Source: Glycomyces albidus (GTDB lineage: Bacteria; Actinomycetota; Actinomycetes; Mycobacteriales; Micromonosporaceae). From it: a DNA stretch of 64,000 bases. Where the stretch lies: NCBI RefSeq assembly GCF_009451885.1, contig NZ_WIAO01000005.1, positions 62,001-126,000 of the forward strand, read 5' to 3'. The notes beneath the pieces were generated by a model that saw only the letters and a list, made by a program, of their open reading frames with translations, was not told the DNA's origin and made no database searches. Below are positions 1 through 64,000 of this stretch, one piece after another (position 1 is the first letter of the stretch; each line of letters begins with the position of its first letter). The position numbers were made by a program, and so were the translations under genes.

Positions 1-1664
1 GGTCGTCCGCTCTCATGCTGGCGGCCTGCGGCGGCGACGAGGAGGACGGCGGCGAGCCCAGCGGCGAGCTCGAGTGGGCGATCGCGTACCCGTGGGAGGC
101 CTGGAACGAGAACACGAGCACCGGCAACAACTCGGCCGGCCACCTCGCGATGACCCCGATGATCCCGCTCGGCCAGGTCGGCTACGACTTCGACCCCGAG
201 GGCAACGTCGTGTACGACGACGCCCTCTTCGAAGGCGAGCCGCAGCTCATCAGCGAAGCGCCGATGCAGATCCAGGTGACCCTCAAGGAGGGCGCCCAGT
301 GGTCGGACGGCAAGCCGGTCCGCTTGGAGGACTTCATCTTCCAGTGGTACTCGCAGTCGGGCGACCCCGCGCACGCGAACCAGGAGAAGGCCCTGCCGGC
401 GAGCACCGCCTGGGGCTCCACGGTCGCCTCGATCGAGGAGACCGAGCCCGGCGTCATCGTCTTCACCTTCACCGAGGGCAACGTCGACCCGGAGTGGCCC
501 TTCACCGGCGGCGTCTACCTGCCCAGCCACTACGCCGAGGAGAACGGCTTCGCGGACTGGCAGACCGACCCCGAGGTCATGGGCGACGCCATCACCTGGT
601 TCAACGAGAACCTGTGGACGGTCGTCACCGGCCCGTACAAGCCGGTCGACAGCAAGCTCGGCGAGTACATCGTCTACGAGCCCAACGAGACCTACCAGGG
701 CTCGAAGAAGGCCAAGTTCACCAAGCTCACGATGCGGCCGGTGACGGGCATCGAGGCCGAGGTGACCGAGCTGCGGCAGGGCACCATCGCCGGCTGCTGG
801 CCGAACGACTTCAGCCTGGAGGTCCTCGAGCAGCTCGACGAGAACCCCGAGGAGTGGAAGTACGAGACGTACGCGGGCGCGACCTGGTCGCACTTCGACA
901 TCAACGTGCGCAACGGCTTCCTCAAGGACGTGAACCTCCGCAAGGCCGTGTTCACGACCATCGACATCAACGAGATCAAGGAGCGGGCCTTCCCCGGCAC
1001 CGAGGTGCCGTGGCTGGGCAACCACTTCTTCACCGAGGAGAGCCCGTACTACCAGGACTACCTCACCCCGGCGAACTACGGTCTCGGCGACATCGAGGCC
1101 GCCCGGACGATCCTCACCGGCGCGGGCTACACCTGGAACGGCGACGAGAAGCTGGTCAGCCCCGACGGCGAGGTCGTGGCGTTCAACTTCCGGTTCGCGA
1201 CCTCGAACGAGATCCGCAAGCTCACCGGCGAGGTCATCCAGGCCCAGCTCGAGCCGCTCGGGATCGACCTGGAGCTCAAGGGCTTCGGCGACGAGGACTT
1301 CTCGGCGACGCTCGCGAGCGCCGACTTCGACATGATCGTGTTCTCGTGGGTCGGCAGCCCGGCGTTCACGACCAGCCCGAACCAGTTCTTCGCGACGGAC
1401 TCGGCCTCGAACTACGGCGGCTACGACGACCCGGTGATCAACGAGCTGCTGCCGAAGGTCCGGGCCACGTTCGACCTGGACGAGTCGGCCGACTTCGCGA
1501 ACCAGATCAGCGCCCAGGCGGTCGCGCAGGCGTACACCCTGCCGCTGTACTCGAGCCCGCTGTCGGTCATCTGGAACGCGAAGCTCCTCGACCTCCCGAC
1601 CCCGGTGAACCCGGCCAGCCAGGCCGGCCCGGTGTGGAACGTCCGCGAATGGCAGGCCCCCTGA
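1..1664 (+). CDS. Family 5 peptide-type ABC substrate-binding lipoprotein (5' end off window)
   Basis: The reading frame is open from base 3, and the first visible residues (SSALMLAACGG) are the end of a lipoprotein signal ending in a LAAC lipobox, so the true start lies upstream of the window. The mature part of about 540 residues is a family 5 extracellular solute-binding protein (DppA/OppA type), which delivers oligopeptides or similar solutes to a membrane permease. It is a close paralogue of the next two binding proteins (1950 and 4137): they share blocks such as WSDGxPVRLEDFIFQWYS and the C-terminal NPASQAGPxxNxREW. A hairpin follows the stop. The matching permease and ATPases lie at 6113-10230. 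The ligand cannot be read from sequence. Confidence 0.93.
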   Translation, partial: SSALMLAACGGDEEDGGEPSGELEWAIAYPWEAWNENTSTGNNSAGHLAMTPMIPLGQVGYDFDPEGNVVYDDALFEGEPQLISEAPMQIQVTLKEGAQWSDGKPVRLEDFIFQWYSQSGDPAHANQEKALPASTAWGSTVASIEETEPGVIVFTFTEGNVDPEWPFTGGVYLPSHYAEENGFADWQTDPEVMGDAITWFNENLWTVVTGPYKPVDSKLGEYIVYEPNETYQGSKKAKFTKLTMRPVTGIEAEVTELRQGTIAGCWPNDFSLEVLEQLDENPEEWKYETYAGATWSHFDINVRNGFLKDVNLRKAVFTTIDINEIKERAFPGTEVPWLGNHFFTEESPYYQDYLTPANYGLGDIEAARTILTGAGYTWNGDEKLVSPDGEVVAFNFRFATSNEIRKLTGEVIQAQLEPLGIDLELKGFGDEDFSATLASADFDMIVFSWVGSPAFTTSPNQFFATDSASNYGGYDDPVINELLPKVRATFDLDESADFANQISAQAVAQAYTLPLYSSPLSVIWNAKLLDLPTPVNPASQAGPVWNVREWQAP

Positions 1665-1691
1665 TAGGGCGTTTCATTCACTGAATTCCCC

Positions 1692-1720
1692 CGTGGGGCC
1701 GATGCCACATCGGCCCCACG
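1692..1720 (+). terminator. Hairpin after first substrate-binding gene
   Basis: A perfect 13-bp inverted repeat (CGTGGGGCCGATG / CATCGGCCCCACG) with a 3-base loop begins 28 bases after the stop of the first binding protein. There is no long T run, as is common for high-GC actinobacterial terminators. Confidence 0.7.
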
Positions 1721-1949
1721 GTCCATTCAGACCACACGGCCGCAGGCGCAAAGTCACGAATACATCACGAATAAACTCCAGTTGGACCCTGCGCCGTGTC
1801 AATCCGCTCACGTCTGTGCCAGTGTTTGTCACAACACCGCCGAGGGCAGCACGCCTTCCCCCAATCCCGTTCATCCGGACGCGAGGCATCGGCGCCTTTC
1901 GCTGCCGGCCGGAGGCCCCTCGGCATCGATATCTGGAGGAGAATCACTC

Positions 1950-3662
1950 ATGGCTCTGACCCGTAGAGCTCTCGGCGGCCTGTCCCTCGGCGGCGGCGCC
2001 GCCCTCACCCTTGCGGCCTGCGGCGGCAACGAGGACGAAGGCGGCTCGGGCAAGACCGAGCTGGTGTGGGCCATCTCGTCGGCGTGGACCTCCTGGAACG
2101 AGAACACGCAGGCCGGCAACAACTCCTACGGCCACCAGGCGATGTACCCGATGGCCGCCGGCACCGGCGACTTCGACCCGGACGGCAACTTCATCTACGA
2201 CGACGCGATCTTCGCGGCCGCCCCCGAGCTCGTCTCGGAAGCGCCGATGACGATCAAGTACGTGCTCAACGAGAACGCCCAGTGGTCGGACGGCAACCCG
2301 GTCCGCCTCGAGGACTTCATCTTCCAGTGGTACTCGATGTCCGGCAACCCCGCGCACGCCAACCAGGAGAAGGCCCTCCCGGCCTCCATCGACTGGGGCT
2401 CGAACATCGCCTCGATCACGCAGGAGGCGGACGGCTCGATCATCGTCACCTACGTGGACGGCTACATCGACCCCGAGTGGCTCTTCTCCTCGACGATCTA
2501 CCTGCCCAGCCACGTCGCCGAGGCCAACGGCTTCGCCGACTGGCAGACCGACCCCGAGGTCATGGGCGACGCTATCCAGTACTTCGAGACCACCGCCCCG
2601 ACCGCGGACGGCGCCGGCATCATCGGCACCGGCCCGTACCAGGTCGTCGACGCCAAGCTCGGCGAGTACGTGGTCTACGAGCCGAACCCGAACTACCAGG
2701 GCTCGGTCAAGCCGTCCATCCAGAAGCTGACCCTCCGGGTCATCGAGGGCACCGAGGCCATCGTCACCGAGATGCGCCAGGGCACCATCGACGGCGCCTG
2801 GCCGAGCGAGTTCTCCGAGGAGGAGAACGCCAAGCTCGCCGAGAACCCCGACCTCGAGATGCACACCTTCGCGGGCGCGGTCTGGCTGCACATCGACTCG
2901 AACTGCCAGAACGAGTTCCTCTCGGACGTCGAGCTGCGCAAGGCGGTCTTCACCGCCATCAACGTGCAGGACATCTGCGACAAGAACTACCCCGAGACCG
3001 GCGTCAAGCAGAAGCTCAGCCACTTCTTCCAGGAGGGCAGCCCCTACTTCGTCGACCACATCGGCCCGACCGGCCAGGGCTCGGGCGACATCGCCGCCGC
3101 CGCGCAGATCCTGACCGCCGCCGGCTACACCGGTGCGGCCGAGGGCGAGACCCTCACCACCCCCGACGGCCGCGCGGTCACCTTCCGGATGCGCTACGCC
3201 GACACCAACCCGGTCCGCAAGCTCGCCGCGGAGCTCACCCAGGCCAGCCTGGCCCAGATCGGCATCACGCTCGAACTGGTCGCCATCCCGGACGGCGAGC
3301 TCGGCAACGTCCTCGCGCAGACCGACTTCGACCTGGTCATCTTCGGCTGGATCGGCTCCGCCGCGTTCACCGTGCAGCCGAGCCAGTACTTCGAGTCCAC
3401 CTCGGGCTCGAACTACGGCAAGTACTCGAACCCGGACGCCGACGCCGCCATCGCGCTGGTCCGCTCGACCTACGACATCGACGAGGCCGCGGACTACACC
3501 AACGCGGTCGACGCGATCGTCGCCCCGGACGCGTACACCCTGCCGATCCTCGACGAGCCGCAGGTCTTCTACTTCAACCCGGCGGTCCTCGAGGGCCCGA
3601 CGGTCAACCCGGCCAGCCAGGCCGGCCCGCTGTTCAACATCCGCGAGTGGAAGCTGAAGTAG
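1950..3662 (+). CDS. Family 5 peptide-type ABC substrate-binding lipoprotein, second copy
   Basis: The 570-residue protein starts at the ATG preceded by GGAGGA 9 bases upstream; earlier in-frame starts lack a ribosome site. The signal has an Arg pair at residues 5-6 and a LAAC lipobox with Cys24, so it is probably a lipid-anchored protein, possibly exported by Tat. The rest is a family 5 solute-binding protein closely similar to its neighbours at 1 and 4137, and it presumably feeds the permease at 6113-8042. The gene sits between two hairpins and may be transcribed alone, which would give a high binding-protein to permease ratio. The substrate is unknown; oligopeptides are the family default. 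Confidence 0.95.
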   Translation: MALTRRALGGLSLGGGAALTLAACGGNEDEGGSGKTELVWAISSAWTSWNENTQAGNNSYGHQAMYPMAAGTGDFDPDGNFIYDDAIFAAAPELVSEAPMTIKYVLNENAQWSDGNPVRLEDFIFQWYSMSGNPAHANQEKALPASIDWGSNIASITQEADGSIIVTYVDGYIDPEWLFSSTIYLPSHVAEANGFADWQTDPEVMGDAIQYFETTAPTADGAGIIGTGPYQVVDAKLGEYVVYEPNPNYQGSVKPSIQKLTLRVIEGTEAIVTEMRQGTIDGAWPSEFSEEENAKLAENPDLEMHTFAGAVWLHIDSNCQNEFLSDVELRKAVFTAINVQDICDKNYPETGVKQKLSHFFQEGSPYFVDHIGPTGQGSGDIAAAAQILTAAGYTGAAEGETLTTPDGRAVTFRMRYADTNPVRKLAAELTQASLAQIGITLELVAIPDGELGNVLAQTDFDLVIFGWIGSAAFTVQPSQYFESTSGSNYGKYSNPDADAAIALVRSTYDIDEAADYTNAVDAIVAPDAYTLPILDEPQVFYFNPAVLEGPTVNPASQAGPLFNIREWKLK

Positions 3663-3679
3663 GGGTTCCCCGAGCCCTA

Positions 3680-3712
3680 GCGGCGGAGCCCTTTCCAGGG
3701 CTCCGCCGCTTC
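3680..3712 (+). terminator. Hairpin terminator after second substrate-binding gene
   Basis: A perfect 13-bp stem (GCGGCGGAGCCCT / AGGGCTCCGCCGC) with a 4-base loop lies 18 bases after the stop and is followed by TTCAC. It separates the second binding-protein gene from the third gene plus permease. Confidence 0.75.
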
Positions 3713-4136
3713 ACTGATTTCTGAGCGGAGCGAACCGCGGCTCTCTCGGCGGAGACGCGAACCGCGCCCCGGCGACGCCGGGGACCCGCTCGGAGCCGGA
3801 CGGTCGGTGCACCGCCCGGCGAACCGCACCCGCTCTCATCGTCGCGACGGGTATTTCCCTGACAGGCTGCCCACCCAGCCAGAACGCTGAAAATCCCACC
3901 TTTCGCCGTCATTCAGGGAATGAACATCACGGGAACATAACGAACGAAGCTCATCTCTGGTTCGGCCGTGAGAAACCTGCGATTCCCGTGGAAGGCTGTA
4001 CCTCGCGTCACCCGACCCGCTGCTCGGAGGCCCCTTCGCGGAGCCGCCGCCCGCAGTGGCCTCGGCCCGGCAGGCACAAGCCCCACGGTGCCCTCCCCGC
4101 CGTCCGGTCCGGCGGCGCACACCCACGAGAGGAACC
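3713..4136 (+). other. Intergenic region upstream of third binding protein
   Basis: No gene of normal coding character was seen in these 424 bases. The region presumably holds the promoter for the third binding protein and the permease operon. The sequence GGGAACATAACG near 3930-3942 could be a -10 region, but no clear -35 or operator was recognised. Confidence 0.4.
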
Positions 4137-5873
4137 ATGAAGCGACACCACATGGCGGCCGTCGCCGCCTTCGCCTGCACCACCCTGGCCCTTGCGGGCT
4201 GCGGCCAGGGGAGCACGGCCACGTCCAGCCTGGACGACTGCGTCACCGAACCCGCCGACTGCAACACAGGCGACCGGGCCGAGGGCGGCGAGATCACGTG
4301 GGCCGTCGACGCCGGATGGAGCAGCTGGAACCAGAACACGGCCGACGGCAACAACGCCTACGTGAGCCTCGCGCTCGCGGGCATGTGGCCCTACACCGGC
4401 CAGTTCGACCCCGACGGCGAGTTCATCGTCAACGAGGGCCTCTTCGCCTCCGAGCCCGAGCTCGTGAGCGAGAGCCCCGTGACCGTCGAGTACACCCTTA
4501 AAGAGGGCGCCAACTGGGGCGACGGCACCGAGATCGGCGTCGACGACTTCATCTACCACTGGTACGCCCGCTCGGGCGACGAGTCGCTGTGCGCCGGCTG
4601 CACCCCGGCCACCACCACTTACGGCTCCCAGGTCGCCTCCATCGAAGGCGACGGGAACACCGTCACCGTCACCTACGTCGACTCCTACCACTCCGCGGAG
4701 TGGAAGTACGAGGAAGTCCTCTCACTGCCCGCCCACGTCGCCGAGGCGCAGGGCTTCGACTGGAAGAACGACCCGGAGCAGATGGCCGCGGCCGAGCTCT
4801 ACTTCTCCGAGACCACCCCCACCTGGACCACCGGCCCCTACAAGGTCACCGACGCGTCCATGGGCGAGTACGTCATCTACGAGCCGAACGAGGACTGGGC
4901 CGGCGACACCGACGTCACCCTCGACAAGCTCACCTTCCGCGTGATCGAGGGCATCGAGAACATCGTCACCGCCCTCCGCAACGGCGAGATCGACGGCTCC
5001 TCGCCGTTCTCCGCCACCGCCGAGGCCATCACCCAGCTCGAGACCGCCGAAGGCGTCGACTACTCCGTCGCCGGCGGCCCCAACTGGGAGCACATCGACC
5101 TCAACACCCGCAACGAGTTCCTCCAGGACGTCGCACTGCGCACCGCCGTCTTCCAGGCCATCGACCTGGAGAACATCATCGAGCGCACCTACGCGTTCGT
5201 GCAGTCCGACATCGAGCGGAAGAACAACCACCTGTTCCGCAACGGCTCCGAGTACTACGAGGACCACCTGACCGCCACCGGCCAGGGCACCGGCGACATC
5301 GAGCAGGCCCGCGGCACCCTCGAGGACGCCGGCTACACCTGGGACGGCGACGGGAACCTCCTCACCCCCGACGGCGACCAGGTCACCCTCGACTTCCGCT
5401 ACCTCGAGACCCGCGAATCCCGCAAGATCACCGGCGAACTCACCCAGGCCACCCTCACCGACCTCGGCATCGACGTCGAACTGCGGGCGATCGCGCCGGA
5501 CGCGCTCGGCACCGTCCTCGCCGAGGCCGACTTCGACATCATCAACTTCGGCTGGAGCTCCGACCCGCTGTTCGTCGGCTCCCCGTCGCAGTACTGGTCC
5601 TCCGAGTCCGGCTCCAACTTCGGGCACCTCGAAGACCCCGAACTCGACGCGCTCATCGAGGACATCAACGGCACCCTCGACATGGACGAGGCCGCCGCCC
5701 GCGCCAACGAGGCCGTCAAACGCGTCATCGAGGACGCCTACGTCCTTCCCATCGTGGACGCACCGGTGATGGTGATGGTCTCCGATAGGTTGGTGAACGT
5801 CCGGGACAATTGGGCTTCCCAGCAACGAGCCGCCTACAACATTGCAGAGTGGGGTGTGGCAGACACTGAGTAG
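4137..5873 (+). CDS. Family 5 peptide-type ABC substrate-binding lipoprotein, third copy
   Basis: The 578-residue protein starts at the ATG that follows GAGAGGAACC. It has a short basic N-terminus and an LAGC lipobox with Cys22. The remainder is a family 5 solute-binding protein; it is more diverged than the first two copies, with four extra cysteines (two shortly after the lipobox and two near the CAGC motif around residue 150) that could form disulfides outside the cell. It is the copy closest to the permease genes, 239 bases upstream of the first permease gene, so it is the best candidate for the cognate receptor. Ligand unknown. Confidence 0.94.
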   Translation: MKRHHMAAVAAFACTTLALAGCGQGSTATSSLDDCVTEPADCNTGDRAEGGEITWAVDAGWSSWNQNTADGNNAYVSLALAGMWPYTGQFDPDGEFIVNEGLFASEPELVSESPVTVEYTLKEGANWGDGTEIGVDDFIYHWYARSGDESLCAGCTPATTTYGSQVASIEGDGNTVTVTYVDSYHSAEWKYEEVLSLPAHVAEAQGFDWKNDPEQMAAAELYFSETTPTWTTGPYKVTDASMGEYVIYEPNEDWAGDTDVTLDKLTFRVIEGIENIVTALRNGEIDGSSPFSATAEAITQLETAEGVDYSVAGGPNWEHIDLNTRNEFLQDVALRTAVFQAIDLENIIERTYAFVQSDIERKNNHLFRNGSEYYEDHLTATGQGTGDIEQARGTLEDAGYTWDGDGNLLTPDGDQVTLDFRYLETRESRKITGELTQATLTDLGIDVELRAIAPDALGTVLAEADFDIINFGWSSDPLFVGSPSQYWSSESGSNFGHLEDPELDALIEDINGTLDMDEAAARANEAVKRVIEDAYVLPIVDAPVMVMVSDRLVNVRDNWASQQRAAYNIAEWGVADTE

Positions 5874-6112
5874 TTTTCGCTCTTTGAGTGGTTTCATGTA
5901 CGAATCGCCCACTCCCGATGCGCGCCCGGTCGGCTCACGCGAGCAGCGCCCAGCTCCGCACGGGAAGCAGATGTGAAGAGAGTGCCAGAAGCTCGCCGGC
6001 CCGGCCCCCGAAACGGGGAGCCGGTGAGCCCAATGAGGAGCCGCGCGCCAGCGCGGCCGGACCGGTCGGCAGGCGGACCGGTCCACAGCAGAGAAACCGT
6101 TAACGAGGCATT

Positions 6113-7138
6113 ATGGTTGTATTCATAATCCGGCGCACCCTGATGATGATCCCAGTGCTGCTAGGGGCCACCATCCTGTGCTTCGCCCTGGTCGACTTGT
6201 CGAACGACCCCGTGCAGGACCGGGTCTTCGAGATCGAGCAGTCCACAGGCGAGCCGGTACCCCAGTCGACCATCGACGCACTGGAATCGTCGTGGTACTA
6301 CGACCGATCCGTGCCCGAGCGCTATTGGATCTGGCTCACCGGGCTCGGTGACACCAACGGCGACATCGGCCTGCTCCAAGGCAAGTGGGGCCCCTCCATC
6401 GAGGGCTCCGCCATGGACATCAGCTACGAGGTCTCCACCCGCTTCTGGATCACGCTCCGGCTGGTCCTCTTCGCCACCCTCGCGTCCATCGGCATCGCCA
6501 TTCTCGCCGGTGTCGTCAGCGCGGTCAAGCAGTATTCGAGGACCGACTACACCCTGACGTTCGTCGGCTTCCTGTTCCTCGCCATGCCCGTCTTCTGGCT
6601 CGGCTCCCTGTTCAAGGAGGGCGCCGTCCAGATCAACAAGGTCCTCGGATCCACGGTCTTCCAGACCTACGGGTCCGGGACGACCGGCTTCCGCGGCAAC
6701 GGCTGGGAGGTCTTCGTCGACTCGCTGCCCTTCCTCATCGTGCCCACCCTGGTGCTCATGCTCGGCGGCTACGCCGCCATCTCCCGCTACCAGCGCGCCA
6801 GCATGCTCGAGGTCATGAACTCCGACTACGTGCGCCTCGCCCGGGCCAAGGGCGTCCGCAACGGCACCGTCATGCGGCGCCACGCCCTGCGGACCGCCCT
6901 CATCCCGGTCGCCACCTTCGCGCCGCTGGCCCTCTCCGGGGCCATGGGCGGCGCGATGGTCACCGAGAGGATCTTCGGCTGGAGGGGCCTGGGCGTCTAC
7001 TCGCTCGACGCGATCAACGCCGGCGACACCTTCGCCGTCATGGCCTACGTGCTCATCTCCGGCGTCGTCGTCCTCGTCGGCGTCCTGATCTCCGACATCC
7101 TGTACGGCGTGCTCGACCCGAGGATCCGCTATGAGTAA
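6113..7138 (+). CDS. DppB/OppB-type ABC transporter permease
   Basis: This 341-residue inner-membrane permease has an N-terminal membrane segment, a long external loop (about residues 35-115) and five further membrane spans. The cytoplasmic EAA coupling loop, YVRLARAKGVRNGTVMRRHA, contacts the ATPases. This layout is typical of the first permease subunit of oligopeptide/dipeptide importers. It overlaps the second permease by 8 bases, so the two are translationally coupled. A start at the ATG of 6113 fits the family's short N-terminus; no strong Shine-Dalgarno is visible, only GAGGC a few bases upstream. Confidence 0.95.
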   Translation: MVVFIIRRTLMMIPVLLGATILCFALVDLSNDPVQDRVFEIEQSTGEPVPQSTIDALESSWYYDRSVPERYWIWLTGLGDTNGDIGLLQGKWGPSIEGSAMDISYEVSTRFWITLRLVLFATLASIGIAILAGVVSAVKQYSRTDYTLTFVGFLFLAMPVFWLGSLFKEGAVQINKVLGSTVFQTYGSGTTGFRGNGWEVFVDSLPFLIVPTLVLMLGGYAAISRYQRASMLEVMNSDYVRLARAKGVRNGTVMRRHALRTALIPVATFAPLALSGAMGGAMVTERIFGWRGLGVYSLDAINAGDTFAVMAYVLISGVVVLVGVLISDILYGVLDPRIRYE

Positions 7139-8042
7139 CACCGCTGCACCCCGCCTCGACGCCGAGGCCATGGCCACCAAGGAACGCGGCCAGTGGGAGA
7201 TGGTGGCCCGCCGCTTCTTCCGCCACCGCGCCGCCGTCGTCAGCCTCGTGATCTTCCTGGTCATCGTGCTGTTCGCCTACGTCGGCCCGTTCCTGTGGAA
7301 GTGGGACTACAAGATCCACTCGGAGATCCCCTCGTGGGCCTCCCCGAGCCTGGACCACCCGTTCGGCACCGACAAGGCCGGGCGCGACATGCTCGGCGCC
7401 ATGATGCAGGCGACGAAGCAGTCCCTGAACGTCGCGCTCGTCGTGGCCATCGGCTCGACCGTGATCGGCGCGCTCTACGGCGCCGTCGCCGGCTTCTACC
7501 GCGGCTGGGTCGACTCGGTGCTCATGCGCTTCCTCGACATCATGTTCGTGATCCCGTTCCTCGTGATCACCGGTGCGCTCGCCGGCGCCATCGACACCTC
7601 GGTGCGCTGGTACCACATGGCGATCATCCTCGCCGTGTTCGGCTGGACCTCGATCGCGCGCGCCGTGCGCGCCGAAGTCCTGTCGCTGCGCGAGAAGGAG
7701 TTCATCGAGGCCGCGCGCTCCGCGGGCGGATCGGACTGGCACATCATCACCAAGCACCTGATCCCGAACACGATGAGCGTCATCATCGTGTCCGTGACCC
7801 TCCAGATCGCCTTCGCCATCCTCTCCGAGACGACCCTGTCGTTCCTCGGCCTGGGCATCCAGAGCCCCGACACCTCCCTCGGCCTGCTCATCGAGGCCGC
7901 GGGCGCGTCGGCGTTCAACGAGCACTGGTACCTGTTCTACATCCCGGGTGTCATGATCATCCTCATCGCGCTGACGATCAACTTCATCGGCGACGGCCTG
8001 CGCGACGCGATGGACCCGCGACAGACGATGGTGAGGCGATAG
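7131..8042 (+). CDS. DppC/OppC-type ABC transporter permease
   Basis: This 303-residue protein is the second permease subunit of the importer. It has a cytoplasmic N-terminus, a first membrane span near residues 38-58, the [13 protein letters not shown] block characteristic of DppC/OppC proteins, and an EAA loop ([20 protein letters not shown]). It overlaps the upstream permease by 8 bases and the ATPase gene follows after 2 bases, so all four transporter genes form one operon. Confidence 0.96.
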
Positions 8043-8044
8043 GA

Positions 8045-9190
8045 ATGTCGAACATCTCGGTCTCCACCAGCAACGGGGACTCCCGCGCCGTCGGCGCGAA
8101 GGGCGACACCGTCCTGTCCGTGAAGGACCTGGCCGTCTCGTTCCCGACCGACGACGGGCTCGTGCACGCCGTCCGCGGCGTGTCCTACGAGCTCCGCCGC
8201 GGCCAGAGCCTCGGCATCGTGGGCGAGTCGGGCTCGGGCAAGTCGGTCACCTCCATGGCGATCATGGGCCTGCTGCCCAAGACCGCCCAGATCACCGGCT
8301 CCGCCAAGCTCGAGGGCGACGAGCTCCTCGGCCTCGGCGACGCCGAACTGTCCCGCATCCGGGGCAAGAAGATCTCGATGATCTTCCAGGACCCGCTGAC
8401 GAGCCTCAACCCGGTCTACACGGTCGGGTTCCAGCTCGGCGAGGCGATCCGCACCCACTACGGGGACCTCTCCAAGCAGGAGGTGCGCACCCGCTGCATC
8501 GACCTGCTCGACTCCGTCGGCATCCCGAACCCGCAGCAGCGGGTCGACGCCTACCCGCACGAGCTGTCGGGCGGCATGCGCCAGCGCGTCGTCATCGCGA
8601 TCGCCATGGCCAACAACCCGGACGTCATCATCGCCGACGAGCCCACCACGGCCCTCGACGTGACCGTCCAGGCGCAGGTCCTGGAGGCCCTGGAGAAGGC
8701 CCGCGAAGAGGTCAACGCGGCGCTCATCCTGATCACGCACGACCTGGGCGTCATCGCCGGGCACACCGACGAGGTCCTGGTCATGTACGCCGGGCGCCCC
8801 GTCGAGCACGGGTCGGTCGACGAGATCTTCTACGAGCCGCGCATGCCCTACACGCTGGGCCTGATCGGTTCGCTCCCGCGCATGGACGAGAGCCGCGACC
8901 AGCGGCTCACCCCCATCCACGGGACGCCGCCGTCGATGCTGAACCTGCCGGTGGGCTGCCCGTTCCGTCCGCGCTGCCCGATGCACCAGGACATCTGCGC
9001 CGAGGTGGAGCCGGGCCTGCTGCCCATCAACGGCTCGGGCCACGTGGCGGCCTGCCACTTCTCGGACCAGCTCGAGGGCAAGGCCCCCGACGAGGTGTTC
9101 GCGCCCGTCGCCACCGACCTGTCGGTGGAGGCCGAGGTCGAAGCCGTCGAGGCCGAGGCCGCCGCGCTCCACGAAGAGGAGGACAAGTGA
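8045..9190 (+). CDS. OppD/DppD-type ABC transporter ATP-binding protein
   Basis: This 381-residue ATPase powers the peptide importer. Visible motifs are Walker [10 protein letters not shown]-loop, signature LSGGMRQR, Walker B VIIADEP and a switch His in ITHDLG. The C-terminal oligopeptide-ABC domain has Cys residues in [14 protein letters not shown], which in OppD/DppD homologues can bind an iron-sulfur cluster. The start is the ATG following GATAGGA, 2 bases after the permease stop; longer upstream frames only shadow the permease gene. The tail is rich in Glu. It overlaps the next gene by GTGA. Confidence 0.96.
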
Positions 9191-10230
9191 ACGCCATGCT
9201 CGACACTCCGCAGACCGCGGCGAACCCGGTCATCGCCGGGAGGAACCTGGTCAAGGAGTTCCCCGTGCGCTCCAAGGGGATCCTCCGGCGCAAGGTGGGC
9301 GCGGTCCACGCCGTCTCCGGGGTGAGCCTGGAGATCGGCGCGAACGAGACGCTCGCGCTCGTCGGCGAGTCCGGCTGCGGCAAGTCCACCACGGCGCGGC
9401 TGCTGATGAACCTCATCACGCCGACCTCGGGTGAGGTCCTCTACGAGGGCAAGGACCTGACGAAGCTGTCCCGCAACCAGATGCGCCCGATCCGCCGCGA
9501 CATCCAACTGGTCTTCCAGGACCCGATGGCCTCGCTGGACCCGCGCATGACGGTCTTCGAGATCATCGCCGAGCCGCTGCGCGTGCACGGCATGTTCAAG
9601 AACGGCGGCCGGGACCGGGTCAACAGCCTGATCGAGATCGTCGGCCTGAACCCCGAGCACCGCAACCGGTACCCGCACGAGTTCTCGGGCGGTCAGCGCC
9701 AGCGCATCGGCATCGCCCGCGCGCTCGCGCTCCAGCCGCGCGTGCTCATGCTGGACGAGCCGGTGTCGGCCCTGGACGTGTCGATCCAGGCCGGCGTCAT
9801 CAACCTGCTCGAGGACCTCCAGGACGAGCTGGGCCTGTCGTACCTGTTCGTGTCGCACGACCTCTCGGTGGTGCGGCACATCGCGGACAAGGTCGCGGTC
9901 ATGTACCTGGGCAAGATCGTGGAGGAGGGGACCACCGACCAGCTTTTCGCCGGTCCGGCCCACCCGTACACGCAGGCCCTCATGTCCGCGATCCCGCTCC
10001 CGGACCCGCGCAAGGAGCGGACCCGCGAGCGGATCGTCCTCCAGGGCGACGTCCCGAGCCCGTCGAACCCGCCTTCGGGCTGCCGGTTCCGCACGCGCTG
10101 CCCGCTGTTCAAGGAACTGCCGGAGAACGACCAGCGCAAGTGCATCGAGATCGAGCCGCTCCTGCGGACCGACCACGACGGCCTCACGCGCGCCGCCTGC
10201 CACTTCGCTCGGAAGAAGCAGCTCGTCTGA
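9187..10230 (+). CDS. OppF/DppF-type ABC transporter ATP-binding protein
   Basis: The 347-residue second ATPase subunit starts at GTG overlapping the upstream stop (GTGA). It carries Walker [10 protein letters not shown], signature FSGGQRQR, Walker B VLMLDEP and the C-terminal oligopeptide-ABC domain with a Cys-rich [10 protein letters not shown] segment. With OppD it forms the ATPase heterodimer. It is the last gene of the transporter operon; a hairpin lies about 75 bases downstream. Confidence 0.96.
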
Positions 10231-12311
10231 TCGTCAGAACAGTTGGGCGTCTGAGCGTTGGGCGTCTGAGCGTCTGAACGGACAGCGTGAAGCGAATCAC
10301 TGAACGGCCGCTCCTCCTCTGGGGGAGCGGCCTTCGGCTTGCTCCGCGGGCGGGGGAGTGAAGTGTCGTGTTCGGCTTTGCAGTGCAGTGCAGTGCAGTG
10401 CAGTGCGGTGCGGTCTCCGGTGCGGTGGAGTTCGGTTCGGAGCAGTGGGGTGCGGTGCGATGCCGTCGGGTTGCGGTGCGCCGCTTCGTTTCGCACTGAG
10501 GCCGACCGGGTCCGCTGCGGGCCGGGTGTCCGGCGGCCTTGCGGGTCCCGTCCGGTGCGGGTCTTTTGGCGGCGACAAAGAGGTGGAGGGGCGGCCGGGG
10601 TCGGACTCGGGCCTTGGGGCCCGTCGAGGTTGCCAGGGCGGGGGAGGCGATCAGGTCCCCGGTGTCGCGATGGACGAGCTCGGGAATCGACCGGGACCGA
10701 CCTGCGGGACTCGGGTGCCGGGTCGGGGCTGGTGGCCGAGCCGGCGAGGTGAGTGTGCCTATTGCGGCGGGCTTCGGGGCGGGTGGATCGGGGCCTGGAC
10801 ATGCCGAGGGGCCCTATCCCGCAAGGGGAGTCGGGCTGCGCGTCGGTGGTGGACCTGTGCTCCCCCTCGGCGGGCGACCGCCGAGGGCAGGGTAAGAAGG
10901 GCGGCCCGCCGGAGTCCTCCGCCTGCTCCTTCACCCTGAACTTCTCTCGGGCTCGGGCGATCGCAGTCTGCATGTTCTTCTGAGCGAACCAGATCGCGTG
11001 CTCGGTCAGCTCGCGTTTGAAGGCCGGCGACCATTCGTCCGTACTGTGGCCGTTCGGCAGGTCCTTGAGGAGATCCGCTTCCCACTCGGTGTCGGTGGTG
11101 CCGTTGATGTGGGTGATCGTCGCCGTGCCGGGGCCGGTCTTCTCGATCCGCCACTTGTCCGTGTGGATCCTGCCGTGGTGGAACCGGCAGAGGAGGATCA
11201 GGTTCTCGGCCGTGGTCTCGCCGCCGTCGGCCCAGTGCCGGATGTGGTGGGCCTCGGTCCAGGAGACGGGGGCGCGGCAGCCCGACCAGGCGCACCCGCC
11301 GGGCTGCTCCAGCTCCAGCTTGTGCCGGAGGGCCGTGTTGGGGAGGCGCTTCTCCCGGCCGAGCTCCACGGCTTCGCCGGTGGTGTAGTCGAAGACCGAG
11401 GGGATGACCCCGGCCTCGCAGGCGAGGAGGCGGGCCCTGGCGACCGAGATCGGGCGGCCGTCGAGCATCGGCAGCCGCCCCGTCTTCTCGCCCCGGAGGG
11501 TCTCGAGGTCGCAGGTGAGGTTGAGCGTCGCCGTGTGGCCGTGGCGCCTCGGGGCCCGGGGTTCGGTGCCGTAGGCCGCCACCATCTGGTGCAGGGCCTC
11601 GGCGTTCCGGTTGGAGGCGGAGGGAAGCAGGCCGTCCGCGTCGGCCTCGTCCTGCCGGGGAGGAGGAACCGCGGTCTTCAAGGCGTTGCTCAGCAGTCGG
11701 CCGGTGTCCCCGGTGAGCCGCCCGTCCAGGTCCCACATGCCGTCGGGCCGCTCGTAGACTTCGAGCCAGGCCAAGGTCTGCTGGCTCATCTCGTCGAGCA
11801 GGGACTGCTGGTCGAACAATTCGGCGCAGATCCGGTCGAAGTGCTCGGCGAGTTCCGAACGGGCCGCGTGGATGCAGTACTCCCGGATCAGCTCTTCGGG
11901 AGTCCGACAGGAGATCTCGCTGTCATAGGGGGACTCGACCGGAGTGGGGTATGGGACTCGGGAGTGCACCGCCAGGCCCTCTCGCTCGATGCGGCGCATG
12001 GCGTATGCAATGGAGTCGAGACTGGCGATGCCGGAAAGGGCCGCCGCTGCCAAGTGCTTGAACTTCGGGGCGAGTCGTGCAATGGACGCCATCTGACCGG
12101 CGCTGGAGGCATTGAAGGAGAAGGACTCCATGATCCAGTCGCGAATGCCGGAGAAGCCGTCGCAGGTCTTGTGCAGACCGGCCGATGTGTAGTCGATGAC
12201 CGCTTTGAGCGCCGCCGCCTCGAGAGCGCGTGCTTGGGAGGCAAGGGATTCGATTCGTGGGCGGAGGAGAGCGGCCTGGTGGTCCCGGTTGGAAATGGTC
12301 GAGATCGTCAT
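9693..12311 (-). CDS. DUF222/HNH endonuclease-like protein; 3' end unresolved
   Basis: The start is an ATG at 12311 with an excellent ribosome site (AGGAGGTG, 9 bases upstream). Residues 1 to about 330 form the DUF222 domain common in actinobacteria; residues about 335-380 form an HNH nuclease with CAWSGC, the AHHIRHWADGG block and CRFHH, so the metal-binding His/Cys are intact. Such proteins are usually 400-550 residues long. Here recognisable sequence ends near 10900 (around residue 470), but the frame has no stop until 9693, running through a repeat region, a terminator and antisense over the 3' half of the oppF-type gene. The listed end is therefore the formal first stop and probably not the ancestral C-terminus; a frameshift or lost stop near 10860-10930 is likely. 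A TTA codon (residue 473) sits at the start of the doubtful tail. Homologues occur in many copies per genome; role unknown. Confidence 0.6.
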   Translation of the reverse strand: MTISTISNRDHQAALLRPRIESLASQARALEAAALKAVIDYTSAGLHKTCDGFSGIRDWIMESFSFNASSAGQMASIARLAPKFKHLAAAALSGIASLDSIAYAMRRIEREGLAVHSRVPYPTPVESPYDSEISCRTPEELIREYCIHAARSELAEHFDRICAELFDQQSLLDEMSQQTLAWLEVYERPDGMWDLDGRLTGDTGRLLSNALKTAVPPPRQDEADADGLLPSASNRNAEALHQMVAAYGTEPRAPRRHGHTATLNLTCDLETLRGEKTGRLPMLDGRPISVARARLLACEAGVIPSVFDYTTGEAVELGREKRLPNTALRHKLELEQPGGCAWSGCRAPVSWTEAHHIRHWADGGETTAENLILLCRFHHGRIHTDKWRIEKTGPGTATITHINGTTDTEWEADLLKDLPNGHSTDEWSPAFKRELTEHAIWFAQKNMQTAIARAREKFRVKEQAEDSGGPPFLPCPRRSPAEGEHRSTTDAQPDSPCGIGPLGMSRPRSTRPEARRNRHTHLAGSATSPDPAPESRRSVPVDSRARPSRHRGPDRLPRPGNLDGPQGPSPTPAAPPPLCRRQKTRTGRDPQGRRTPGPQRTRSASVRNEAAHRNPTASHRTPLLRTELHRTGDRTALHCTALHCKAEHDTSLPRPRSKPKAAPPEEERPFSDSLHAVRSDAQTPNAQTPNCSDDQTSCFFRAKWQAARVRPSWSVRRSGSISMHLRWSFSGSSLNSGQRVRNRQPEGGFDGLGTSPWRTIRSRVRSLRGSGSGIADMRACVYGWAGPAKSWSVVPSSTILPRYMTATLSAMCRTTERSCDTNRYDRPSSSWRSSSRLMTPAWIDTSRADTGSSSMSTRGWSASARAMPMRWR
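10242..10271. repeat. Two exact 15-bp direct repeats
   Basis: The unit GTTGGGCGTCTGAGC occurs twice back to back directly after the transporter operon, followed by a partial third copy (GTCTGAAC). Function unknown. Confidence 0.8.
10306..10334 (+). terminator. Terminator of peptide transporter operon
   Basis: A perfect 9-bp stem (GGCCGCTCC / GGAGCGGCC) with a 9-base loop is followed by TTCGGCTT. It lies 75 bases after the oppF-type stop. Confidence 0.65.
10381..10405. repeat. Pentanucleotide tandem repeat (CAGTG)x5
   Basis: Five perfect copies of CAGTG are followed by degenerate CGGTG units. The repeat lies inside the open minus-strand frame that continues past the conserved HNH nuclease body. 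A 5-bp unit would shift that frame whenever the copy number changed. Confidence 0.85.
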
Positions 12312-12680
12312 CGGATGGCTCACCTCCTCGGTCCTATCCTCTTGTGGCTTGTGTTGCGGTAGTTCGATTGTGACAGGTCGTGGGGGTGGTGGCATCACCT
12401 GAACGAGTGAAATAGGGTCCAATGTAGACCGGAGTGGCCGGGTGCCGCCTTTCGCTCCGCGGGCCGAAAGCCCAGGTGGGACATGGAAACAGACGACCCC
12501 TTTGTCGCCGCCGCTTGAACCTTGTGGAGCGACGAGCCGCAGGCCGAAGTGCGGACCACGGGCCGATCCAGTCTTGTGTCGGGATGCTGACACTTTGCCG
12601 TCTGCGCAGGTCAGGGGCATAGTTGGGTCGAGTGGTGTAATCCACGGAGCGTCAGGAACCGATAGCGTGGCAGCATACGG
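12312..12680. other. Intergenic region between HNH gene and tRNA-Leu
   Basis: These 369 bases hold the ribosome site of the minus-strand HNH gene (12320-12328) and presumably promoters for it and the tRNA. Open frames here have poor coding character. No other element was recognised. Confidence 0.4.
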
Positions 12681-12763
12681 GCCCGAGTGGTGGAATCTGG
12701 TAGACACAGTCGGCTTAAAACCGGCCGTCGGGAGACTTGCGGGTTCAAGTCCCGTCTCGGGCA
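12681..12763 (+). tRNA. tRNA-Leu(UAA)
   Basis: An 83-base class II tRNA: acceptor GCCCGAG / CTCGGGC, a long variable arm, T-loop GGGTTCAAGTCCC, and an anticodon loop CTTAAAA with anticodon TAA. No CCA is encoded. It reads UUA, a rare codon in this high-GC genome, so it is the counterpart of Streptomyces bldA. UUA codons occur in at least two genes of this window (39216 and 40575). Confidence 0.95.
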
Positions 12764-13177
12764 CGGGGGCTCTGCGGGCCAACGGAAGCGGCTCGGGGTC
12801 CTGCGGATCGACGGGAGAGGGGCGGGACCGGACGAGGTGGGACTGTCCGGTCCCGTAGTGTCGTATCTCGCATCCAAGAGCATCTCCGGCCATCCCCGGG
12901 CCTTCCGCCCGAACGGGTGATCGCACCGGTGTCCTACGGAAGGCGTGGCGCTCGGCCGCCGAACGGCCGCTGACCTGGACGAGAACCACTGTGACCGGAC
13001 CATTTCACGCGTGCGTCAGAATGCATCCGCAGGTTGACGGCACAGGACCACCGTGATATCCAGGGGACAGAGCGCTGATACCATTCTGTCGAGCCAGCCG
13101 GTGGGGGCTAAGCCCTTCCCTTCTGCTGCAACGACTTTGTCACTTCCCGGTATCGCGGAAGCCGATAAGCCAGTGTC
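12764..13177 (+). other. Intergenic region upstream of the conservon
   Basis: No gene-like frame was recognised in these 414 bases. They should contain the promoter of the conservon operon. Nothing else specific was seen beyond short GC-rich inverted repeats around 12950-12972. Confidence 0.4.
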
Positions 13178-14965
13178 GTGAGGATGGCGATGCCCGAAAC
13201 ACCTCGGTCCACAACTCATACCTTTCAACCCTCCGGGCCAGCGCCCCAAGGCTTCTCCGGCGAGGAAGCAGGCGTCCCCGTGAGACTCAAACCCCGATTG
13301 ATGCGCATGGCGCTGCTGCCGCTCGCGGCCGCAGCGGTTCTCGGCGCCGGCGTCGCCGGCGTCATCGCCGCGACCGGAGCCGATCGTCCTGTATGGATGA
13401 TCCCCGCGGTCGCCGGCATCGCCGTGGTCCTGCTCGGTGTGGTCGCGTACATCGCGTCCAGCGCCGCAGGCAAGGCCGAATCCGACCTCAGCCGCCAGGT
13501 CGAGGCCGTGCGGCGCTCCACTGTGGAGACGCACTACAAGGTGTGGCAGATCCTCGACGACCTCCAGCGCGAACTGCCCCAGGAGCAGCGCTGGTCCGTG
13601 CCCCTGCCCAACCCCGGCGCCGGCGCCGCCTCGCCCGAGGAGGCCCTGCGCCTCCTCGCCTCGGAGGCCCGCCACCTGCGCGCCGCCGCGGAGGCCGTCG
13701 CGGCCCGCGGCGTCCGCCCCGTCCAGGCCGCGCCCCAGCAGCGCCCGGTCCCGCAGCAGATGGTGACCTCCGGTCCCATCGACGCGGTCGACGTGCACTC
13801 CCGCGTCGGCATCTTCGTGAACCTCGCCCGCCGCCTGCAGTCGCTGGTGCACCGGGAGATCGAGCAGCTCGACGAGCTGGAGAACCAGGTCGAGGACCCG
13901 GACCTGCTCAAGGGCCTGTTCTCGGTCGACCACCTGGCGACCCGCATCCGCCGCCACGCCGAGAACCTCGCGGTCCTCGGCGGGGCGACCTCGCACCGCC
14001 AGTGGTCGCGCCCGGTCAACGTCTACGAGGCGCTGCGCTCCGCGGTCGCCGAAGTGGAGCAGTACGCCCGCGTGAAGCTGGTGCGGCCCATCGAGGGCAC
14101 GCTCAAGGGCCACGCGGTCGCGGACATCATCCACCTGGTCGCCGAGCTGGTCGAGAACGCGACGACGTTCTCGGCGCCGGGCACCCAGGTGCTCATCCGG
14201 GTCCAGCGGGTCCGGACCGGGCTGGCCGTCGAGGTCGAGGACCGCGGTCTGGGCATGGAGAACCACGAGCGGAACCGGTACAACACGATGCTGGCGACGC
14301 CCGACCAGGTCGACCTGGACGAGCTGCTCGCGGACGGCCGCATCGGCCTGTACGTGGTCTCGTCGCTGGCCCGCCGGCACGCGCTGACGGTCCAGCTCCA
14401 GTCCAACATCTTCGGCGGCACCCAGGCGATCCTGGTGGTCCCCGAGGAGCTGCTCGGCGACGACACGCCGCCGCCCCGGGCCCCGGAGGTGCGCGAGATC
14501 CCCGCGGCGGCCCGCGAGATGCCGGTCCGCCAGCCGGGCGCCCAGGCGCCCCCGCAGCTGCCGTCGGTGCAGCTGCGCCCCCTGCCCACGGCGGGGAACG
14601 CCCCGCAGCACGCGTCGATGCCGCAGCCGAGGATGGACGCCTCCGCCCCCGGGTACGCGCCGGTCTCGGTGGTGGACACCGGCGCACTGCCGGTGACCGC
14701 CGAGATGCAGGCGATCGAGGCGCCCCGGCCCAACGGCTCCCGTGCGGCGTTCGACGCCGACGGGCGCCCCGCCCTGCCCAAGCGCAACAAGCAGACGCAC
14801 CTCGCACCGCAGCTGCGGGACGAGCCCGCTCCGGGCTCGCGCGGGTCGGAGATCGGCCACGACCCCGGTCTCATGGCGGCGTTCCAGCAGGGCCAGCAGC
14901 GCGCGGACGCCGGTCCGCAGATCCCCACCGATTCCGTTTCTCCGTACAGGAATGAGGAGTTCTAA
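13178..14965 (+). CDS. cvnA: Conservon sensor ATPase, histidine-kinase-like (CvnA)
   Basis: The 595-residue protein has two membrane spans (about residues 45-62 and 73-95), a coiled linker, and a histidine-kinase-type ATPase domain (about residues 280-425) with an N-box VAELVENATTFS, a G1-like DRGLGM and a G2-like IGLYVVSSLA. The C-terminal 170 residues are Pro/Ala-rich and disordered. Its position before roadblock, DUF742 and small GTPase genes identifies it as CvnA, the membrane sensor of a bacterial conservon, a heterotrimeric-G-protein-like module known from Streptomyces. Start is uncertain: GTG 13178 or ATG 13184 or 13190, the last preceded by GAGG. Confidence 0.92.
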   Translation: MRMAMPETPRSTTHTFQPSGPAPQGFSGEEAGVPVRLKPRLMRMALLPLAAAAVLGAGVAGVIAATGADRPVWMIPAVAGIAVVLLGVVAYIASSAAGKAESDLSRQVEAVRRSTVETHYKVWQILDDLQRELPQEQRWSVPLPNPGAGAASPEEALRLLASEARHLRAAAEAVAARGVRPVQAAPQQRPVPQQMVTSGPIDAVDVHSRVGIFVNLARRLQSLVHREIEQLDELENQVEDPDLLKGLFSVDHLATRIRRHAENLAVLGGATSHRQWSRPVNVYEALRSAVAEVEQYARVKLVRPIEGTLKGHAVADIIHLVAELVENATTFSAPGTQVLIRVQRVRTGLAVEVEDRGLGMENHERNRYNTMLATPDQVDLDELLADGRIGLYVVSSLARRHALTVQLQSNIFGGTQAILVVPEELLGDDTPPPRAPEVREIPAAAREMPVRQPGAQAPPQLPSVQLRPLPTAGNAPQHASMPQPRMDASAPGYAPVSVVDTGALPVTAEMQAIEAPRPNGSRAAFDADGRPALPKRNKQTHLAPQLRDEPAPGSRGSEIGHDPGLMAAFQQGQQRADAGPQIPTDSVSPYRNEEF

Positions 14966-15387
14966 TGGCAGGCGACGAGGCAGGCGCGCACACGGATCTC
15001 AGCTGGCTGCTGGCGGGCCTCATCAGGAAGGTCCCGCACACCCGCAGCGCGCTGCTGCTGTCCTCGGACGGCATCAAGAAGGCGTTCCACGGGATGGGCA
15101 CCGACCAGGCCGACCAGTTGTCGGCGATCGCGTCGGGCATGTTCTCGCTGGCCCGCAGCGCCGGCGCCCAGTTCGGCTCGGCCGGCGGGGTGCGGCAGGT
15201 CGTGGCGGAGCTGGACGACACGCTGCTGTTCGTCTCGACGGCGGGCCAGGGCGCGGTCCTGGCGGTCGCGGCGGGGCGGGAGGCGGACGCGGGCGTCCTC
15301 GGTTACGAGATGTCGATCCTCGTCAAGAGCGTGCGTCCGTACCTCGAGACGCCGGTGCGGAGACCCAGCGGCGAAATGGTGGGCTGA
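14965..15387 (+). CDS. cvnB: Roadblock/LC7 domain protein (CvnB)
   Basis: This 140-residue cytoplasmic protein is a single Roadblock/LC7 domain, as in CvnB and the MglB-type GTPase regulators. It starts at the ATG overlapping the cvnA stop (TAATG), with GAGGAG upstream. It presumably regulates the CvnD GTPase at 15736. Confidence 0.94.
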   Translation: MAGDEAGAHTDLSWLLAGLIRKVPHTRSALLLSSDGIKKAFHGMGTDQADQLSAIASGMFSLARSAGAQFGSAGGVRQVVAELDDTLLFVSTAGQGAVLAVAAGREADAGVLGYEMSILVKSVRPYLETPVRRPSGEMVG

Positions 15388-15758
15388 TGGCCGACTTCGA
15401 GCACCGGCCACTGCTCGACGAGGACGCGGGGCCGCTGGTCCGGCCGTACACCGTCAGCAACGGGCGCACCGCCCCGACGGCGAAGCTGGACCTGCTGTCG
15501 CTGGTCCGCTCCACCGGGCAGCTCCGTCCCTCGCAGTTGGAGGCCGAGCACGCCGAGGCGCTGATCCTGTGCCGGGAGCCGATCTCGGTCGCCGAGGTCT
15601 CGGCCCACCTGCGGCTCCCCGCCATGGTCATCAAGGTCCTGCTGTCCGACCTGGTCGACTGCGGGGCCGTCACCGCCCACTCACCCGATCCCGCCGTCGA
15701 CCCCACCGACAAAACCGTATTGGAGGCACTCCTCAATGGCCTACAACGGCGACTCTGA
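15387..15758 (+). CDS. cvnC: DUF742 protein (CvnC)
   Basis: The 123-residue DUF742 protein has a winged-helix-like fold (ILCREPISVAEVSAHLRLP). It starts at the ATG overlapping the cvnB stop (TGATG) and overlaps cvnD by 23 bases. DUF742 proteins are the third component of conservons; their biochemical role is not firmly established, and DNA binding is possible. Confidence 0.93.
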   Translation: MADFEHRPLLDEDAGPLVRPYTVSNGRTAPTAKLDLLSLVRSTGQLRPSQLEAEHAEALILCREPISVAEVSAHLRLPAMVIKVLLSDLVDCGAVTAHSPDPAVDPTDKTVLEALLNGLQRRL

Positions 15759-16338
15759 CCGATCGCCCGCACAACAATCAGCCCTGCCCACCGCCATCAA
15801 GCTGCTCGTCGCCGGGGGGTTCGGGGTCGGCAAGACCACCTTCGTCGGGTCGGTCTCCGAGATCGAGCCGCTGAGCACGGAGGAGACGATCACCACCGCC
15901 TCGATCGGCACCGACGACCTGACGGGCGTCGGGGACAAGACGACGACGACGGTGGCGCTGGACTTCGGACGGATCACGCTCGACCCGCAGCACATCCTGT
16001 ACCTGTTCGGCACTCCCGGGCAGGACCGGTTCTGGTTCATGTGGAACGAGCTGTCGGACGGGGCCTTCGGCGCCGTGGTGCTCGCGGACACGCGCCGCCT
16101 GGAGGACTGCTTCCCGGCGCTGGACTTCTTCGAGCGCCGCGGCACCGCGTTCATCGTGGCGGTGAACGAGTTCGAGACCGGCTACCACTACGAGCCGGAA
16201 GAAGTCAGGGCCGCACTGGACCTCAAACCGAATATCCCGATCGTCTGCTGCGACGCACGCGATCCACGTTCCGCAACCTTGGTGCTGGTCACCTTGACCA
16301 AGCACCTGATGTCGGCCGCTGCTTCGAGCGTCCGGTAA
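15736..16338 (+). CDS. cvnD: Conservon small GTPase (CvnD)
   Basis: This 200-residue Ras-like/MglA-type GTPase has P-loop GGFGVGKTTF, switch II FGTPGQDRFWF and a VNEFE motif in the position of NKxD. The Asn-Glu instead of the usual Asn-Lys-x-Asp is typical for conservon GTPases. It is translationally coupled to cvnC by a 23-base overlap. It is presumed to switch between GTP and GDP under control of CvnA, CvnB and CvnC. Confidence 0.95.
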   Translation: MAYNGDSDRSPAQQSALPTAIKLLVAGGFGVGKTTFVGSVSEIEPLSTEETITTASIGTDDLTGVGDKTTTTVALDFGRITLDPQHILYLFGTPGQDRFWFMWNELSDGAFGAVVLADTRRLEDCFPALDFFERRGTAFIVAVNEFETGYHYEPEEVRAALDLKPNIPIVCCDARDPRSATLVLVTLTKHLMSAAASSVR

Positions 16339-16349
16339 AGGAGCCATCA

Positions 16350-16958
16350 ATGTCCATGCCCGAGAACGAGTTCCGACTCACGATCACGCCCGACGACCCG
16401 GGCGCCCCTGAACGGGTCAAACGCCTGCGCCAGCTCGGGATCGGCGATCTGCCGGACCCGGAGTTCGACGAGCTCGCCAAGGAGCTCACCGAGCTCACCG
16501 GCGCGCCCTACGCCATGGTGAACTTCATCGACGAGGACCGGCAGTACTTCGCGGGCCTCGCCGCCCCGGAGGCGGACACCGGGAACCAGGCGATCGCGGG
16601 CGCCGGCGAGGCGGTCGAGGTCGGCCGCGAGATGGACCGCGACCACGGGTACTGCCCGCACGTGGTGGTCCGCGGGAAGGCGCTCGTGCTCGGCGACGTG
16701 TGCGACTACCCCCGGTTCGCGGGGAACCCGGTCGTCGACAAGATCGGCATCCGCTCCTACCTGGGGGCGCCGCTGATCGACGACGAGGGGAACACGCTCG
16801 GCACGGTCTGCGTGGTCGACACCGAGACCCACGACTGGGGGCGGCCGGGCCTGGACATCATCAAGGGCATGGCGGCCAAGGTGATGGACCGCATCCGTGA
16901 ACGCAGCGCGCAGGAGCGGCGGGACCCGTACGGGAGCGAGAATCCGCTCCAGGGGTGA
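16350..16958 (+). CDS. GAF domain protein at the end of the conservon
   Basis: The 202-residue protein starts at the ATG preceded by AAAGGAG, 11 bases after cvnD. It is essentially one GAF domain (about residues 35-190) with a DHGYCPHVV segment and the typical GAPLIDDEGNTLGTVCVVD. GAF domains bind small ligands, haem or chromophores. Some conservons carry a fifth gene; here the GAF protein is probably an input or partner protein for the same pathway. Ligand unknown. Confidence 0.9.
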   Translation: MSMPENEFRLTITPDDPGAPERVKRLRQLGIGDLPDPEFDELAKELTELTGAPYAMVNFIDEDRQYFAGLAAPEADTGNQAIAGAGEAVEVGREMDRDHGYCPHVVVRGKALVLGDVCDYPRFAGNPVVDKIGIRSYLGAPLIDDEGNTLGTVCVVDTETHDWGRPGLDIIKGMAAKVMDRIRERSAQERRDPYGSENPLQG

Positions 16959-16964
16959 AAAAAG

Positions 16965-16989
16965 AGAGGAGGCGGTTCCCGCCTCCTCT
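16965..16989. terminator. Bidirectional terminator between conservon and acyl-CoA dehydrogenase
   Basis: A perfect 11-bp stem (AGAGGAGGCGG / CCGCCTCCTCT) with a 3-base loop is flanked by an A run on the left (GAAAAAAG) and by TT on the right. It can serve both convergent genes. Confidence 0.8.
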
Positions 16990-17026
16990 TCGCGCCGCTC
17001 CGGCCGATCCCTCCGGATGGCGCGCT

Positions 17027-18226
17027 CTAGCTCACCGCGACCGCGCCGCCGTTCGCCGTGATGCGCTCGGACCACTGGCCCTTGGTCCGTCCCATCGCGG
17101 CTTCGGCGAGTCTGAGGCGTTGCACGTCGGAGGTGCCTGCGGGCGCGAAGATGTGGTACGCGTCCCGGAGGAACCGCTCGACGGGCCGTTCGGTGGTGAG
17201 GCCGACGGCCGCGTGGATCTCCATGGCCTCGCGCGCCGAGTCGAGTGCGGACTCGACGTTGACGAGTTTGGCGTTCATCAGCTCGATGTCGCAGGGCTCG
17301 CCGCGGTCGAGCAGGTGGGCGGCGTGGTAGGCGGTGATCCGGGCCGTCATCAGCCTGGAGGTGATCTGTCCGATCTTCTGCTTGATGTTGTCGAGTTCGG
17401 CGATGGGCTTGCCGTAGAGCTCGCGCCCCGAGGCGTAGGCGATCGTCTCGTCGAGGATCGCCTGGTGGATGCCGAGTGAGACCGCGGTGAGGTTGGCGCG
17501 GCCGTAGAGGATCGACGACGAGTAGGCGACCGCGAGGCCGTCCCCCTCGTCGCCGAGCCGGTTCGCGGCGGGCACCCGGCAGTTCTCGAACAGCAGCTCG
17601 CCGAAGCTGAAGCCGTGCAGGCCCATCGTGGACTGCTGCGGCGCCAGCGCGAACCCGGGCCGGTCCGGTTCGACGAGGAAGGCCGTGAGCCCCTTGGGGC
17701 CCAGGCCGGTGCGGACGACCACGCCGTGCAGGTCGCCGACGTGGCTGTTGCCGACGAAGACCTTGTGGCCGTTGAGGATGTAGTCGTCGCCGTCGCGGAC
17801 GGCACGGGCGCGCATGCCGAGGACGTGGCCGCCGGAGGCGGTCTCGGTGACGGCGATGGTGGGGAGGCACGAGCCGTCGGCGACCTTGGGGAGCCAGGTC
17901 TTCTTCTGCTCGTCCGATCCGAAGTGGAGGATCTTGGCGACGCCGAGCTGCGACGCCTGGACCATGGCCCCCATGGCGCCGGAGACCCTCGAGAGTTCCT
18001 CGATGATGATGGTCTTCGCCAAGTGGCCCCTGCCCATCCCGCCGTACTCGGCGGGTATGGTGACGCCGATCCAGCCCTGTGCGGCGATGAGTCGGGACAG
18101 CTCGTGGTGGACGGTCTTCCGGGTTTCCATTTCTGGGATGAGCGGGCGCACTTCGCGTTCGGCGAAGGCCCGCACCTGGGCTCTGAGGGCGTCATGCTGT
18201 TCGGTCGTGAAATAGCCGGTCGTCAA
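17027..18226 (-). CDS. Acyl-CoA dehydrogenase family protein
   Basis: Starting at TTG 18226 (AGGGGGG upstream) gives 399 residues, the normal family size; an ATG at 18337 would add 37 atypical residues. The three-part fold is clear: N-terminal helices, the FAD-binding AVTETASGG block, and a C-terminal helical domain with GRELYGKPIAE and VGLTTERPVERFLRDA. FAD-dependent alpha,beta-dehydrogenation of an acyl thioester is expected. The usual catalytic Glu of the IYEGT motif is replaced: the segment reads FAPAGTSDVQ. Either another Glu acts, as in some family members, or the chemistry differs. The gene is monocistronic here. Confidence 0.9.
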   Translation of the reverse strand: MTTGYFTTEQHDALRAQVRAFAEREVRPLIPEMETRKTVHHELSRLIAAQGWIGVTIPAEYGGMGRGHLAKTIIIEELSRVSGAMGAMVQASQLGVAKILHFGSDEQKKTWLPKVADGSCLPTIAVTETASGGHVLGMRARAVRDGDDYILNGHKVFVGNSHVGDLHGVVVRTGLGPKGLTAFLVEPDRPGFALAPQQSTMGLHGFSFGELLFENCRVPAANRLGDEGDGLAVAYSSSILYGRANLTAVSLGIHQAILDETIAYASGRELYGKPIAELDNIKQKIGQITSRLMTARITAYHAAHLLDRGEPCDIELMNAKLVNVESALDSAREAMEIHAAVGLTTERPVERFLRDAYHIFAPAGTSDVQRLRLAEAAMGRTKGQWSERITANGGAVAVS

Positions 18227-18600
18227 CGGGTAACCCCCCTGTGGGCGTGTCGCTCGTCGATGTCCGCACGTTGGTGCGGCGGTCCCCACCAAGTGACAAG
18301 CTGTATATGCGAAATGTTCTCGCAGTGACTGTAGCAACCGTTATCGCATGGGGCAAGGGTCAGCAATGTGGACATAAGTCGGTTACGTGGCAGTAACGAA
18401 TTGTTGTGGCCCAAGGGATCAGAATGTTCCCATATCCCGGGAGTGAGGGTGTGCGAACGGTCGCGCTGTGCTACCGACCGGGATGTTGCCGGACCTTTCC
18501 GGAGGCGTTATCCTGCGGTGACTCGCGGGCAATCGTCCCATGATTGGATCAGGCCGGGACGTCCTGCCCCGCCCATCGACCCCACCCCGTATGGAGAGCC
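18227..18600. other. Divergent promoter region
   Basis: These 374 bases separate the minus-strand acyl-CoA dehydrogenase gene from the plus-strand 5'-nucleotidase gene. A TATCCT hexamer at 18509-18514 could serve the plus strand, and CATATAC on the minus strand near 18303-18309 the other gene. No operator was identified. Confidence 0.35.
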
Positions 18601-20319
18601 ATGTTCAACTTCAAACGCCGCGCGGCCGCGGCCGCCGGGGCGCTCGCCCTCGCGGCGGCGACGGTCGCCGCCGGCGCCTGGTCGTTCGGACCGGACCACG
18701 GCAGCGGCCACGGCCGCGAGGTGGACCTGCAACTGCTGGCGATCAACGACTTCCACGGCAACATCGAGGCCTCCTCGGGCCTGACCTGGCCCGGGCACAC
18801 CGCCCCCGTCGGTGGCGCCGAGTACCTCGCGACCCACCTCGAGCTCGCGCGCGAAGGCGAGGACCACTCGACCACCGTCGCCGCCGGCGACCTCATCGGC
18901 GCGAGCCCGTTCCTGTCCGCCGTCTTCGACGACGAGCCGACCATCGAGTCGCTCAACGCGATGGGCGTCGAGGTCTCCGCCGTCGGCAACCACGAGTTCG
19001 ACGCCGGCATCGACGAGCTCAACCGCATCATCGAAGGCGACGACGACTTCGAAGGCGCCGACTTCCCCTACCTCGGCGCGAACGTCGTCGACGAGGCCAC
19101 CGGCGAACCGGTCCTCGACCCGTACTGGATCAAGGACTTCGGCCGCGGCGTCAAGGTCGGGTTCATCGGCATGACCCTCGAGGGCACCGGCGACATCGTC
19201 TCCAAGTCCGGCATCGAGGGCCTCGTCTTCGAGGACGAGGTCGCGACCGCGGAGCAGTACTCCCGCGAGCTCAAGCGCAAGGGCGTCAACGCGATCGTCG
19301 TGCTCCTGCACGAAGGCGGCGTGCCCGTCGCCGAGGACACCGGCCACGACTGCGAGTCCGCCGCCGGCACCGCGACCGGCATGTCCGGTCCGATCGTCGA
19401 CATCGCCGAGACCATGACCCCGCTCGTCGACGTCATCGTCTCCGGCCACACCCACCAGGAGTACGTCTGCTCCGTCGACGACCCGGCCGGGAACCCGCGC
19501 CTGGTCACCTCCGCGTCCAACTACGGCCGCGTGTTCACCGAGATCGACGCGACCTACGACAGGCGCACCAAGGACATCGTGCGCTCCACCGTGGTCGGGT
19601 CGAACACCGTCGTCACCCGCGACGTCGACGCCGACCCCGACCAGACCGCGATCCTCGAGGAGTACGGGCCGCTCGCCGCGGAGGCCGGGAACCGCCTCGT
19701 CGGCTACATCGCCGAGGACATCAAGCGCGGCCAGACCCGGGCCGAGGAGTTCCCGCTCGGAAGCCTCATCGCCGACGCGCAGCTGTGGAACACCGCGAGC
19801 GCCGACACCGGCGGCGCCGAGATCGCGTTCATGAACCCCGGCGGCGTCCGCGACGACCTCCTCTACGCGGAGGGCACGCCCGGCGAGGCCACGTACGCCG
19901 ACGTGTTCGACGTGCAGCCGTTCTCGAACTACGTCGTGACGCTCGACCTCACCGGCGCGCAGATCCTCGAGGCGCTGCGCCAGCAGCTCCCGAGCGCGGC
20001 CCGGTCCACGACTCTGTTCCTCCAGGTCTCCGAGGGCTTCACGTACACGTGGGACAAGACGAAGACCGGCACCGACCAGATCGTGGCGGACTCGTTGGCG
20101 CTCAACGGGGAGCCGATCGTGGCCGACCGGACCTACCGGGTCACGGTGAACTCGTTCCTCGCCGACGGCGGCGACTCGTTCACCGCGTTCGCCGACGGCG
20201 AGAACCGCCTCTTCGGCGAGCTCGACGTGGACGCGTTCGAGGACTACATCACCGAGTTCGGCACCCAGGCGAACCCGCTGGAAGCGCCGGACCTGGGCCG
20301 GGTCACGGTCGTCTCGTAG
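18601..20319 (+). CDS. Secreted 5'-nucleotidase/2',3'-cyclic phosphodiesterase family phosphatase
   Basis: The 572-residue protein starts at the ATG with GGAGAG upstream. It has a signal peptide (KRR, then a hydrophobic Ala-rich stretch to about residue 30). The N-terminal calcineurin-like metallophosphatase domain shows AINDFHGN, GDLIGASP, GNHEFDAG, VLLHEG and SGHTHQEY, all two-metal ligands. The C-terminal 5'-nucleotidase domain begins with the EFPLGSLIADAQ region and has the substrate-binding NPGGVR. It probably hydrolyses extracellular nucleotides to nucleosides and phosphate. No LPXTG or other anchor follows, so it should be released. Confidence 0.95.
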   Translation: MFNFKRRAAAAAGALALAAATVAAGAWSFGPDHGSGHGREVDLQLLAINDFHGNIEASSGLTWPGHTAPVGGAEYLATHLELAREGEDHSTTVAAGDLIGASPFLSAVFDDEPTIESLNAMGVEVSAVGNHEFDAGIDELNRIIEGDDDFEGADFPYLGANVVDEATGEPVLDPYWIKDFGRGVKVGFIGMTLEGTGDIVSKSGIEGLVFEDEVATAEQYSRELKRKGVNAIVVLLHEGGVPVAEDTGHDCESAAGTATGMSGPIVDIAETMTPLVDVIVSGHTHQEYVCSVDDPAGNPRLVTSASNYGRVFTEIDATYDRRTKDIVRSTVVGSNTVVTRDVDADPDQTAILEEYGPLAAEAGNRLVGYIAEDIKRGQTRAEEFPLGSLIADAQLWNTASADTGGAEIAFMNPGGVRDDLLYAEGTPGEATYADVFDVQPFSNYVVTLDLTGAQILEALRQQLPSAARSTTLFLQVSEGFTYTWDKTKTGTDQIVADSLALNGEPIVADRTYRVTVNSFLADGGDSFTAFADGENRLFGELDVDAFEDYITEFGTQANPLEAPDLGRVTVVS

Positions 20320-20335
20320 ATTCCTGAGGACATTC

Positions 20336-20371
20336 ACAGGCGGCGAGGGCCCTTGCGGCCCCGCCGCCTGT
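20336..20371 (+). terminator. Hairpin terminator after 5'-nucleotidase
   Basis: A 10-bp stem (ACAGGCGGCG / CGCCGCCTGT), with further GGGCC/GGCCC pairing inside, begins 17 bases after the stop. Confidence 0.75.
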
Positions 20372-20436
20372 CGTCATCGGGGCACGGACCGGATAGTCTT
20401 GTACCACCCTGAACATTTGACGGAGGACCGCACGTC

Positions 20437-21252
20437 ATGGCAATGCAGAGCAGGAACTCATCCCTTCGCAACATGGTGAAGGCGCAGTACAACGACCAGC
20501 AGCAGCACATGGGCGCCGCATACGGGCCCTACGGGCAGATGACCCAGGCGCCGCAGGTGCAGACCATGACGATCGACGACGTCGTCGTCCGCACGGTGGC
20601 CCTCGTCGGCGCGACCTTCGTCGCCGCGCTCCTGACCTACGGCATGGTCGGCAGCGGCGACGCCGCCTCCGCCGGCACGGCCGGGCTCCTCATGGCCGTC
20701 GGCGGCGTGGTCAGCATCGGCATCATCCTCTTCTCGATCTTCAAGCCGATCACCAACCCGTTCATCGCGTTCGCCTACGGCATCGGCCAGGGCTTCCTCC
20801 TCGGCGGGTTCAGCGCCGTCATGGAGGCGCAGTTCCCCGGCATCGTCGTCAACGCCCTCGTCGCGACGATCCTCGTGTTCTTCGGGATGCTCGCGCTCTA
20901 CAAGTTCCGCATCCTCAAGAACTCCCCGGTGTTCACCAAGGTCATCGTCGGCGCCGGCTTCGGCATCGGCGGCCTGCTGCTGGTGAACCTCGTCGCGAGC
21001 CTGTTCGGCGTCAACCTCGGCCTGTTCGCGGCCCCCGGCGGCGACCCGACCACCCTCCAGTGGATCATCGCGATCGCCCTCACCCTCTGGGCCGCGTTCT
21101 CGTTCGTCCTCGACTTCGACATGATCGAGTGGTCCGCCCAGAACGGCGCCCCGAAGAAGTACGCGTGGGCCGGCGCCTTCGGCCTCACCGCGGGCCTCAT
21201 CTTCCTGTACTGGAACCTGCTGCGCCTGCTCTCGTACTTCCAGGGCGAATAG
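20437..21252 (+). CDS. Bax inhibitor-1/YccA family membrane protein
   Basis: The 271-residue protein has a polar N-terminal 45 residues and seven predicted membrane spans, ending in a charged motif around DFDMIEW, diagnostic of the BI-1/YccA-like family (the actinobacterial branch). Family members are pH-sensitive calcium leak channels or modulators of membrane proteases; the role here is unknown. The start is the ATG after GGAGGACCGCACGTC; a second Met lies two codons later. A TAGTCT hexamer at 20394-20399 is a plausible -10. Confidence 0.93.
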   Translation: MAMQSRNSSLRNMVKAQYNDQQQHMGAAYGPYGQMTQAPQVQTMTIDDVVVRTVALVGATFVAALLTYGMVGSGDAASAGTAGLLMAVGGVVSIGIILFSIFKPITNPFIAFAYGIGQGFLLGGFSAVMEAQFPGIVVNALVATILVFFGMLALYKFRILKNSPVFTKVIVGAGFGIGGLLLVNLVASLFGVNLGLFAAPGGDPTTLQWIIAIALTLWAAFSFVLDFDMIEWSAQNGAPKKYAWAGAFGLTAGLIFLYWNLLRLLSYFQGE

Positions 21253-23671
21253 CCTCGGAACCGAAGCACGGACAGGGCGAACCACCGCATTGAGCACCGA
21301 ACTCGAGCGGGCGATCGGGCGCGTCGTCGAAGGCACGCGCCACTGGTCGCCCGCTCGCTGGTCCTCCCGCGGCGACGCGATGCACCGACTCGTGCAGGCG
21401 CTCGCCGACCTCGCCGCCGACGTCGAGGGCCGGCCCCGCCGACCCGTCCCGCGGCTCCCCAACGACATGAGCCTGCCCGACCAGCTCCAGGTCGTCGGCC
21501 TCGACCTCATCGAACTCGAACCCCTCGACGAGGCCCGGCGGCGGGCCGCCGAGCGGGCGATCACCGAAGCCCGCCGGGCCCTGTTCTAAGTCGATCCACG
21601 CGGCCATGAGCAGCGCCGCGTCGTCGAGCGCGTCCACCAGGTTGTCGGACTCCCAGCGCAGCACGTTCCGCCGGGTCCGCGTCTCCCGGTCCTCGACCGC
21701 GCCGAGCCGCAGGTCCAGCCGTTTCGCCGCGTCACTCAGGTCGATGCCGCGCGGCGGCGCCGCGTTCCGCGCCAGCGCCGCCAGCCGCTGGTACGCCGCG
21801 TCGAGCGAATCGGCGAACTCGTCCACCCCCGCCAGGCCCGGCGCGTCCTGGTCGCCGCGGCCGAGGGTCGCGTTCACCGCCACCAGGGCCCGGGCCGCGC
21901 GCGAGAGCGCGGCCTCGGCGCCGAGCACGTCCGCCGACAGCGGGCCCGGTCCGGCGACCGGCTCGGCCTTGGCCTGGTCGGCGGCCTGCGTGAGCGCGGA
22001 CCGGCGGGCCCGGACCCGGTCGATCGCGGCGTGCATGGTCTTGCGGTCGTAGTCGGACGGGTGCGCCTGGCGGTCGAGGGCGAGGCGCGCGTAGTCGCGG
22101 TAGGCGTCCACGAGGTCGCCGAGGAGGTCCCCGAGGCGGCGGGTCTGCCAGGTCGGGACGAGCACGTAGAAGCCGATCGCGAGCGCGGCGCCGGCGAGGG
22201 TGCACGCGCCCCGGTCGATCGCGCCGAGGACCGGGTTCTCGCCGGTGAGGTCGATCTGGAACACGGTGAAGCCCGAGACCGCGGCGGCGAACACGAGCAT
22301 CGACACGGGCCGCAGCAGGTAGGCGACGAGCGCGAACGCGAGGATCGTGAGGCTGATCCACACCTGGCCCTCGGGGATCAGGAGCCCCAGGAGCGAGGCG
22401 ACGACGACGCCGCCGGTGGTGCCGACCGCGCGGGTGGTGCCGCGGGTGAGCGTCCCGGAGAAGTCGGCCTGGAGGACCAGCCAGGCGGTGAGGGGGATCC
22501 AGTAGCCGTGGTCGGTGGGCCACATGAGGCCGATCGTCATCGCGAGCGCGATGACGCCGGCGCGGCGCAGCGCATGGTGGATGACCGGGTCGTGCCGGTG
22601 GAGGCGGGAGCGGAGCTGGCCGACGGCCTGGCGGGCGGTCGAGGTGGCGTGGGCGAGCGCGGGGTCGGCGACGACGGCGCCGCCGCCGGCGGTGATGCGC
22701 TCGGCGAACCCGCCGGTCTCGTGGAGGACGCGCAGGAGCCCGCCGATCTCGGTGGGCATGGTGCCGGTGGCGGTCGCCATGGGGTTCTGGGAGAGGCCCG
22801 CGAGGAGCTCGTCCCAGTCGAGGTCGGCGGGGCGGCGGGCGGTGATGCGCTCGGCGAAGTGGGTGAGCAGGCGCGCGGCCATCTCGAGGGCTTCGGAGTA
22901 GAACGCGACCGTGTCGCGGTCCTGGGCGTCGGCGCGGGCGCGGGCGGAGGCGGTGCGGCCGATGGCGGCCGAGATCGCGTAGATCTGGCGGCGGGCCTCG
23001 AGGATCGAGGCGGGCAGGGCGCGGCGGCGGTCGAGTTCGCGGGCGGCCTCGTGGAGCGCCTCGGTGTCGAAGGGCGCGTTGGGGTTCGAGGCGAGGGTCT
23101 GGGCTTCGGCGGCGAGGGCGAGCCAGGCTTCGGCGAGGGTGCGGCGGTCCTCGGCCCACCGGAAGTACGGGGGCAGGAGCGCCATGACGGCCTGGAGCGC
23201 GCCGCCGGCGACGACGGCCCCGGCCGCGAGCAGGGGCGTGGTGCCGGTGGTGATGTGCTCGGCGAGGAAGAACATGATGCCGGAGACGGTGAAGGTCACG
23301 CCGGCGACGTGCGTCACGGAGCCGATGAACGTGAGCGTGAACGCATACGCGGCCGCGGCGGCGACCAGGGCGACCGGCTGCTCGATGGCGCCGAGGGCGA
23401 CGCCGAGGGCCCCGGCGAGGCCGACGAGGAGCGGCAGGGCCGGGCCGGTGCGGGTCCCGGGGGTGAGGAGGGCGACGCCGCCGAGCCACGCGCCCATGAT
23501 CGCGGCCTGGCCCCAGGCGGGGTGGCCGGCGAGGCCGACCGCGCCCATGGCGATCGCGATGCCGCAGGCCGCGCGGACGGCGAGCACCGGGGCGGCCTCG
23601 CCGGGGGTCCACGACCGGAGGTCGTCGCCGACCCGGCGGAACGACTCGTCGACGCCCGGGTTGTTGAGCAC
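21197..23671 (-). CDS. FUSC-family membrane protein (aromatic acid exporter type); 3' end unresolved
   Basis: Start GTG 23671 is chosen because a TACGCT hexamer ends exactly 6 bases upstream, fitting a leaderless message; the frame further upstream merely shadows guaA. The protein has two blocks of about five membrane spans (residues about 25-160 and 350-480) with a cytoplasmic helical region between and a long cytoplasmic C-terminal part. This is the FUSC/YccS architecture associated with efflux of aromatic acids. Recognisable sequence ends near 21590 (about 695 residues, a normal length), but no in-frame stop appears until 21197, so the formal product overlaps the plus-strand gene at 21290 completely. 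A lost stop or frameshift close to 21590 is likely. Confidence 0.7.
21290..21589 (+). CDS. Small conserved hypothetical protein
   Basis: A 99-residue Arg/Leu-rich cytoplasmic protein starting at TTG 21290, with GGACAGGG upstream. It shows two amphipathic helical halves (about 1-45 and 60-99) linked by a Pro-rich segment and a [10 protein letters not shown] stretch. No function is recognised. It follows the BI-1 gene by 37 bases and is probably cotranscribed. Its whole length lies antisense to the formally open 3' extension of the FUSC gene on the other strand; its regular composition makes it the more credible of the two in the shared part. Confidence 0.7.
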   Translation: MSTELERAIGRVVEGTRHWSPARWSSRGDAMHRLVQALADLAADVEGRPRRPVPRLPNDMSLPDQLQVVGLDLIELEPLDEARRRAAERAITEARRALF

Positions 23672-23677
23672 GTCAAA

Positions 23678-23722
23678 AGCGTAGCCGCGCCTACGGGTGT
23701 GAGGCCGACTACCGGTTACGCT
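23678..23722. promoter_or_regulatory. Divergent leaderless promoters of FUSC gene and guaA
   Basis: On the minus strand TACGCT (23683-23678) lies 6 bases before the GTG of the FUSC gene. On the plus strand an identical TACGCT (23717-23722) lies 6 bases before the ATG of guaA. Transcription starting 6-7 bases after each hexamer would begin at the start codon. No -35 box was recognised. Confidence 0.65.
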
Positions 23723-23728
23723 GGTGTC

Positions 23729-25273
23729 ATGCGACAAACGGTGCTGGTGGTCGACTTCGGGGCCCAATACGCGCAGCTCATCGCTCGCCGCGTCCGGGAG
23801 GCCCACGTCTACTCGGAGATCGTCCCGTCTTCGATGCCCGCGGAGGAGATGCTCGCGAAGGAGCCCGCCGCGATCATCCTGTCCGGCGGCCCTTCGAGCG
23901 TGTACGCCGAAGGCGCCCCGCAGGTGGACCCGGCGCTGTTCGCGGCCGGGGTGCCGGTGCTGGGGATCTGCTACGGCTTCCAGGCGATGGCGGCCGCCCT
24001 GGGCGGGACCGTCGCGAAGACGGGCGTGTCGGAGTACGGCGGGACCGAGCTCGACGTGGTGTGCCCTTCGAAGCTCCTCGCCGGGCTGCCCGAGCACCAG
24101 TCGGTGTGGATGAGCCACGGCGACTCGGTGACCGAGGCGCCCGAGGGCTTCCAGGTGGTGGCGACCAGCGCGGGTGCGCCGGTGGCGGCGTTCGAGAACC
24201 TCGAGTCGCGGCTCGCGGGCGTCCAGTACCACCCCGAGGTGGCGCACACGCCGCACGGCCAGGCCGTGATCCGGCACTTCCTGCACGACATCGCCGGGAT
24301 CAAGCCGAACTGGACGAACGCGGCGATCATCGACGAGCAGGTCGAGGCCATCCGGGCGCAGGTCGGCGACAAGCGGGTCCTGTGCGCGCTGTCGGGCGGC
24401 GTGGACTCGTCGGTCGCGGCCGCGCTCGTGCACCGGGCCGTGGGGGACCAGCTCACGTGCGTGTTCGTCGACCACGGGCTGCTGCGCGCCGGCGAGGCCG
24501 AGCAGGTCGAGAAGGACTACGCGCAGCTCACCGGCATCGACGTGCGCACCGTGGACGTCTCGGAGCAGTTCCTGGCCGCGCTCAAGGGCGTCACGGACCC
24601 CGAGGAGAAGCGCAAGATCATCGGCCGCGAGTTCATCCGCACGTTCGAGGCGGCGGCGCGCGGGATCGCCGAGGAGCAGGGCATCGACTTCCTCGTCCAG
24701 GGCACGCTGTACCCGGACGTGGTCGAGTCGGGCGGCGGCACCGGCACTGCGAACATCAAGAGCCACCACAATGTCGGGGGTTTGCCCGAGGACCTGCAGT
24801 TCGACCTGGTCGAGCCGCTGCGGACCCTGTTCAAGGACGAGGTGCGCGCGATCGGCCTGGAGCTGGGCCTGCCCGAGGCGATGGTGTGGCGCCACCCGTT
24901 CCCGGGCCCGGGCCTGGGCATCCGCATCGTCGGCGAGATCACGCGCGAGCGCCTCGACATCCTGAAGGCCGCCGACGCGATCGCCCGCGCGGAGCTCACC
25001 GCGGCCGGCCTGGACCGGTCGGTGTGGCAGTTCCCGGTGGTCCTCCTGGCCGACGTGCGGAGCGTCGGCGTCCAGGGCGACGGCCGCACCTACGGGCACC
25101 CGGTGGTGCTGCGCCCGGTCTCGTCCGAGGACGCGATGACCGCCGACTGGTCGCGGCTGCCGTACGAGCTGCTCGCGAAGATCTCCACCCGGATCACGAA
25201 CGAGGTCGCCGAGATCAACCGGGTCGTGCTCGACGTCACCTCGAAGCCGCCGGGCACCATCGAATGGGAGTAG
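23729..25273 (+). CDS. guaA: GMP synthase (glutamine-hydrolysing)
   Basis: The 514-residue enzyme converts XMP to GMP using glutamine and ATP. The N-terminal glutamine amidotransferase domain (about 1-190) has the nucleophile Cys in GICYGFQ and the His/Glu pair in YHPEVAH. The ATP-pyrophosphatase domain has the PP-loop LSGGVDSSV, and the C-terminal dimerisation domain ends in the family-typical KPPGTIEWE. Length is normal. No ribosome site precedes the ATG; the TACGCT hexamer 6 bases upstream suggests a leaderless mRNA. Upstream extensions of the frame are antisense to the FUSC gene. Confidence 0.98.
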
Positions 25274-25292
25274 TGGTCCCGTGAACACGCCG

Positions 25293-25298
25293 TACAGT
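25293..25298 (+). promoter_or_regulatory. Putative -10 of a leaderless mRNA for the Nudix gene
   Basis: TACAGT fits TANNNT and ends 6 bases before the ATG at 25305, the same spacing as for guaA. The gene could also be reached by read-through from guaA, whose stop is only 31 bases upstream. Confidence 0.55.
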
Positions 25299-25304
25299 TG
25301 AGGG

Positions 25305-26240
25305 ATGCAATTCCGGATAGCTGCGTACGGGGAGGTACGTGACGAGAACGGCCGAGTCCTGCTGACGCGCCGGAAGCGCGCGGGGAGAGAGTCGGGGCCG
25401 TGGCACCTGCCGGGCGGGGTCATCGACCACGGTGAACCGCCGAAGCGGGCCGCCGGACGGCTCGTGACCGAGCACACCGGGTACGAGGTGACCGTCGGCA
25501 GGGCCCTGGAGGCCGTCGCGGTCGCGCGGCGCGGCGTCCACACCAACGCGATCATCTACTCCGCCCGGGTCCAGGGCGGAGCGGACTCCGGCGCCTTCGA
25601 CGAGCACGGCGGCGCCGAGGCCGCCGAGTGGGTCGACCCGGCCCGGGCGGCGGCCGAAGCCCATTCGCCGTTCGTCTCGGCCGCCCTGGGGCTGGCCGAC
25701 GACCGGCTCGCCGGGCGCGTCGACAAGGCCCCGCAGGAGGCGCGGCCCGTCCCGCCCGCGAAGGCGAAGAAGGGCCGCCGCAGGCGCGGCCAGCGCTTCG
25801 GCGCGTACGGGGTCGTCGCGGACGGCGGCGGCCGGATCCTGCTCGCCCGCATCGCCGAGGGGTACCCCGGCGGCGGCACCTGGCACCTGCCCGGCGGCGG
25901 CGTCGACTTCGGGGAGTCCCCGGAGGCCGCCGTCGCGCGCGAGATCTACGAGGAGACCGGCCAGGAGGCCCTGGTCGGGACCCTGCTCAACGTCACGTCG
26001 TTCCGCCACCGCCGCGCGATCGGCCCCGAGGGGTACCCGCTGGACTGGCACGGTGTGCGCGCGATCTACTCGGCCACGGTGCCCGACCCGTCGGCCGCGC
26101 AGGTCGTGGAGGCCGCGGGCGGGTCCACCAGCGAGTCCCGCTGGTGGGACGCGGCGGCGCTCGACGACCTGCCGCTCTCGGCGGCCGTCGAGGACGCGCT
26201 CCAGGTCGTCGACTTGAAGAACCTCGCCGCCCAGGCGTGA
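25305..26240 (+). CDS. Tandem Nudix hydrolase-type protein
   Basis: The 311-residue protein contains two Nudix folds joined by a basic linker (about residues 148-165, KAKKGRRRR). The second fold has a canonical Nudix box (GVDFGESPEAAVAREIYEET) and should bind divalent metal and cleave a nucleoside-diphosphate-linked substrate. In the first fold the box is degenerate: the REUxEE core reads RLVTEH, so catalysis there is unlikely and it may bind substrate or regulate. It directly follows guaA. Substrate unknown. Confidence 0.9.
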   Translation: MQFRIAAYGEVRDENGRVLLTRRKRAGRESGPWHLPGGVIDHGEPPKRAAGRLVTEHTGYEVTVGRALEAVAVARRGVHTNAIIYSARVQGGADSGAFDEHGGAEAAEWVDPARAAAEAHSPFVSAALGLADDRLAGRVDKAPQEARPVPPAKAKKGRRRRGQRFGAYGVVADGGGRILLARIAEGYPGGGTWHLPGGGVDFGESPEAAVAREIYEETGQEALVGTLLNVTSFRHRRAIGPEGYPLDWHGVRAIYSATVPDPSAAQVVEAAGGSTSESRWWDAAALDDLPLSAAVEDALQVVDLKNLAAQA

Positions 26241-26288
26241 GCGCGGGTCGCCGGCACCCTCGGCGGCGGACCGGACTCGGGACGCTTC

Positions 26289-27539
26289 CTAACGCCAGCG
26301 TGCGATGACCGTCTCCCCGGCGCGGATCGGCTCGCCCGGGACGACCGCGGCTTCGGCGGCTCCGGCCGGCAGGTACACGTCGGTGCGGGAGCCGAACCGG
26401 ATGAGGCCGTAGCGCTCGCCCTTGGCGAGGGACGCGCCGGGCTTGGTGCGGTTGACGATGCGGCGCAGGACCGCGCCGGTGCGCTGGGCGATGACGACGC
26501 GGCCGCGCGCGGTCGCGACCACGGTGTAGCAGGCGGCGTTGTGCTCGGCCTCGGCCGTGGCGACCTTCGCGTAGCCGCCGCGCTCGGTGAACACGTCGAC
26601 GACCTCGCCGGCGACCGGTGAGCGGTTGATGTGGACGTCGGTGAGCGAGAGGTACGCGCTGACGCGGAGCCATTCGGCGCCGGCCGCGCCGGTGGCGGCG
26701 CCGAAGCGCTCGTCGGCGACGGTCTCGACGGCCATGATGCGGCCGTCGGAGGCCGCGAGGACCGCTTCGGGCTCGTCGTCCTCGCCGCGCAGGTCGGCGT
26801 CGCGCTGCGGGTCGCGGAAGAACGCGGCGACCGGGACGGCGGCCAGGGCCGGCAGGAGCCACGCCTTCGAGGAGGGCCGGATCTTCCTCGCGGCCCAAGC
26901 GGTCCCGAGGAGGAGGCCGGCGGCGATGACGCCGTTCGAGTCGAGGTGGACGTTCGGGGTGACCGCGACCGAGGAGGCGCGCCAGGCCGGGGCCAGGTCC
27001 TCGGCGGGGGCGATCGCGCGCGGCTCGCCCTCGTGCTTGGAGGCGGAGCCGATGCGGAGCTTGTGGATGCGCACCGGCGGGAGCGAGCGCACGATCAGGT
27101 CGGTGCCGATGCCGTAGTCGGCGACGAGTTCGGCGATCTCCTCGCGCGCGGGCGCGGTCAGGGTGGCGGCGAAGGAGAGGACCCCGCCGGGCTCGACCTT
27201 CTCGCGCAGGAGCGCGAGGCGCTCGATGAACTCCTCGGCCTCGACGGTGACCGGGGCCGCGAGCATGACGTCCTCGGCGGGCTCGGCGTCTTCGAGGTCG
27301 GCCACGGTGGTGACGTTCCCGGCGGTCCAGGAGCCCTCCGCGGTCAGCGACGCGCGAAGATCCTCAATGGAGTGGGCGTCGGCGACGACGGTGAGCCGGT
27401 CGGCGGGCATGAGCGCTTCGAGCGCGGCCGTCAGCACCGGGTTCCCCCAGGACGCGCCCACGACCAGCCCGGTCTTGGGGCCCCTCCGCCGGGCGAATTC
27501 GTCCGTGATGCCGCGAGCGGCGGCTTTCGAGATCGGCAT
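26289..27539 (-). CDS. psd: Phosphatidylserine decarboxylase with an extra N-terminal domain
   Basis: The C-terminal half (about residues 205-416) is a phosphatidylserine decarboxylase of the short type: DVHINRSP, a HNAACY segment, and the FGSRTD motif where autocleavage before Ser creates the pyruvoyl cofactor. It should make phosphatidylethanolamine at the membrane; hydrophobic stretches lie at about residues 210-250. The first 190 residues form a Rossmann-like domain (VVGASWGNPVLTAALEAL, then PGGVLSF) resembling a degraded SAM-dependent methyltransferase; short Psd proteins of about 215 residues usually lack it. No pssA gene adjoins. A TATAGT hexamer lies 7 bases before the ATG. Confidence 0.88.
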   Translation of the reverse strand: MPISKAAARGITDEFARRRGPKTGLVVGASWGNPVLTAALEALMPADRLTVVADAHSIEDLRASLTAEGSWTAGNVTTVADLEDAEPAEDVMLAAPVTVEAEEFIERLALLREKVEPGGVLSFAATLTAPAREEIAELVADYGIGTDLIVRSLPPVRIHKLRIGSASKHEGEPRAIAPAEDLAPAWRASSVAVTPNVHLDSNGVIAAGLLLGTAWAARKIRPSSKAWLLPALAAVPVAAFFRDPQRDADLRGEDDEPEAVLAASDGRIMAVETVADERFGAATGAAGAEWLRVSAYLSLTDVHINRSPVAGEVVDVFTERGGYAKVATAEAEHNAACYTVVATARGRVVIAQRTGAVLRRIVNRTKPGASLAKGERYGLIRFGSRTDVYLPAGAAEAAVVPGEPIRAGETVIARWR

Positions 27540-27546
27540 GACTCCG

Positions 27547-27552
27547 ACTATA
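27547..27552 (-). promoter_or_regulatory. Putative -10 for psd
   Basis: On the minus strand TATAGT ends 7 bases upstream of the psd ATG at 27539, compatible with a leaderless or nearly leaderless transcript. Confidence 0.5.
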
Positions 27553-27764
27553 GAGCGCGCCGGGGAATGCCCCGGCTTGCGCTCGCGTGTTGCGCGAGTG
27601 CAGAGAGCGGCCCTTGCCCCGTTTCGTCCTCGTACTTTCGGCGGATTCTCCACATCGTTCGGACGAGTGCCCGCGCCGCCGCGTCGGGGGCCCTCGTTTC
27701 CCCTCTTGAAGGCGGCCCCCGCAGCCCCGCACCGCAGATCCACTCCCAGGAGGACCGAATCACG

Positions 27765-28880
27765 ATGAGACTCAAGCCGATCCGTACTCCGCTCGCCGCA
27801 GCCGCGGTCCTCGCCGCCGCCCTCGCCGGCGGCCCCGCGTTCGCGCAGGAGGAGCCCGAGCCGATCACCGGCGACCCCACGGCCGAACCCGGCCTGGAAC
27901 TGCGCGGCGAACTCGACGGCGACCGGTACGACGTGTGGGCCAACGTCCTCGGCCTCACGCCGCACGGCTCCGAGGAGACGTACACGGTCTACTGCATCGA
28001 CATCCGGACCCCGCTCGACACCGAGAGCCCCTACGCCGAAGGCGACTGGGAGGAGTCCGGGGTCGCGAACCTCGAATCGGTCCGCTGGGTCCTGTTCAAC
28101 GGCTACCCGAACGTCGGCGCCGAGGAGCTCATCGAGTCGTCCGGCGGCGAGGTCAACCCCGAGTGGACCGACGCGGAGACCGCCGAGGTCGCCTACGCGG
28201 GCACCCAGGCCGCCGTGTGGCACTTCACCGACGCGTGGGAGCTGCTGAGCGACAACCCCGTCAAGGGCGGCAACAGCGGCGAGGACGAGGCCGTCCTCGC
28301 GGTCTACGAGCACCTGACCGAGGACACCGGGCGCGTGCCCGACCCGTCGGAGTTCATCGTGGACCTCGAAGGCGAAGCGGAGGCCGGATACGAGGGCGGC
28401 CGGTTCGGCCCCTACACGATCCGCTCCAACGCCGGGCCCGTCGAGCTCGAAGCCGACGGCGGCAGGCTCGAGAAGGCGAACGGCGACATCGTCGAGTCCC
28501 TCGAGGACGGCGAGGAGTTCTGGATCGCCATGGACGAGTCCAGCAGCGAGGTGACGATCACCGGCACCGCCGCGTACGACCTCCCGGTCGGGCGGGTCTT
28601 CCTCGCCACCACCGAGGCGTCACTGTCGGGCGACGCCGCCAACCGGGTGATCTCCGGCGAGTCCCAGAAGCTCATCCTCGCCGAGCCGCGCGCCGGCGAG
28701 GTCCCCGCCGAGTGGCGATTCGCCCTCGACGCGCCCACCGACGAACCCGAGCCCGGCGGCGCGCAGCTGCCGAAGACCGGGACCGGCCTCACCGTCGCGT
28801 TCGCGGCCGGCCTGGCGCTCCTCGTCGGCGGCCTCACCGCCACGGTGTTCGCCAAGCGCCGCACCGGCTCGGTGCACTAG
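27765..28880 (+). CDS. Thioester-domain (TQxA) LPXTG surface protein 1
   Basis: The 371-residue protein starts at the ATG after AGGAGGACCGAATCACG. It has a signal peptide (to about residue 27) and a thioester domain with Cys77 (VYCIDI) and Gln148 (GTQAAVW), the pair expected to form an internal Cys-Gln thioester that can bond covalently to a target. A beta-sandwich stalk follows, then a sorting signal: LPKTG at 335-339, a hydrophobic span and a basic tail. It should be anchored to peptidoglycan by a sortase; no sortase gene is in the window. It is a paralogue of the next gene. An adhesin or envelope cross-linking role is inferred. Confidence 0.92.
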   Translation: MRLKPIRTPLAAAAVLAAALAGGPAFAQEEPEPITGDPTAEPGLELRGELDGDRYDVWANVLGLTPHGSEETYTVYCIDIRTPLDTESPYAEGDWEESGVANLESVRWVLFNGYPNVGAEELIESSGGEVNPEWTDAETAEVAYAGTQAAVWHFTDAWELLSDNPVKGGNSGEDEAVLAVYEHLTEDTGRVPDPSEFIVDLEGEAEAGYEGGRFGPYTIRSNAGPVELEADGGRLEKANGDIVESLEDGEEFWIAMDESSSEVTITGTAAYDLPVGRVFLATTEASLSGDAANRVISGESQKLILAEPRAGEVPAEWRFALDAPTDEPEPGGAQLPKTGTGLTVAFAAGLALLVGGLTATVFAKRRTGSVH

Positions 28881-28891
28881 ACCTCGGGGAT

Positions 28892-28915
28892 GCGGACGGG
28901 CCCCGGCCCGTCCGC
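28892..28915 (+). terminator. Perfect hairpin after first thioester protein
   Basis: An 11-bp perfect stem (GCGGACGGGCC / GGCCCGTCCGC) with a 2-base loop lies 11 bases after the stop. No T run. Confidence 0.7.
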
Positions 28916-29001
28916 TGCCGCAGGAGCGTTCCGGACCACCTCGACCCGGTCCGGACCCGGGCGCGCTCCAGCGGCTCGCACATCGGCCCGGCGCATGATG
29001 C

Positions 29002-29040
29002 GGCCGGAACCGGGGCAAGCGATCCGCCCCGGTTCCGGCC
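29002..29040 (+). terminator. 15-bp perfect inverted repeat
   Basis: GGCCGGAACCGGGGC and GCCCCGGTTCCGGCC are perfectly complementary around a 9-base loop. It may be a second terminator or an RNA element; it lies 68 bases before the TATAGT promoter candidate. Confidence 0.55.
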
Positions 29041-29270
29041 ACTCGCGTCCCGGCAGTCGCGTCCCGTCACGGCCCCCGCCGCACCACCCCAGTCGATACC
29101 GAATCGTTATAGTGGCGCGCCTCCCCGAGGTCGCGCCGTTTTCGTTGCCCCGCAAGCGGACCACCGCTCAGAATCTCCCCCGTCCCGCGTGCAACCGGCG
29201 GGGTGCCGCTAACGTGTCGGAGGAAGATTCAACGCGTCAATCCCTCGGAAAAGCAAAGGGACTTCAACGA

Positions 29271-30374
29271 ATGATGAGCAAAGCCCTCAAAGGGACGCTC
29301 GCTGTCGCAGCGGGCACCATGCTCGGCCTCAGCGGTCTCACCGCAGCCCAAGCGCAGGACGAGGAACCCACGCCGTCGGGTGCGTCCGGGACCGTCGTCC
29401 AGGAGCCGGGCATCACCCTCCACGGTGACACCCAGGACCCCACGGCCGTCATGCTCGGCCTCGACCTCGGCGACGGCGAGACCCGCACCGTCTACTGCAT
29501 CCAGATCGAGGTCGGACTCGAAGACGACCTGATCCACGAAGAGCGCCCCTGGGACGACATCCCGGTCGAGGACCTCCCGCTCGTGCTCGGCGTCCTCCTC
29601 AACGGCTACGACGGCACCAACGCCGCCGAGCTGCTCGAGGCCGCCGGCGTCTCCGGCGAGACCATCGACCCGTTCACCGCGGAGCAGGTCGCCTACGCCG
29701 GCACCCAGGCCGCCATCTGGGAGCTCACCGACGGCTGGGCCATCACCGCCAGCGACCCCACCGAAGGCGAAGCCGGCGTCGACACCGCCGTCCTCGCGGT
29801 CCACGACTACCTGATCGCCGAGTCCGAGCCGGTCGACGAGCCCGACTTCGAGCCCTACTTCGAGGTCGACGACTCCGCCGCCGTCACCGACGGCGCCAAG
29901 GTCGGCCCCTTCACCGTCGCCACCAACTTCGACAAGCTGACGTTCGCGCAGCCCGAAGGCGCCACGATCGTCGACGAGAACGGCGACGCCGTCACCGAGT
30001 TCACGAACGAGCAGACCTTCTACGTCGAATTCGACGAGGCCGCCACCAGCAGCGTCACGCTCGTCACCGACACGATCACCTGGACCACCCCCGCCGGCCG
30101 CACCTTCGTGCCGGTCGACGCCGAAGGCGCCGACGTCGAAGGCCAGCGCCTCATCCTCGCCGAGGAGTTCGCCTCCGAGTACGCCGCCGAGATCGAGTTC
30201 GAGATCGTCGTCGAAGAGGTGCCCTCCGAGTCGCCCAAGCCGCAGCTCCCCGTCACCGGCACCAGCCTGACCTACGTCGCCTCCATCGGCGGCGCGGTCC
30301 TCGTCGCCGGCGTCGTCGCGATGGTGCTCATGCGCCGCCGCGCCGCCCGCGCCGACTGGGGCTCGGACGCCTAG
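29271..30374 (+). CDS. Thioester-domain (TQxA) LPXTG surface protein 2
   Basis: The 367-residue paralogue of the preceding surface protein has a signal peptide (to about residue 28), a thioester domain with Cys76 (VYCIQI) and Gln146 (GTQAAIW), an acidic stalk, and the sorting signal LPVTG at 326-330 with a hydrophobic span and Arg-rich tail. The same covalent-adhesin architecture suggests a tandem duplication followed by divergence, since the two stalks differ strongly. Two consecutive ATG codons mark the start. A strong hairpin follows the stop. Confidence 0.92.
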   Translation: MMSKALKGTLAVAAGTMLGLSGLTAAQAQDEEPTPSGASGTVVQEPGITLHGDTQDPTAVMLGLDLGDGETRTVYCIQIEVGLEDDLIHEERPWDDIPVEDLPLVLGVLLNGYDGTNAAELLEAAGVSGETIDPFTAEQVAYAGTQAAIWELTDGWAITASDPTEGEAGVDTAVLAVHDYLIAESEPVDEPDFEPYFEVDDSAAVTDGAKVGPFTVATNFDKLTFAQPEGATIVDENGDAVTEFTNEQTFYVEFDEAATSSVTLVTDTITWTTPAGRTFVPVDAEGADVEGQRLILAEEFASEYAAEIEFEIVVEEVPSESPKPQLPVTGTSLTYVASIGGAVLVAGVVAMVLMRRRAARADWGSDA

Positions 30375-30415
30375 GCAGAAGGCACCGCGACAGCAGGAGA
30401 ACACTGCGATCACCA

Positions 30416-30450
30416 CCACACGCCCGCTGGTCCGACCGGCGGGCGTGTGG
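30416..30450 (+). terminator. Terminator of surface protein 2
   Basis: A perfect 12-bp stem (CCACACGCCCGC / GCGGGCGTGTGG) with an 11-base loop ends immediately before the -10 hexamer of the chorismate mutase leader. Confidence 0.8.
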
Positions 30451-30456
30451 CATACT
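30451..30456 (+). promoter_or_regulatory. Putative -10 of the chorismate mutase leader transcript
   Basis: CATACT differs from TATACT at one base and ends 6 bases before the GTG of the leader peptide, so the mRNA is expected to begin at or next to that GTG and to be leaderless. Confidence 0.6.
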
Positions 30457-30462
30457 TGCGGC

Positions 30463-30531
30463 GTGACCCAGAGCGCGCGATTTTACTTTTACTACGGCAC
30501 GGACTCCCCGAGCCGTGGGTCGTCGCGCTGA
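30463..30531 (+). CDS. Phe/Tyr leader peptide of the chorismate mutase attenuator
   Basis: This 22-codon frame, MTQSARFYFYYGTDSPSRGSSR with GTG as start, contains five consecutive aromatic codons (Phe-Tyr-Phe-Tyr-Tyr, 30481-30495) and ends at TGA 30529. A hairpin (30498-30517: CACGG, A bulge, CTC / GAG, CCGTG) starts just after the control codons, and a very strong terminator follows at 30545. The chorismate mutase gene is 100 bases downstream. This is the layout of classical amino-acid attenuation: ribosome stalling at Phe/Tyr codons when charged tRNA is scarce should prevent termination. The AT-rich control codons stand out from the surrounding GC-rich DNA. The competing antiterminator fold was not resolved by eye. 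Confidence 0.8.
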   Translation: MTQSARFYFYYGTDSPSRGSSR

Positions 30532-30544
30532 CACACAGACCTAC

Positions 30545-30575
30545 AGCCCCGGGCGGATCCGCCCGGGGCTTTTTT
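30545..30575 (+). terminator. Attenuator terminator upstream of chorismate mutase
   Basis: A near-palindromic 26-base stem (AGCCCCGGGCGGA / TCCGCCCGGGGCT) is followed by TTTTT, the best intrinsic terminator in the window. It lies between the aromatic leader peptide and the chorismate mutase start at 30632. Confidence 0.88.
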
Positions 30576-30631
30576 CACGCCCAGGGCCACCGCCCGGACA
30601 CCGATCCGCATCCGCTCGCAAGGAGGCCCTG

Positions 30632-30895
30632 ATGACCGCCAAGACCGAAGTGACGACCGACGAGCTCGACGACCTGCGCACCGAGATCAACGCCATGGAC
30701 GACGAGATCATCCGACTCTGGCGGCGCCGCGCCGCCGTCTCCAAGCGCATCGGCGAGATCCGCATGGCCAACGGCGGCACCCGCCTGGTCCTCGACCGCG
30801 AACGCGCCATCCTCGAGAAGTACCGCGCCGCCCTCGGCGAAGACGGCGTCCAGATCGCCATGCTCGTCCTCCGGTCCGGCCGCGGACCGCTCTGA
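30632..30895 (+). CDS. aroQ: Chorismate mutase, AroQ class
   Basis: The 87-residue protein starts at the ATG preceded by AAGGAGG. It is a single AroQ-fold helical domain: LRTEINAMDDEIIRLWRRRA, then SKRIGEIR, with the conserved active-site Arg, Lys and Asp/Glu positions of that family. It converts chorismate to prephenate, the branch point to phenylalanine and tyrosine. It has no fused dehydratase or dehydrogenase domain and no signal peptide, so it is the cytoplasmic biosynthetic type. The upstream FYFYY leader and terminator indicate control by Phe/Tyr supply. Confidence 0.9.
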   Translation: MTAKTEVTTDELDDLRTEINAMDDEIIRLWRRRAAVSKRIGEIRMANGGTRLVLDRERAILEKYRAALGEDGVQIAMLVLRSGRGPL

Positions 30896-30950
30896 CGAGT
30901 GACGGCCGCGCCGGAGGAGTGTCGTACCCGGCGCGGCATAATTGATCCCG

Positions 30951-33176
30951 ATGAACGACCTTCTGACCGGCCTCAACGAACCGCAACGCCAAGCCGTCGA
31001 GCACGCCGGATCACCGCTGCTCATCGTCGCAGGCGCGGGCTCGGGCAAGACCCGCGTCCTCACCCACCGCATCGCGTACCTCCTGGCCGAACGCGGGGCC
31101 CACCCCGGCGAGATCCTCGCGATCACGTTCACGAACAAGGCCGCCGCCGAGATGCGCGAACGCGTCGCCGACCTCATCGGCGCGCGCTCGCGCGCCATGT
31201 GGGTCCTCACCTTCCACTCCGCGTGCCTGCGGATCCTCCGCCGCGAAGCCCACCGGCTCGGCTGGAAGTCCAGCTTCACGATCTACGACACCGACGACGC
31301 CCGCCGGCTGCTCACCCAGATCGTCAAGGACCTCGGCCTCGACTCCAAGAAGCACTCCCCGCGCTGGCTCGCCGCCGAGATCTCCCGGTTCAAGAACGAG
31401 CTCATCGGCCCCGAGCAGGCCGCCGCGGCCGCCGACGACGCCCGCGCGCAGCTCGTCGCCGACGTGTACGCGCAGTACGACGAGCGCCTGCGCCTGGCCC
31501 AGGCGGTCGACTTCGACGACATCATCGGCTCCACGGTCCACCTCTTCCGGGCGTTCCCGGAGGTCGCCAAGTCCTACCGGATGCGGTTCCGGCACGTCAT
31601 GGTCGACGAGTACCAGGACACCAACCACGCCCAGTACACGCTCGTGCGGGAGCTCGTCGGCACCGGCGACGACCGGGCCGAGCTGTGCGTCGTCGGCGAC
31701 GCCGACCAGTCGATCTACGCGTTCCGCGGCGCCACCATCCGCAACATCATCGAGTTCGAGCGCGACTTCCCGGACGCGAAGACGATCCTGCTCGAGCAGA
31801 ACTACCGCTCCACGCAGACGATCCTCGACGCCGCGAACGGGGTCATCCGCAACAACACCGAGCGCGGCCGCGAGAAGCGGCTGTGGAGCGACGAGGGCCC
31901 CGGCGGCCGGATCCTCGGGCACACCGGGGACAACGAGCACGACGAGGCCGCGTGGGTCGCCGCCAGGATCGACCAGCTCGTCGACGAGAAGGAGACGAGC
32001 TTCGGCGACACCGCGATCTTCTACCGGACCAACGCGCAGTCGCGCGCGTTCGAAGAGGTGTTCGTGCGCCGCGGCATCCCGTACAAGGTCGTCGGCGGCG
32101 TCCGCTTCTACGAGCGCAAAGAGGTCCGCGACATGCTCGCGTACCTGAAGCTGACCGCGAACCCGGACGACACGGTCTCGGCGATGCGCGTCGTCAACAC
32201 CCCGAAGCGGGGCGTCGGCGACCGGGCGGTCGCCGAGGTCGAGGCCCTCGCGGCCCGGCTGCGGATCTCGTTCCCCGAAGCGCTCCACCGCGCCGACGAG
32301 GCGCCCGGGATCTCCGGGCGGGCCCGGCCCGGCATCAAGCGGTTCTGCGAGATCATCGACGCCGCCACGGAACTGGCGAAGACCGCGCCGCCCGAAGAGG
32401 TCCTCGACCGGCTCATCACCGACACCGGGTACCTCGAAGGGCTCGAGCAGTCCAGCGACCCGCAGGACGAGGGCCGCATCGAGAACCTCCAGGAGCTCGT
32501 CGCCGTCGCCCACGAGTTCACCGAGTCCGTCATGCGCGGCACGACCGAGGACGACGAGCAGGACCTCGCCGCCGACGTGCCGTCGTTCCTGGAGCACGTC
32601 GCGCTCGTCTCCGACGCCGACTCCATCCCCGACCCCGACGCGCAGGAGGGCGGGGTCGTCACCCTGATGACCCTCCACACCGCGAAGGGCCTGGAGTTCG
32701 ACACGGTGTTCCTCACCGGGCTCGACGACGGCCTGTTCCCGCACGAGCGGTCCATGAACAAGCCCGGCGACCTCGAAGAGGAGCGCCGCCTCGCGTACGT
32801 GGGCCTCACCCGCGCCCGCAAGCACCTGCACCTGACGCGGGCCGGGACCCGGAACATCTTCGGGCAGCCCGAGTACTACGCCGCCAGCCGGTTCCTCGCC
32901 GAGATCCCCGCGGACCTCATCGAATGGTCCGAGTCGGCGCCGCCGCCGCGCGTCGTGAAGTCGAAGGCGCCCTCGTTCGGGCAGCCGATCGTCATGCGCA
33001 GCTCCGGCGACGTGCCCGTGCTCGACGTCGGCGACCGCGTCACCCACGACAAGTGGGGACTCGGCCGGGTCGTCGAGCTCAAGGGCTCGGGCCCGCGGGC
33101 CCAGGCGCGCATCGACTTCGGCGACGGCGAACCCAAATGGGTGATCCTGCGCCTCGCGCCGATCACGAAGCTCTAG
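30951..33176 (+). CDS. pcrA: ATP-dependent DNA helicase PcrA/UvrD type
   Basis: The 741-residue superfamily 1A helicase has Walker A AGAGSGKT at residues 27-34, motif Ia TFTNKAAAEM, Walker B VDEYQD, motif III GDADQSIYAFRGA, motif IV NYRST, motif V TLHTAKGLEFD and motif VI VGLTRAR. The C-terminal Tudor-like domain (about 680-741, HDKWGLGRV) is typical of PcrA and binds RNA polymerase in homologues. It unwinds DNA 3' to 5' in repair and removal of recombination intermediates. ATG 30951 is chosen over TTG 30942; CATAAT lies 8 bases upstream. The stop shares CTAG with the convergent peptidase gene. Confidence 0.97.
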   Translation: MNDLLTGLNEPQRQAVEHAGSPLLIVAGAGSGKTRVLTHRIAYLLAERGAHPGEILAITFTNKAAAEMRERVADLIGARSRAMWVLTFHSACLRILRREAHRLGWKSSFTIYDTDDARRLLTQIVKDLGLDSKKHSPRWLAAEISRFKNELIGPEQAAAAADDARAQLVADVYAQYDERLRLAQAVDFDDIIGSTVHLFRAFPEVAKSYRMRFRHVMVDEYQDTNHAQYTLVRELVGTGDDRAELCVVGDADQSIYAFRGATIRNIIEFERDFPDAKTILLEQNYRSTQTILDAANGVIRNNTERGREKRLWSDEGPGGRILGHTGDNEHDEAAWVAARIDQLVDEKETSFGDTAIFYRTNAQSRAFEEVFVRRGIPYKVVGGVRFYERKEVRDMLAYLKLTANPDDTVSAMRVVNTPKRGVGDRAVAEVEALAARLRISFPEALHRADEAPGISGRARPGIKRFCEIIDAATELAKTAPPEEVLDRLITDTGYLEGLEQSSDPQDEGRIENLQELVAVAHEFTESVMRGTTEDDEQDLAADVPSFLEHVALVSDADSIPDPDAQEGGVVTLMTLHTAKGLEFDTVFLTGLDDGLFPHERSMNKPGDLEEERRLAYVGLTRARKHLHLTRAGTRNIFGQPEYYAASRFLAEIPADLIEWSESAPPPRVVKSKAPSFGQPIVMRSSGDVPVLDVGDRVTHDKWGLGRVVELKGSGPRAQARIDFGDGEPKWVILRLAPITKL

Positions 33177-33940
33177 CGCAGGTCCAGGCCGGCCTCGGAG
33201 AGGTAGCCCAGCGGCTCCACCGGCCGCCCGTCCACATGCACTTCGAAGTGGACGTGGGAGCCGAACGAGAACCCCGTGTTGCCGGCGTCGGCGATGCGGG
33301 TCCCCGAGTCGACCCAGTCGCCTTCGCTGACGTGCAGGGCCGAGTTGTGCGCGTAGTAGGTCTCCACGCCGTCGCCGTGGTCGATGATCACGAGGTTCCC
33401 GAAGCCGGACTCCCAGCCGGCGTGCTTGACCGTGCCCGGGTAGGCCGCGTAGACCGGGTCGCCGGTCTCGGCGTCGAAGTCGACCCCGTTGTGGTTGCGG
33501 CCCCAGCGCTGCCCGAACAGCGAGGTGATGGTGATCTCGTCGAGCATGGGCCGCCACTGGATCTGCGCGTCCTGGCCCGTGACCGGGGTGGCGCGCTCGG
33601 TGTCGGACGCGGCCCCGTCGGCGGCGGCCGCCGCGGGCTGCGCCTCGGCCTCGACGGACTCCTGCGGAGCGCTCGCCTCCGCGGCGAGGGCCGCGATGTC
33701 GTCGACGGCCCGCGACGGGGCGGGGGCCTCGCCGGACGGCATCCCGGCGGCGGTCGCCATCGCGACGACGGAGGCCCCGGCGACGGCGGAGCCGACGACG
33801 GCGGTGTAGCGGCGCTGGGTCCCCGCCAGCAGCGGAGCGAGTTCTGCGGCCCACGAGGCGCGGTGCTGGCCCCTCGTGCGGTGCGGCCGGGCGGCGTGGC
33901 GCCTGATCGCGGCGACGGCAACCGGTCCGGTGTCGGACAA
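33173..33940 (-). CDS. M23 family metallopeptidase (LytM/peptidoglycan hydrolase)
   Basis: Starting at TTG 33940 (GGAGGA 4 bases upstream) gives 255 residues; an alternative GTG at 34078 would add 46 Pro/Arg-rich residues of poor quality. A single membrane span or uncleaved signal lies near residues 42-63, then an Ala/Glu-rich linker, then the M23 domain (about 130-255) with the zinc ligands HNGVDFD and HVHFEVH. It should cleave peptide cross-links in peptidoglycan outside the membrane or activate such enzymes. The stop codon overlaps the pcrA stop by four bases in convergent orientation. Confidence 0.87.
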   Translation of the reverse strand: MSDTGPVAVAAIRRHAARPHRTRGQHRASWAAELAPLLAGTQRRYTAVVGSAVAGASVVAMATAAGMPSGEAPAPSRAVDDIAALAAEASAPQESVEAEAQPAAAAADGAASDTERATPVTGQDAQIQWRPMLDEITITSLFGQRWGRNHNGVDFDAETGDPVYAAYPGTVKHAGWESGFGNLVIIDHGDGVETYYAHNSALHVSEGDWVDSGTRIADAGNTGFSFGSHVHFEVHVDGRPVEPLGYLSEAGLDLR

Positions 33941-34124
33941 GACATCCTCCGGGTCAGTGGCTGACTCATCGGACGGGGCGGCGGGCCGCGGTCTCGCGCG
34001 GGCTCCGGGGGGCCGTCCGTGAGCATGGCAACCGGGCCACGGTAACGCCGCGGGCCCCGGGCGGGCGAGATTCGTCACCGCGCGGCGTGTCGCGACAATC
34101 AGGACAATCCGGAACGGTAAGGCG

Positions 34125-35078
34125 TCAGGCTTCGAGGAGCGCCTTCGACTCGGTGAAGATCCGGACGATCTCGGGGCGGACCTCGGCGCGCTCGGTGAGC
34201 GGCCGGGCCCAGGCGATGCGGATGGGGACCTCGCCGTCGCCGACGGCGGCCGCGAAGTCGGCGCCGTCGCCGTCGAAGCCGGTCATGCGGGCCGCGTGCG
34301 CCTCGGGCCGGCCGCCCGCGCCGCGGCAGATGACGAGCGTGTCGGCGGCGTGGTCGTGGTTCATGTGGTGGCAGACCGCGGCGACGACCTTGGGCTCGAA
34401 CGGGTTCCGGTCCAGGTTCGCGCCGAGTTCGGCGAGCACCGCGCCGTTGTGGTCGTAGGCGGCGAGGACCTCCTCGACGAGCCGGGACTTGGCGTCCTCG
34501 TCCAGGCCGATCGCGTCGAGGCGCGAGCGGTACTCGTCCTTGAACGCCTTGGGGCTGCCGATCCCGGTGAACTCGTAGAAGGACGCGCCGGCGCCGTCGA
34601 AGCCGTAGTTGCGCCGCGCGGCCTTCCCGAACGCCTGGCCGCCGGAGAGGTCGCCGAGGTAGCGCGTGTACGCGTGGGCCACATAGCCGGCCGGCTCGGC
34701 GGCGGCCTCGTGGATGCGTTCCACGTACGCGCGGGTCGCCGGCAGCGGCTCCGCGCCCGAGCGCCACTTCGGTCCCATGAGGAATCGCAGGTCCGCCTCG
34801 AGCGCGCCCAGGCGCGCCAGCTCGGGGAACACGAACGGCCCGGCCACCGGATCGGCCGCGAGACGGTCGCCGGCGGCCTCGATCGCCTCGTAGGCGAAGA
34901 ACTGCTGCGCGTGCCAGCGGGTGTAGTCCGCGAGGGAGAGGGAGCCGTCGAAGAGGCGGTCGAACAGGCCCGGCTCGCGATCCGCATCGGACGAAGGGTC
35001 GAGGCGCCGGTGCCGCGACCACGAGGCCTCGCGGATCCGGGCCGAGAACGACATCGCGGCGGCGGTGTCTGCAGACAT
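34125..35078 (-). CDS. Heme oxygenase fused to a DUF2470 domain
   Basis: The 317-residue protein starts at the ATG with AAGGAA upstream. Residues 1 to about 215 are a biliverdin-producing heme oxygenase: a proximal-helix His near residue 23, and the distal-helix signature YLGDLSGGQ. Residues about 225-310 form DUF2470 (HHMNHDHAAD), a domain found at the C-terminus of HugZ-type heme-degrading proteins. It should open haem, releasing iron, CO and biliverdin. A DtxR/IdeR-type iron box lies 38 bases upstream of the start, consistent with induction under iron starvation. Confidence 0.93.
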   Translation of the reverse strand: MSADTAAAMSFSARIREASWSRHRRLDPSSDADREPGLFDRLFDGSLSLADYTRWHAQQFFAYEAIEAAGDRLAADPVAGPFVFPELARLGALEADLRFLMGPKWRSGAEPLPATRAYVERIHEAAAEPAGYVAHAYTRYLGDLSGGQAFGKAARRNYGFDGAGASFYEFTGIGSPKAFKDEYRSRLDAIGLDEDAKSRLVEEVLAAYDHNGAVLAELGANLDRNPFEPKVVAAVCHHMNHDHAADTLVICRGAGGRPEAHAARMTGFDGDGADFAAAVGDGEVPIRIAWARPLTERAEVRPEIVRIFTESKALLEA

Positions 35079-35115
35079 GGGCGAGTTCCTTATCGCGAAG
35101 TGACCGCTGTGACAG

Positions 35116-35134
35116 TAAGGCAAGCCTAACCTAT
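35116..35134. promoter_or_regulatory. DtxR/IdeR-type iron box
   Basis: TAAGGCAAGCCTAACCTAT matches the 19-bp consensus TTAGGTTAGSCTAACCTAA at 15 positions, including both half-site cores. It sits 38 bases upstream of the heme oxygenase gene on its promoter side. Iron-loaded regulator bound here would repress the gene. Confidence 0.75.
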
Positions 35135-35349
35135 ACGGCCCGGCGTGTCGTGGACTGCGATCGGCCGACCCGTCAGCGAACGCCGGCGGGGCATCGGCGA
35201 GAATGATCTGAGTCCTACTCACGCGTAAGGCTGAACCAGAAAGAGCGCGAGAATCACGGTCGCAAGCCTTCCCTAGTGCGATCCGACTGTGGCACCATGG
35301 GCTCAACTGGTCCCCTGACTGAACGTACCCACCACTCACGGGAGGCCCT

Positions 35350-35631
35350 GTGAAACCGGCCAGAATTTTGAAGATGCTCGGCGCCGCGATCGCCACGGGC
35401 CTCATCGCGCTGGGCATCGTCCTCGGAGCGTCCGCGGTCGCGTCCGCGGGCAACTCGGGCGACGTCTCGGACGCCGAAGGTGGGAACTCCGGAGACGTCT
35501 CCGCCGTCCTCGCCGAAGGCGGGAACTCCGGCGACGTCTCCTACGTGATCGCCGAAGGCGGGAACTCCGGGGACGTCTCTGGATCCGACACGGACGAGGC
35601 CGCTCCCGGCAACTCCGGCGACGTCTCTTGA
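35350..35631 (+). CDS. Small secreted acidic protein with five GNSGDVS repeats
   Basis: The 93-residue protein starts at GTG 35350 with GGGAGG upstream. Residues 1-33 are a clear signal peptide (basic KPARILK, hydrophobic core, ASA cleavage site). The predicted mature 60 residues begin with the first GNSGDVS and end with the last: copies start at residues 34, 45, 58, 71 and 87, the middle ones preceded by EG. The mature part has 12 acidic and no basic residues and no cysteine, so it should be extracellular, flexible and strongly anionic. No family is recognised; a structural, metal-binding or precursor-peptide role are all open. The GGDEF/EAL gene follows after 37 bases. Confidence 0.8.
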   Translation: MKPARILKMLGAAIATGLIALGIVLGASAVASAGNSGDVSDAEGGNSGDVSAVLAEGGNSGDVSYVIAEGGNSGDVSGSDTDEAAPGNSGDVS

Positions 35632-35668
35632 CGGCGGTAGCGCCGCCGCTCCGTTAGGCGGGTCGCCC

Positions 35669-38194
35669 ATGGACCGAGAGCGGTATCCATCGCTGTTCCG
35701 CATCCTCCCGTGGGCGCTGACCCTCATCATCCTCGCCGTCGACGCGGCGGTCATGGTCGCGCACGGCATTCCGGGCGAACTGCCGGTGGGGCAGGTCGTC
35801 CTCTTCGTCGCCGCCTTCATCGTCGCGCAGAACCTGCTGATCCAGCAGGACGTCCGCGGGCTGAGGATCGCGTTCAACCTCGCCGACGTCCCGCTGATCC
35901 TGGCGCTGTTCTACCTCGACCCGTTCTGGATCCTGGTGGTGCGCGCGGTCTCGGCCGTCGCGTTCTACGCGGGCCGCTACCTCCGGTCCGACGTCGGACT
36001 GCTCAAACCGCTGTTCAACATCGGGATGTCCCTGTTCGGCGCCGCCACGGCCGCCGCGTTCGTGCAGTACTTCCAGATCGGCGCCGCCGCCGACCCCCGC
36101 ACGTGGCTGGTCCTCGTGGGGGCGATCGTCTCCGCGGGCTTCACGACCACCATCCTCATCTCGATGCTGCTGTTCCTCATCAACAGCTGGAGCAGCGTCG
36201 TCAAGGCGTGGTCGAGCTTCGCGATGACACTCGCCGGGCCCATCATGGCCTCCTGCGTCGGGTTGATCTTCCTGGTGCTCCTCGAGGCCGCTCCCTGGGC
36301 CTGGGTCCTGATCGTCTTCATGCTCCTGACGATCGTCGCCCTCGCCCGCAGCTACATGAAGCTGCGCGGCCAGCGGCACGTCCTCAACGAGCTCAACAAC
36401 TTCACGCACCTGGTGGCCGGCTCCGTGCGCTCGAACCGGCTCATCGACGCGACCCTGGGCCGGTTGCGCGAGATCCTCTCGGCCGAGTCGGCGACGGTGT
36501 GGGTCCCGGCCGACGGCCGCAACCCGGAGATCCGGCTCACGTCCTCGGTGGACGACGTCGGGCTGACCGACCTCGACCCGGTGCCCGAAGCGCTCCAGCG
36601 GGAGGCCATCGACGCGAACCGACCGATCCTGGTGACCCCCAAGCACGGCAGCCAGGAGCACCGCGACATCCTCGCCGGCGCGGGGCTGCGCAACGTCCTG
36701 CTGGTGCCGCTGCGGTCAGGCGACGAGGTCTACGGGTGCCTGTCCGTGGCCGACCGCATCGGCGGAGAGATGTCGCACTTCGACACCGCCGACCTCCAGC
36801 TCCTGGAGACCGTCGCCGCTCATGTCAGCATCGCCGTCGACAACTCGCGCCTGATCGACCAGCTCCGGTACGACGCCTACCACGACCCGCTCACCGGCCT
36901 GCCGAGCCGCAGACGGTCCCTCGAAGCGCTCCAGGAGGCGCTGTCGATCACCGTCCCCGGCGAGGTCGTCGCCGTCCTCATGTTCGATGTGGACTCACTG
37001 CACGAGATCAACGACGCGCTCGGCCACGAGGCCGGGGACACCGCGCTGCGCGAGTTCGCGAGGCGGCTCCAAGAGCACGCGCCCGCGGCGTCGTTCATCG
37101 GGCGGATCGACTCCGACGAGTTCATCCTCCAGACCCGCCTGGCGTCCACCGAGGCGGCGATCGAGACCGCTCGGCGGCTGCGCGAGGGGATCCAGGGGCC
37201 GTTCGAGGTCGGCGGCGTCTCGGTGAGCCTCTCCGCGGCCGTGGGCGTCGTCACCCACCCGGACTTCGCGGCCGACGCCGACGAGCTCCTCAAGCGCGTC
37301 GACGGCGCGACCCGCCAGGCCAAGGACGCCCCCGACGGCGTCCAGCTCTACCACGCCGGGCTCGAATCCGAGAGCCTGCGGCGCATCGGCCTCGCCGCCG
37401 ACCTGCGCCGGGCCCTCGACAAGGGCCGGCTCGAGGTGCACTTCCAGCCGAAGGTCCGCCTCGACCGCTCCCTCGAGAACGGCGGCGCGGTCATGGGCGC
37501 CGAAGCGCTCGTGCGCTGGTCCCACCCGACGTACGGGACCGTCGCGCCCGAGGAGTTCATCCCGATCGCCGCGTCCACCGGGCAGCTCGGGCAGCTCACC
37601 GACACCGTCCTCGACCAGGCCCTGCGGCGCTCCGCCGAATGGGCCGGGGAGGACGGGCCGCTGCCGATGTCGGTCAACCTGTCGCCGCGCACGCTCGCGG
37701 ACGCCGAGTTCCCCGGCCGGGTCGCCGCGCTGCTGGAGCGGCACGGGGTCCCGCCCGAGCGGCTCACGTTCGAGATCACCGAGGACGACGTCGTCTCGGG
37801 CGAGCCGAGGCTCACGCCGGCGCTCGACCGGCTCCACGAGATGGGCGTGCGGCTGTCCGTGGACGACTTCGGCGCCGGGTACTCCTCGCTCGCGTACCTG
37901 CGGCGGCTGCCCGTGCAGGAGATCAAGATCGACCTCCGGTTCGTCCAGGGCATGGCCACCGACGACGACGACAAGGCCATCGTCGAGGCGGTCCTCGGCC
38001 TCGCGCGGCACTTCGCCATCGACGTCGTCGCCGAGGGCATCGAATCGCACCAGACCGTCGAGCAGCTCCGCGAGCTCCACTGCGAGGCCGGCCAGGGGTA
38101 CTACTTCTCGCGGCCGCTGCCCCCGGACCGGTTCGCGGCGTGGCTCGACGGGCAGGGCTGGACCCGCGGTCAGGCGCGCCTGCGGGTCGTCTGA
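35669..38194 (+). CDS. Membrane GAF-GGDEF-EAL cyclic-di-GMP protein
   Basis: The 841-residue protein has about eight membrane spans (residues 10-235), a GAF domain (about 245-405), a GGDEF domain (about 410-570) and an EAL domain (about 580-830). The GGDEF site reads DSDEF instead of GGDEF, so cyclase activity is doubtful. The EAL site looks intact: EALVRW, the Asn of VNLSPR, the Glu of ITEDD, DDFGAGYSS, KIDLRF and VAEGIE. It is therefore probably a phosphodiesterase degrading c-di-GMP, with a regulatory GGDEF domain and unknown sensory input through the membrane and GAF parts. Confidence 0.94.
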   Translation: MDRERYPSLFRILPWALTLIILAVDAAVMVAHGIPGELPVGQVVLFVAAFIVAQNLLIQQDVRGLRIAFNLADVPLILALFYLDPFWILVVRAVSAVAFYAGRYLRSDVGLLKPLFNIGMSLFGAATAAAFVQYFQIGAAADPRTWLVLVGAIVSAGFTTTILISMLLFLINSWSSVVKAWSSFAMTLAGPIMASCVGLIFLVLLEAAPWAWVLIVFMLLTIVALARSYMKLRGQRHVLNELNNFTHLVAGSVRSNRLIDATLGRLREILSAESATVWVPADGRNPEIRLTSSVDDVGLTDLDPVPEALQREAIDANRPILVTPKHGSQEHRDILAGAGLRNVLLVPLRSGDEVYGCLSVADRIGGEMSHFDTADLQLLETVAAHVSIAVDNSRLIDQLRYDAYHDPLTGLPSRRRSLEALQEALSITVPGEVVAVLMFDVDSLHEINDALGHEAGDTALREFARRLQEHAPAASFIGRIDSDEFILQTRLASTEAAIETARRLREGIQGPFEVGGVSVSLSAAVGVVTHPDFAADADELLKRVDGATRQAKDAPDGVQLYHAGLESESLRRIGLAADLRRALDKGRLEVHFQPKVRLDRSLENGGAVMGAEALVRWSHPTYGTVAPEEFIPIAASTGQLGQLTDTVLDQALRRSAEWAGEDGPLPMSVNLSPRTLADAEFPGRVAALLERHGVPPERLTFEITEDDVVSGEPRLTPALDRLHEMGVRLSVDDFGAGYSSLAYLRRLPVQEIKIDLRFVQGMATDDDDKAIVEAVLGLARHFAIDVVAEGIESHQTVEQLRELHCEAGQGYYFSRPLPPDRFAAWLDGQGWTRGQARLRVV

Positions 38195-38291
38195 GCGGGG
38201 GCTGTGGCGCGCACCGCAAGGCGGGCCCCGGCTCGGCGCTCCGGTCGCGATCATGTACTCTTGTCAAGGCCGCGCGGGAAGCCGCGCGAAC

Positions 38292-38364
38292 GCCCCCTTA
38301 GCTCAGTCGGCAGAGCGTCTCCATGGTAAGGAGAAGGTCTACGGTTCGATTCCGTAAGGGGGCT
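38292..38364 (+). tRNA. tRNA-Thr(GGU)
   Basis: A 73-base cloverleaf: acceptor GCCCCCT / AGGGGGC, anticodon stem TCTCC / GGAGA with loop ATGGTAA giving anticodon GGT, and T-loop GGTTCGATTCC. No CCA is encoded. Confidence 0.96.
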
Positions 38365-38439
38365 CGGAGACACCTCGAGGCGCAAGCCGACCGGTGTCGG
38401 ACTGCTCAACCAGAGCCAATCTGGCGGCAGTGAGCACAC

Positions 38440-38511
38440 GGCGGTGTAGCTCAGTGGTAGAGCAAACGACTCATAATCGTTGTGTCGGCAGTTCGATCCT
38501 GCCCATCGCTA
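38440..38511 (+). tRNA. tRNA-Met(CAU), elongator type
   Basis: A 72-base cloverleaf: acceptor GGCGGTG / CATCGCT (with two G-U pairs), anticodon loop CTCATAA with anticodon CAT, T-loop CAGTTCGATCCTG. It has no initiator-type C1-A72 mismatch. It is followed by rpmG, an order common in actinobacteria. Confidence 0.95.
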
Positions 38512-38522
38512 CTTTTGGCAAT

Positions 38523-38560
38523 CGGCGACCACTGCGTTACGCTGGTCGCCGTTTTGTTTT
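38523..38560 (+). terminator. Terminator between tRNA-Met and rpmG
   Basis: A 9-bp stem (CGGCGACCA / TGGTCGCCG) with an 11-base loop is followed by TTTTGTTTT. It can end the tRNA transcript or act as a leader element for rpmG. Confidence 0.8.
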
Positions 38561-38612
38561 GCAAGGAAGAACCCCGCCGACCGGCGGGTTCCGTTAGAGG
38601 AAGGCACTCATC

Positions 38613-38780
38613 GTGGCCAAGGCTACCGACGTCCGCCCCAAGATCACCTTGGCGTGCGTGGAGTGCAAGGAGCGCAACTACGTCACGAAGAAGAACCGGC
38701 GGAACAACCCCGACCGGCTCGAGCTCAAGAAGTACTGCCCGCGCTGCAAGACCTCGCAGGTCCACAAAGAGACCCGCTAG
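38613..38780 (+). CDS. rpmG: 50S ribosomal protein L33
   Basis: The 55-residue protein starts at GTG 38613 with AGAGGAAGG upstream. It is a complete L33 with the zinc-binding CVEC and CPRC pairs, so it is the Cys-containing form, and it ends in the typical HKETR. It belongs to the large ribosomal subunit. A short hairpin (CCCGCCG / CGGCGGG, 38573-38588) precedes the ribosome site. Confidence 0.97.
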
Positions 38781-38799
38781 TCTTCCCCGCTTCCGGTAC

Positions 38800-39219
38800 A
38801 TGCTCAGCACTTCGTATGTGGGCCGGTCCTTGCCGACCACCCCGCCGGTGACGGTCACCGCCGAATCGGTGACCCGCTTCGCCGAGGCCCTCGGTCTCGC
38901 CGACACCGGACTGGTTCCGCCTACCTATCTGATCTCGCTGACGCTGCCCGCGGCGGACCGGCTCATCGACGACCCCGATTTCGGTCTCGACTGGAGCCGC
39001 GTCCTCCACCGCGAGCAGCGTTTCGCGTACCACCGGGAGCTGCGAGCCGGCGCCGAGGTGACCTGCACCGTCACCGTCGAGTCGATCAAGACCGTCGCCG
39101 GGAACGACCTCCTCGCGCTGCGCACCGAGGTGAACGACGCCGAAGGGCTCGCCGCCGAAGTGTGGACGACCCTGTTCGTGGGCGCCGCCGAGGAGCAGAG
39201 CGCCGGAGGCCCCGCATGA
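38800..39219 (+). CDS. MaoC-like dehydratase N-terminal-type subunit (HadA-like)
   Basis: The 139-residue protein is a hot-dog fold of the FAS1-like dehydratase type: VTVTAESVTRFAEALG, LVPPTYLISL, and the EQRFAYHRELRAGAEV segment. It lacks the catalytic Asp/His pair, as expected of the HadA-type partner, and should pair with the protein encoded at 39216. Together they would dehydrate 3-hydroxyacyl thioesters. The position after rpmG is the conserved actinobacterial order. The ATG overlaps a weak promoter-like region (TAGTCT at 38778-38783), and no good ribosome site is visible. Confidence 0.85.
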   Translation: MLSTSYVGRSLPTTPPVTVTAESVTRFAEALGLADTGLVPPTYLISLTLPAADRLIDDPDFGLDWSRVLHREQRFAYHRELRAGAEVTCTVTVESIKTVAGNDLLALRTEVNDAEGLAAEVWTTLFVGAAEEQSAGGPA

Positions 39220-39710
39220 TGCAGCCCGAACTCGAAGTCGGCGCCACCGTCTTCTCCACCTCGTTCCCCGTCGAGCGCGCGGACCTCGCCAGGTACGCCG
39301 ACGCCTCCGGGGACCACAACCCGATCCACCTCGACGAGGCGGCCGCGAAGGCAGCCGGACTGCCCGACGTCATCGCCCACGGCATGTACACGATGGGCCT
39401 GGTCTCCCGCGCGATCCTCGAATGGCTCGCCGCCGCGGGCGTCGACGCGAGGATCACCGAGTTCTCCGCCCGCTTCGCCAAGCCCGTGGTCGTGCCCGCG
39501 ACCGGGACGAGCGTCGAGGTCGAAGGCAAGGTCCGCAAGGTCGAAGGCGCGACCGTCGAGATCGCCGTCACCGCCGTGAGCGGCGGCGAGCGGGTGCTCG
39601 CACCCGCCCGCGCCACGCTCGCTGCGACGTTATCCACAGGTCTGTGGACGACCGCGGCCGGTGAGTCGACCGGTCCGGTGAATCAACACCAGGTGCCTCA
39701 CGCGGTGTAG
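39216..39710 (+). CDS. MaoC family (R)-hydratase subunit (HadB-like)
   Basis: The 164-residue protein overlaps the HadA-like gene by ATGA and is translationally coupled. The hydratase 2 motif is intact: YADASGDHNPIHLDE, with the catalytic Asp and His, then AHGMYTMG. It should be the catalytic subunit of a 3-hydroxyacyl-thioester dehydratase. Codon 139 is TTA (39630-39632), a rare leucine codon read by the tRNA at 12681. Its last 13 bases overlap the convergent dehydrogenase gene. Confidence 0.9.
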   Translation: MMQPELEVGATVFSTSFPVERADLARYADASGDHNPIHLDEAAAKAAGLPDVIAHGMYTMGLVSRAILEWLAAAGVDARITEFSARFAKPVVVPATGTSVEVEGKVRKVEGATVEIAVTAVSGGERVLAPARATLAATLSTGLWTTAAGESTGPVNQHQVPHAV

Positions 39711-40549
39711 TCGAAGAACCCCTTGCCGCTCTTGCGGCCGATCTCGCCCGCGGCGACCAGGCGGCGCAGCAGCGCCGGCGGGAAGAACTGCGGGTCGGCC
39801 GTGTCGTCGTAGATGTTCTCGGTCGCGTGCGTGATCACGTCGATGCCGGTGAGGTCGGCGGTCGCCAGCGGCCCCATCGGATGGCCGAAGCCGAGCCGGC
39901 AGGCCGTGTCGAGGTCCTCGGCCGAGATGACGCCGTTCTCCACCAGCCGGGCCGCCTCGTTCACGAGCGCGCAGATCAGGCGGGTCGTCGCGAAGCCCGC
40001 GACGTCCCGGTTGACGACCACGCAGGTCTTGCCCGCCGCCTCGGCGAAGGCCCTGGCGGTCGCGAGGGCCTCGTCGCTGGTGTGGATGCCGCGCACGAGC
40101 TCGCAGAGCTGCATCATCGGGACCGGCGAGAAGAAGTGGGTGCCGACCACGCGCTCCGGGTGGGTCGCCGCCGCCGCGATCTCCGTGATCGGGATCGCCG
40201 ACGTGTTCGTGGCGAGGACCGTCTCGGGGCTGCAGATGCCCGAGAGCTGCCGGAAGACCTCCTGCTTGACCGGGAGGCGCTCGAAGACCGCTTCGACGGC
40301 GATCGACGCGCCCGCGGCGGCCTTGAGGTCGGTGGAGGTCGTGATCCGCGCGAGCGCCGCGTCGGCGTCCTCCGCGGTCACCTTCTCCTTGGCGACGAAG
40401 CGGTCGAGGGAGGAGCGGATCGCCGCCAGCGCCCGGTCGAGCGCCCCCTCGTCCGTGTCGATCAGTGCGACGTCGGAACCGCCGAGGCTTGTGACCTGTG
40501 CGATGCCCGAACCCATGAGTCCCGAACCGATTACCGCGACTTGTGTCAT
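39698..40549 (-). CDS. 3-hydroxybutyryl-CoA (3-hydroxyacyl-CoA) dehydrogenase
   Basis: The 283-residue enzyme has an N-terminal Rossmann domain (VIGSGLMGSGIAQ), Glu of the VEAVFE segment, the NTSAIPITEIA block, the catalytic His in THFFSPVP, and a C-terminal helical domain (RLGFGHPMGPLATADLTG). It oxidises 3-hydroxyacyl-CoA with NAD(P)+ or works in reverse in butyrate or PHB metabolism. The gene is divergent from the cobalamin adenosyltransferase gene and converges on the MaoC gene pair with a 13-base overlap. Confidence 0.96.
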   Translation of the reverse strand: MTQVAVIGSGLMGSGIAQVTSLGGSDVALIDTDEGALDRALAAIRSSLDRFVAKEKVTAEDADAALARITTSTDLKAAAGASIAVEAVFERLPVKQEVFRQLSGICSPETVLATNTSAIPITEIAAAATHPERVVGTHFFSPVPMMQLCELVRGIHTSDEALATARAFAEAAGKTCVVVNRDVAGFATTRLICALVNEAARLVENGVISAEDLDTACRLGFGHPMGPLATADLTGIDVITHATENIYDDTADPQFFPPALLRRLVAAGEIGRKSGKGFFDYTA

Positions 40550-40574
40550 GGGGGGAGGCTATATGGTCGGGGGT

Positions 40575-41219
40575 ATGGCGGTCAATCTCACCAGGATTTA
40601 CACGAAAACCGGCGACGACGGCACGACCGGGCTCGCCGACTTCACGCGCGTTCCGAAGACCCATGTGCGGCTCGCGGCGTACGGGGACGTGGACGAGGTG
40701 AACGCGGTGATCGGTTCGGCGCTCGCGCTGCACACCGGGGAGATCGGGGAGCGCGAGGGCGAGATGCTGCTCGCGGTGCAGAACGACCTGTTCGACGTGG
40801 GGGCGGACCTGTCGACGCCGGTCGCGGCGGACCCGAAGTACCCGCCGCTGCGGATCGACGAGTCGTACGTGGCGCGGCTCGAGGGGTGGATCGACGAGGC
40901 GAACGCCGATCTGGAGAACCTGCGGTCGTTCATCCTGCGGGGCGGGACGCCGGGGGCGGCGCTGCTGCACCAGGCGTGCACGGTCGCGCGGCGGGCCGAG
41001 CGGTCGGTGTGGGCGCTCCTGGAGGCCGAGCCCGAGACGACGCACGCCGTGCCCGTGACCTACCTGAACCGGCTGTCGGACCTGCTGTTCGTGCTGGCGC
41101 GCAAGGCGAATCCGGGCGGGGACGTGCTCTGGTCGCCTCGTGCGTCGCAGGAGTTACCGAGCGGGCGCTCGCGGCGCGTTGTGAAATCGTTACGGCACCT
41201 GAGGGGCCGCCGAGCTTGA
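40575..41219 (+). CDS. Cob(I)yrinic acid a,c-diamide/cobalamin adenosyltransferase, PduO type
   Basis: The 214-residue protein has the PduO-type motifs TKTGDDGTTGL, GDVDEVNA, FILRGGTP, HQACTVARRAER and VTYLNRLSDLLF. It transfers the adenosyl group of ATP to Co(I) corrinoid to make adenosylcobalamin, needed for example by methylmalonyl-CoA mutase. The C-terminal 30 residues are basic and carry two TTA leucine codons (41154-41156 and 41190-41192). ATG 40575 is preferred over ATG 40563; TATGGT lies 7 bases upstream and no ribosome site is present, so the mRNA may be leaderless. Confidence 0.93.
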   Translation: MAVNLTRIYTKTGDDGTTGLADFTRVPKTHVRLAAYGDVDEVNAVIGSALALHTGEIGEREGEMLLAVQNDLFDVGADLSTPVAADPKYPPLRIDESYVARLEGWIDEANADLENLRSFILRGGTPGAALLHQACTVARRAERSVWALLEAEPETTHAVPVTYLNRLSDLLFVLARKANPGGDVLWSPRASQELPSGRSRRVVKSLRHLRGRRA

Positions 41220-41319
41220 CGAGACCGATAACACGGGTAAGGATATGAGCGGTAACATGCGTACTCGCAAATATCGACAACCCTCGTGAACACCGCTCTC
41301 TCGAAAGGCGAACCCCCAA

Positions 41320-42318
41320 GTGCTTAAGCAAGTTCTGGCCGGCATCGGCGCCGGTGCACTCCTCTTCGGCCTCACCGCATGCGGCGGGGGTGACGACTCG
41401 GGCGACGGCGGCGGCAGCGGCGACGGCCTGGTGGTCGGCTTCGCCCAGGTCGGCGCCGAATCCGCTTGGCGCACCGCCAACTCCGAGTCCGTGCAGGCCG
41501 CCGCCGAGGCCGACGACCGCATCGCCGAGCTCAAGTTCGTCGACGCGCAGCAGGACCAGGAGAAGCAGATCGAAGCGGTCCGCAACTTCATTACCCAGCA
41601 GGTCGACGTCATCGTCCTGGCACCGGTGGTCGAGACCGGCTGGACCGACGTCCTGCAGGAGGCCGCGGACGCCGGCATCCCGGTCGTCCTCGCGGACCGC
41701 GGCGTCGAAGCCGCCGACGAGGACCTCTACGTGACCCGCCTCGGCTCCGACTTCGCCGAGGAAGGCCGCAAGGCCGGCGCGTGGGCGGTCGAGACGTTCG
41801 CCGAGGACCCCGACGGCACCACCCGGATCCTCGAGCTCCAGGGCACCACCGGCTCGGCCCCCGCCAACGACCGCAAGGCCGGCTTCTTCGAGGTGCTCGA
41901 CGCCGAGGGCCTGCCCTACGAGCTGGTCGACTCCCAGTCGGGCAACTTCACCGCCGAAGAAGGCAAGGCGGTCATGGAGACCTTCATCACGACCCACGGT
42001 CTCGACGGCATCGACCTGCTGTACGCCCACAACGACGAGATGGGCCTCGGCGCGATCCAGGCGATCGAGGAGGCCGGCTACCAGCCCGGCACCGACATCC
42101 AGATCATCATCGTGGACGGCTCCAAGGCCGGCTTCCAGGCCGGCGTCGACGGCAAGCTGAACTACATCGTCGAGTGCAACCCGGTCTTCGGCGAGCAGCT
42201 CATGGACGTCGTGGTGCAGGTCGCCAACGGCGAAGAGGTCGAGAAGTTCACCCCGGTCGAGGAGGGCGTCTTCGACGCTTCCCAGTTCGAGGCCGAACTC
42301 CCGAACCGCAAGTTCTAG
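41320..42318 (+). CDS. Sugar ABC transporter substrate-binding lipoprotein (YtfQ-like)
   Basis: The 332-residue protein starts at GTG 41320. It has an LTAC lipobox with Cys21, an acidic Gly-rich linker, and a periplasmic-binding-protein type I sugar-binding domain with AQVGAESAWRTANSESV and the TDVLQEAADAGIPVVLADRG region. The closest recognisable relative is YtfQ, the galactofuranose-binding protein of enteric bacteria. The next three genes encode the matching ATPase and two permeases. A pentose or furanose hexose is a reasonable ligand guess. Confidence 0.94.
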   Translation: MLKQVLAGIGAGALLFGLTACGGGDDSGDGGGSGDGLVVGFAQVGAESAWRTANSESVQAAAEADDRIAELKFVDAQQDQEKQIEAVRNFITQQVDVIVLAPVVETGWTDVLQEAADAGIPVVLADRGVEAADEDLYVTRLGSDFAEEGRKAGAWAVETFAEDPDGTTRILELQGTTGSAPANDRKAGFFEVLDAEGLPYELVDSQSGNFTAEEGKAVMETFITTHGLDGIDLLYAHNDEMGLGAIQAIEEAGYQPGTDIQIIIVDGSKAGFQAGVDGKLNYIVECNPVFGEQLMDVVVQVANGEEVEKFTPVEEGVFDASQFEAELPNRKF

Positions 42319-42390
42319 AGCCGAATGACGATGCCGCCGCCCGGGCCGGAAGGCCGGGCGGCGGCTCCGCTCCAAACGAAGGACGAGTCC

Positions 42391-43926
42391 ATGCCCGCGA
42401 CAGCCCCGCCCGGTGCTGCCCTGGTCCAGATGACCGGCATCGTGAAGGACTTCACCGGCGTCCGCGCCCTCGACGGCGTCGACTTCACCCTCAGGCCAGG
42501 CGAGATCCACGCCGTCATGGGGGAGAACGGCGCCGGGAAGTCCACACTGATCAAAGTGCTGACCGGCGTGCACGGCCACGACGCCGGCGAGATCCTCCTC
42601 GACGGCGAGCCGGTCCGCTTCCACAGCCCCAAGGCCGCCCAGGCCGCCGGCATCTCCACGGTGTACCAGGAGGTCAACCTCACCGACAACCTGTCGGTGG
42701 CCGAGAACCTCTTCGCCGGGCGCGAACCGCGCCTGGGGCCGTTCATCAACTTCCGCGCCATGCGCCGCAAGGCGAAGGCGCTCCTCGACGACATCGGCAT
42801 CGACCTGAACGTCGCCGCGCCCCTGTCGTCCTACTCGATCGCCATGCAGCAGCTCGTCGCGATCGCCCGCGCCGTCGACATCGAGTCGAAGGTCCTCATC
42901 CTCGACGAGCCCACCTCCTCGCTCGACCGCGACGAGGTCGAAGTGCTCCTCGGGGTCATGCGCCGCCTCGCCGCGGACGGCACCGCCATGGTGTTCATCT
43001 CCCACTTCCTCGACCAGGTCTACGAGATCAGCGACCGGATGACCGTCCTGCGCAACGGGACGCTCGTCGGCGAATGGGCCACCGCGGACCTGCCGCAGAG
43101 CGAGCTCATCGGCCACATGCTCGGCCGCGAGGCCGCGACCCTCGAGCAGATCGAGCGGGCCGCCTCCGCGCACCGCGTCGAGGACGAGGAACCGCTCGTC
43201 GAAGCCCGGGGCCTCGGCCGCAAGGGCTCCATCGCCCCGTACGACCTGACGGTCCGACGCGGCGAAGTCGTCGGCCTCGCCGGCCTCCTCGGATCCGGGC
43301 GCACCGAGACCGTCCGGCTCATCGCCGGCGCCGACCGCGCCGACTCCGGCGCCCTGCAGTTCGAAGGCAGGCGCGTCGGCGGGCACAACTCGCGCACCGC
43401 CGCCGCCCGCGGCATCGCGTTCTGCCCCGAGAACCGCAAGACCGAAGGGCTCGTCGGCGACCTCACCGTCGCCGAGAACATGATCCTGGCGATGCAGGCG
43501 TCCCGCGGCTGGGCCCGGTCCATCCCGGTCGCCCGCCGCGACAAGCTCGTCGCCGAGTTCATCGAGAAGCTCGGCATCCGCCCGGCCGACCCCGACATGC
43601 CCGTCAAGAACCTCTCCGGCGGCAACCAGCAGAAGGTGCTCCTGGCCCGCTGGATGCTCATCGAGCCCAAGCTCCTCATCCTCGACGAGCCCACCCGCGG
43701 CATCGACGTCGGCGCCAAGGCCGACATCCAGCGCCTCGTCGCCGAGCTCTCCGCCGACGGGCTGTCGGTGCTGTTCGTCTCCGCCGAACTCGACGAGGTC
43801 ACCCGCCTGTCCGACCGGATCGCGGTCCTCCGCGACCGGGAACTCATCGCCGTGCTCGAATCCGAGGCCGACATGACCACCGAACGCATCGTGGACACCA
43901 TCGTGGCCGGAGGGCGCGAGTCGTGA
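42391..43926 (+). CDS. Sugar ABC transporter ATPase, two ABC domains (YtfR-like)
   Basis: The 511-residue protein starts at the ATG with AAGGACG upstream. The first ABC domain has Walker A GENGAGKST, the degenerate signature SSYSIAMQQ and LILDEPTSSLD. The second has the degenerate P-loop GLLGSGRTE and an intact signature LSGGNQQK with LILDEPTRGIDV. This arrangement, including SYSIAMQQLVAIARAVD, matches YtfR/RbsA-type carbohydrate importers. It overlaps the first permease by GTGA. Confidence 0.96.
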   Translation: MPATAPPGAALVQMTGIVKDFTGVRALDGVDFTLRPGEIHAVMGENGAGKSTLIKVLTGVHGHDAGEILLDGEPVRFHSPKAAQAAGISTVYQEVNLTDNLSVAENLFAGREPRLGPFINFRAMRRKAKALLDDIGIDLNVAAPLSSYSIAMQQLVAIARAVDIESKVLILDEPTSSLDRDEVEVLLGVMRRLAADGTAMVFISHFLDQVYEISDRMTVLRNGTLVGEWATADLPQSELIGHMLGREAATLEQIERAASAHRVEDEEPLVEARGLGRKGSIAPYDLTVRRGEVVGLAGLLGSGRTETVRLIAGADRADSGALQFEGRRVGGHNSRTAAARGIAFCPENRKTEGLVGDLTVAENMILAMQASRGWARSIPVARRDKLVAEFIEKLGIRPADPDMPVKNLSGGNQQKVLLARWMLIEPKLLILDEPTRGIDVGAKADIQRLVAELSADGLSVLFVSAELDEVTRLSDRIAVLRDRELIAVLESEADMTTERIVDTIVAGGRES

Positions 43927-44972
43927 ACTACGCGAAGCGCCTGATGTGGCCGCTCATCATCCTGCTGGCCCTCATCGTCGTCAACATCGTCGCCACCGGC
44001 GTCGACTTCATCGTCCCGAGCGTCAACGAGGACGGCCGCCTCGGCGGCGCCTTCGTCAACATCCTGCGCCGCTCGGCGCCGCTGCTGCTCATCGCGCTCG
44101 GCATGACCCTCGTCATCGCCACCAAGGGCATCGACCTCTCGGTCGGCGCGGTCTACGCCATCGGCGCGGCCATCGCCTGCCAGACGATCATCGACGCGCC
44201 CGACCAGACCGCCGCGGGCCTCGTGTTCTCCGCCGTCGCCATCGCGCTCGTCGTCACCGCCGTCATCGGCGCGTGGAACGGGGTCATGGTCGCGTACTTC
44301 GGCATCCAGCCGATCGTCGCCACGCTCATCCTCATGATCGCCGGGCGCGGCATCGCCCAGCTCGTCACCGGCGGGCAGATCCCCAAGGTGCAGGACTCGA
44401 GCCCGTTCACCGAACTCGGGCGCGGCGCGTTCCTGGCCGTCCCGATCCCGATCTGGATCGCGGCCCTCGTGCTGACCGCGCTCGCGCTGCTCACGCGCCG
44501 GACCGCGCTCGGGATGCTCCTCGAGTCCGTCGGCGGGAACCCCGAGGCCAGCCGCCTCGCGGGCATCCGGTCCAAGGGCATCACCGTCCTGGTGTACCTG
44601 GTGTGCGCGCTGTGCGCCGGCCTGGCCGGGCTCATCGGCGCGGCCAACCTCGGCAGCGCCGACGCCAACAACGGCGGCCTGTGGATCGAGCTCGACGCGA
44701 TCCTCGCCGTCGTCATCGGCGGCACGGCACTGCTCGGCGGCCGGTTCTTCCTGCTGGGCACCGCGATCGGCGTCGTCATCATCGGGACGCTCGAGGACAC
44801 CATCATCAACGTCGGCCTCTCCAGCCAGTGGCAGTTCACCGCGAAGGCCATCGTGGTCTTCGTCGTCGCACTGCTCCAGAGCCCCGAGTTCCGGGCCTGG
44901 ATCCTGAAGCCGATCAAGCGGCGGCCGGCAGCCCCGGCGCCGGCGCCCGCCGAGGAGGTCCAGGCGAAATGA
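43923..44972 (+). CDS. Sugar ABC transporter permease (YtfT-like)
   Basis: The 349-residue permease of the RbsC family starts at GTG overlapping the ATPase stop. It has 8-10 membrane spans, with GMTLVIATKGIDLSVGA and the GGNPEASRLAGI loop diagnostic for this family. Its C-terminal tail is Pro/Ala-rich. It pairs with the permease encoded at 44969, overlapping it by ATGA, to form a heterodimeric channel. Confidence 0.95.
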   Translation: MNYAKRLMWPLIILLALIVVNIVATGVDFIVPSVNEDGRLGGAFVNILRRSAPLLLIALGMTLVIATKGIDLSVGAVYAIGAAIACQTIIDAPDQTAAGLVFSAVAIALVVTAVIGAWNGVMVAYFGIQPIVATLILMIAGRGIAQLVTGGQIPKVQDSSPFTELGRGAFLAVPIPIWIAALVLTALALLTRRTALGMLLESVGGNPEASRLAGIRSKGITVLVYLVCALCAGLAGLIGAANLGSADANNGGLWIELDAILAVVIGGTALLGGRFFLLGTAIGVVIIGTLEDTIINVGLSSQWQFTAKAIVVFVVALLQSPEFRAWILKPIKRRPAAPAPAPAEEVQAK

Positions 44973-45994
44973 CCACCCAGACACTGACCGAGCGCCCCGC
45001 GCGCTCGACCCTGTTCGACGGGCTCACCCGGTACGTCCCGATCGGGGCGACCGTGGCGCTCCTGATCGCCCTGTACCTCGGCGGCGTCGCGAACTACCCG
45101 AACTTCGACAGCCCGCAGGTCGTCGCCAAGCTGTTCATCGACAACGCGCCGCTGCTGGTCATCGCCGTCGGCATGACGTTCGTGATCCTCTCGGGCGGCA
45201 TCGACCTCTCGGTCGGCTCGGTGATGGCGTTCTCGACGATGGCGTGCGCGTGGCTCACCGTCGACGCCGGGATCCCGGCCCCGGCGGCGCTGGTCATGGT
45301 GCTCGCCTTCGGGACGCTGTGGGGCCTGGCCATCGGCGCGGTGATCCACTACTTCAACGTGCAGCCGTTCATCGCGACCCTGGTGGGGCTGTTCCTGTTC
45401 CGGGGGCTGACCCTCCAGATCAACAGCGAAGACGTGTCCATGCGCGAGATCGAGTTCTGGCAGTGGGGCATGACGCACGTGGACTTCGGGGAGATCCGCG
45501 ACGGCGGCTTCTGGCTCCCGTACCTGTCGTTCGTGGCGTTCGCGGTCGTCATCGTCGCCTTCGTGACGCTCCACTACACCCGGTTCGGGCGCGGCGTGTA
45601 CGCCGTCGGCGGCTCGGAGTCCTCCGCGCTCCTCATGGGCCTGCCGGTGGCGCGCACCAAGATCGGCGTGTACGCCGTCAGCGGCTTCTGCGCGGCCCTC
45701 GCCGGGGTCCTCGCCGCGTTCGCGACCAAGAGCGCCAACCCGCTCGCGAACGTCGGCGCCGAACTCGACGCGATCGCCGCCGTCGTCATCGGCGGGACGC
45801 TGCTCACCGGCGGGGCCGGGTTCGTCCTCGGGACCGTCGCCGGCGTCATGGTCTGGGGGATGCTCAACACGCTCATCGCCTTCCAGGGGAACCTGTCCTC
45901 GTGGTGGGCGCGGATCGTCATGGGGATCCTGCTCCTCGCGTTCATCCTCCTGCAGCGGGTCCTCGCCCGCTCCGGGGAGAAGCGGCGCACCTAA
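44969..45994 (+). CDS. Sugar ABC transporter permease (YjfF-like)
   Basis: The 341-residue second RbsC-family permease shows the GMTFVILSGGIDLSVGS motif and the VGGSESSALLMGLPV loop, as in YjfF. It is the last gene of the four-gene importer operon, and a perfect 14-bp hairpin follows. Confidence 0.95.
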   Translation: MTTQTLTERPARSTLFDGLTRYVPIGATVALLIALYLGGVANYPNFDSPQVVAKLFIDNAPLLVIAVGMTFVILSGGIDLSVGSVMAFSTMACAWLTVDAGIPAPAALVMVLAFGTLWGLAIGAVIHYFNVQPFIATLVGLFLFRGLTLQINSEDVSMREIEFWQWGMTHVDFGEIRDGGFWLPYLSFVAFAVVIVAFVTLHYTRFGRGVYAVGGSESSALLMGLPVARTKIGVYAVSGFCAALAGVLAAFATKSANPLANVGAELDAIAAVVIGGTLLTGGAGFVLGTVAGVMVWGMLNTLIAFQGNLSSWWARIVMGILLLAFILLQRVLARSGEKRRT

Positions 45995-46012
45995 GCTCTC
46001 CTCTTCGCACCA

Positions 46013-46050
46013 GAGGGGCCGTTCACCGACGTGTGAACGGCCCCTCGTCT
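46013..46050 (+). terminator. Terminator of the sugar transporter operon
   Basis: A perfect 14-bp stem (GAGGGGCCGTTCAC / GTGAACGGCCCCTC) with a 6-base loop begins 19 bases after the stop and is followed by GTCTTAT. Confidence 0.85.
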
Positions 46051-46128
46051 TATACGGCTCGACAGAGGTGTCGGACGAGATGTAGCATGAGTGCTATCGA
46101 AGAACGAACACCTGCAACGGAGCCATCC

Positions 46129-47048
<920 letters not shown>

Positions 47049-47052
<4 letters not shown>

Positions 47053-47900
47053 ACACCACCGCACACGAGTACCGGACCGGCTGGAAGCGGGCCCTGATCG
47101 AGACCCGCAACACGCTGACGTCCCCGAGCGACCTCGCCGGCCTGGTCGTGCCCATGCTCGTCGCCGTCGCCGTGCTGTACTTCATGCGCGGCGTCGAGGT
47201 CGAAGGGGCACCGGTGTCCCTGGGGGCCATGAACATGCCGGGCCTCATCGGCATGAACGTCGTCTTCGGCGGCATCATCACCCTGGTCAGTATGCTGGTC
47301 ATGGACCGCGTCAACGGGACCCTCCTGCGCGCCAAGTCGATGCCCGGCGGCATGACCGGCTACCTCGTCGGGCAGATCGGGTCGGCCGCGATGTTCCTGT
47401 CGCTCACCTCGATCATCCTGCTGGCCGTCGGCCTGCCGCTGTTCGACGGACTCGAGTTCGCGACCCCCGACCGGTGGCTGCTGTTCCTCGCGGTCCTGGC
47501 GATCGGCCTCGCGGCGGTCATGCCGCTCGGCGCCGTCCTCGGGGCGCTCATCAACAACCCCAAGAACATGAGCCTGGTGATGTTCCCCGTCATGGCGTCC
47601 GTGGCGGTCTCGGGGATCTTCTACAAGATCACCGCGCTGCCCGAATGGCTCCAGTGGATCGGGCAGGCGCTGCCGATGTACTGGATGGGCCTGGGGATGC
47701 GCCAGGCGCTGCTGCCGGACTCGATGGCGGCGGTCGAGATCGGCGGCGAGTGGCGGACCCTTACGATGTTCGCCGTGCTCGCGTTGTGGGCGGTCGCGTC
47801 GATGGCCCTGGCGCCCAGGCTGCTGCGGCGCATGTCGCGGCGGGAGTCGGGCTCGGCCGTCGCGTCGCGGCGGCAGCAGATGCAGCAGCAGTGGGGATAG
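47049..47900 (+). CDS. ABC-2 type transporter permease
   Basis: The 283-residue protein has six membrane spans in the ABC-2 arrangement and starts at GTG overlapping the ATPase stop. The substrate is unknown; such two-component exporters commonly move drugs, lipids or peptides. The HTH gene follows after 6 bases, so a signal affecting that regulator probably controls the exporter. Confidence 0.92.
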
Positions 47901-47906
47901 GGGCCG

Positions 47907-48134
47907 ATGGCCGACGACGTCGTCTACAACCGGATCGCGGTGCTGCGCGCCGAGCGGGGCGTCTCGCGCCGCCAGCTCGCCGACGCCCTCGGCGTGCACT
48001 ACCAGACCGTCGGCTACCTCGAACGGGGTGAATACAGCCCGAGCCTGTTCCTGGCGCTGAAACTCGCCGAGTACTTCGAAGTCCCCGTGGAGGTCGTCTT
48101 CTCCACCAAGCCCTTCCCGCGCATCGGCGCATAG
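47907..48134 (+). CDS. Small XRE-family helix-turn-helix regulator
   Basis: The 75-residue protein is a single HTH domain (residues about 8-62: RIAVLRAERGVSRRQLADALG, then QTVGYLERGEYSPS) of the compact YozG-like XRE type, with GGGGCCG upstream of its ATG. It is probably a DNA-binding repressor encoded together with the ABC-2 exporter. A strong hairpin follows. Confidence 0.93.
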   Translation: MADDVVYNRIAVLRAERGVSRRQLADALGVHYQTVGYLERGEYSPSLFLALKLAEYFEVPVEVVFSTKPFPRIGA

Positions 48135-48146
48135 CGGTCGGGCCCG

Positions 48147-48197
48147 CCCCGCGCTCCGGAAACACCCCGGCCGACGGCCGTCCGGAGCGCGGGGCTT
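48147..48197 (+). terminator. Terminator of the ABC-2 exporter operon
   Basis: A perfect 14-bp stem (CCCCGCGCTCCGGA / TCCGGAGCGCGGGG) closes a 20-base loop that contains its own CGGCCG/CGGCCG pairing, followed by CTTTC. Confidence 0.8.
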
Positions 48198-48237
48198 TCA
48201 ACGTGCGGTGACACCATACGTATGGCAGAATGGGAGC

Positions 48238-48462
48238 ATGTTCAAGACCACCGTGTACCTCACCGACGAGGAGAAGGACGGCCTTCGACGAGGTGCAGCC
48301 GAGCGCGGAGTCTCGGAGGCGGAGCTGATCCGTGAGTTCATCGACGCCGGCCTGGCCTCTACCGCTCCGCAATGGGATCTACTGCCGGTAATCCACAGCC
48401 CGGAACTCGCTCAGGTCGACGACGAGGAGGAGTTCCTCCGCTCGAACGGCTTCGATCGGTGA
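48238..48462 (+). CDS. Ribbon-helix-helix antitoxin
   Basis: The 74-residue protein starts at the ATG with GGGAG upstream. The N-terminal 45 residues are a ribbon-helix-helix DNA-binding domain (KTTVYLTDEEKDGLRRGAAERG), and the acidic C-terminus probably wraps around the toxin. It overlaps the PIN gene by GTGA. As antitoxin it should neutralise the toxin and repress their common promoter. Confidence 0.9.
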   Translation: MFKTTVYLTDEEKDGLRRGAAERGVSEAELIREFIDAGLASTAPQWDLLPVIHSPELAQVDDEEEFLRSNGFDR

Positions 48463-48881
48463 TCATCTGCGACACGAATTGCCTGCTCAGTCTGGTCAAC
48501 GACGCAGATCCGCACCACGAAGAAGTCCGCAAGATCGCGACCTCCGAGTCGCGCCCGCTCGTCGTAAGTCCGCTTGTGCTCGCGGAGTTCGATTACCTCG
48601 TGCGCAAGATCGTCAGCGGCGCTGTCGCCCGATCGCTTCTGGAGCGGCTGCTCCAAGGCCGGATGATCGAGGTGGCGGCGATGTCGCACACCGACCTCCT
48701 AACCGCGGTCAAGGTCGACGCCAAGTATGCATCGCTCGAACTCGGACTCGCCGACGCGAGTCTTGTCGTGCTCGCCTACCGCTACAAGACTTTCGATCTG
48801 CTCACCCGTGACGAGCGGGACTTCCGCCCCATCGTCCCGCTCCAAGGCGGCGCATTCCGGCTGCTGCCCAAGGACCGCTGA
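48459..48881 (+). CDS. PIN domain toxin (VapC-like ribonuclease)
   Basis: The 140-residue protein starts at GTG 48459 overlapping the antitoxin stop. It is a PIN domain with the acidic metal-binding residues in ICDTNCLLS, SPLVLAEFDYL, LGLADASLV and TRDERDF. It should be a Mg-dependent ribonuclease that cleaves tRNA or other RNA when free of antitoxin. Confidence 0.92.
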   Translation: MIICDTNCLLSLVNDADPHHEEVRKIATSESRPLVVSPLVLAEFDYLVRKIVSGAVARSLLERLLQGRMIEVAAMSHTDLLTAVKVDAKYASLELGLADASLVVLAYRYKTFDLLTRDERDFRPIVPLQGGAFRLLPKDR

Positions 48882-48894
48882 GCAGGGCCTTACT

Positions 48895-48916
48895 GTTCAC
48901 TCCTGTGACACCCGTG
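48895..48916 (+). promoter_or_regulatory. PHO-box-like direct repeat upstream of phoD
   Basis: Two adjacent 11-base units, GTTCACTCCTG and TGACACCCGTG, resemble the Streptomyces PhoP box (GTTCACC repeated every 11 bases). The first unit is a good match and the second is weaker. They lie 60 bases upstream of the alkaline phosphatase start. Confidence 0.5.
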
Positions 48917-48975
48917 TGTCGACCCCGCCTGAGAGCGTGAGGTCAAACGACCCCCACGGTATTGGAGAGACCAGA

Positions 48976-50475
48976 GTGCACATCGACCGACGGCGGCTGC
49001 TGTCCGCCGGGGCGGGGAGCGCGATCGTGCTGGGCATGCCCGGCATCTCGTACGCGTCCTCCCGTCCCCAGCTCACCCACGGCGTCCAGTCCGGCGACGT
49101 CAGCGAGAACGGCGCGGTGCTGTGGACCCGGGCCGATCGCGGCTCGCGGATGCGCGTCGAACTCGCGACCCGCCCCGACTTCAAGCACGCCCGCGAGATC
49201 ACCGGCCCCGCGCTGACCGAGGCGACCGACTACACCGGGAAGCTGCGCCTCAGCGGCCTCCGGTCCGGGAAGACGTACCACTACCGGATCCGGGCCGAAG
49301 GCGAGCGCGGCTCCGAACCGCTCGAAGGGTCGTTCACGACCGCATCGGACGAGCCGCGCGACACCACCTTCCAGTGGTCGGGCGACCTCGCCGGGCAGGG
49401 CTGGGGCATCAACCCCGAGTTCGGCGGCTACCGGATCTTCCAGGCCATGGCCGACGCCGAACCGGACTTCTTCCTGTGCTCGGGCGACTTCGTCTACGCC
49501 GACGGGCCGCTCGTGGAGACCGTCGCGCTCCCCGACGGGACCACCTGGCGCAACACCGTCACCGAAGAGAAGACGAAGGTCGCCGAGACCCTCGAGGAGT
49601 ACCGGGGCCAGTTCAAGTACAACCTGCTCGACGACAACCTCCGCGCGTACCTGGCGCGGGTGCCGATGGTGAACCAGTGGGACGACCACGAGGTCACCAA
49701 CAACTGGTACCCCGGCGAGATCCTCGACCTGCCGCAGTACACCGAGAAGAACGTCGACGTGCTCGCCGCTCGGGCCCGCCGGGCGTTCGCCGAGTTCACG
49801 CCCGGCGGGTTCGACGCCGAAGGGCGCATCTACCGGAAGATCTCCTACGGGCCGCTGCTGGACCTGTTCGTGCTCGACATGCGGACCTACAAGAGCGCCA
49901 ACCCGGACGCCGACGGCGCCGCGGGGGCGGTCCTCGGCGAGCGGCAGCTCGCGTGGCTCAAGCGCGAACTGCGCCGCTCCAAGGCGACCTGGAAGGCCGT
50001 CGCGGCGGACCTGCCGATCGGGCTGATCGTCGGCGACGGCACCGGTGCGCAGGAAGGGGTCTCCAACGGCGCCGAGGGCGCCCCGGGCGGCCGCGAGAGC
50101 GAGATCGCGGACCTCCTGTCGTACTGCAAGCGCGAATCGGTCGCGAACATGGTGTGGCTGACCGCGGACGTGCACTACACGGCCGCCCACCACTACAGCC
50201 CCGACCGGGCCGTGTTCCAGGACTTCGACCCGTTCTGGGAGTTCGTGTCCGGGCCGCTGAACGCCGGCGCGTTCGGGCCCAACCGGCTCGACGGCACGTT
50301 CGGCCCCGAAGCGGTCTTCGTGAAGGCCCCGCCCGCGGCGAACACCTCGCCCGCGGTCGGGTACCAGTTCTTCGGCGAGGTCCACATCGACGCCGAGACC
50401 GAGGTGCTCACCGTGTCGCTCAAGGACATCGACGGTGAAACCCAGTTCACCCAGTCGGTCGAACCGGTCGCGTAG
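48976..50475 (+). CDS. phoD: Alkaline phosphatase D (PhoD family)
   Basis: The 499-residue protein starts at GTG 48976 with GGAGAGA upstream. It has a Tat signal (DRRRLLSAGAG), a fibronectin-like N-terminal domain (HGVQSGDVSENGAVLWTRAD) and the PhoD metallophosphatase domain with WSGDLAGQG, SGDFVYADGP, WDDHEVTNN and DMRTYKS. It should hydrolyse phosphodiesters and monoesters outside the cell using Ca and Fe. A PHO-box-like repeat upstream suggests induction by phosphate starvation. Confidence 0.96.
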   Translation: MHIDRRRLLSAGAGSAIVLGMPGISYASSRPQLTHGVQSGDVSENGAVLWTRADRGSRMRVELATRPDFKHAREITGPALTEATDYTGKLRLSGLRSGKTYHYRIRAEGERGSEPLEGSFTTASDEPRDTTFQWSGDLAGQGWGINPEFGGYRIFQAMADAEPDFFLCSGDFVYADGPLVETVALPDGTTWRNTVTEEKTKVAETLEEYRGQFKYNLLDDNLRAYLARVPMVNQWDDHEVTNNWYPGEILDLPQYTEKNVDVLAARARRAFAEFTPGGFDAEGRIYRKISYGPLLDLFVLDMRTYKSANPDADGAAGAVLGERQLAWLKRELRRSKATWKAVAADLPIGLIVGDGTGAQEGVSNGAEGAPGGRESEIADLLSYCKRESVANMVWLTADVHYTAAHHYSPDRAVFQDFDPFWEFVSGPLNAGAFGPNRLDGTFGPEAVFVKAPPAANTSPAVGYQFFGEVHIDAETEVLTVSLKDIDGETQFTQSVEPVA

Positions 50476-50482
50476 ACGGGGA

Positions 50483-50512
50483 ACGCCCGCTCCGGTGAAC
50501 CGGGGCGGGCGT
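50483..50512. terminator. Terminator between phoD and the convergent DUF2550 gene
   Basis: An 8-bp stem (ACGCCCGC / GCGGGCGT) with inner CCGG/CCGG pairing lies 7 bases after the phoD stop and 4 bases before the DUF2550 stop, so it can serve both strands. Confidence 0.7.
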
Positions 50513-50515
50513 CGT

Positions 50516-50953
50516 TCATTCCCTGTCGCTGTAAAAAGCCGCCCCGGGCGGGGCGGCTTCGAGCCAGCTGAGGAATCCGGTCACGGCCGAGGTCGTCATC
50601 GCGAGCTCGACCTCGCCGGAGGAGTTCTTGCAGCGGAGGATGGCGACCTCCGGGGGGAAGATCTGGGCCTCGGGGCCGGCCGGCACGCGCCGGTCGGCGA
50701 TCTGGAGGTCCTCGCGCGAGAGCGAGTAGCGCGGCCCGAACGCCAGGGAGAACATGCGGTACCAGCGGAGCGTGCCGCGCTCGTAGACGGCGAAGCCGGG
50801 GGCCCAGCCGCGGCCCTCCATGTGCTTGGAGAGGCGGGCCGCCATCGCGACCGAGCCGGATCGGGAGAAGAACGAGCGCCGGACGTACGTCAGCACCAGG
50901 AACACCGCGACGGCCGCCGCCAGAGCGGCGACGACGAGCAGTGCCTTCAGCAT
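50516..50953 (-). CDS. DUF2550 membrane-anchored protein
   Basis: The 145-residue protein has one N-terminal membrane span (residues about 3-25) and a small beta-rich cytoplasmic domain (ALRWYRMFSLAFGPR-like segment, EVAILRCKNSSGEVELAMT). DUF2550 genes typically follow atpC in actinobacteria, and here too it starts 2 bases after atpC. Function unknown. Confidence 0.9.
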   Translation of the reverse strand: MLKALLVVAALAAAVAVFLVLTYVRRSFFSRSGSVAMAARLSKHMEGRGWAPGFAVYERGTLRWYRMFSLAFGPRYSLSREDLQIADRRVPAGPEAQIFPPEVAILRCKNSSGEVELAMTTSAVTGFLSWLEAAPPGAAFYSDRE

Positions 50954-50955
50954 GG

Positions 50956-51237
50956 TCAGACCGAAGTGGAGGCGACCGCTTCGGCGGTCTCGGCGAGGAT
51001 GGTGACGCCGTCGGTGGTGACCGACAGGAATCCGCCTTCGATCTTCCAGGCGAGTTCGCCCCCGTCGAGCGGCTGTACCCGTACGGTGCTGTCGATGCGC
51101 AGCTCGCCCAGGAGCGGCTGGTGACCGGGCAGGACGCCCAGTTCGCCTTCGGTGGTGCGCGCGTAGACGGCCTTGGCCGTTCCGGACCACACCTTCGAGT
51201 CGACTGCCACGACTTCGACGTTCAGTTGCCCTGCCAC
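50956..51237 (-). CDS. atpC: ATP synthase epsilon subunit, short form
   Basis: The 93-residue protein starts at GTG 51237 with AAGGAG upstream. It matches the N-terminal beta-sandwich of F1 epsilon (VEVVAVDSKVWSG, GELGVLPGHQPLLGEL, GGFLSVTTDGVTILAE). The C-terminal two-helix domain of usual epsilon subunits is absent: the protein stops about ten residues after the sandwich. No other ATP synthase gene adjoins it; the upstream neighbour is crp, with its own terminator. It is either the only epsilon, separated from the main operon, or an extra copy. Confidence 0.9.
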   Translation of the reverse strand: MAGQLNVEVVAVDSKVWSGTAKAVYARTTEGELGVLPGHQPLLGELRIDSTVRVQPLDGGELAWKIEGGFLSVTTDGVTILAETAEAVASTSV

Positions 51238-51360
51238 AACGCTCCTTCAGTCAGACTCCGGGGATGGTTACCGGAAGTCTAAACGGCCGGACCTGCGGGC
51301 GTCTAATCGGCCAAGCGCGGGAGGGGGAGTGATCACCCTTACGAGCTGGAGAACCGCGAA

Positions 51361-51383
51361 GGCCCCCGGCGATGCCGAGGGCC
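51361..51383 (-). terminator. Terminator of crp
   Basis: A 10-bp stem with one mismatch (GGCCCCCGGC / GCCGAGGGCC) and a 3-base loop lies 20 bases after the crp stop on the minus strand. Confidence 0.65.
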
Positions 51384-51403
51384 CCGAAGTCCGACCGGAG
51401 GCG

Positions 51404-52081
51404 TTACACGCGGGCCCGGCGGGCAAGGCGCTCCGGGTCCATGATGATGACGCTCTTGCCGTCCAGGCGCAGCCAGCCGCGGCCGGCGAAGTCGGCGAGG
51501 GCCTTGTTCACGGTCTCGCGGGAGGCGCCGACGAGCTGGGCGAGCTCCTCCTGGGTGAGGTCGTGGGTGACGCGGAGGACGCCGCCGTCGCGGGTGCCGA
51601 AGCGGCTCGCCATGTGCAGGAGGGCCTTGGCCACGCGGCCGGGCACGTCGGTGAAGATGAGGTCCGCCATGGAGTCGTTCGTGCGGCGCAGCCGGCGAGC
51701 TATCACCCGCAGGAGCTGCTCGGCGATCTCGGGCCGGTTCGCGAGCCACGGCCGCAGGGCGGTCTTCGAGAGGCGGGCCAGGCGGGTGTCGGTGAGAGCG
51801 GTGGCGGTGGCGGTGCGGGGGCCGGGGTCGAAGAGCGCGAGCTCGCCGACCATGTCGGACGGGCCCATGACCGCGATCAGGTTCTGGCGGCCGTCGGCGG
51901 AGCGGCGCCCGAGCTTCACCTTGCCGGACATGACGATGTACAGACTGTCGCCCGGCTCGTTCTCGGTGAAGACGGTCTGGCCCTTGTTGACGTCGATGTA
52001 CTCCATCTCTTTGATGAGCGACTCGACAGCTTCCGGGTCGACCCCCTTGAAGAGGGCGGCTCTCGCCAATACGTCTTCCAT
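51404..52081 (-). CDS. crp: Crp/Fnr family transcription regulator (GlxR/Crp type)
   Basis: Starting at ATG 52081 (a GTG 4 codons upstream is the alternative) gives 225 residues. The cyclic-nucleotide domain shows [15 protein letters not shown] and the phosphate-binding cassette [18 protein letters not shown]. The C-terminal winged helix has [21 protein letters not shown] as recognition helix. This is the highly conserved actinobacterial cAMP-responsive global regulator (GlxR in Corynebacterium, Crp in Mycobacterium and Streptomyces). In M. tuberculosis crp is also close to the nth-marP cluster. Confidence 0.95.
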
Positions 52082-52385
52082 GTCCGTTCGCACCTTTCTT
52101 CAACGCACCGCTAGTGCAAGTACTGAGTCTATGCCTCTTGTCCGCATTGCGGGAGCGAGACCCCCGTAAATCCACATGCGCACTGCGACGCCGAAATCGA
52201 CATTCGTATCCGGATGAATGCGTTCCGTCCGTTCCGCGCGTCACCGCGTGAGACTCGCCGCGCCGTTTCAGCAGGGGGTTCGTCCGGGTGAACGGAATGC
52301 GTCGACGGCGACCGCTACAGCCTACCCGCATTGTGACGCGAGGCCCAACATCAGGCAATGGCGAAAATCCCCAAGATCGCACATC
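52082..52385. other. Intergenic region upstream of crp
   Basis: About 300 bases between marP and crp, both on the minus strand. It should contain the crp promoter and the marP terminator. I saw no symmetric TGTGA-N6-TCACA site that would indicate Crp autoregulation, and no gene. Confidence 0.4.
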
Positions 52386-53582
52386 TCACGTGCAGGAACC
52401 GGTCCCGACGGGCCCGTCGGCGGTGCGGCCGGCCTCGAGCACCGCCGCGGACTCGTCCATCGTGAGCGCGTAGCCGGTCTCGGGATCGTCGACCGCGGCC
52501 GCGAAGATCACGCCGATCACCTCGCCTTCGGGGTTGAGGAGCGGGCCGCCGGAGTTGCCGCCGATGATCTCGGCGTAGAGCTGGTAGACCTCGCGGGTGA
52601 CGGTGCCGTCGTCGTAGATGTCGGGGCCGGTGACCACCCGCGCCTCGCGGATGCGCGCGGCCGTCGGCGTGTACGGCCCGCCGCCGGGGTAGCCGAGGAC
52701 GATCGCGTCGTCGCCGGAGGCGGCCGTGGCGTCCTCGAGCGGCAGCGGGTCGACGTCGAGATCGGGGACGCGGAGGATCGCGAGGTCCTTCTCGGGCTCG
52801 AACACGATCACCTCGGCTTCGAGGAGGTCGCCGTCGGACTCGACGCGGACGTCGTCGGTCCCGGCGACCACGTGCGCGTTGGTGACCACGAGCCCGTCGT
52901 CGTAGACGAAGCTGGAGCCCTCGATCTGGCGGTCGCAGGAGCCGGCCGAGCCGTGGACCTTGAGGACGGACTCTTCGGCGTTCACGACCACGGCGGAGGC
53001 GGCGAGGGCGGGGTCGGGCGGGTCGACGTCGCGGACCTGGGTCGGGTCGATGCCGTAGAAGATGTTGGGCATCCCCGAGGTGTTCAAGGACTCCTGGAGC
53101 CGGTCGTAGACGCCGCGGACCGCTTCGGGCATGTTGTCGTCGATACCGCCGACGATGCTGGAGTTGCGGATCGCGGCCGAGATCGCCGGCAGCGGCAGGC
53201 TCGCCAGGGGCGCGGCCGACATCCACGTCACGAGCAGGACCGCGGCGACGGAGATGATCGGGCCCAGGAAGCGGTCGATCCGCCTGGAGCCGTTGGTCTT
53301 GAGCCGCTTGCGCATCCGGTAGCCGATCGCGGTCATGAGGGCCTGGCCGCCGAGGGCGAGCGCGAAGACGATGACGAGCGCGACGACGAGCTTCGCGATC
53401 GGCTCGCGGTAGAAGTCGGCGGCCCACGGGGCGATCTGGATGCCCAGGAGCGCGCCGCCGAGGAAGCCGAGGAACGTCGCGGCCGAGAGGATGAAGCCCT
53501 GGCGGTAGCCGTTGATGGCGAACAGAAGTGCCAGCAGCACGATGACGACGTCGACCAGGAGTCCCGCACCACTCGCGCTCAT
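52386..53582 (-). CDS. marP: MarP-type membrane serine protease
   Basis: Starting at ATG 53582 gives 398 residues (a GTG three codons upstream is possible). Four membrane spans in the first 130 residues form a CvpA-like domain. The periplasmic trypsin-like domain (about 190-390) has the triad His in TNAHVV, Asp in EKDLAIL and Ser in GGNSGGPL. In M. tuberculosis MarP (Rv3671c) is needed for acid and oxidative stress resistance and cleaves a peptidoglycan hydrolase. It is the last gene of the nth-TlpA-Nudix-marP operon. Confidence 0.95.
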   Translation of the reverse strand: MSASGAGLLVDVVIVLLALLFAINGYRQGFILSAATFLGFLGGALLGIQIAPWAADFYREPIAKLVVALVIVFALALGGQALMTAIGYRMRKRLKTNGSRRIDRFLGPIISVAAVLLVTWMSAAPLASLPLPAISAAIRNSSIVGGIDDNMPEAVRGVYDRLQESLNTSGMPNIFYGIDPTQVRDVDPPDPALAASAVVVNAEESVLKVHGSAGSCDRQIEGSSFVYDDGLVVTNAHVVAGTDDVRVESDGDLLEAEVIVFEPEKDLAILRVPDLDVDPLPLEDATAASGDDAIVLGYPGGGPYTPTAARIREARVVTGPDIYDDGTVTREVYQLYAEIIGGNSGGPLLNPEGEVIGVIFAAAVDDPETGYALTMDESAAVLEAGRTADGPVGTGSCT

Positions 53583-53633
53583 CCGCCACACCCCGCAATC
53601 GGTCGAGAGCCGCCGGCGCCGTCCGCGTCTTCC

Positions 53634-54287
53634 TTAGCGCCCTTCGAGTTTCATCGTGCGGCCGCGGTCCCAGGGGCGGGACCAGCCGCCCAGGTCCAGT
53701 AGCCAAGACAGTACCCCGGCGGTGAAGCCCCAAATCAGGGGTACGCCGGCGACTTCGAAGCCCGGGCCGCTGCGCCCGGACGGGTAGTCGACGGTGCCGC
53801 GCGAGGCGGGGTCGGCGAGGACCGGCAGCGGGACCTGGTGCGCGGCGGCGACTTCGGAGGCGGCCTGCGGGGCGACCGTGTGCGGGCGCGTCCACAGGGC
53901 GAGCACCGGCGTGACCGCGAAGCCGGACACCGGGATCCACAGGGGCGGGAGGGTCGCGCCGACCGCGACCGAGCCCGGGTCGACCGCGAGTTCCTCGGCG
54001 GCCTCGCGCAGGGCGGTGGCGGGCGCGTCGGCGTCGCCGGGTTCGGTGGCGCCGCCGGGGAACGCGACCTCGCCGGGGTGGTGGCGCAGGGTCGCGGCCC
54101 GCTGCTGGAGCAGGACCGACGGGCCGGATTCGGTGTCGCACAACAGGACCAGGACGGCCGCGGTCCGGGCGTCCTCTTCGGCGTACGGGAGGAGGTGGCC
54201 GCTGACGACGCGTTCGGCCATCGGGCCCTCCGCTTCGGCGGCCGCCTTCAGGAGCGGGCCCCACCAGGCCGGCCGGTCGCCGTTCAC
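53634..54287 (-). CDS. Nudix hydrolase, CoA pyrophosphatase-like
   Basis: The 217-residue protein starts at GTG 54287 overlapping the redoxin stop (GTGA). It has the Nudix box AFPGGATEPGDADAPATALREAAEEL-like segment, in which the box is slightly extended as in CoA diphosphatases, and the upstream LLQQRAATLRHHPGEV motif characteristic of that branch. It corresponds in position to Rv3672c of M. tuberculosis. Hydrolysis of CoA or acyl-CoA to phosphopantetheine and 3',5'-ADP is likely. Confidence 0.9.
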   Translation of the reverse strand: MNGDRPAWWGPLLKAAAEAEGPMAERVVSGHLLPYAEEDARTAAVLVLLCDTESGPSVLLQQRAATLRHHPGEVAFPGGATEPGDADAPATALREAAEELAVDPGSVAVGATLPPLWIPVSGFAVTPVLALWTRPHTVAPQAASEVAAAHQVPLPVLADPASRGTVDYPSGRSGPGFEVAGVPLIWGFTAGVLSWLLDLGGWSRPWDRGRTMKLEGR

Positions 54288-54838
54288 GCGAGCTCCAGAC
54301 CGAACGCGGCCTCGGCGGCCTCGGTCAGGCTCTCGGTGGTGACGCCGGGTTCGACGATGAGCCGCTCGACGGCGCCGTCCGGTGCGACGAGCGCGATCCC
54401 GGGGAGGGCCGGGACGCCGAGGCCGGTCCGGACCGCCTCGTCGGGGTCGGCCACGGAGGGGAAGGTCATGCCGAAGTCGTCGGCGAACCAGCGGCCGCGG
54501 TCGTCGGTGTCGGCGGTGTCGACGCCGAGGACGTCGACCTGGTCGCCGTGGGCGGTGTGGAACGCCTCGATCTCGGGGGCCTCGGCCTGGCAGGGGACGC
54601 ACCAGCTCGCCCACAGGACGACGACGAGGGGCTTCCCGGTGGTGCCGACGGCGGTCGCGGCGCCGTCGCCGAGGCAGTCGAGTTCGAGGCCGCCGACGCC
54701 TTCGATCGGGGTGGAGCCGGCGGTGCACGGGACCGACCAGGTCGGTTCGCCGGCGTCGCGCGGGGTCTGGGCGTCCGTCGACTGGCCCGAGCAGGCCGCC
54801 AGGGCCAGGAGCGGCAGCGCCGCCAGGAGCCGCCTCAT
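54284..54838 (-). CDS. TlpA-like thiol-disulfide lipoprotein
   Basis: The 184-residue protein overlaps nth by ATGA. It has a lipoprotein signal (LAAC, Cys16), a short linker with two additional cysteines, and a thioredoxin-fold domain with the redox-active WASWCVPC motif and a cis-Pro in VPALPG. It should act outside the membrane on disulfides of exported proteins. It corresponds in position to Rv3673c of M. tuberculosis. Confidence 0.93.
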
Positions 54839-55626
54839 GCGCCCACCGCCGGCTCGCCGAGCCCGTCCCGGCCGCCGCCGGCGGCGGCCGCCAGGCGGAT
54901 CAGCTCCTCGACGTTGTCGCCCTTGAGGAGTTTCGCGGCCTCGGCCGGGTCGGTCGGGCCCTCGCCGAACGAGGGGCAGAGCGGGGCGAGCGTGCAGGCG
55001 CCGCACGCAGGCTTGCGGGCGATGCAGACGCGGCGGCCGTGGAAGATGATCCGGTGGGAGAACATGGTCCACTCGCGCGGCTCGATGAGCCGCTGGAGCT
55101 GGAACTCGAGCTTGACCGGGTCTTTGCCGTCGGTGAGCCCGAGCCGGTTCGTGATCCGGATCATGTGGGTGTCGACGGTGATGCCGGGGACGCCGAACGC
55201 GTTGCCGCGGATGACGTTCGCGGTCTTGCGGCCGATGCCCGGGAGCTTCACGAGCGCGTCCATGTCCTCGGGGAGCCTGCCGTCGTGGTCGGCGACGAGG
55301 GCCTTGCCGAGGCCGATGATCGATCGGGCCTTGTTGCGGTAGAAGCCGGTGGGCCGGATGATCTCCTCGACGTCCTCGGGATTCGCCTCGGCGTAGTCGC
55401 CGGCGTCGCGGTACTTCGCGAACAGCGCGGGAGTGGTGAGGTTGACGCGGACGTCGGTGCACTGCGCGGAGAGGATCGTGGCGACGGCCAGTTCGAGCGG
55501 GTTCCCGTAGTCGAGTTCGCAGTGGGCGTCGGGGTGGGCCGCGGCGAGGAGCCGGTTGATCCGGCGGGCCCGGCGCTTCTTGGCGAGGTCGCTCTCGGTG
55601 CCGTCTCGGCGGGACTTGCGAGCCAT
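54835..55626 (-). CDS. nth: Endonuclease III
   Basis: The 263-residue DNA glycosylase/AP lyase starts at ATG 55626 (TTG one codon upstream). It shows the helix-hairpin-helix [11 protein letters not shown] with catalytic Lys, the catalytic Asp in [14 protein letters not shown], and the C-terminal 4Fe-4S loop with four Cys (C-x6-C-x2-C-x5-C). A basic 25-residue N-terminus and an Ala/Gly-rich C-terminus extend beyond the usual 210 residues. It removes oxidised pyrimidines in base excision repair and heads the four-gene operon. Confidence 0.96.
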
Positions 55627-55764
55627 CAATTGATCCTGCGGGCGTCGGCGGCGTTCACCCCGCCATGGTACGCGGACCGGCCGGTCCGGCCGCCTCGGCC
55701 GCGGAGCGCCTCGGGCCGGTCGCGGCGCCGCCAGGAGCGGGGGTCCGCGGGCCCGGTTCGCACG

Positions 55765-56886
55765 TCATCGCCACGGTTGCGCGGCGGCGCGCCTGCGGCC
55801 GCGCATGAGCAGGGCGGTGACGCCGATCAGGCCGCCGCCGGCCGCGGTCGCCGCGGCGCTCCAGGCGGCCGGCACCGGTTCGGCCGCCTCGGTCGGCGCG
55901 ATGTCGGCGGCCACGGCCGCGCCGGCGTCGACGATCCCGGCCCCGAGGTCCCCGCCCCCCGGGGAGGCGGTCGAGACCAGGGCCCGCCGGACCTGGTCGG
56001 CGGACCAGTCCGGGTGCGCGGAGCGGACCAGGGCCGCCGCGCCCGAGACGAGCGCCGACGCGAACGAGGTGCCGGTCACGGTCTTGTGGCCGCCGCGGGC
56101 GTCGGCCGCGGTCAGCTCCGCGCCCGGTGCGGCGAGGTCGGTGCCCTCGCCGGCGACCGCGGTGCGCCACCGCTCGCCGTCCCGGTCGGTGCCGGTGACC
56201 GCAAGGACCTCGTCCATGCGGGCGGGGAACCACACCTCTTCATCTTCGCTGCCCTGCGCACCGTCGCGGCTCCGGTTGCCCGTGCAGGCCACCACGACCA
56301 CGTCGTGGTGCTCGGCGTAGGCGATCGCCTCGGCGAACGGCGCGGAGTCGTACTGGCCGCCGAGTGAGAGATTGACGACGTCGGCGCCGTTGTCGACGGC
56401 CCAGCGGACGGCCGCGCCGACCATCGCCGAATCGTGGTACCGGTTGTCGTCGTCGAGGACGCGGATCGGGAGGATCTGGGCCTCCGGGGCCATGCCGGGA
56501 TGGCCGCCGCCGGGGCGGCCGGCGATGAGGCTCGCCACGGCCGTGCCGTGGCCGACCGGGTCGGCCTGTCCGAACGCCCGCTCGTAGACCGGGCCCTCCT
56601 CGGCGCCGACGGCGAGCAGGCGCGGCTCGGCGCCCGAGTCGGGGTCGACGTAGCTGCGGCCGGGGAGCACGGCTCCGCGGAGGTCCGGGTGGTCGGCGTC
56701 GACCCCGGAGTCGATCACCGCGACGACGACCCCCTCGCCGGAGGCGACCGGCCAGGCCCGAGGCGCCCCGGCCGCGGACACGTGCCACGGGACCGGCGCG
56801 GCGGCCTGGCCGGGCGCGGACAGCAAGAGCGCCAACAGCGTCGAGCAGACGCAGGCCATCATGAATCGAGCAGCGCGGTTCCCCAT
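55765..56886 (-). CDS. Mycosin-like S8 (subtilisin) serine protease
   Basis: The 373-residue protein has a signal peptide (to about residue 29), a catalytic domain with Asp59 (VIDSG), His113 (GHGT) and Ser274 (GTSFAS), and a C-terminal membrane span followed by a basic tail (RGRRRAAAQ). This is the layout of mycosins, the membrane-bound proteases of type VII secretion systems. No ESX core genes (eccB, eccC, eccD) are in the window, so it may be a stand-alone member. Confidence 0.93.
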   Translation of the reverse strand: MGNRAARFMMACVCSTLLALLLSAPGQAAAPVPWHVSAAGAPRAWPVASGEGVVVAVIDSGVDADHPDLRGAVLPGRSYVDPDSGAEPRLLAVGAEEGPVYERAFGQADPVGHGTAVASLIAGRPGGGHPGMAPEAQILPIRVLDDDNRYHDSAMVGAAVRWAVDNGADVVNLSLGGQYDSAPFAEAIAYAEHHDVVVVACTGNRSRDGAQGSEDEEVWFPARMDEVLAVTGTDRDGERWRTAVAGEGTDLAAPGAELTAADARGGHKTVTGTSFASALVSGAAALVRSAHPDWSADQVRRALVSTASPGGGDLGAGIVDAGAAVAADIAPTEAAEPVPAAWSAAATAAGGGLIGVTALLMRGRRRAAAQPWR

Positions 56887-57075
56887 AAGAGCGGGATCGT
56901 TACACAGCGACAGGTCCGCAGTGTGGGAACGACACGCGTTCTCCTTTATGATTTCGTTATTGTCAGCCTACTGAACGAAGCTTGACAACGCCCTCGCGTT
57001 ACGGTGACCATCGCGAGGGGACGCCGCGTTCGCTCGACACCGCCCCATCCAAGACCGGTAGGGGGGAAGGGCTGA

Positions 57076-59490
57076 GTGGGATCGATGTGGGAACCCAGTA
57101 ACGAGATCGAGCACCGCCTCCGAGAAGCGCTGCGAGCCGAGGACCAGGACGGATACTTCCGCATCCTGGCGCAGATCGAACTCGTGCTCCCACTGTCCTA
57201 TGAGGGCGTGAACGGCACGGGGGCGGACACGTGGGCCACGTGGACCACGGACGACCGCACTCATATCCTCGCGTTCACGTCGGAGTCGGCGCTGCAGATC
57301 TGCCTTCGGGACAACGCCGGATCGTCGCGCCGGGTGACGTTCCAGTCGCTCGCCGAGGCGTGGCCCGACGAGGAGTGGTGGCTCGCGGTCAACCCGGGCC
57401 TCCCGATCGAGGGCTACCTGCCGGCGTGGTTCGTGCTGCAGGTCGCGCAGGGCATGACGACCGTGCCGGCCGACCCGGCGCCCGCGGAGCCGTACCAGGA
57501 CGACCGCTTCGCGTCGGCGACCCGCAGCGACCCGTTCGCCGAGGGCCAGTCCGACCCGTTCGCGAACCCGATGGCGCAGTCCGCGCCCCCGCAGCGGGAG
57601 AGCTTCATGCCCCCGCCGCCGCCGGTCCCCGACGTCCCGCCCGCGCCGCGCCGGTCCTCGGACCTCAACGGCTCGTCGTCCCTCAACAGCTCGTCCCTCA
57701 ACGGCTCGTCGTCGACCGTCGCCGGGACGACCCCCGCGGGCCTGCCGCTGCGCCAGCCGCCGCGCGAGGACGCCGAGCCGCAGGGCTTCGGCGACCAGTT
57801 CCAGTCGCAGCCGCCGGCGCAGTCGTACCAGCCCGAGCAGTCGTTCCAGCCGCCGCAGGGCTTCACGCCCCAGCGGGGCCTCGGATCCCAGTCGCAGGGG
57901 TTCGGTTCGCAGCCGCAGGGCTTCGGGTCCCAGCCGCGGCACCAGTCGCAGCCGCAGGGATACGGCACTCCGCCGCAGGCCCACGACTCGCAGCCGCAGG
58001 GCTTCGGGTCGCAGCCGGGCGCGGCGGCCTTCCCGGCCGAGCCGAACTGGCCGTCCCCGCAGGACCAGTGGCCCGACGCCCCGGACTGGCTGCGCGAGCA
58101 GCAGTCCGACCCGATGGTGCTCCCGACCCGCGAGCCGGGCCCGGTGGCCGACCCGGGCGGCTACACGTCCGGCGACGCGTTCGGCACGCCGCCGGCGCAG
58201 GAGGAGCCCCCGCGCACGGCCGAGGCGTTCGCGTCCATGTCGAGCGCGTTCGGGCGCCGGCCCACCGGCGGGGCCGAGCCCGAGCCGGTCAGGTCCGCGC
58301 CCCAGCCGGTGGAGCTCACCGGCGAGGAGGCCGAGCCGCTCCTGGCCGAGGCCGCGTCCCGCGGCGACACCGCCGGGTTCCTCCAGACGCTGCTCTGCGC
58401 CAGCGTCGTCCTCCCGGTCGGCGACCCGGCCGCCGCGCACATCCGCGTGGGCGACCCGGCGTTCCGCTGGGCAGACGACGTCGTCGACGGGAACATCGGG
58501 ATCACGGTGTACACCACCGAGGCCCGGATGGCCGCGCGCGCCGGCGAGGACACCCCGCACACGACCGTCCCGTTCGGCTGGCTCATCCAGCACTGGCCGT
58601 CCCCGGACTACGCGCTCTACGTCAACCCCGGCACCGAGGTCGGCGCGAACATGTCCGGTCCCGAGATCGAGCCGCTCCTGAAGTGGGCCGAGGCCAAGGA
58701 CCTGCTCGTGTTCGCCCGCGAGATGGAGAAGCGCCACGCCGCCGCCGCGCGGGCGGCCTCGCCCGCGCACCGCGTGCAGCCGATCCTGTGGCAGAAGACC
58801 ATCCCGCACCACCAGGTGTCGTTCTACCTCGAACGCGGCTACGACCGGGTCGGCGGCTTCGTCCACCCGGCCGAGGCCGTCGACCACCTGCGCACGCCCG
58901 CGCAGCTCTACCTCGCGCTCGGGCTCATCCGCTCCAGCGAGGACTTCAGCCCCACCGACGACTCGGTGCACGTGCTCCGCTGGATCGGGTACCGCACCGA
59001 CCTGTACCCGGCCGCGATCGGCGGGAACGACTTCCCGAGCGCCGAGGCCCGCGGCGGCACCGTCGTCGAGCCCGGACCGTTCCGCGGGGACGGCTTCGCG
59101 CCGTCGGAGTCCCCCGACGAGCGGATCCCCGAGCACAAGGTCCACTCGGTGCGCCTCCCGCACGGCGCGAAGATCCTCCGGATCGACTCGCGCGGCGAGG
59201 TCGCCGAGATCGCCGTGTACGACTCGGACACCCGCGAGTGGACGCCGGTCGACGGCGCCTACGGCGGCCCGGCCGCGATCGAGGCGCCCTCCACGCCGGC
59301 GCTGCCGCCCGCGCCGCCGGCCGACGGGCCCCCGCCGGCCGGACCGATGGGCGAGGCGTTCGGGTACGACAGCGCGCTCGGCGACGCCTGGGGCGACGCC
59401 GACGGCCACTACGACCTGGTGCGGCCCAACCCCGAGGACCGGGCCGCGTCCGTCCTCGACCACCGCACGAGCGATTGGAAGGACGCCTGA
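57076..59490 (+). CDS. Large SseB-domain protein with Gln/Pro/Gly-rich repeats
   Basis: The 804-residue protein starts at GTG 57076 with GGAAGG upstream (ATG 57085 is an alternative). Residues 5-130 and about 415-540 are SseB-type N-terminal domains, the latter followed by a C-terminal SseB-like region (to about residue 680). Between them lies a disordered segment (about 135-400) rich in Gln, Pro and Gly with repeats of the SQPQGFG type (nucleotides 57775-58020). SseB domains occur in type III effectors of enterobacteria and, with unknown role, in many actinobacteria, often near ESX genes. No signal peptide is visible. It overlaps the next gene by one base. Confidence 0.85.
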   Translation: MGSMWEPSNEIEHRLREALRAEDQDGYFRILAQIELVLPLSYEGVNGTGADTWATWTTDDRTHILAFTSESALQICLRDNAGSSRRVTFQSLAEAWPDEEWWLAVNPGLPIEGYLPAWFVLQVAQGMTTVPADPAPAEPYQDDRFASATRSDPFAEGQSDPFANPMAQSAPPQRESFMPPPPPVPDVPPAPRRSSDLNGSSSLNSSSLNGSSSTVAGTTPAGLPLRQPPREDAEPQGFGDQFQSQPPAQSYQPEQSFQPPQGFTPQRGLGSQSQGFGSQPQGFGSQPRHQSQPQGYGTPPQAHDSQPQGFGSQPGAAAFPAEPNWPSPQDQWPDAPDWLREQQSDPMVLPTREPGPVADPGGYTSGDAFGTPPAQEEPPRTAEAFASMSSAFGRRPTGGAEPEPVRSAPQPVELTGEEAEPLLAEAASRGDTAGFLQTLLCASVVLPVGDPAAAHIRVGDPAFRWADDVVDGNIGITVYTTEARMAARAGEDTPHTTVPFGWLIQHWPSPDYALYVNPGTEVGANMSGPEIEPLLKWAEAKDLLVFAREMEKRHAAAARAASPAHRVQPILWQKTIPHHQVSFYLERGYDRVGGFVHPAEAVDHLRTPAQLYLALGLIRSSEDFSPTDDSVHVLRWIGYRTDLYPAAIGGNDFPSAEARGGTVVEPGPFRGDGFAPSESPDERIPEHKVHSVRLPHGAKILRIDSRGEVAEIAVYDSDTREWTPVDGAYGGPAAIEAPSTPALPPAPPADGPPPAGPMGEAFGYDSALGDAWGDADGHYDLVRPNPEDRAASVLDHRTSDWKDA

Positions 59491-59852
59491 TGCGCGACGG
59501 CTACATCGCCCGCTGGAAGGGCGCCGAATACGACTCCAGCCCCGACGGCGCCCACGTGCGGCTCTACTCGCCCACCGGCGGCGACGGGTTCGTGCAGGTC
59601 GCCGAGGGGCGGTACCGCCGCGGCGTGCCGATCGGCGAGCTCGAGGACTTCTTCTACGTGCGCACCGTCTGCACCTGGCGCGGGCAGCCGTTCCTGCTGC
59701 TCGGCGCCTCCGGCGAGTGGTACCGGCTCGAGTACAGCGGCGGGCGCTCCGACGTGGCCCGCTCGCTGGGCCTGGAGCCGTACGACAACGGGGTGTACCA
59801 GATCTGGGCCCCGGCCGAAGAGGTCACCGACATCAGCGAGCAGTACCTCTAG
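59490..59852 (+). CDS. Small hypothetical protein coupled to the SseB gene
   Basis: The 120-residue soluble protein starts at the ATG overlapping the SseB-gene stop (TGATG). It has a beta-strand-rich pattern (YIARWKGAEYDSS, VRLYSPTGGDGFV, GQPFLLLGASGEWYRLEYSGG) with an acidic C-terminus. No family is recognised. Tight coupling suggests that it works with the SseB protein. Confidence 0.82.
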   Translation: MRDGYIARWKGAEYDSSPDGAHVRLYSPTGGDGFVQVAEGRYRRGVPIGELEDFFYVRTVCTWRGQPFLLLGASGEWYRLEYSGGRSDVARSLGLEPYDNGVYQIWAPAEEVTDISEQYL

Positions 59853-59863
59853 GCACGCGAGCG

Positions 59864-59888
59864 GACCCCGGCCCGGGCGGCCGGGGTC
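59864..59888 (+). terminator. Terminator after the SseB gene pair
   Basis: A perfect 10-bp stem (GACCCCGGCC / GGCCGGGGTC) with a 5-base loop begins 11 bases after the stop. Confidence 0.75.
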
Positions 59889-59939
59889 TCGTGCTGTCCG
59901 GACGCTGGACGGGACGCATTCACGTGTGTAAATCTGTTT

Positions 59940-59953
59940 AGGAACCGCTTTCA
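59940..59953. promoter_or_regulatory. LacI-family operator 1
   Basis: AGGAACCGCTTTCA matches the LacI/GalR half-site palindrome TGNAANCGNTTNCA at all fixed positions but the first. It lies at the expected -35 region of the promoter whose -10 is at 59973. Confidence 0.72.
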
Positions 59954-59972
59954 AACCAGTGCGCGTGTGCTG

Positions 59973-59978
59973 TATGCT
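59973..59978 (+). promoter_or_regulatory. Putative -10 of the carbohydrate operon
   Basis: TATGCT fits TANNNT; TTCAAA 17 bases upstream (59950-59955) could be the -35. Transcription would start near 59985, between the two LacI-type operators. Confidence 0.5.
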
Positions 59979-59991
59979 TCACAAGACTGTA

Positions 59992-60005
59992 TGAAAGCGC
60001 TTGCC
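59992..60005. promoter_or_regulatory. LacI-family operator 2
   Basis: TGAAAGCGCTTGCC matches TGNAANCGNTTNCA at all fixed positions except the last. Its centre is 52 bases from that of operator 1, about five helical turns. It lies just downstream of the expected transcription start. Confidence 0.78.
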
Positions 60006-60027
60006 TAATCACCTGGAGCAGATCCCT

Positions 60028-61185
60028 ATGGCAGAGAGAATCACCGTCGGCATCGCCCTCAACGGGGTGACCGGGCGCATGGGCTACCGCCAGCACCTCG
60101 TGCGCTCGCTCCTGGCCATCCGCGCGCAGGGCGGCGTCGAGCGCGCCGACGGCAGCGTCATCTGGCCCGAGCTGACCCTGGTCGGCCGCAGCGCCGACAA
60201 GCTCGCCGCGGTCGCCGAGCGCCACGGCCTCGACAAGTACACGACCAGCCTCGACGAGGCCCTGGGCGACGAGTCGATCGACGTCTACTTCGACGCGCTC
60301 ACCACCCAGCACCGCCTCGCCGCCGTCAACGCCGCCATCAAGGCCGGCAAGCACGTGTACACCGAGAAGCCCATCGCGACCAACCTCGAGGACGCGCTCG
60401 CCCTCGCCCGGACCGCCCGCGACGCCGGCGTCAAGAACGGCGCGGTCGCCGACAAGCTCTACCTGCCCGGCCTGCGCAAGCTCAAGCGCCTCGTCGACTC
60501 CGGCTTCTTCGGCCGGGTCCTGTCCGTGCGCGGCGAGTTCGGCTACTGGGTCTTCGAAGGCGACTGGCAGGAGGCCCAGCGCCCCTCGTGGAACTACCGC
60601 GCCGAAGACGGCGGCGGCATGGTCCTGGACATGTTCCCCCACTGGTCCTACCTGCTCGAAGGCACGTTCGGGTCCCCGATCACCTCGGTCATCGCGAACG
60701 TCGTCACCCACATCCCCGAGCGCTTCGACGAGCAGGGCCGGCCGTACGCGGCGACCGCCGACGACGCCGCGTACGCGATCTTCGAACTCCAGGACGGCAC
60801 CGTCGTCCAGATGAACTCCTCCTGGGCCACCCGCGTCGACCGCGAGGAGCTCGTCGAGTTCCACGTCGACGGCGTCGAGGGCTCGGCCATCGCCGGGCTC
60901 CGCAAGGCCCGCGCCCAGCACCGCGCCCACACCCCCAAGCCGGTCTGGAACCCCGACATCGACCAGCCGATCCCGTTCCGGCAGCAGTGGCACGAGGTCC
61001 CCGACAACGAGGTGTTCGACAACGGCTTCAAGCTGCAGTGGGAGGAGTTCCTCCGCCACGTGGTGGACGACGAGCCGTGGCACCATGACTTCATGGCCGC
61101 CGCCCGCGGCGTCCAGCTCGCCGAGGCCGGCTACCGGTCGGCCCGCGAGGGCCGCCGCATCGAACTCGAGGAGCTGGTCCTGTGA
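60028..61185 (+). CDS. Gfo/Idh/MocA family oxidoreductase
   Basis: The 385-residue protein starts at the ATG with TGGAG upstream. The N-terminal Rossmann domain (GIALNGVTGRMGYRQH) is followed by the EKP signature (VYTEKPIATN) and a C-terminal substrate domain with GGGMVLDMFPHW, in which Asp and His are candidate catalytic residues. It should oxidise a sugar, inositol-like or sugar-acid substrate with NAD(P)+. It is first in a three-gene operon with DUF993 and a sugar isomerase-type protein, under LacI-type operators. Confidence 0.93.
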   Translation: MAERITVGIALNGVTGRMGYRQHLVRSLLAIRAQGGVERADGSVIWPELTLVGRSADKLAAVAERHGLDKYTTSLDEALGDESIDVYFDALTTQHRLAAVNAAIKAGKHVYTEKPIATNLEDALALARTARDAGVKNGAVADKLYLPGLRKLKRLVDSGFFGRVLSVRGEFGYWVFEGDWQEAQRPSWNYRAEDGGGMVLDMFPHWSYLLEGTFGSPITSVIANVVTHIPERFDEQGRPYAATADDAAYAIFELQDGTVVQMNSSWATRVDREELVEFHVDGVEGSAIAGLRKARAQHRAHTPKPVWNPDIDQPIPFRQQWHEVPDNEVFDNGFKLQWEEFLRHVVDDEPWHHDFMAAARGVQLAEAGYRSAREGRRIELEELVL

Positions 61186-62273
61186 GCCGGGAGTTCACCT
61201 CACGCGTCATCTACTCCGCCGCGCACGTCGTCGCCGACCCCCTCGCGGACAACGGCCCCGGGCGCCCGGCCGCGGTCGACTGGGATGCCACCATCGCGTT
61301 CCGCCGCCACCTGTGGGACCTCGGCCTCGGGGTCGCCGACGCCATGGACACCGCCCAGCGCGGCATGGGCCTCGACTGGGAGGCCACCAAGCAGCTCATC
61401 CGCCGCTCGGCCGAGGCCGCCGGGCCGGACGACCTGCTCGCGTGCGGCGTCGGCACGGACCAGCTCGGCGCCGGCCCCGCGACGCTCGACGAGATCCGCG
61501 CGACCTACCTGGAGCAGCTCGCCGTCGTCGAGGACGCGGGCGCGGGAACGATCCTCATGTGCTCGCGCGCGCTCGCCGCGAGCGCGAAGGGCCCCGACGA
61601 GTACAAGGCGCTGTACGCCGAACTCCTCGGCGAGGTCAGCGGCAAGGCGATCCTGCACTGGCTCGGTCCGATGTTCGACCCGGCGCTCGAGGGCTACTGG
61701 GGCTCGTCGGACCTCGAGGAGGCCGCCGACACGTTCGTCGAGATCATCGCTGAGAACGCCTCCAAGGTGGACGGCATCAAGATGAGCCTGCTCGACGCCG
61801 AGGCCGAGATCGCCCTACGCCGCAGGCTCCCTGAAGGGGTCCGCTGCTACACCGGCGACGACTTCAACTACCCGCGCCTCATCGCCGGCGACGAGTTCGG
61901 CTACTCCGACGCGCTGCTGGGGATCTTCGACCCGCTGGCGCCGCTGGCCTCGCAGGCGGCCAAGCGCCTCGACGACGGCGACGTGGCCGGGTTCCACGCG
62001 ATCCTCGACCCGACGGTGCCGCTGGCGCGCAAGGTGTTCGAGGCGCCGACGTTCAACTACAAGACCGGCGTGGTGTTCCTGGCGTGGCTCTCGGGCTACC
62101 AGGACCACTTCAAGATGGTCGGGGGCCTCGAGTCGGCCCGGTCGATCGAGCACTTCGGGCAGATCGTCGACCTCGCGCTCGAAGTGCGGCTCTTCCCCGA
62201 CGAGAACCTCGCCATCGACCGGTTCAACGCCCTGCTCAAGACCGCGGGCCAGCCGCCGAGGACGCTCGCATGA
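61182..62273 (+). CDS. DUF993 family protein
   Basis: The 363-residue protein starts at GTG 61182 overlapping the oxidoreductase stop (GTGA). It matches the DUF993 family, whose fold is predicted to be a TIM barrel related to dihydrodipicolinate synthase/aldolase enzymes; the segment VDGIKMSLLDAE contains a Lys in a position suited to a Schiff base. An aldolase or lyase step in sugar catabolism is a reasonable inference. Its reaction is not known to me. Confidence 0.85.
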   Translation: MSREFTSRVIYSAAHVVADPLADNGPGRPAAVDWDATIAFRRHLWDLGLGVADAMDTAQRGMGLDWEATKQLIRRSAEAAGPDDLLACGVGTDQLGAGPATLDEIRATYLEQLAVVEDAGAGTILMCSRALAASAKGPDEYKALYAELLGEVSGKAILHWLGPMFDPALEGYWGSSDLEEAADTFVEIIAENASKVDGIKMSLLDAEAEIALRRRLPEGVRCYTGDDFNYPRLIAGDEFGYSDALLGIFDPLAPLASQAAKRLDDGDVAGFHAILDPTVPLARKVFEAPTFNYKTGVVFLAWLSGYQDHFKMVGGLESARSIEHFGQIVDLALEVRLFPDENLAIDRFNALLKTAGQPPRTLA

Positions 62274-63082
62274 GGGCCGCGGACCGCTTCTCGTTCAACC
62301 ATGCGACCGCGAAGTTCTGGGACCAGCGCGAAGCCGTCGAGGCGTGCGCGCGCGCCGGCGTCGGGATCGGGCTGTGGCGCGAACCGGTGCAGGAGATGGG
62401 ACTCGAGGCGAGCGCGAAGCTCGTGCAGGACGCGGGCGTGGCGGTGACGAGCCTGTGCCGGGGCGGCTTCTTCACCGACCCGACGCCGGCCGCGATCGAC
62501 GACAACCGGAGGGCGATCGACGAGGCGGCCGCGCTCGGTGCGCCCGCGCTCGTGCTCGTGTCGGGCGGGATCCCGGCGGGCGGCACCATCGACGGCGCCC
62601 GCGAAGGCGTCCAGGAGGCCCTGTCGGTCCTTGCGCCGTACGCGGGGGAGCGGGGCGTGACGCTGGCGATCGAGCCGCTGCACCCGATGTTCGCGAGCGA
62701 CCGGTGCGTCGTGACGACCATCGGCGAGGCGCTCGACCTGGCCGCGCCGTTCCCGGCCGAGCAGGTCGGCGTCGTGGTCGACACCTACCACATCTGGTGG
62801 GACCCCCAGGTGTGGCAAGGGATCGCGCGCGCCGGCCGGGAAGGCCGCATCGCGTCGTTCCAGTTCGCCGACTGGGTCACGCCGCTCCCGGCGGGCGTCC
62901 TCACCGGGCGCGGCCAGCTCGGCGACGGCTGCATCGACTTCAAGCGGTACCTCGCCGAGGTCGACGCGGCGGGCTTCACCGGCCCGATCGAGGTCGAGCT
63001 GTTCAACGACGCGCTGTGGGCCCGGCCGGGCGCCGAGGTGCTCGCGGAGACCAAGGCCGCGTTCGAACGCGTCGTGTCCTGA
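62270..63082 (+). CDS. Sugar phosphate isomerase/epimerase (xylose isomerase-like TIM barrel)
   Basis: The 270-residue protein overlaps the DUF993 gene by ATGA. It is an AP-endonuclease-2/xylose-isomerase-like TIM barrel with metal ligands in IEPLHP (Glu), VVVDTYHIWW (Asp, His) and the C-terminal VELFND (Glu). Similar proteins interconvert keto- and aldose-type sugars or inosose derivatives (IolE, IolH and IolI-like). It should handle the product or precursor of the oxidoreductase in the same operon. Confidence 0.92.
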   Translation: MRAADRFSFNHATAKFWDQREAVEACARAGVGIGLWREPVQEMGLEASAKLVQDAGVAVTSLCRGGFFTDPTPAAIDDNRRAIDEAAALGAPALVLVSGGIPAGGTIDGAREGVQEALSVLAPYAGERGVTLAIEPLHPMFASDRCVVTTIGEALDLAAPFPAEQVGVVVDTYHIWWDPQVWQGIARAGREGRIASFQFADWVTPLPAGVLTGRGQLGDGCIDFKRYLAEVDAAGFTGPIEVELFNDALWARPGAEVLAETKAAFERVVS

Positions 63083-63408
63083 CGTCCGGAGACGAGAAAC
63101 AGGGCCGCCCGGACGGGCGGCCCTGTGTTCGCTGTACGGGCTGGTAAGGCGATCTCGCCGGTCTTGATGGCGGCGATCAGGCCGGTCCAGGTCGCGGTGT
63201 CCACAAGGAGGTGCGGGAAGTCGCCCTCGGTGGGCAGCTTCGAGTCCCGGACCGCGACCGTGGAGGCCACCGGGGCGACCTCGATGCAGTTGCCGTTCCC
63301 ACCGCTCCGGCTGGACTTGCGCCACGGCGCATCGTGGACGCACGCGACCTCGACGCAGTTGCCTGTGCCGCTGCGGCTGGATTTGCGCCATTGAAGTGAA
63401 GGAATCAT
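62785..63408 (-). CDS. DUF397 protein; 3' end unresolved
   Basis: The ATG at 63408 has GAGGGTGC upstream on the minus strand. The first 90 residues contain two copies of the DUF397 signature: WRKSSRSGTGNCVEVA at about residues 7-22 and WRKSSRSGGNGNCIEVA at about 29-45, then VAVRDSK and the usual ending IAAIKTGEIALP near residue 89. Normal DUF397 proteins stop about there (near 63140). Here no stop occurs until 62785, so the formal product runs through the terminator and antisense into the isomerase gene. The real C-terminus is therefore uncertain. Such proteins pair with HTH/DUF5753 regulators like that at 63441. Confidence 0.7.
   Translation of the reverse strand: MIPSLQWRKSSRSGTGNCVEVACVHDAPWRKSSRSGGNGNCIEVAPVASTVAVRDSKLPTEGDFPHLLVDTATWTGLIAAIKTGEIALPARTANTGPPVRAALFLVSGRQDTTRSNAALVSASTSAPGRAHSASLNSSTSIGPVKPAASTSARYRLKSMQPSPSWPRPVRTPAGSGVTQSANWNDAMRPSRPARAIPCHTWGSHQMW
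63099..63128. terminator. Terminator of the carbohydrate operon
   Basis: A perfect 12-bp stem (ACAGGGCCGCCC / GGGCGGCCCTGT) with a 4-base loop, preceded by GAAA and followed by GTT, lies 16 bases after the isomerase stop. It also lies within the formal reading frame of the convergent DUF397 gene. Confidence 0.85.
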
Positions 63409-63440
63409 GTCAGCACCCTCAAATCTTCCTCGGTTGATTC

Positions 63441-64000
63441 TCAGCCGATGGTACTGATCAGCACGCGGATGCGGTCCAGTGACTCCTCGGGGGAAAGGGA
63501 GAGCTTGCGAAGTCTGGAGTGAACGTCCTGGTAGGCGGTGAAGTGCTCGGGTTCCTCCAGAACCTGTCCGCGGGTGAAGTTGTCGAGGTAGACGATCGGC
63601 TCGTCGAGGGCGTCGGGGAACTTGATGACCATGAACGGGCCGGTCATCGCGGCGTGGCCGCCGGCGGCGAACGGCAGGACCTGGATGGAGACGTTCGGCA
63701 GCTCGAACAGCCCGGCCAAGTGCTCGAGCTGGGCGCGGAACTGCGCGGCGGTGCCGACGGGCCGCAGGAGCACGGCCTCGTTGAGGACGGCGGTGACCTC
63801 GACCGGGTCGGCGCGGGTGAGGATCTCCTGGCGGCGCAGGCGGGCGGCGACCTTCGGTTCGATGTCGCTGTCCTGAGTGGTCAGACGGAAGATCTCGCGG
63901 GCGTAGTCGGCGGTCTGGAACAGGCCGGGGACGATCTCCGACTCGTAGGTGGCGATCGAGGCGGCCTCCTCCTCGAGTCCGACGTAGAACCCGAACCAGT
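63441..64000 (-). CDS. HTH/DUF5753 family regulator, C-terminal part (5' end off window)
   Basis: The minus-strand frame is open to the window edge; the visible 186 residues are a DUF5753 domain: WFGFYVGLEEEA, ESEIVPGLFQTADYA, LRRQEIL, then FELPNVSIQVLPF and LDNFTRGQV. An N-terminal XRE helix-turn-helix is expected beyond the edge. The protein is a DNA-binding regulator of the actinobacterial type whose gene is followed by a DUF397 gene; in Streptomyces such pairs affect development and antibiotic production. Confidence 0.92.
   Translation of the reverse strand, partial: WFGFYVGLEEEAASIATYESEIVPGLFQTADYAREIFRLTTQDSDIEPKVAARLRRQEILTRADPVEVTAVLNEAVLLRPVGTAAQFRAQLEHLAGLFELPNVSIQVLPFAAGGHAAMTGPFMVIKFPDALDEPIVYLDNFTRGQVLEEPEHFTAYQDVHSRLRKLSLSPEESLDRIRVLISTIG

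Follow-up and report, generated by a model that had tools for sequence, protein, structure and literature searches.

A Candidate Leaderless Attenuator with Phe and Tyr Codons Upstream of the Chorismate Mutase Gene aroQ in Glycomyces and Other Actinobacteria

Introduction

The chorismate mutase gene aroQ of Glycomyces albidus is preceded by what is very probably a ribosome-mediated transcription attenuator that senses Phe and Tyr via a leaderless leader peptide of 22 codons. It lies in a stretch of 64,000 nucleotides that was analyzed as a whole (hereafter, the window, to which all coordinates refer), and comparison with the DNA upstream of aroQ in relatives indicates that an attenuator-like element in this position is widely conserved in actinobacteria. 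Leaderless attenuators are already known in actinobacteria, as is a Phe-Tyr-Phe leader before aroF; new here are the aroQ target with its Phe and Tyr codons, the use of UUU, and a rule for the occurrence of Trp codons. The transcription start, ribosome stalling, antitermination, and a response to Phe and Tyr supply are proposed by analogy with how attenuators are known to work.

Results

The element opens with a -10 box, CATACT (30451-30456; this and all features below are on the forward strand unless stated otherwise), which was recognized by its sequence and is conserved both in the alignment of relatives and in the named loci described below. A 6-nt spacer, TGCGGC, separates it from a GTG at 30463, the first codon of a 22-codon frame that ends in TGA (30463-30531, stop codon at 30529-30531; VTQSARFYFYYGTDSPSRGSSR) and that was assigned as the leader-peptide ORF from its translation and conservation. 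Codons 7-11 (30481-30495) read TTT TAC TTT TAC TAC (i.e., Phe-Tyr-Phe-Tyr-Tyr) and are the putative sensor codons. An intrinsic terminator follows (30545-30576), identified by motif and fold, with a stem formed by AGCCCCGGGCG and CGCCCGGGGCT (30545-30570) and a T tail, and after it come a Shine-Dalgarno sequence, AAGGAGG (30620-30626, from sequence), and the presumed regulated gene, aroQ (30632-30895, ATG at 30632, 87 residues). A first-pass annotation of the window had listed the hexamer, the six bases, the GTG, the 22-codon frame, the FYFYY run, the terminator, and aroQ, and every one of these is found exactly where it was placed. We looked for a consensus promoter with a -35 box at the leader and found none; the start site was inferred from the -10 box, whose distance to the start codon is conserved, and the transcript would begin at or next to the first base of the leader start codon. 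A longer in-frame start at 30445 (28 aa) was rejected because it lies upstream of the -10 box.

Directly 5' of the -10 box lies an inverted repeat, CACACGCCCGC...GCGGGCGTGTG (30417-30449, no strand assigned), with 11 perfect pairs and more if inner bases are counted; it is also seen in the upstream flanks of members of the genus, directly adjoining the -10 box. It may terminate transcription of the preceding gene or act as an operator that overlaps the -35 region. In several families, the bases 5' of the -10 box read GTGTGGCANACT or GTGTGCCATACT, a conservation that seems wider than the -10 box alone explains and that perhaps marks an extended promoter or a binding site. An Rfam search of 29500-31500 gave nine matches up to E = 1, all under the gathering score of their family, and a known Rfam element was rejected as the identity of the leader since none reached that score.

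The product of aroQ matches CM_2 at 9.4e-11 in a profile search, scores above the cut-off for NF005894 and TIGR01808, and has the intracellular chorismate mutase of M. tuberculosis as its nearest structures (best, 1.4e-19). These matches mark the gene as encoding a chorismate mutase of the AroQ-delta type, in agreement with its first-pass assignment as an AroQ chorismate mutase. This enzyme opens the branch of the aromatic pathway that leads to Phe and Tyr, which places the target gene in the pathway of the amino acids encoded by the sensor codons. In the home genome (5.76 Mb), the leader and terminator sit between a thioester-domain ORF (28890-30374) and aroQ-pcrA. Two adjacent ORFs within 26631-30374 have LPxTG-like tails (LPKTG and LPVTG), the second also having the thioester domain.

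Both strands of the 64-kb window were scanned for a -10-like hexamer located 6-7 nt before a start codon and followed by at least four aromatic residues in five codons. The leader is the sole site that passes, against an expectation of 0.05 sites per 64 kb from random sequences with matched dinucleotide content (20 trials), and relaxing the scan to three aromatic residues in five codons brings in one further site, on the minus strand, versus 0.15 expected. Among the T-tailed hairpins found in the whole window, the terminator at 30545-30570 is the richest in G-C pairs (10/11), followed by a hairpin at 16965-16989 (8/11), so that its earlier description as the strongest T-tailed terminator of the window was apt, and the leader region 30463-30576 folds with z = -6.0. 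The presence of an aromatic leader and a terminator before aroQ is hence confirmed to be far above chance.

Conservation was assessed at several distances. The close set comprises 29 loci, the home locus included, obtained by an AroQ search in 61 genomes (the home genome and 60 relatives), in which the lack of a match in 32 genomes is not evidence of absence. All 29 loci keep the start, the aromatic run, the open frame, and a terminator. An AR-aromatic-run-G motif occurs in the upstream frame of every one, and the start is preceded by CATACT or CATAAT, in a poorer form in L029. From 28 of the 29 close leaders (L010 excluded) we built an RNA model, R1; of 150 genomes of the order, 80 have an R1 match at E ≤ 0.1. 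Matches with E < 1e-4 lie roughly 70-300 nt upstream of aroQ, save three (G088, G155, and G048) that lie upstream of DAHP synthase.

For the order sample, 150 genomes were searched with TIGR01808, which gave a match in 140, above the curated cut-off in 118. We read the upstream DNA of 137 aroQ-type loci (107 from the order sample and 30 R1 loci, some of them shared with the close set) and found a leader at 118, with typical runs such as FFYGYR (families f2, f4, f8, and f12), RFFYGTR (f15), and SFYYGHR (f16). Eleven of these leaders are degenerate (eight of f16, together with L106, L043, and L141; e.g., EFSYGHR, EFPYGRR, and RFAYGSR). A strict leader pattern is passed by 78 of the 107 order loci and failed by 29, and 29 of the 30 R1 loci show a leader, the remaining one (L087) being unreadable. 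L168 has a different aromatic-rich frame upstream, and L136 and L158 are doubtful. No recognizable leader precedes ten of the order's main aroQ copies, seven of family f8 and three of f4. Of 108 leaders, 96 have a detected terminator downstream and 12 do not. At the level of the class, 12 of 23 loci read have a leader (7/7 of f33, 2/2 of f46, 1/1 of f50, 1/2 of f28, and one in the home family), and none was seen in f32 (0/7) or in f36, f26, and f48 (0/1 each).

A third view came from the named loci, the best 80 of 514 by likeness to the home AroQ, partly from the same genomes as the close set; these best 80 include Glycomyces (the top 17), Stackebrandtia, Actinoplanes, Micromonospora, and Salinispora. 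In 76 of the 80, there are at least three aromatic codons in six in a frame whose start codon lies 6-7 nt beyond a -10-like hexamer, and the aromatic codon runs that the first-pass annotation expected upstream of aroQ in relatives are accordingly conserved both here and throughout the close set. It had also raised the case of relatives that keep the terminator without an aromatic run or an open frame, and this check mostly upheld its reading: the 29 close loci are all intact, whereas L241, L258, L267, and L288 deviate among the 80 named loci. L241 has two aromatic residues only (SFTY). In L258 and L267, both from Actinoplanes, the frame keeps only FF, because the T run is one base shorter and the Tyr codons fall out of frame. 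L288, which is without a leader, is the second aroQ copy of Actinoplanes italicus, the other copy (L239) having one. The spacing of 6-7 nt between -10 box and start codon is seen in 79 of the 80, L241, L258, and L267 included.

The strength of the terminator hairpin (-26.2 kcal/mol) would also suit a different reading, in which the short terminated transcript functions in its own right, as a small RNA or through a small protein, and a separate promoter downstream drives aroQ. This is highly improbable: the place before aroQ is retained across many families, the peptide tail is not conserved, and five aroQ copies are without a leader (L131, L147, L108, L134, and L150) where another copy in the same genome has one.

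The RNA between start codon and terminator is predicted to form an outer stem and an inner hairpin. The outer stem, P1 (30472-30529), pairs 30472-30481 with 30519-30522 and 30524-30529 when the window sequence is folded by itself and 30475-30480 with 30523-30528 in the alignment of relatives. Hairpin P2 (region 1:2; 30492-30518) pairs 30492-30498 with 30512-30518 in the predicted fold; a hairpin just after the aromatic codons, as first described, is therefore present, but it overlaps the last two Tyr codons and does not lie wholly after them. A candidate antiterminator (region 2:3; 30515-30544) is predicted to pair 30515-30521 with 30538-30544. In an alignment of 28 sequences of the close set, 98.4% of the cells in P1, P2, and the terminator remain paired, with six pairs changed on both sides, a number equalled by 0 of 500 shuffles; the antiterminator helix is 96.9% paired in the same alignment, with zero pairs changed on both sides.

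A wider alignment covers the remainder of the order with 60 leaders, drawn from 79 outside the close set after exclusion of nine listed rows, one duplicate, and any beyond 10 per family. Here, the counterpart of P2 is a hairpin that joins the Y-G-Y-R to the P-V-P-V codons, in which 93.7% of cells are paired, as against only 30-47% in slid registers. Its covariation score of 0.228, versus 0.107 in shuffles, was reached by 0 of 500, and 30 cells are changed on both sides, versus 7.5 in shuffles; most of these cells are concentrated in three pairs, and the number of pairs with two-sided changes (four) is not above shuffles (240/500). RNAalifold recovers 8 of the 10 P2 pairs. The RNA that follows the aromatic run, GCCGTAGGTCGCGC, is nearly identical in Glycomyces and other Micromonosporaceae although the frames read from it differ (..SRRSR versus ..AVGRA; eight loci compared), and since the region 2 RNA is kept while the frame differs, selection appears to act on the pairing and not on the peptide tail.

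These observations bear on the idea that the nascent peptide itself, ARFYFYYG or FFYGYR, arrests the ribosome, free Phe or Tyr being a possible effector, and that this stalling sets the terminator. A motif ..R-F-F-Y-G-Y-R.. is indeed conserved beyond the bare aromatic run, and the close-set leaders have a Gly after the run. The aromatic residues vary, however (FYFYY, FYGY, FFY, FSY), the residues past the run switch frame between lineages with the RNA unchanged, and the 5' side of the covarying P2 consists of the GYR codons, so that base pairing can explain why GYR is conserved. We consider such an arrest peptide very unlikely.

In the attenuator that we favor, RNA polymerase would start at or next to G30463, giving an RNA that begins with the GTG start codon, and a ribosome would load onto the bare 5' end and translate the 22-codon leader. 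When charged tRNA-Phe and tRNA-Tyr are ample, the ribosome would reach the stop codon and cover region 2 and part of region 3, the terminator would form, and transcription would end before aroQ. When tRNA-Phe or tRNA-Tyr is short, the ribosome would stall within F-Y-F-Y-Y, the 5' arm of P2 would stay open, and region 2 (30506-30521) would be free to pair with region 3 (30538-30544) and also, as long as the 3' arm has yet to be transcribed, with the terminator's 5' arm, leading to read-through into aroQ. If there is no translation, P1 and P2 would form and the terminator would close.

We folded the leader with a model footprint in which the ribosome was assumed to extend 12 nt downstream of the first A-site base. 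In ribosome-free RNA, P2 and the outer stem are formed and conceal region 2. A ribosome on the sensor codons lets region 2 (GUGGGUC) and region 3 (GACCUAC) pair, and in RNA that still lacks the 3' terminator arm the stretch from 30506 onward also pairs with the 5' terminator arm; a ribosome at the stop codon leaves the terminator as the sole structure. Hairpins 1:2 and 2:3 are mutually exclusive. When the 3' arm is left out, the mean number of terminator-arm bases held upstream in the 29 close loci is 1.8 for free RNA, 7.0 for the stalled state, and 0.2 at the stop codon, with an increase of >0.5 on stalling in 27 of the 29. Among the 96 leaders with a terminator, 76 shift as predicted and 15 in the opposite direction, and the mean of family f4 is opposite. 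Shuffled linkers sequester almost as many bases of the terminator arm (5.46 versus 6.98, 29 loci), only 7 of the 96 loci reach p ≤ 0.05 versus their own 30 shuffled linkers, and the stalled fold without the 3' arm (-20 kcal/mol) is not stronger than shuffles (z = -0.68).

Once the 3' arm is part of the fold, the probability of the terminator is about 1.0 whichever ribosome state was tried, and in the full fold hairpin 2:3 coexists with it. A plain equilibrium switch was therefore rejected, and antitermination would have to be kinetic, which folding alone does not prove. The first-pass annotation had called for an antiterminator competing with 30545-30570; region 2:3 provides a predicted candidate, but one that does not exclude the terminator at equilibrium. 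That the terminator forms in all states at equilibrium, and that pairing with its arm is rarely better than with shuffled linkers, would also be expected if the upstream ORF worked by transcription-translation coupling or Rho access, set by the presence or absence of a translating ribosome, with competing hairpins mattering little. A generic device of this kind, however, needs neither Phe and Tyr codons nor a covarying P2, and it needs no narrow distance between stop codon and terminator, whereas the terminator stem begins 11-17 nt past the leader stop in 70 of the 96 leaders (range, 5-26 nt). We regard coupling as unlikely and the attenuator proposed above as by far the more probable explanation.

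The sensor codons show a marked synonymous preference. We counted codons in 154 distinct leaders from 184 loci (close, order, and named sets; L136, L288, L258, and L267 excluded) and found that TTT (UUU) makes up 208 of the 289 Phe codons in the leader runs, TTC the other 81, and that 150 of the 154 leaders have at least one TTT in frame. In three genes of the window, the counts are 0 TTT and 48 TTC, and in 64 long GC3-rich ORFs from the 80 named loci they are 7 TTT and 893 TTC (7/900). The enrichment of TTT in leader runs has a Fisher p value of about 4e-153, calculated on rows that are not independent and with a control from the named loci only. The T-rich stretch may act by slowing decoding, by keeping a loop unpaired, or by making the polymerase pause.

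Similar leaders precede type I DAHP synthase in 12 genomes, and all 12 have Trp in the run, in addition to Tyr or Phe. Eight of them come from 30 type I DAHP synthase loci read, of which the other 22 are without such a leader, and four (L170, L171, L181, and L188) were reached via R1. By their sequence, they appear to be a sister attenuator to the one before aroQ. The loci with Trp and Tyr/Phe leaders in these 12 genomes are L169, L170, L171, L174, L178, L181, L188, L299, L301, L303, L313, L314, L315, L317, and L324. Trp is found in the run of just 1 of the 154 aroQ leaders (L156), and one more aroQ leader with Trp, L196, belongs to the class-level set outside the 154. Trp codons at the common entry enzyme and Phe and Tyr codons at the branch enzyme are what end-product sensing predicts. 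The match between codons and target noted in the first-pass annotation, Phe and Tyr before chorismate mutase, thereby extends to an added Trp before DAHP synthase.

We also read 20 stretches around weaker R1 matches: four hold leaders before DAHP synthase (L174, L178, L181, and L188), and no convincing aromatic leader was seen in the other 16. The gene downstream of two weak matches, L173 and L182 (E = 7.3e-4 and 0.053), looks like a putative threonyl-tRNA synthetase gene. In the home genome, a search for type I DAHP synthase gave no match, and neither the class II DAHP synthase nor the prephenate dehydratase has an aromatic leader within 600 nt upstream.

Discussion

Several known systems resemble parts of this element. 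The aroR leader before aroF of Corynebacterium glutamicum was reportedly described by Neshat et al. in 2014. Like aroR-aroF, the element described here would be an actinobacterial ribosome-mediated attenuator with Phe and Tyr codons before an aromatic-pathway gene, a likeness of codons and target and not a comparison of RNA structures; unlike in aroR-aroF, the target in the window is aroQ and not a DAHP synthase gene, and an attenuator of the aroR type was rejected as its identity. C. glutamicum aroF is preceded by a Phe-Tyr-Phe leader (PMC4046766), at which Phe limitation acts and Tyr availability does not (review, PMC11802643). The first-pass annotation held that a leaderless leader peptide combined with sensing of both Phe and Tyr at a monofunctional chorismate mutase is unusual, and this stands as far as the aroQ target is concerned, which is new, but not for the codons, given the earlier Phe-Tyr-Phe leader before aroF.

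The E. coli pheL leader has a Shine-Dalgarno site and senses Phe, and PheA is a bifunctional chorismate mutase. As in pheL-pheA, Phe codons lie upstream of a chorismate mutase gene, but the enzyme here is a small AroQ-delta protein, and the run has both Phe and Tyr codons. The pheL-pheA attenuator is named in the same review (PMC11802643).

A leaderless leader peptide, initially thought unusual, turns out to be ordinary in actinobacteria: the main text of a study of Streptomyces lividans TK24 covers the leader peptides LeuL1/2, TrpL1/2, IlvL, ThrL, MetL, and AlaL, seven of the eight being called leaderless there (PMC8079986). These too are short leader ORFs with codons for the amino acid of the pathway, but none of those eight, as given in that text, is for Phe or Tyr, and the word "chorismate" is absent from its main text.

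Another kind of actinobacterial leaderless short ORF that senses an amino acid is found in mycobacteria, whose polycysteine leaderless sORFs are said to have been described by Canestrari et al. in 2020. Such sORFs appear in PMC9094748 and are called translation attenuation in PMC13236596; unlike them, the aroQ leader has Phe and Tyr codons in place of Cys and is followed by a transcription terminator. An M. tuberculosis ilvB1 attenuator of the same logic, with further candidate loci in a figure, is also presented in PMC13236596. Rv0948c and chorismate have no occurrences in the main texts of PMC9094748 and PMC4128351 (the latter's supplementary table of attenuation patterns aside).

Leader peptides with terminators were predicted by comparison in the same phylum by Seliverstov et al. 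(2005), who list actinobacterial RNA elements for trp, ilvB, leuA, leuS, trpS, cys, and ileS; that survey states that conserved RNA structures upstream of phenylalanine and tyrosine operons were not observed (PMC1262725). The aroQ leader goes against this statement. In searches of the main texts of open-licence papers, we found no description of a Phe/Tyr attenuator of aroQ.

Taken together with the sister leaders, the findings allow a broader scheme, which we put forward tentatively and with somewhat less than even confidence: a two-level, codon-coded control of the aromatic pathway by leaderless attenuators, in which DAHP synthase would be controlled via Trp, Tyr, and Phe codons and chorismate mutase via Phe and Tyr codons, with the otherwise near-absent UUU in the chorismate mutase leaders sharpening the sensing in GC-rich genomes. 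The Trp rule would be a case of leader codons fitted to a pathway branch point, and with the conserved UUU one can ask directly whether attenuators are tuned by rare synonymous codons. The chorismate mutase of this group is controlled allosterically through its complex with DAHP synthase. If the model is true, chorismate mutase would also be under a transcriptional control that reads the supply of Phe and Tyr, in a group of bacteria with the aroQ leader that includes Actinoplanes, Micromonospora, and Salinispora.
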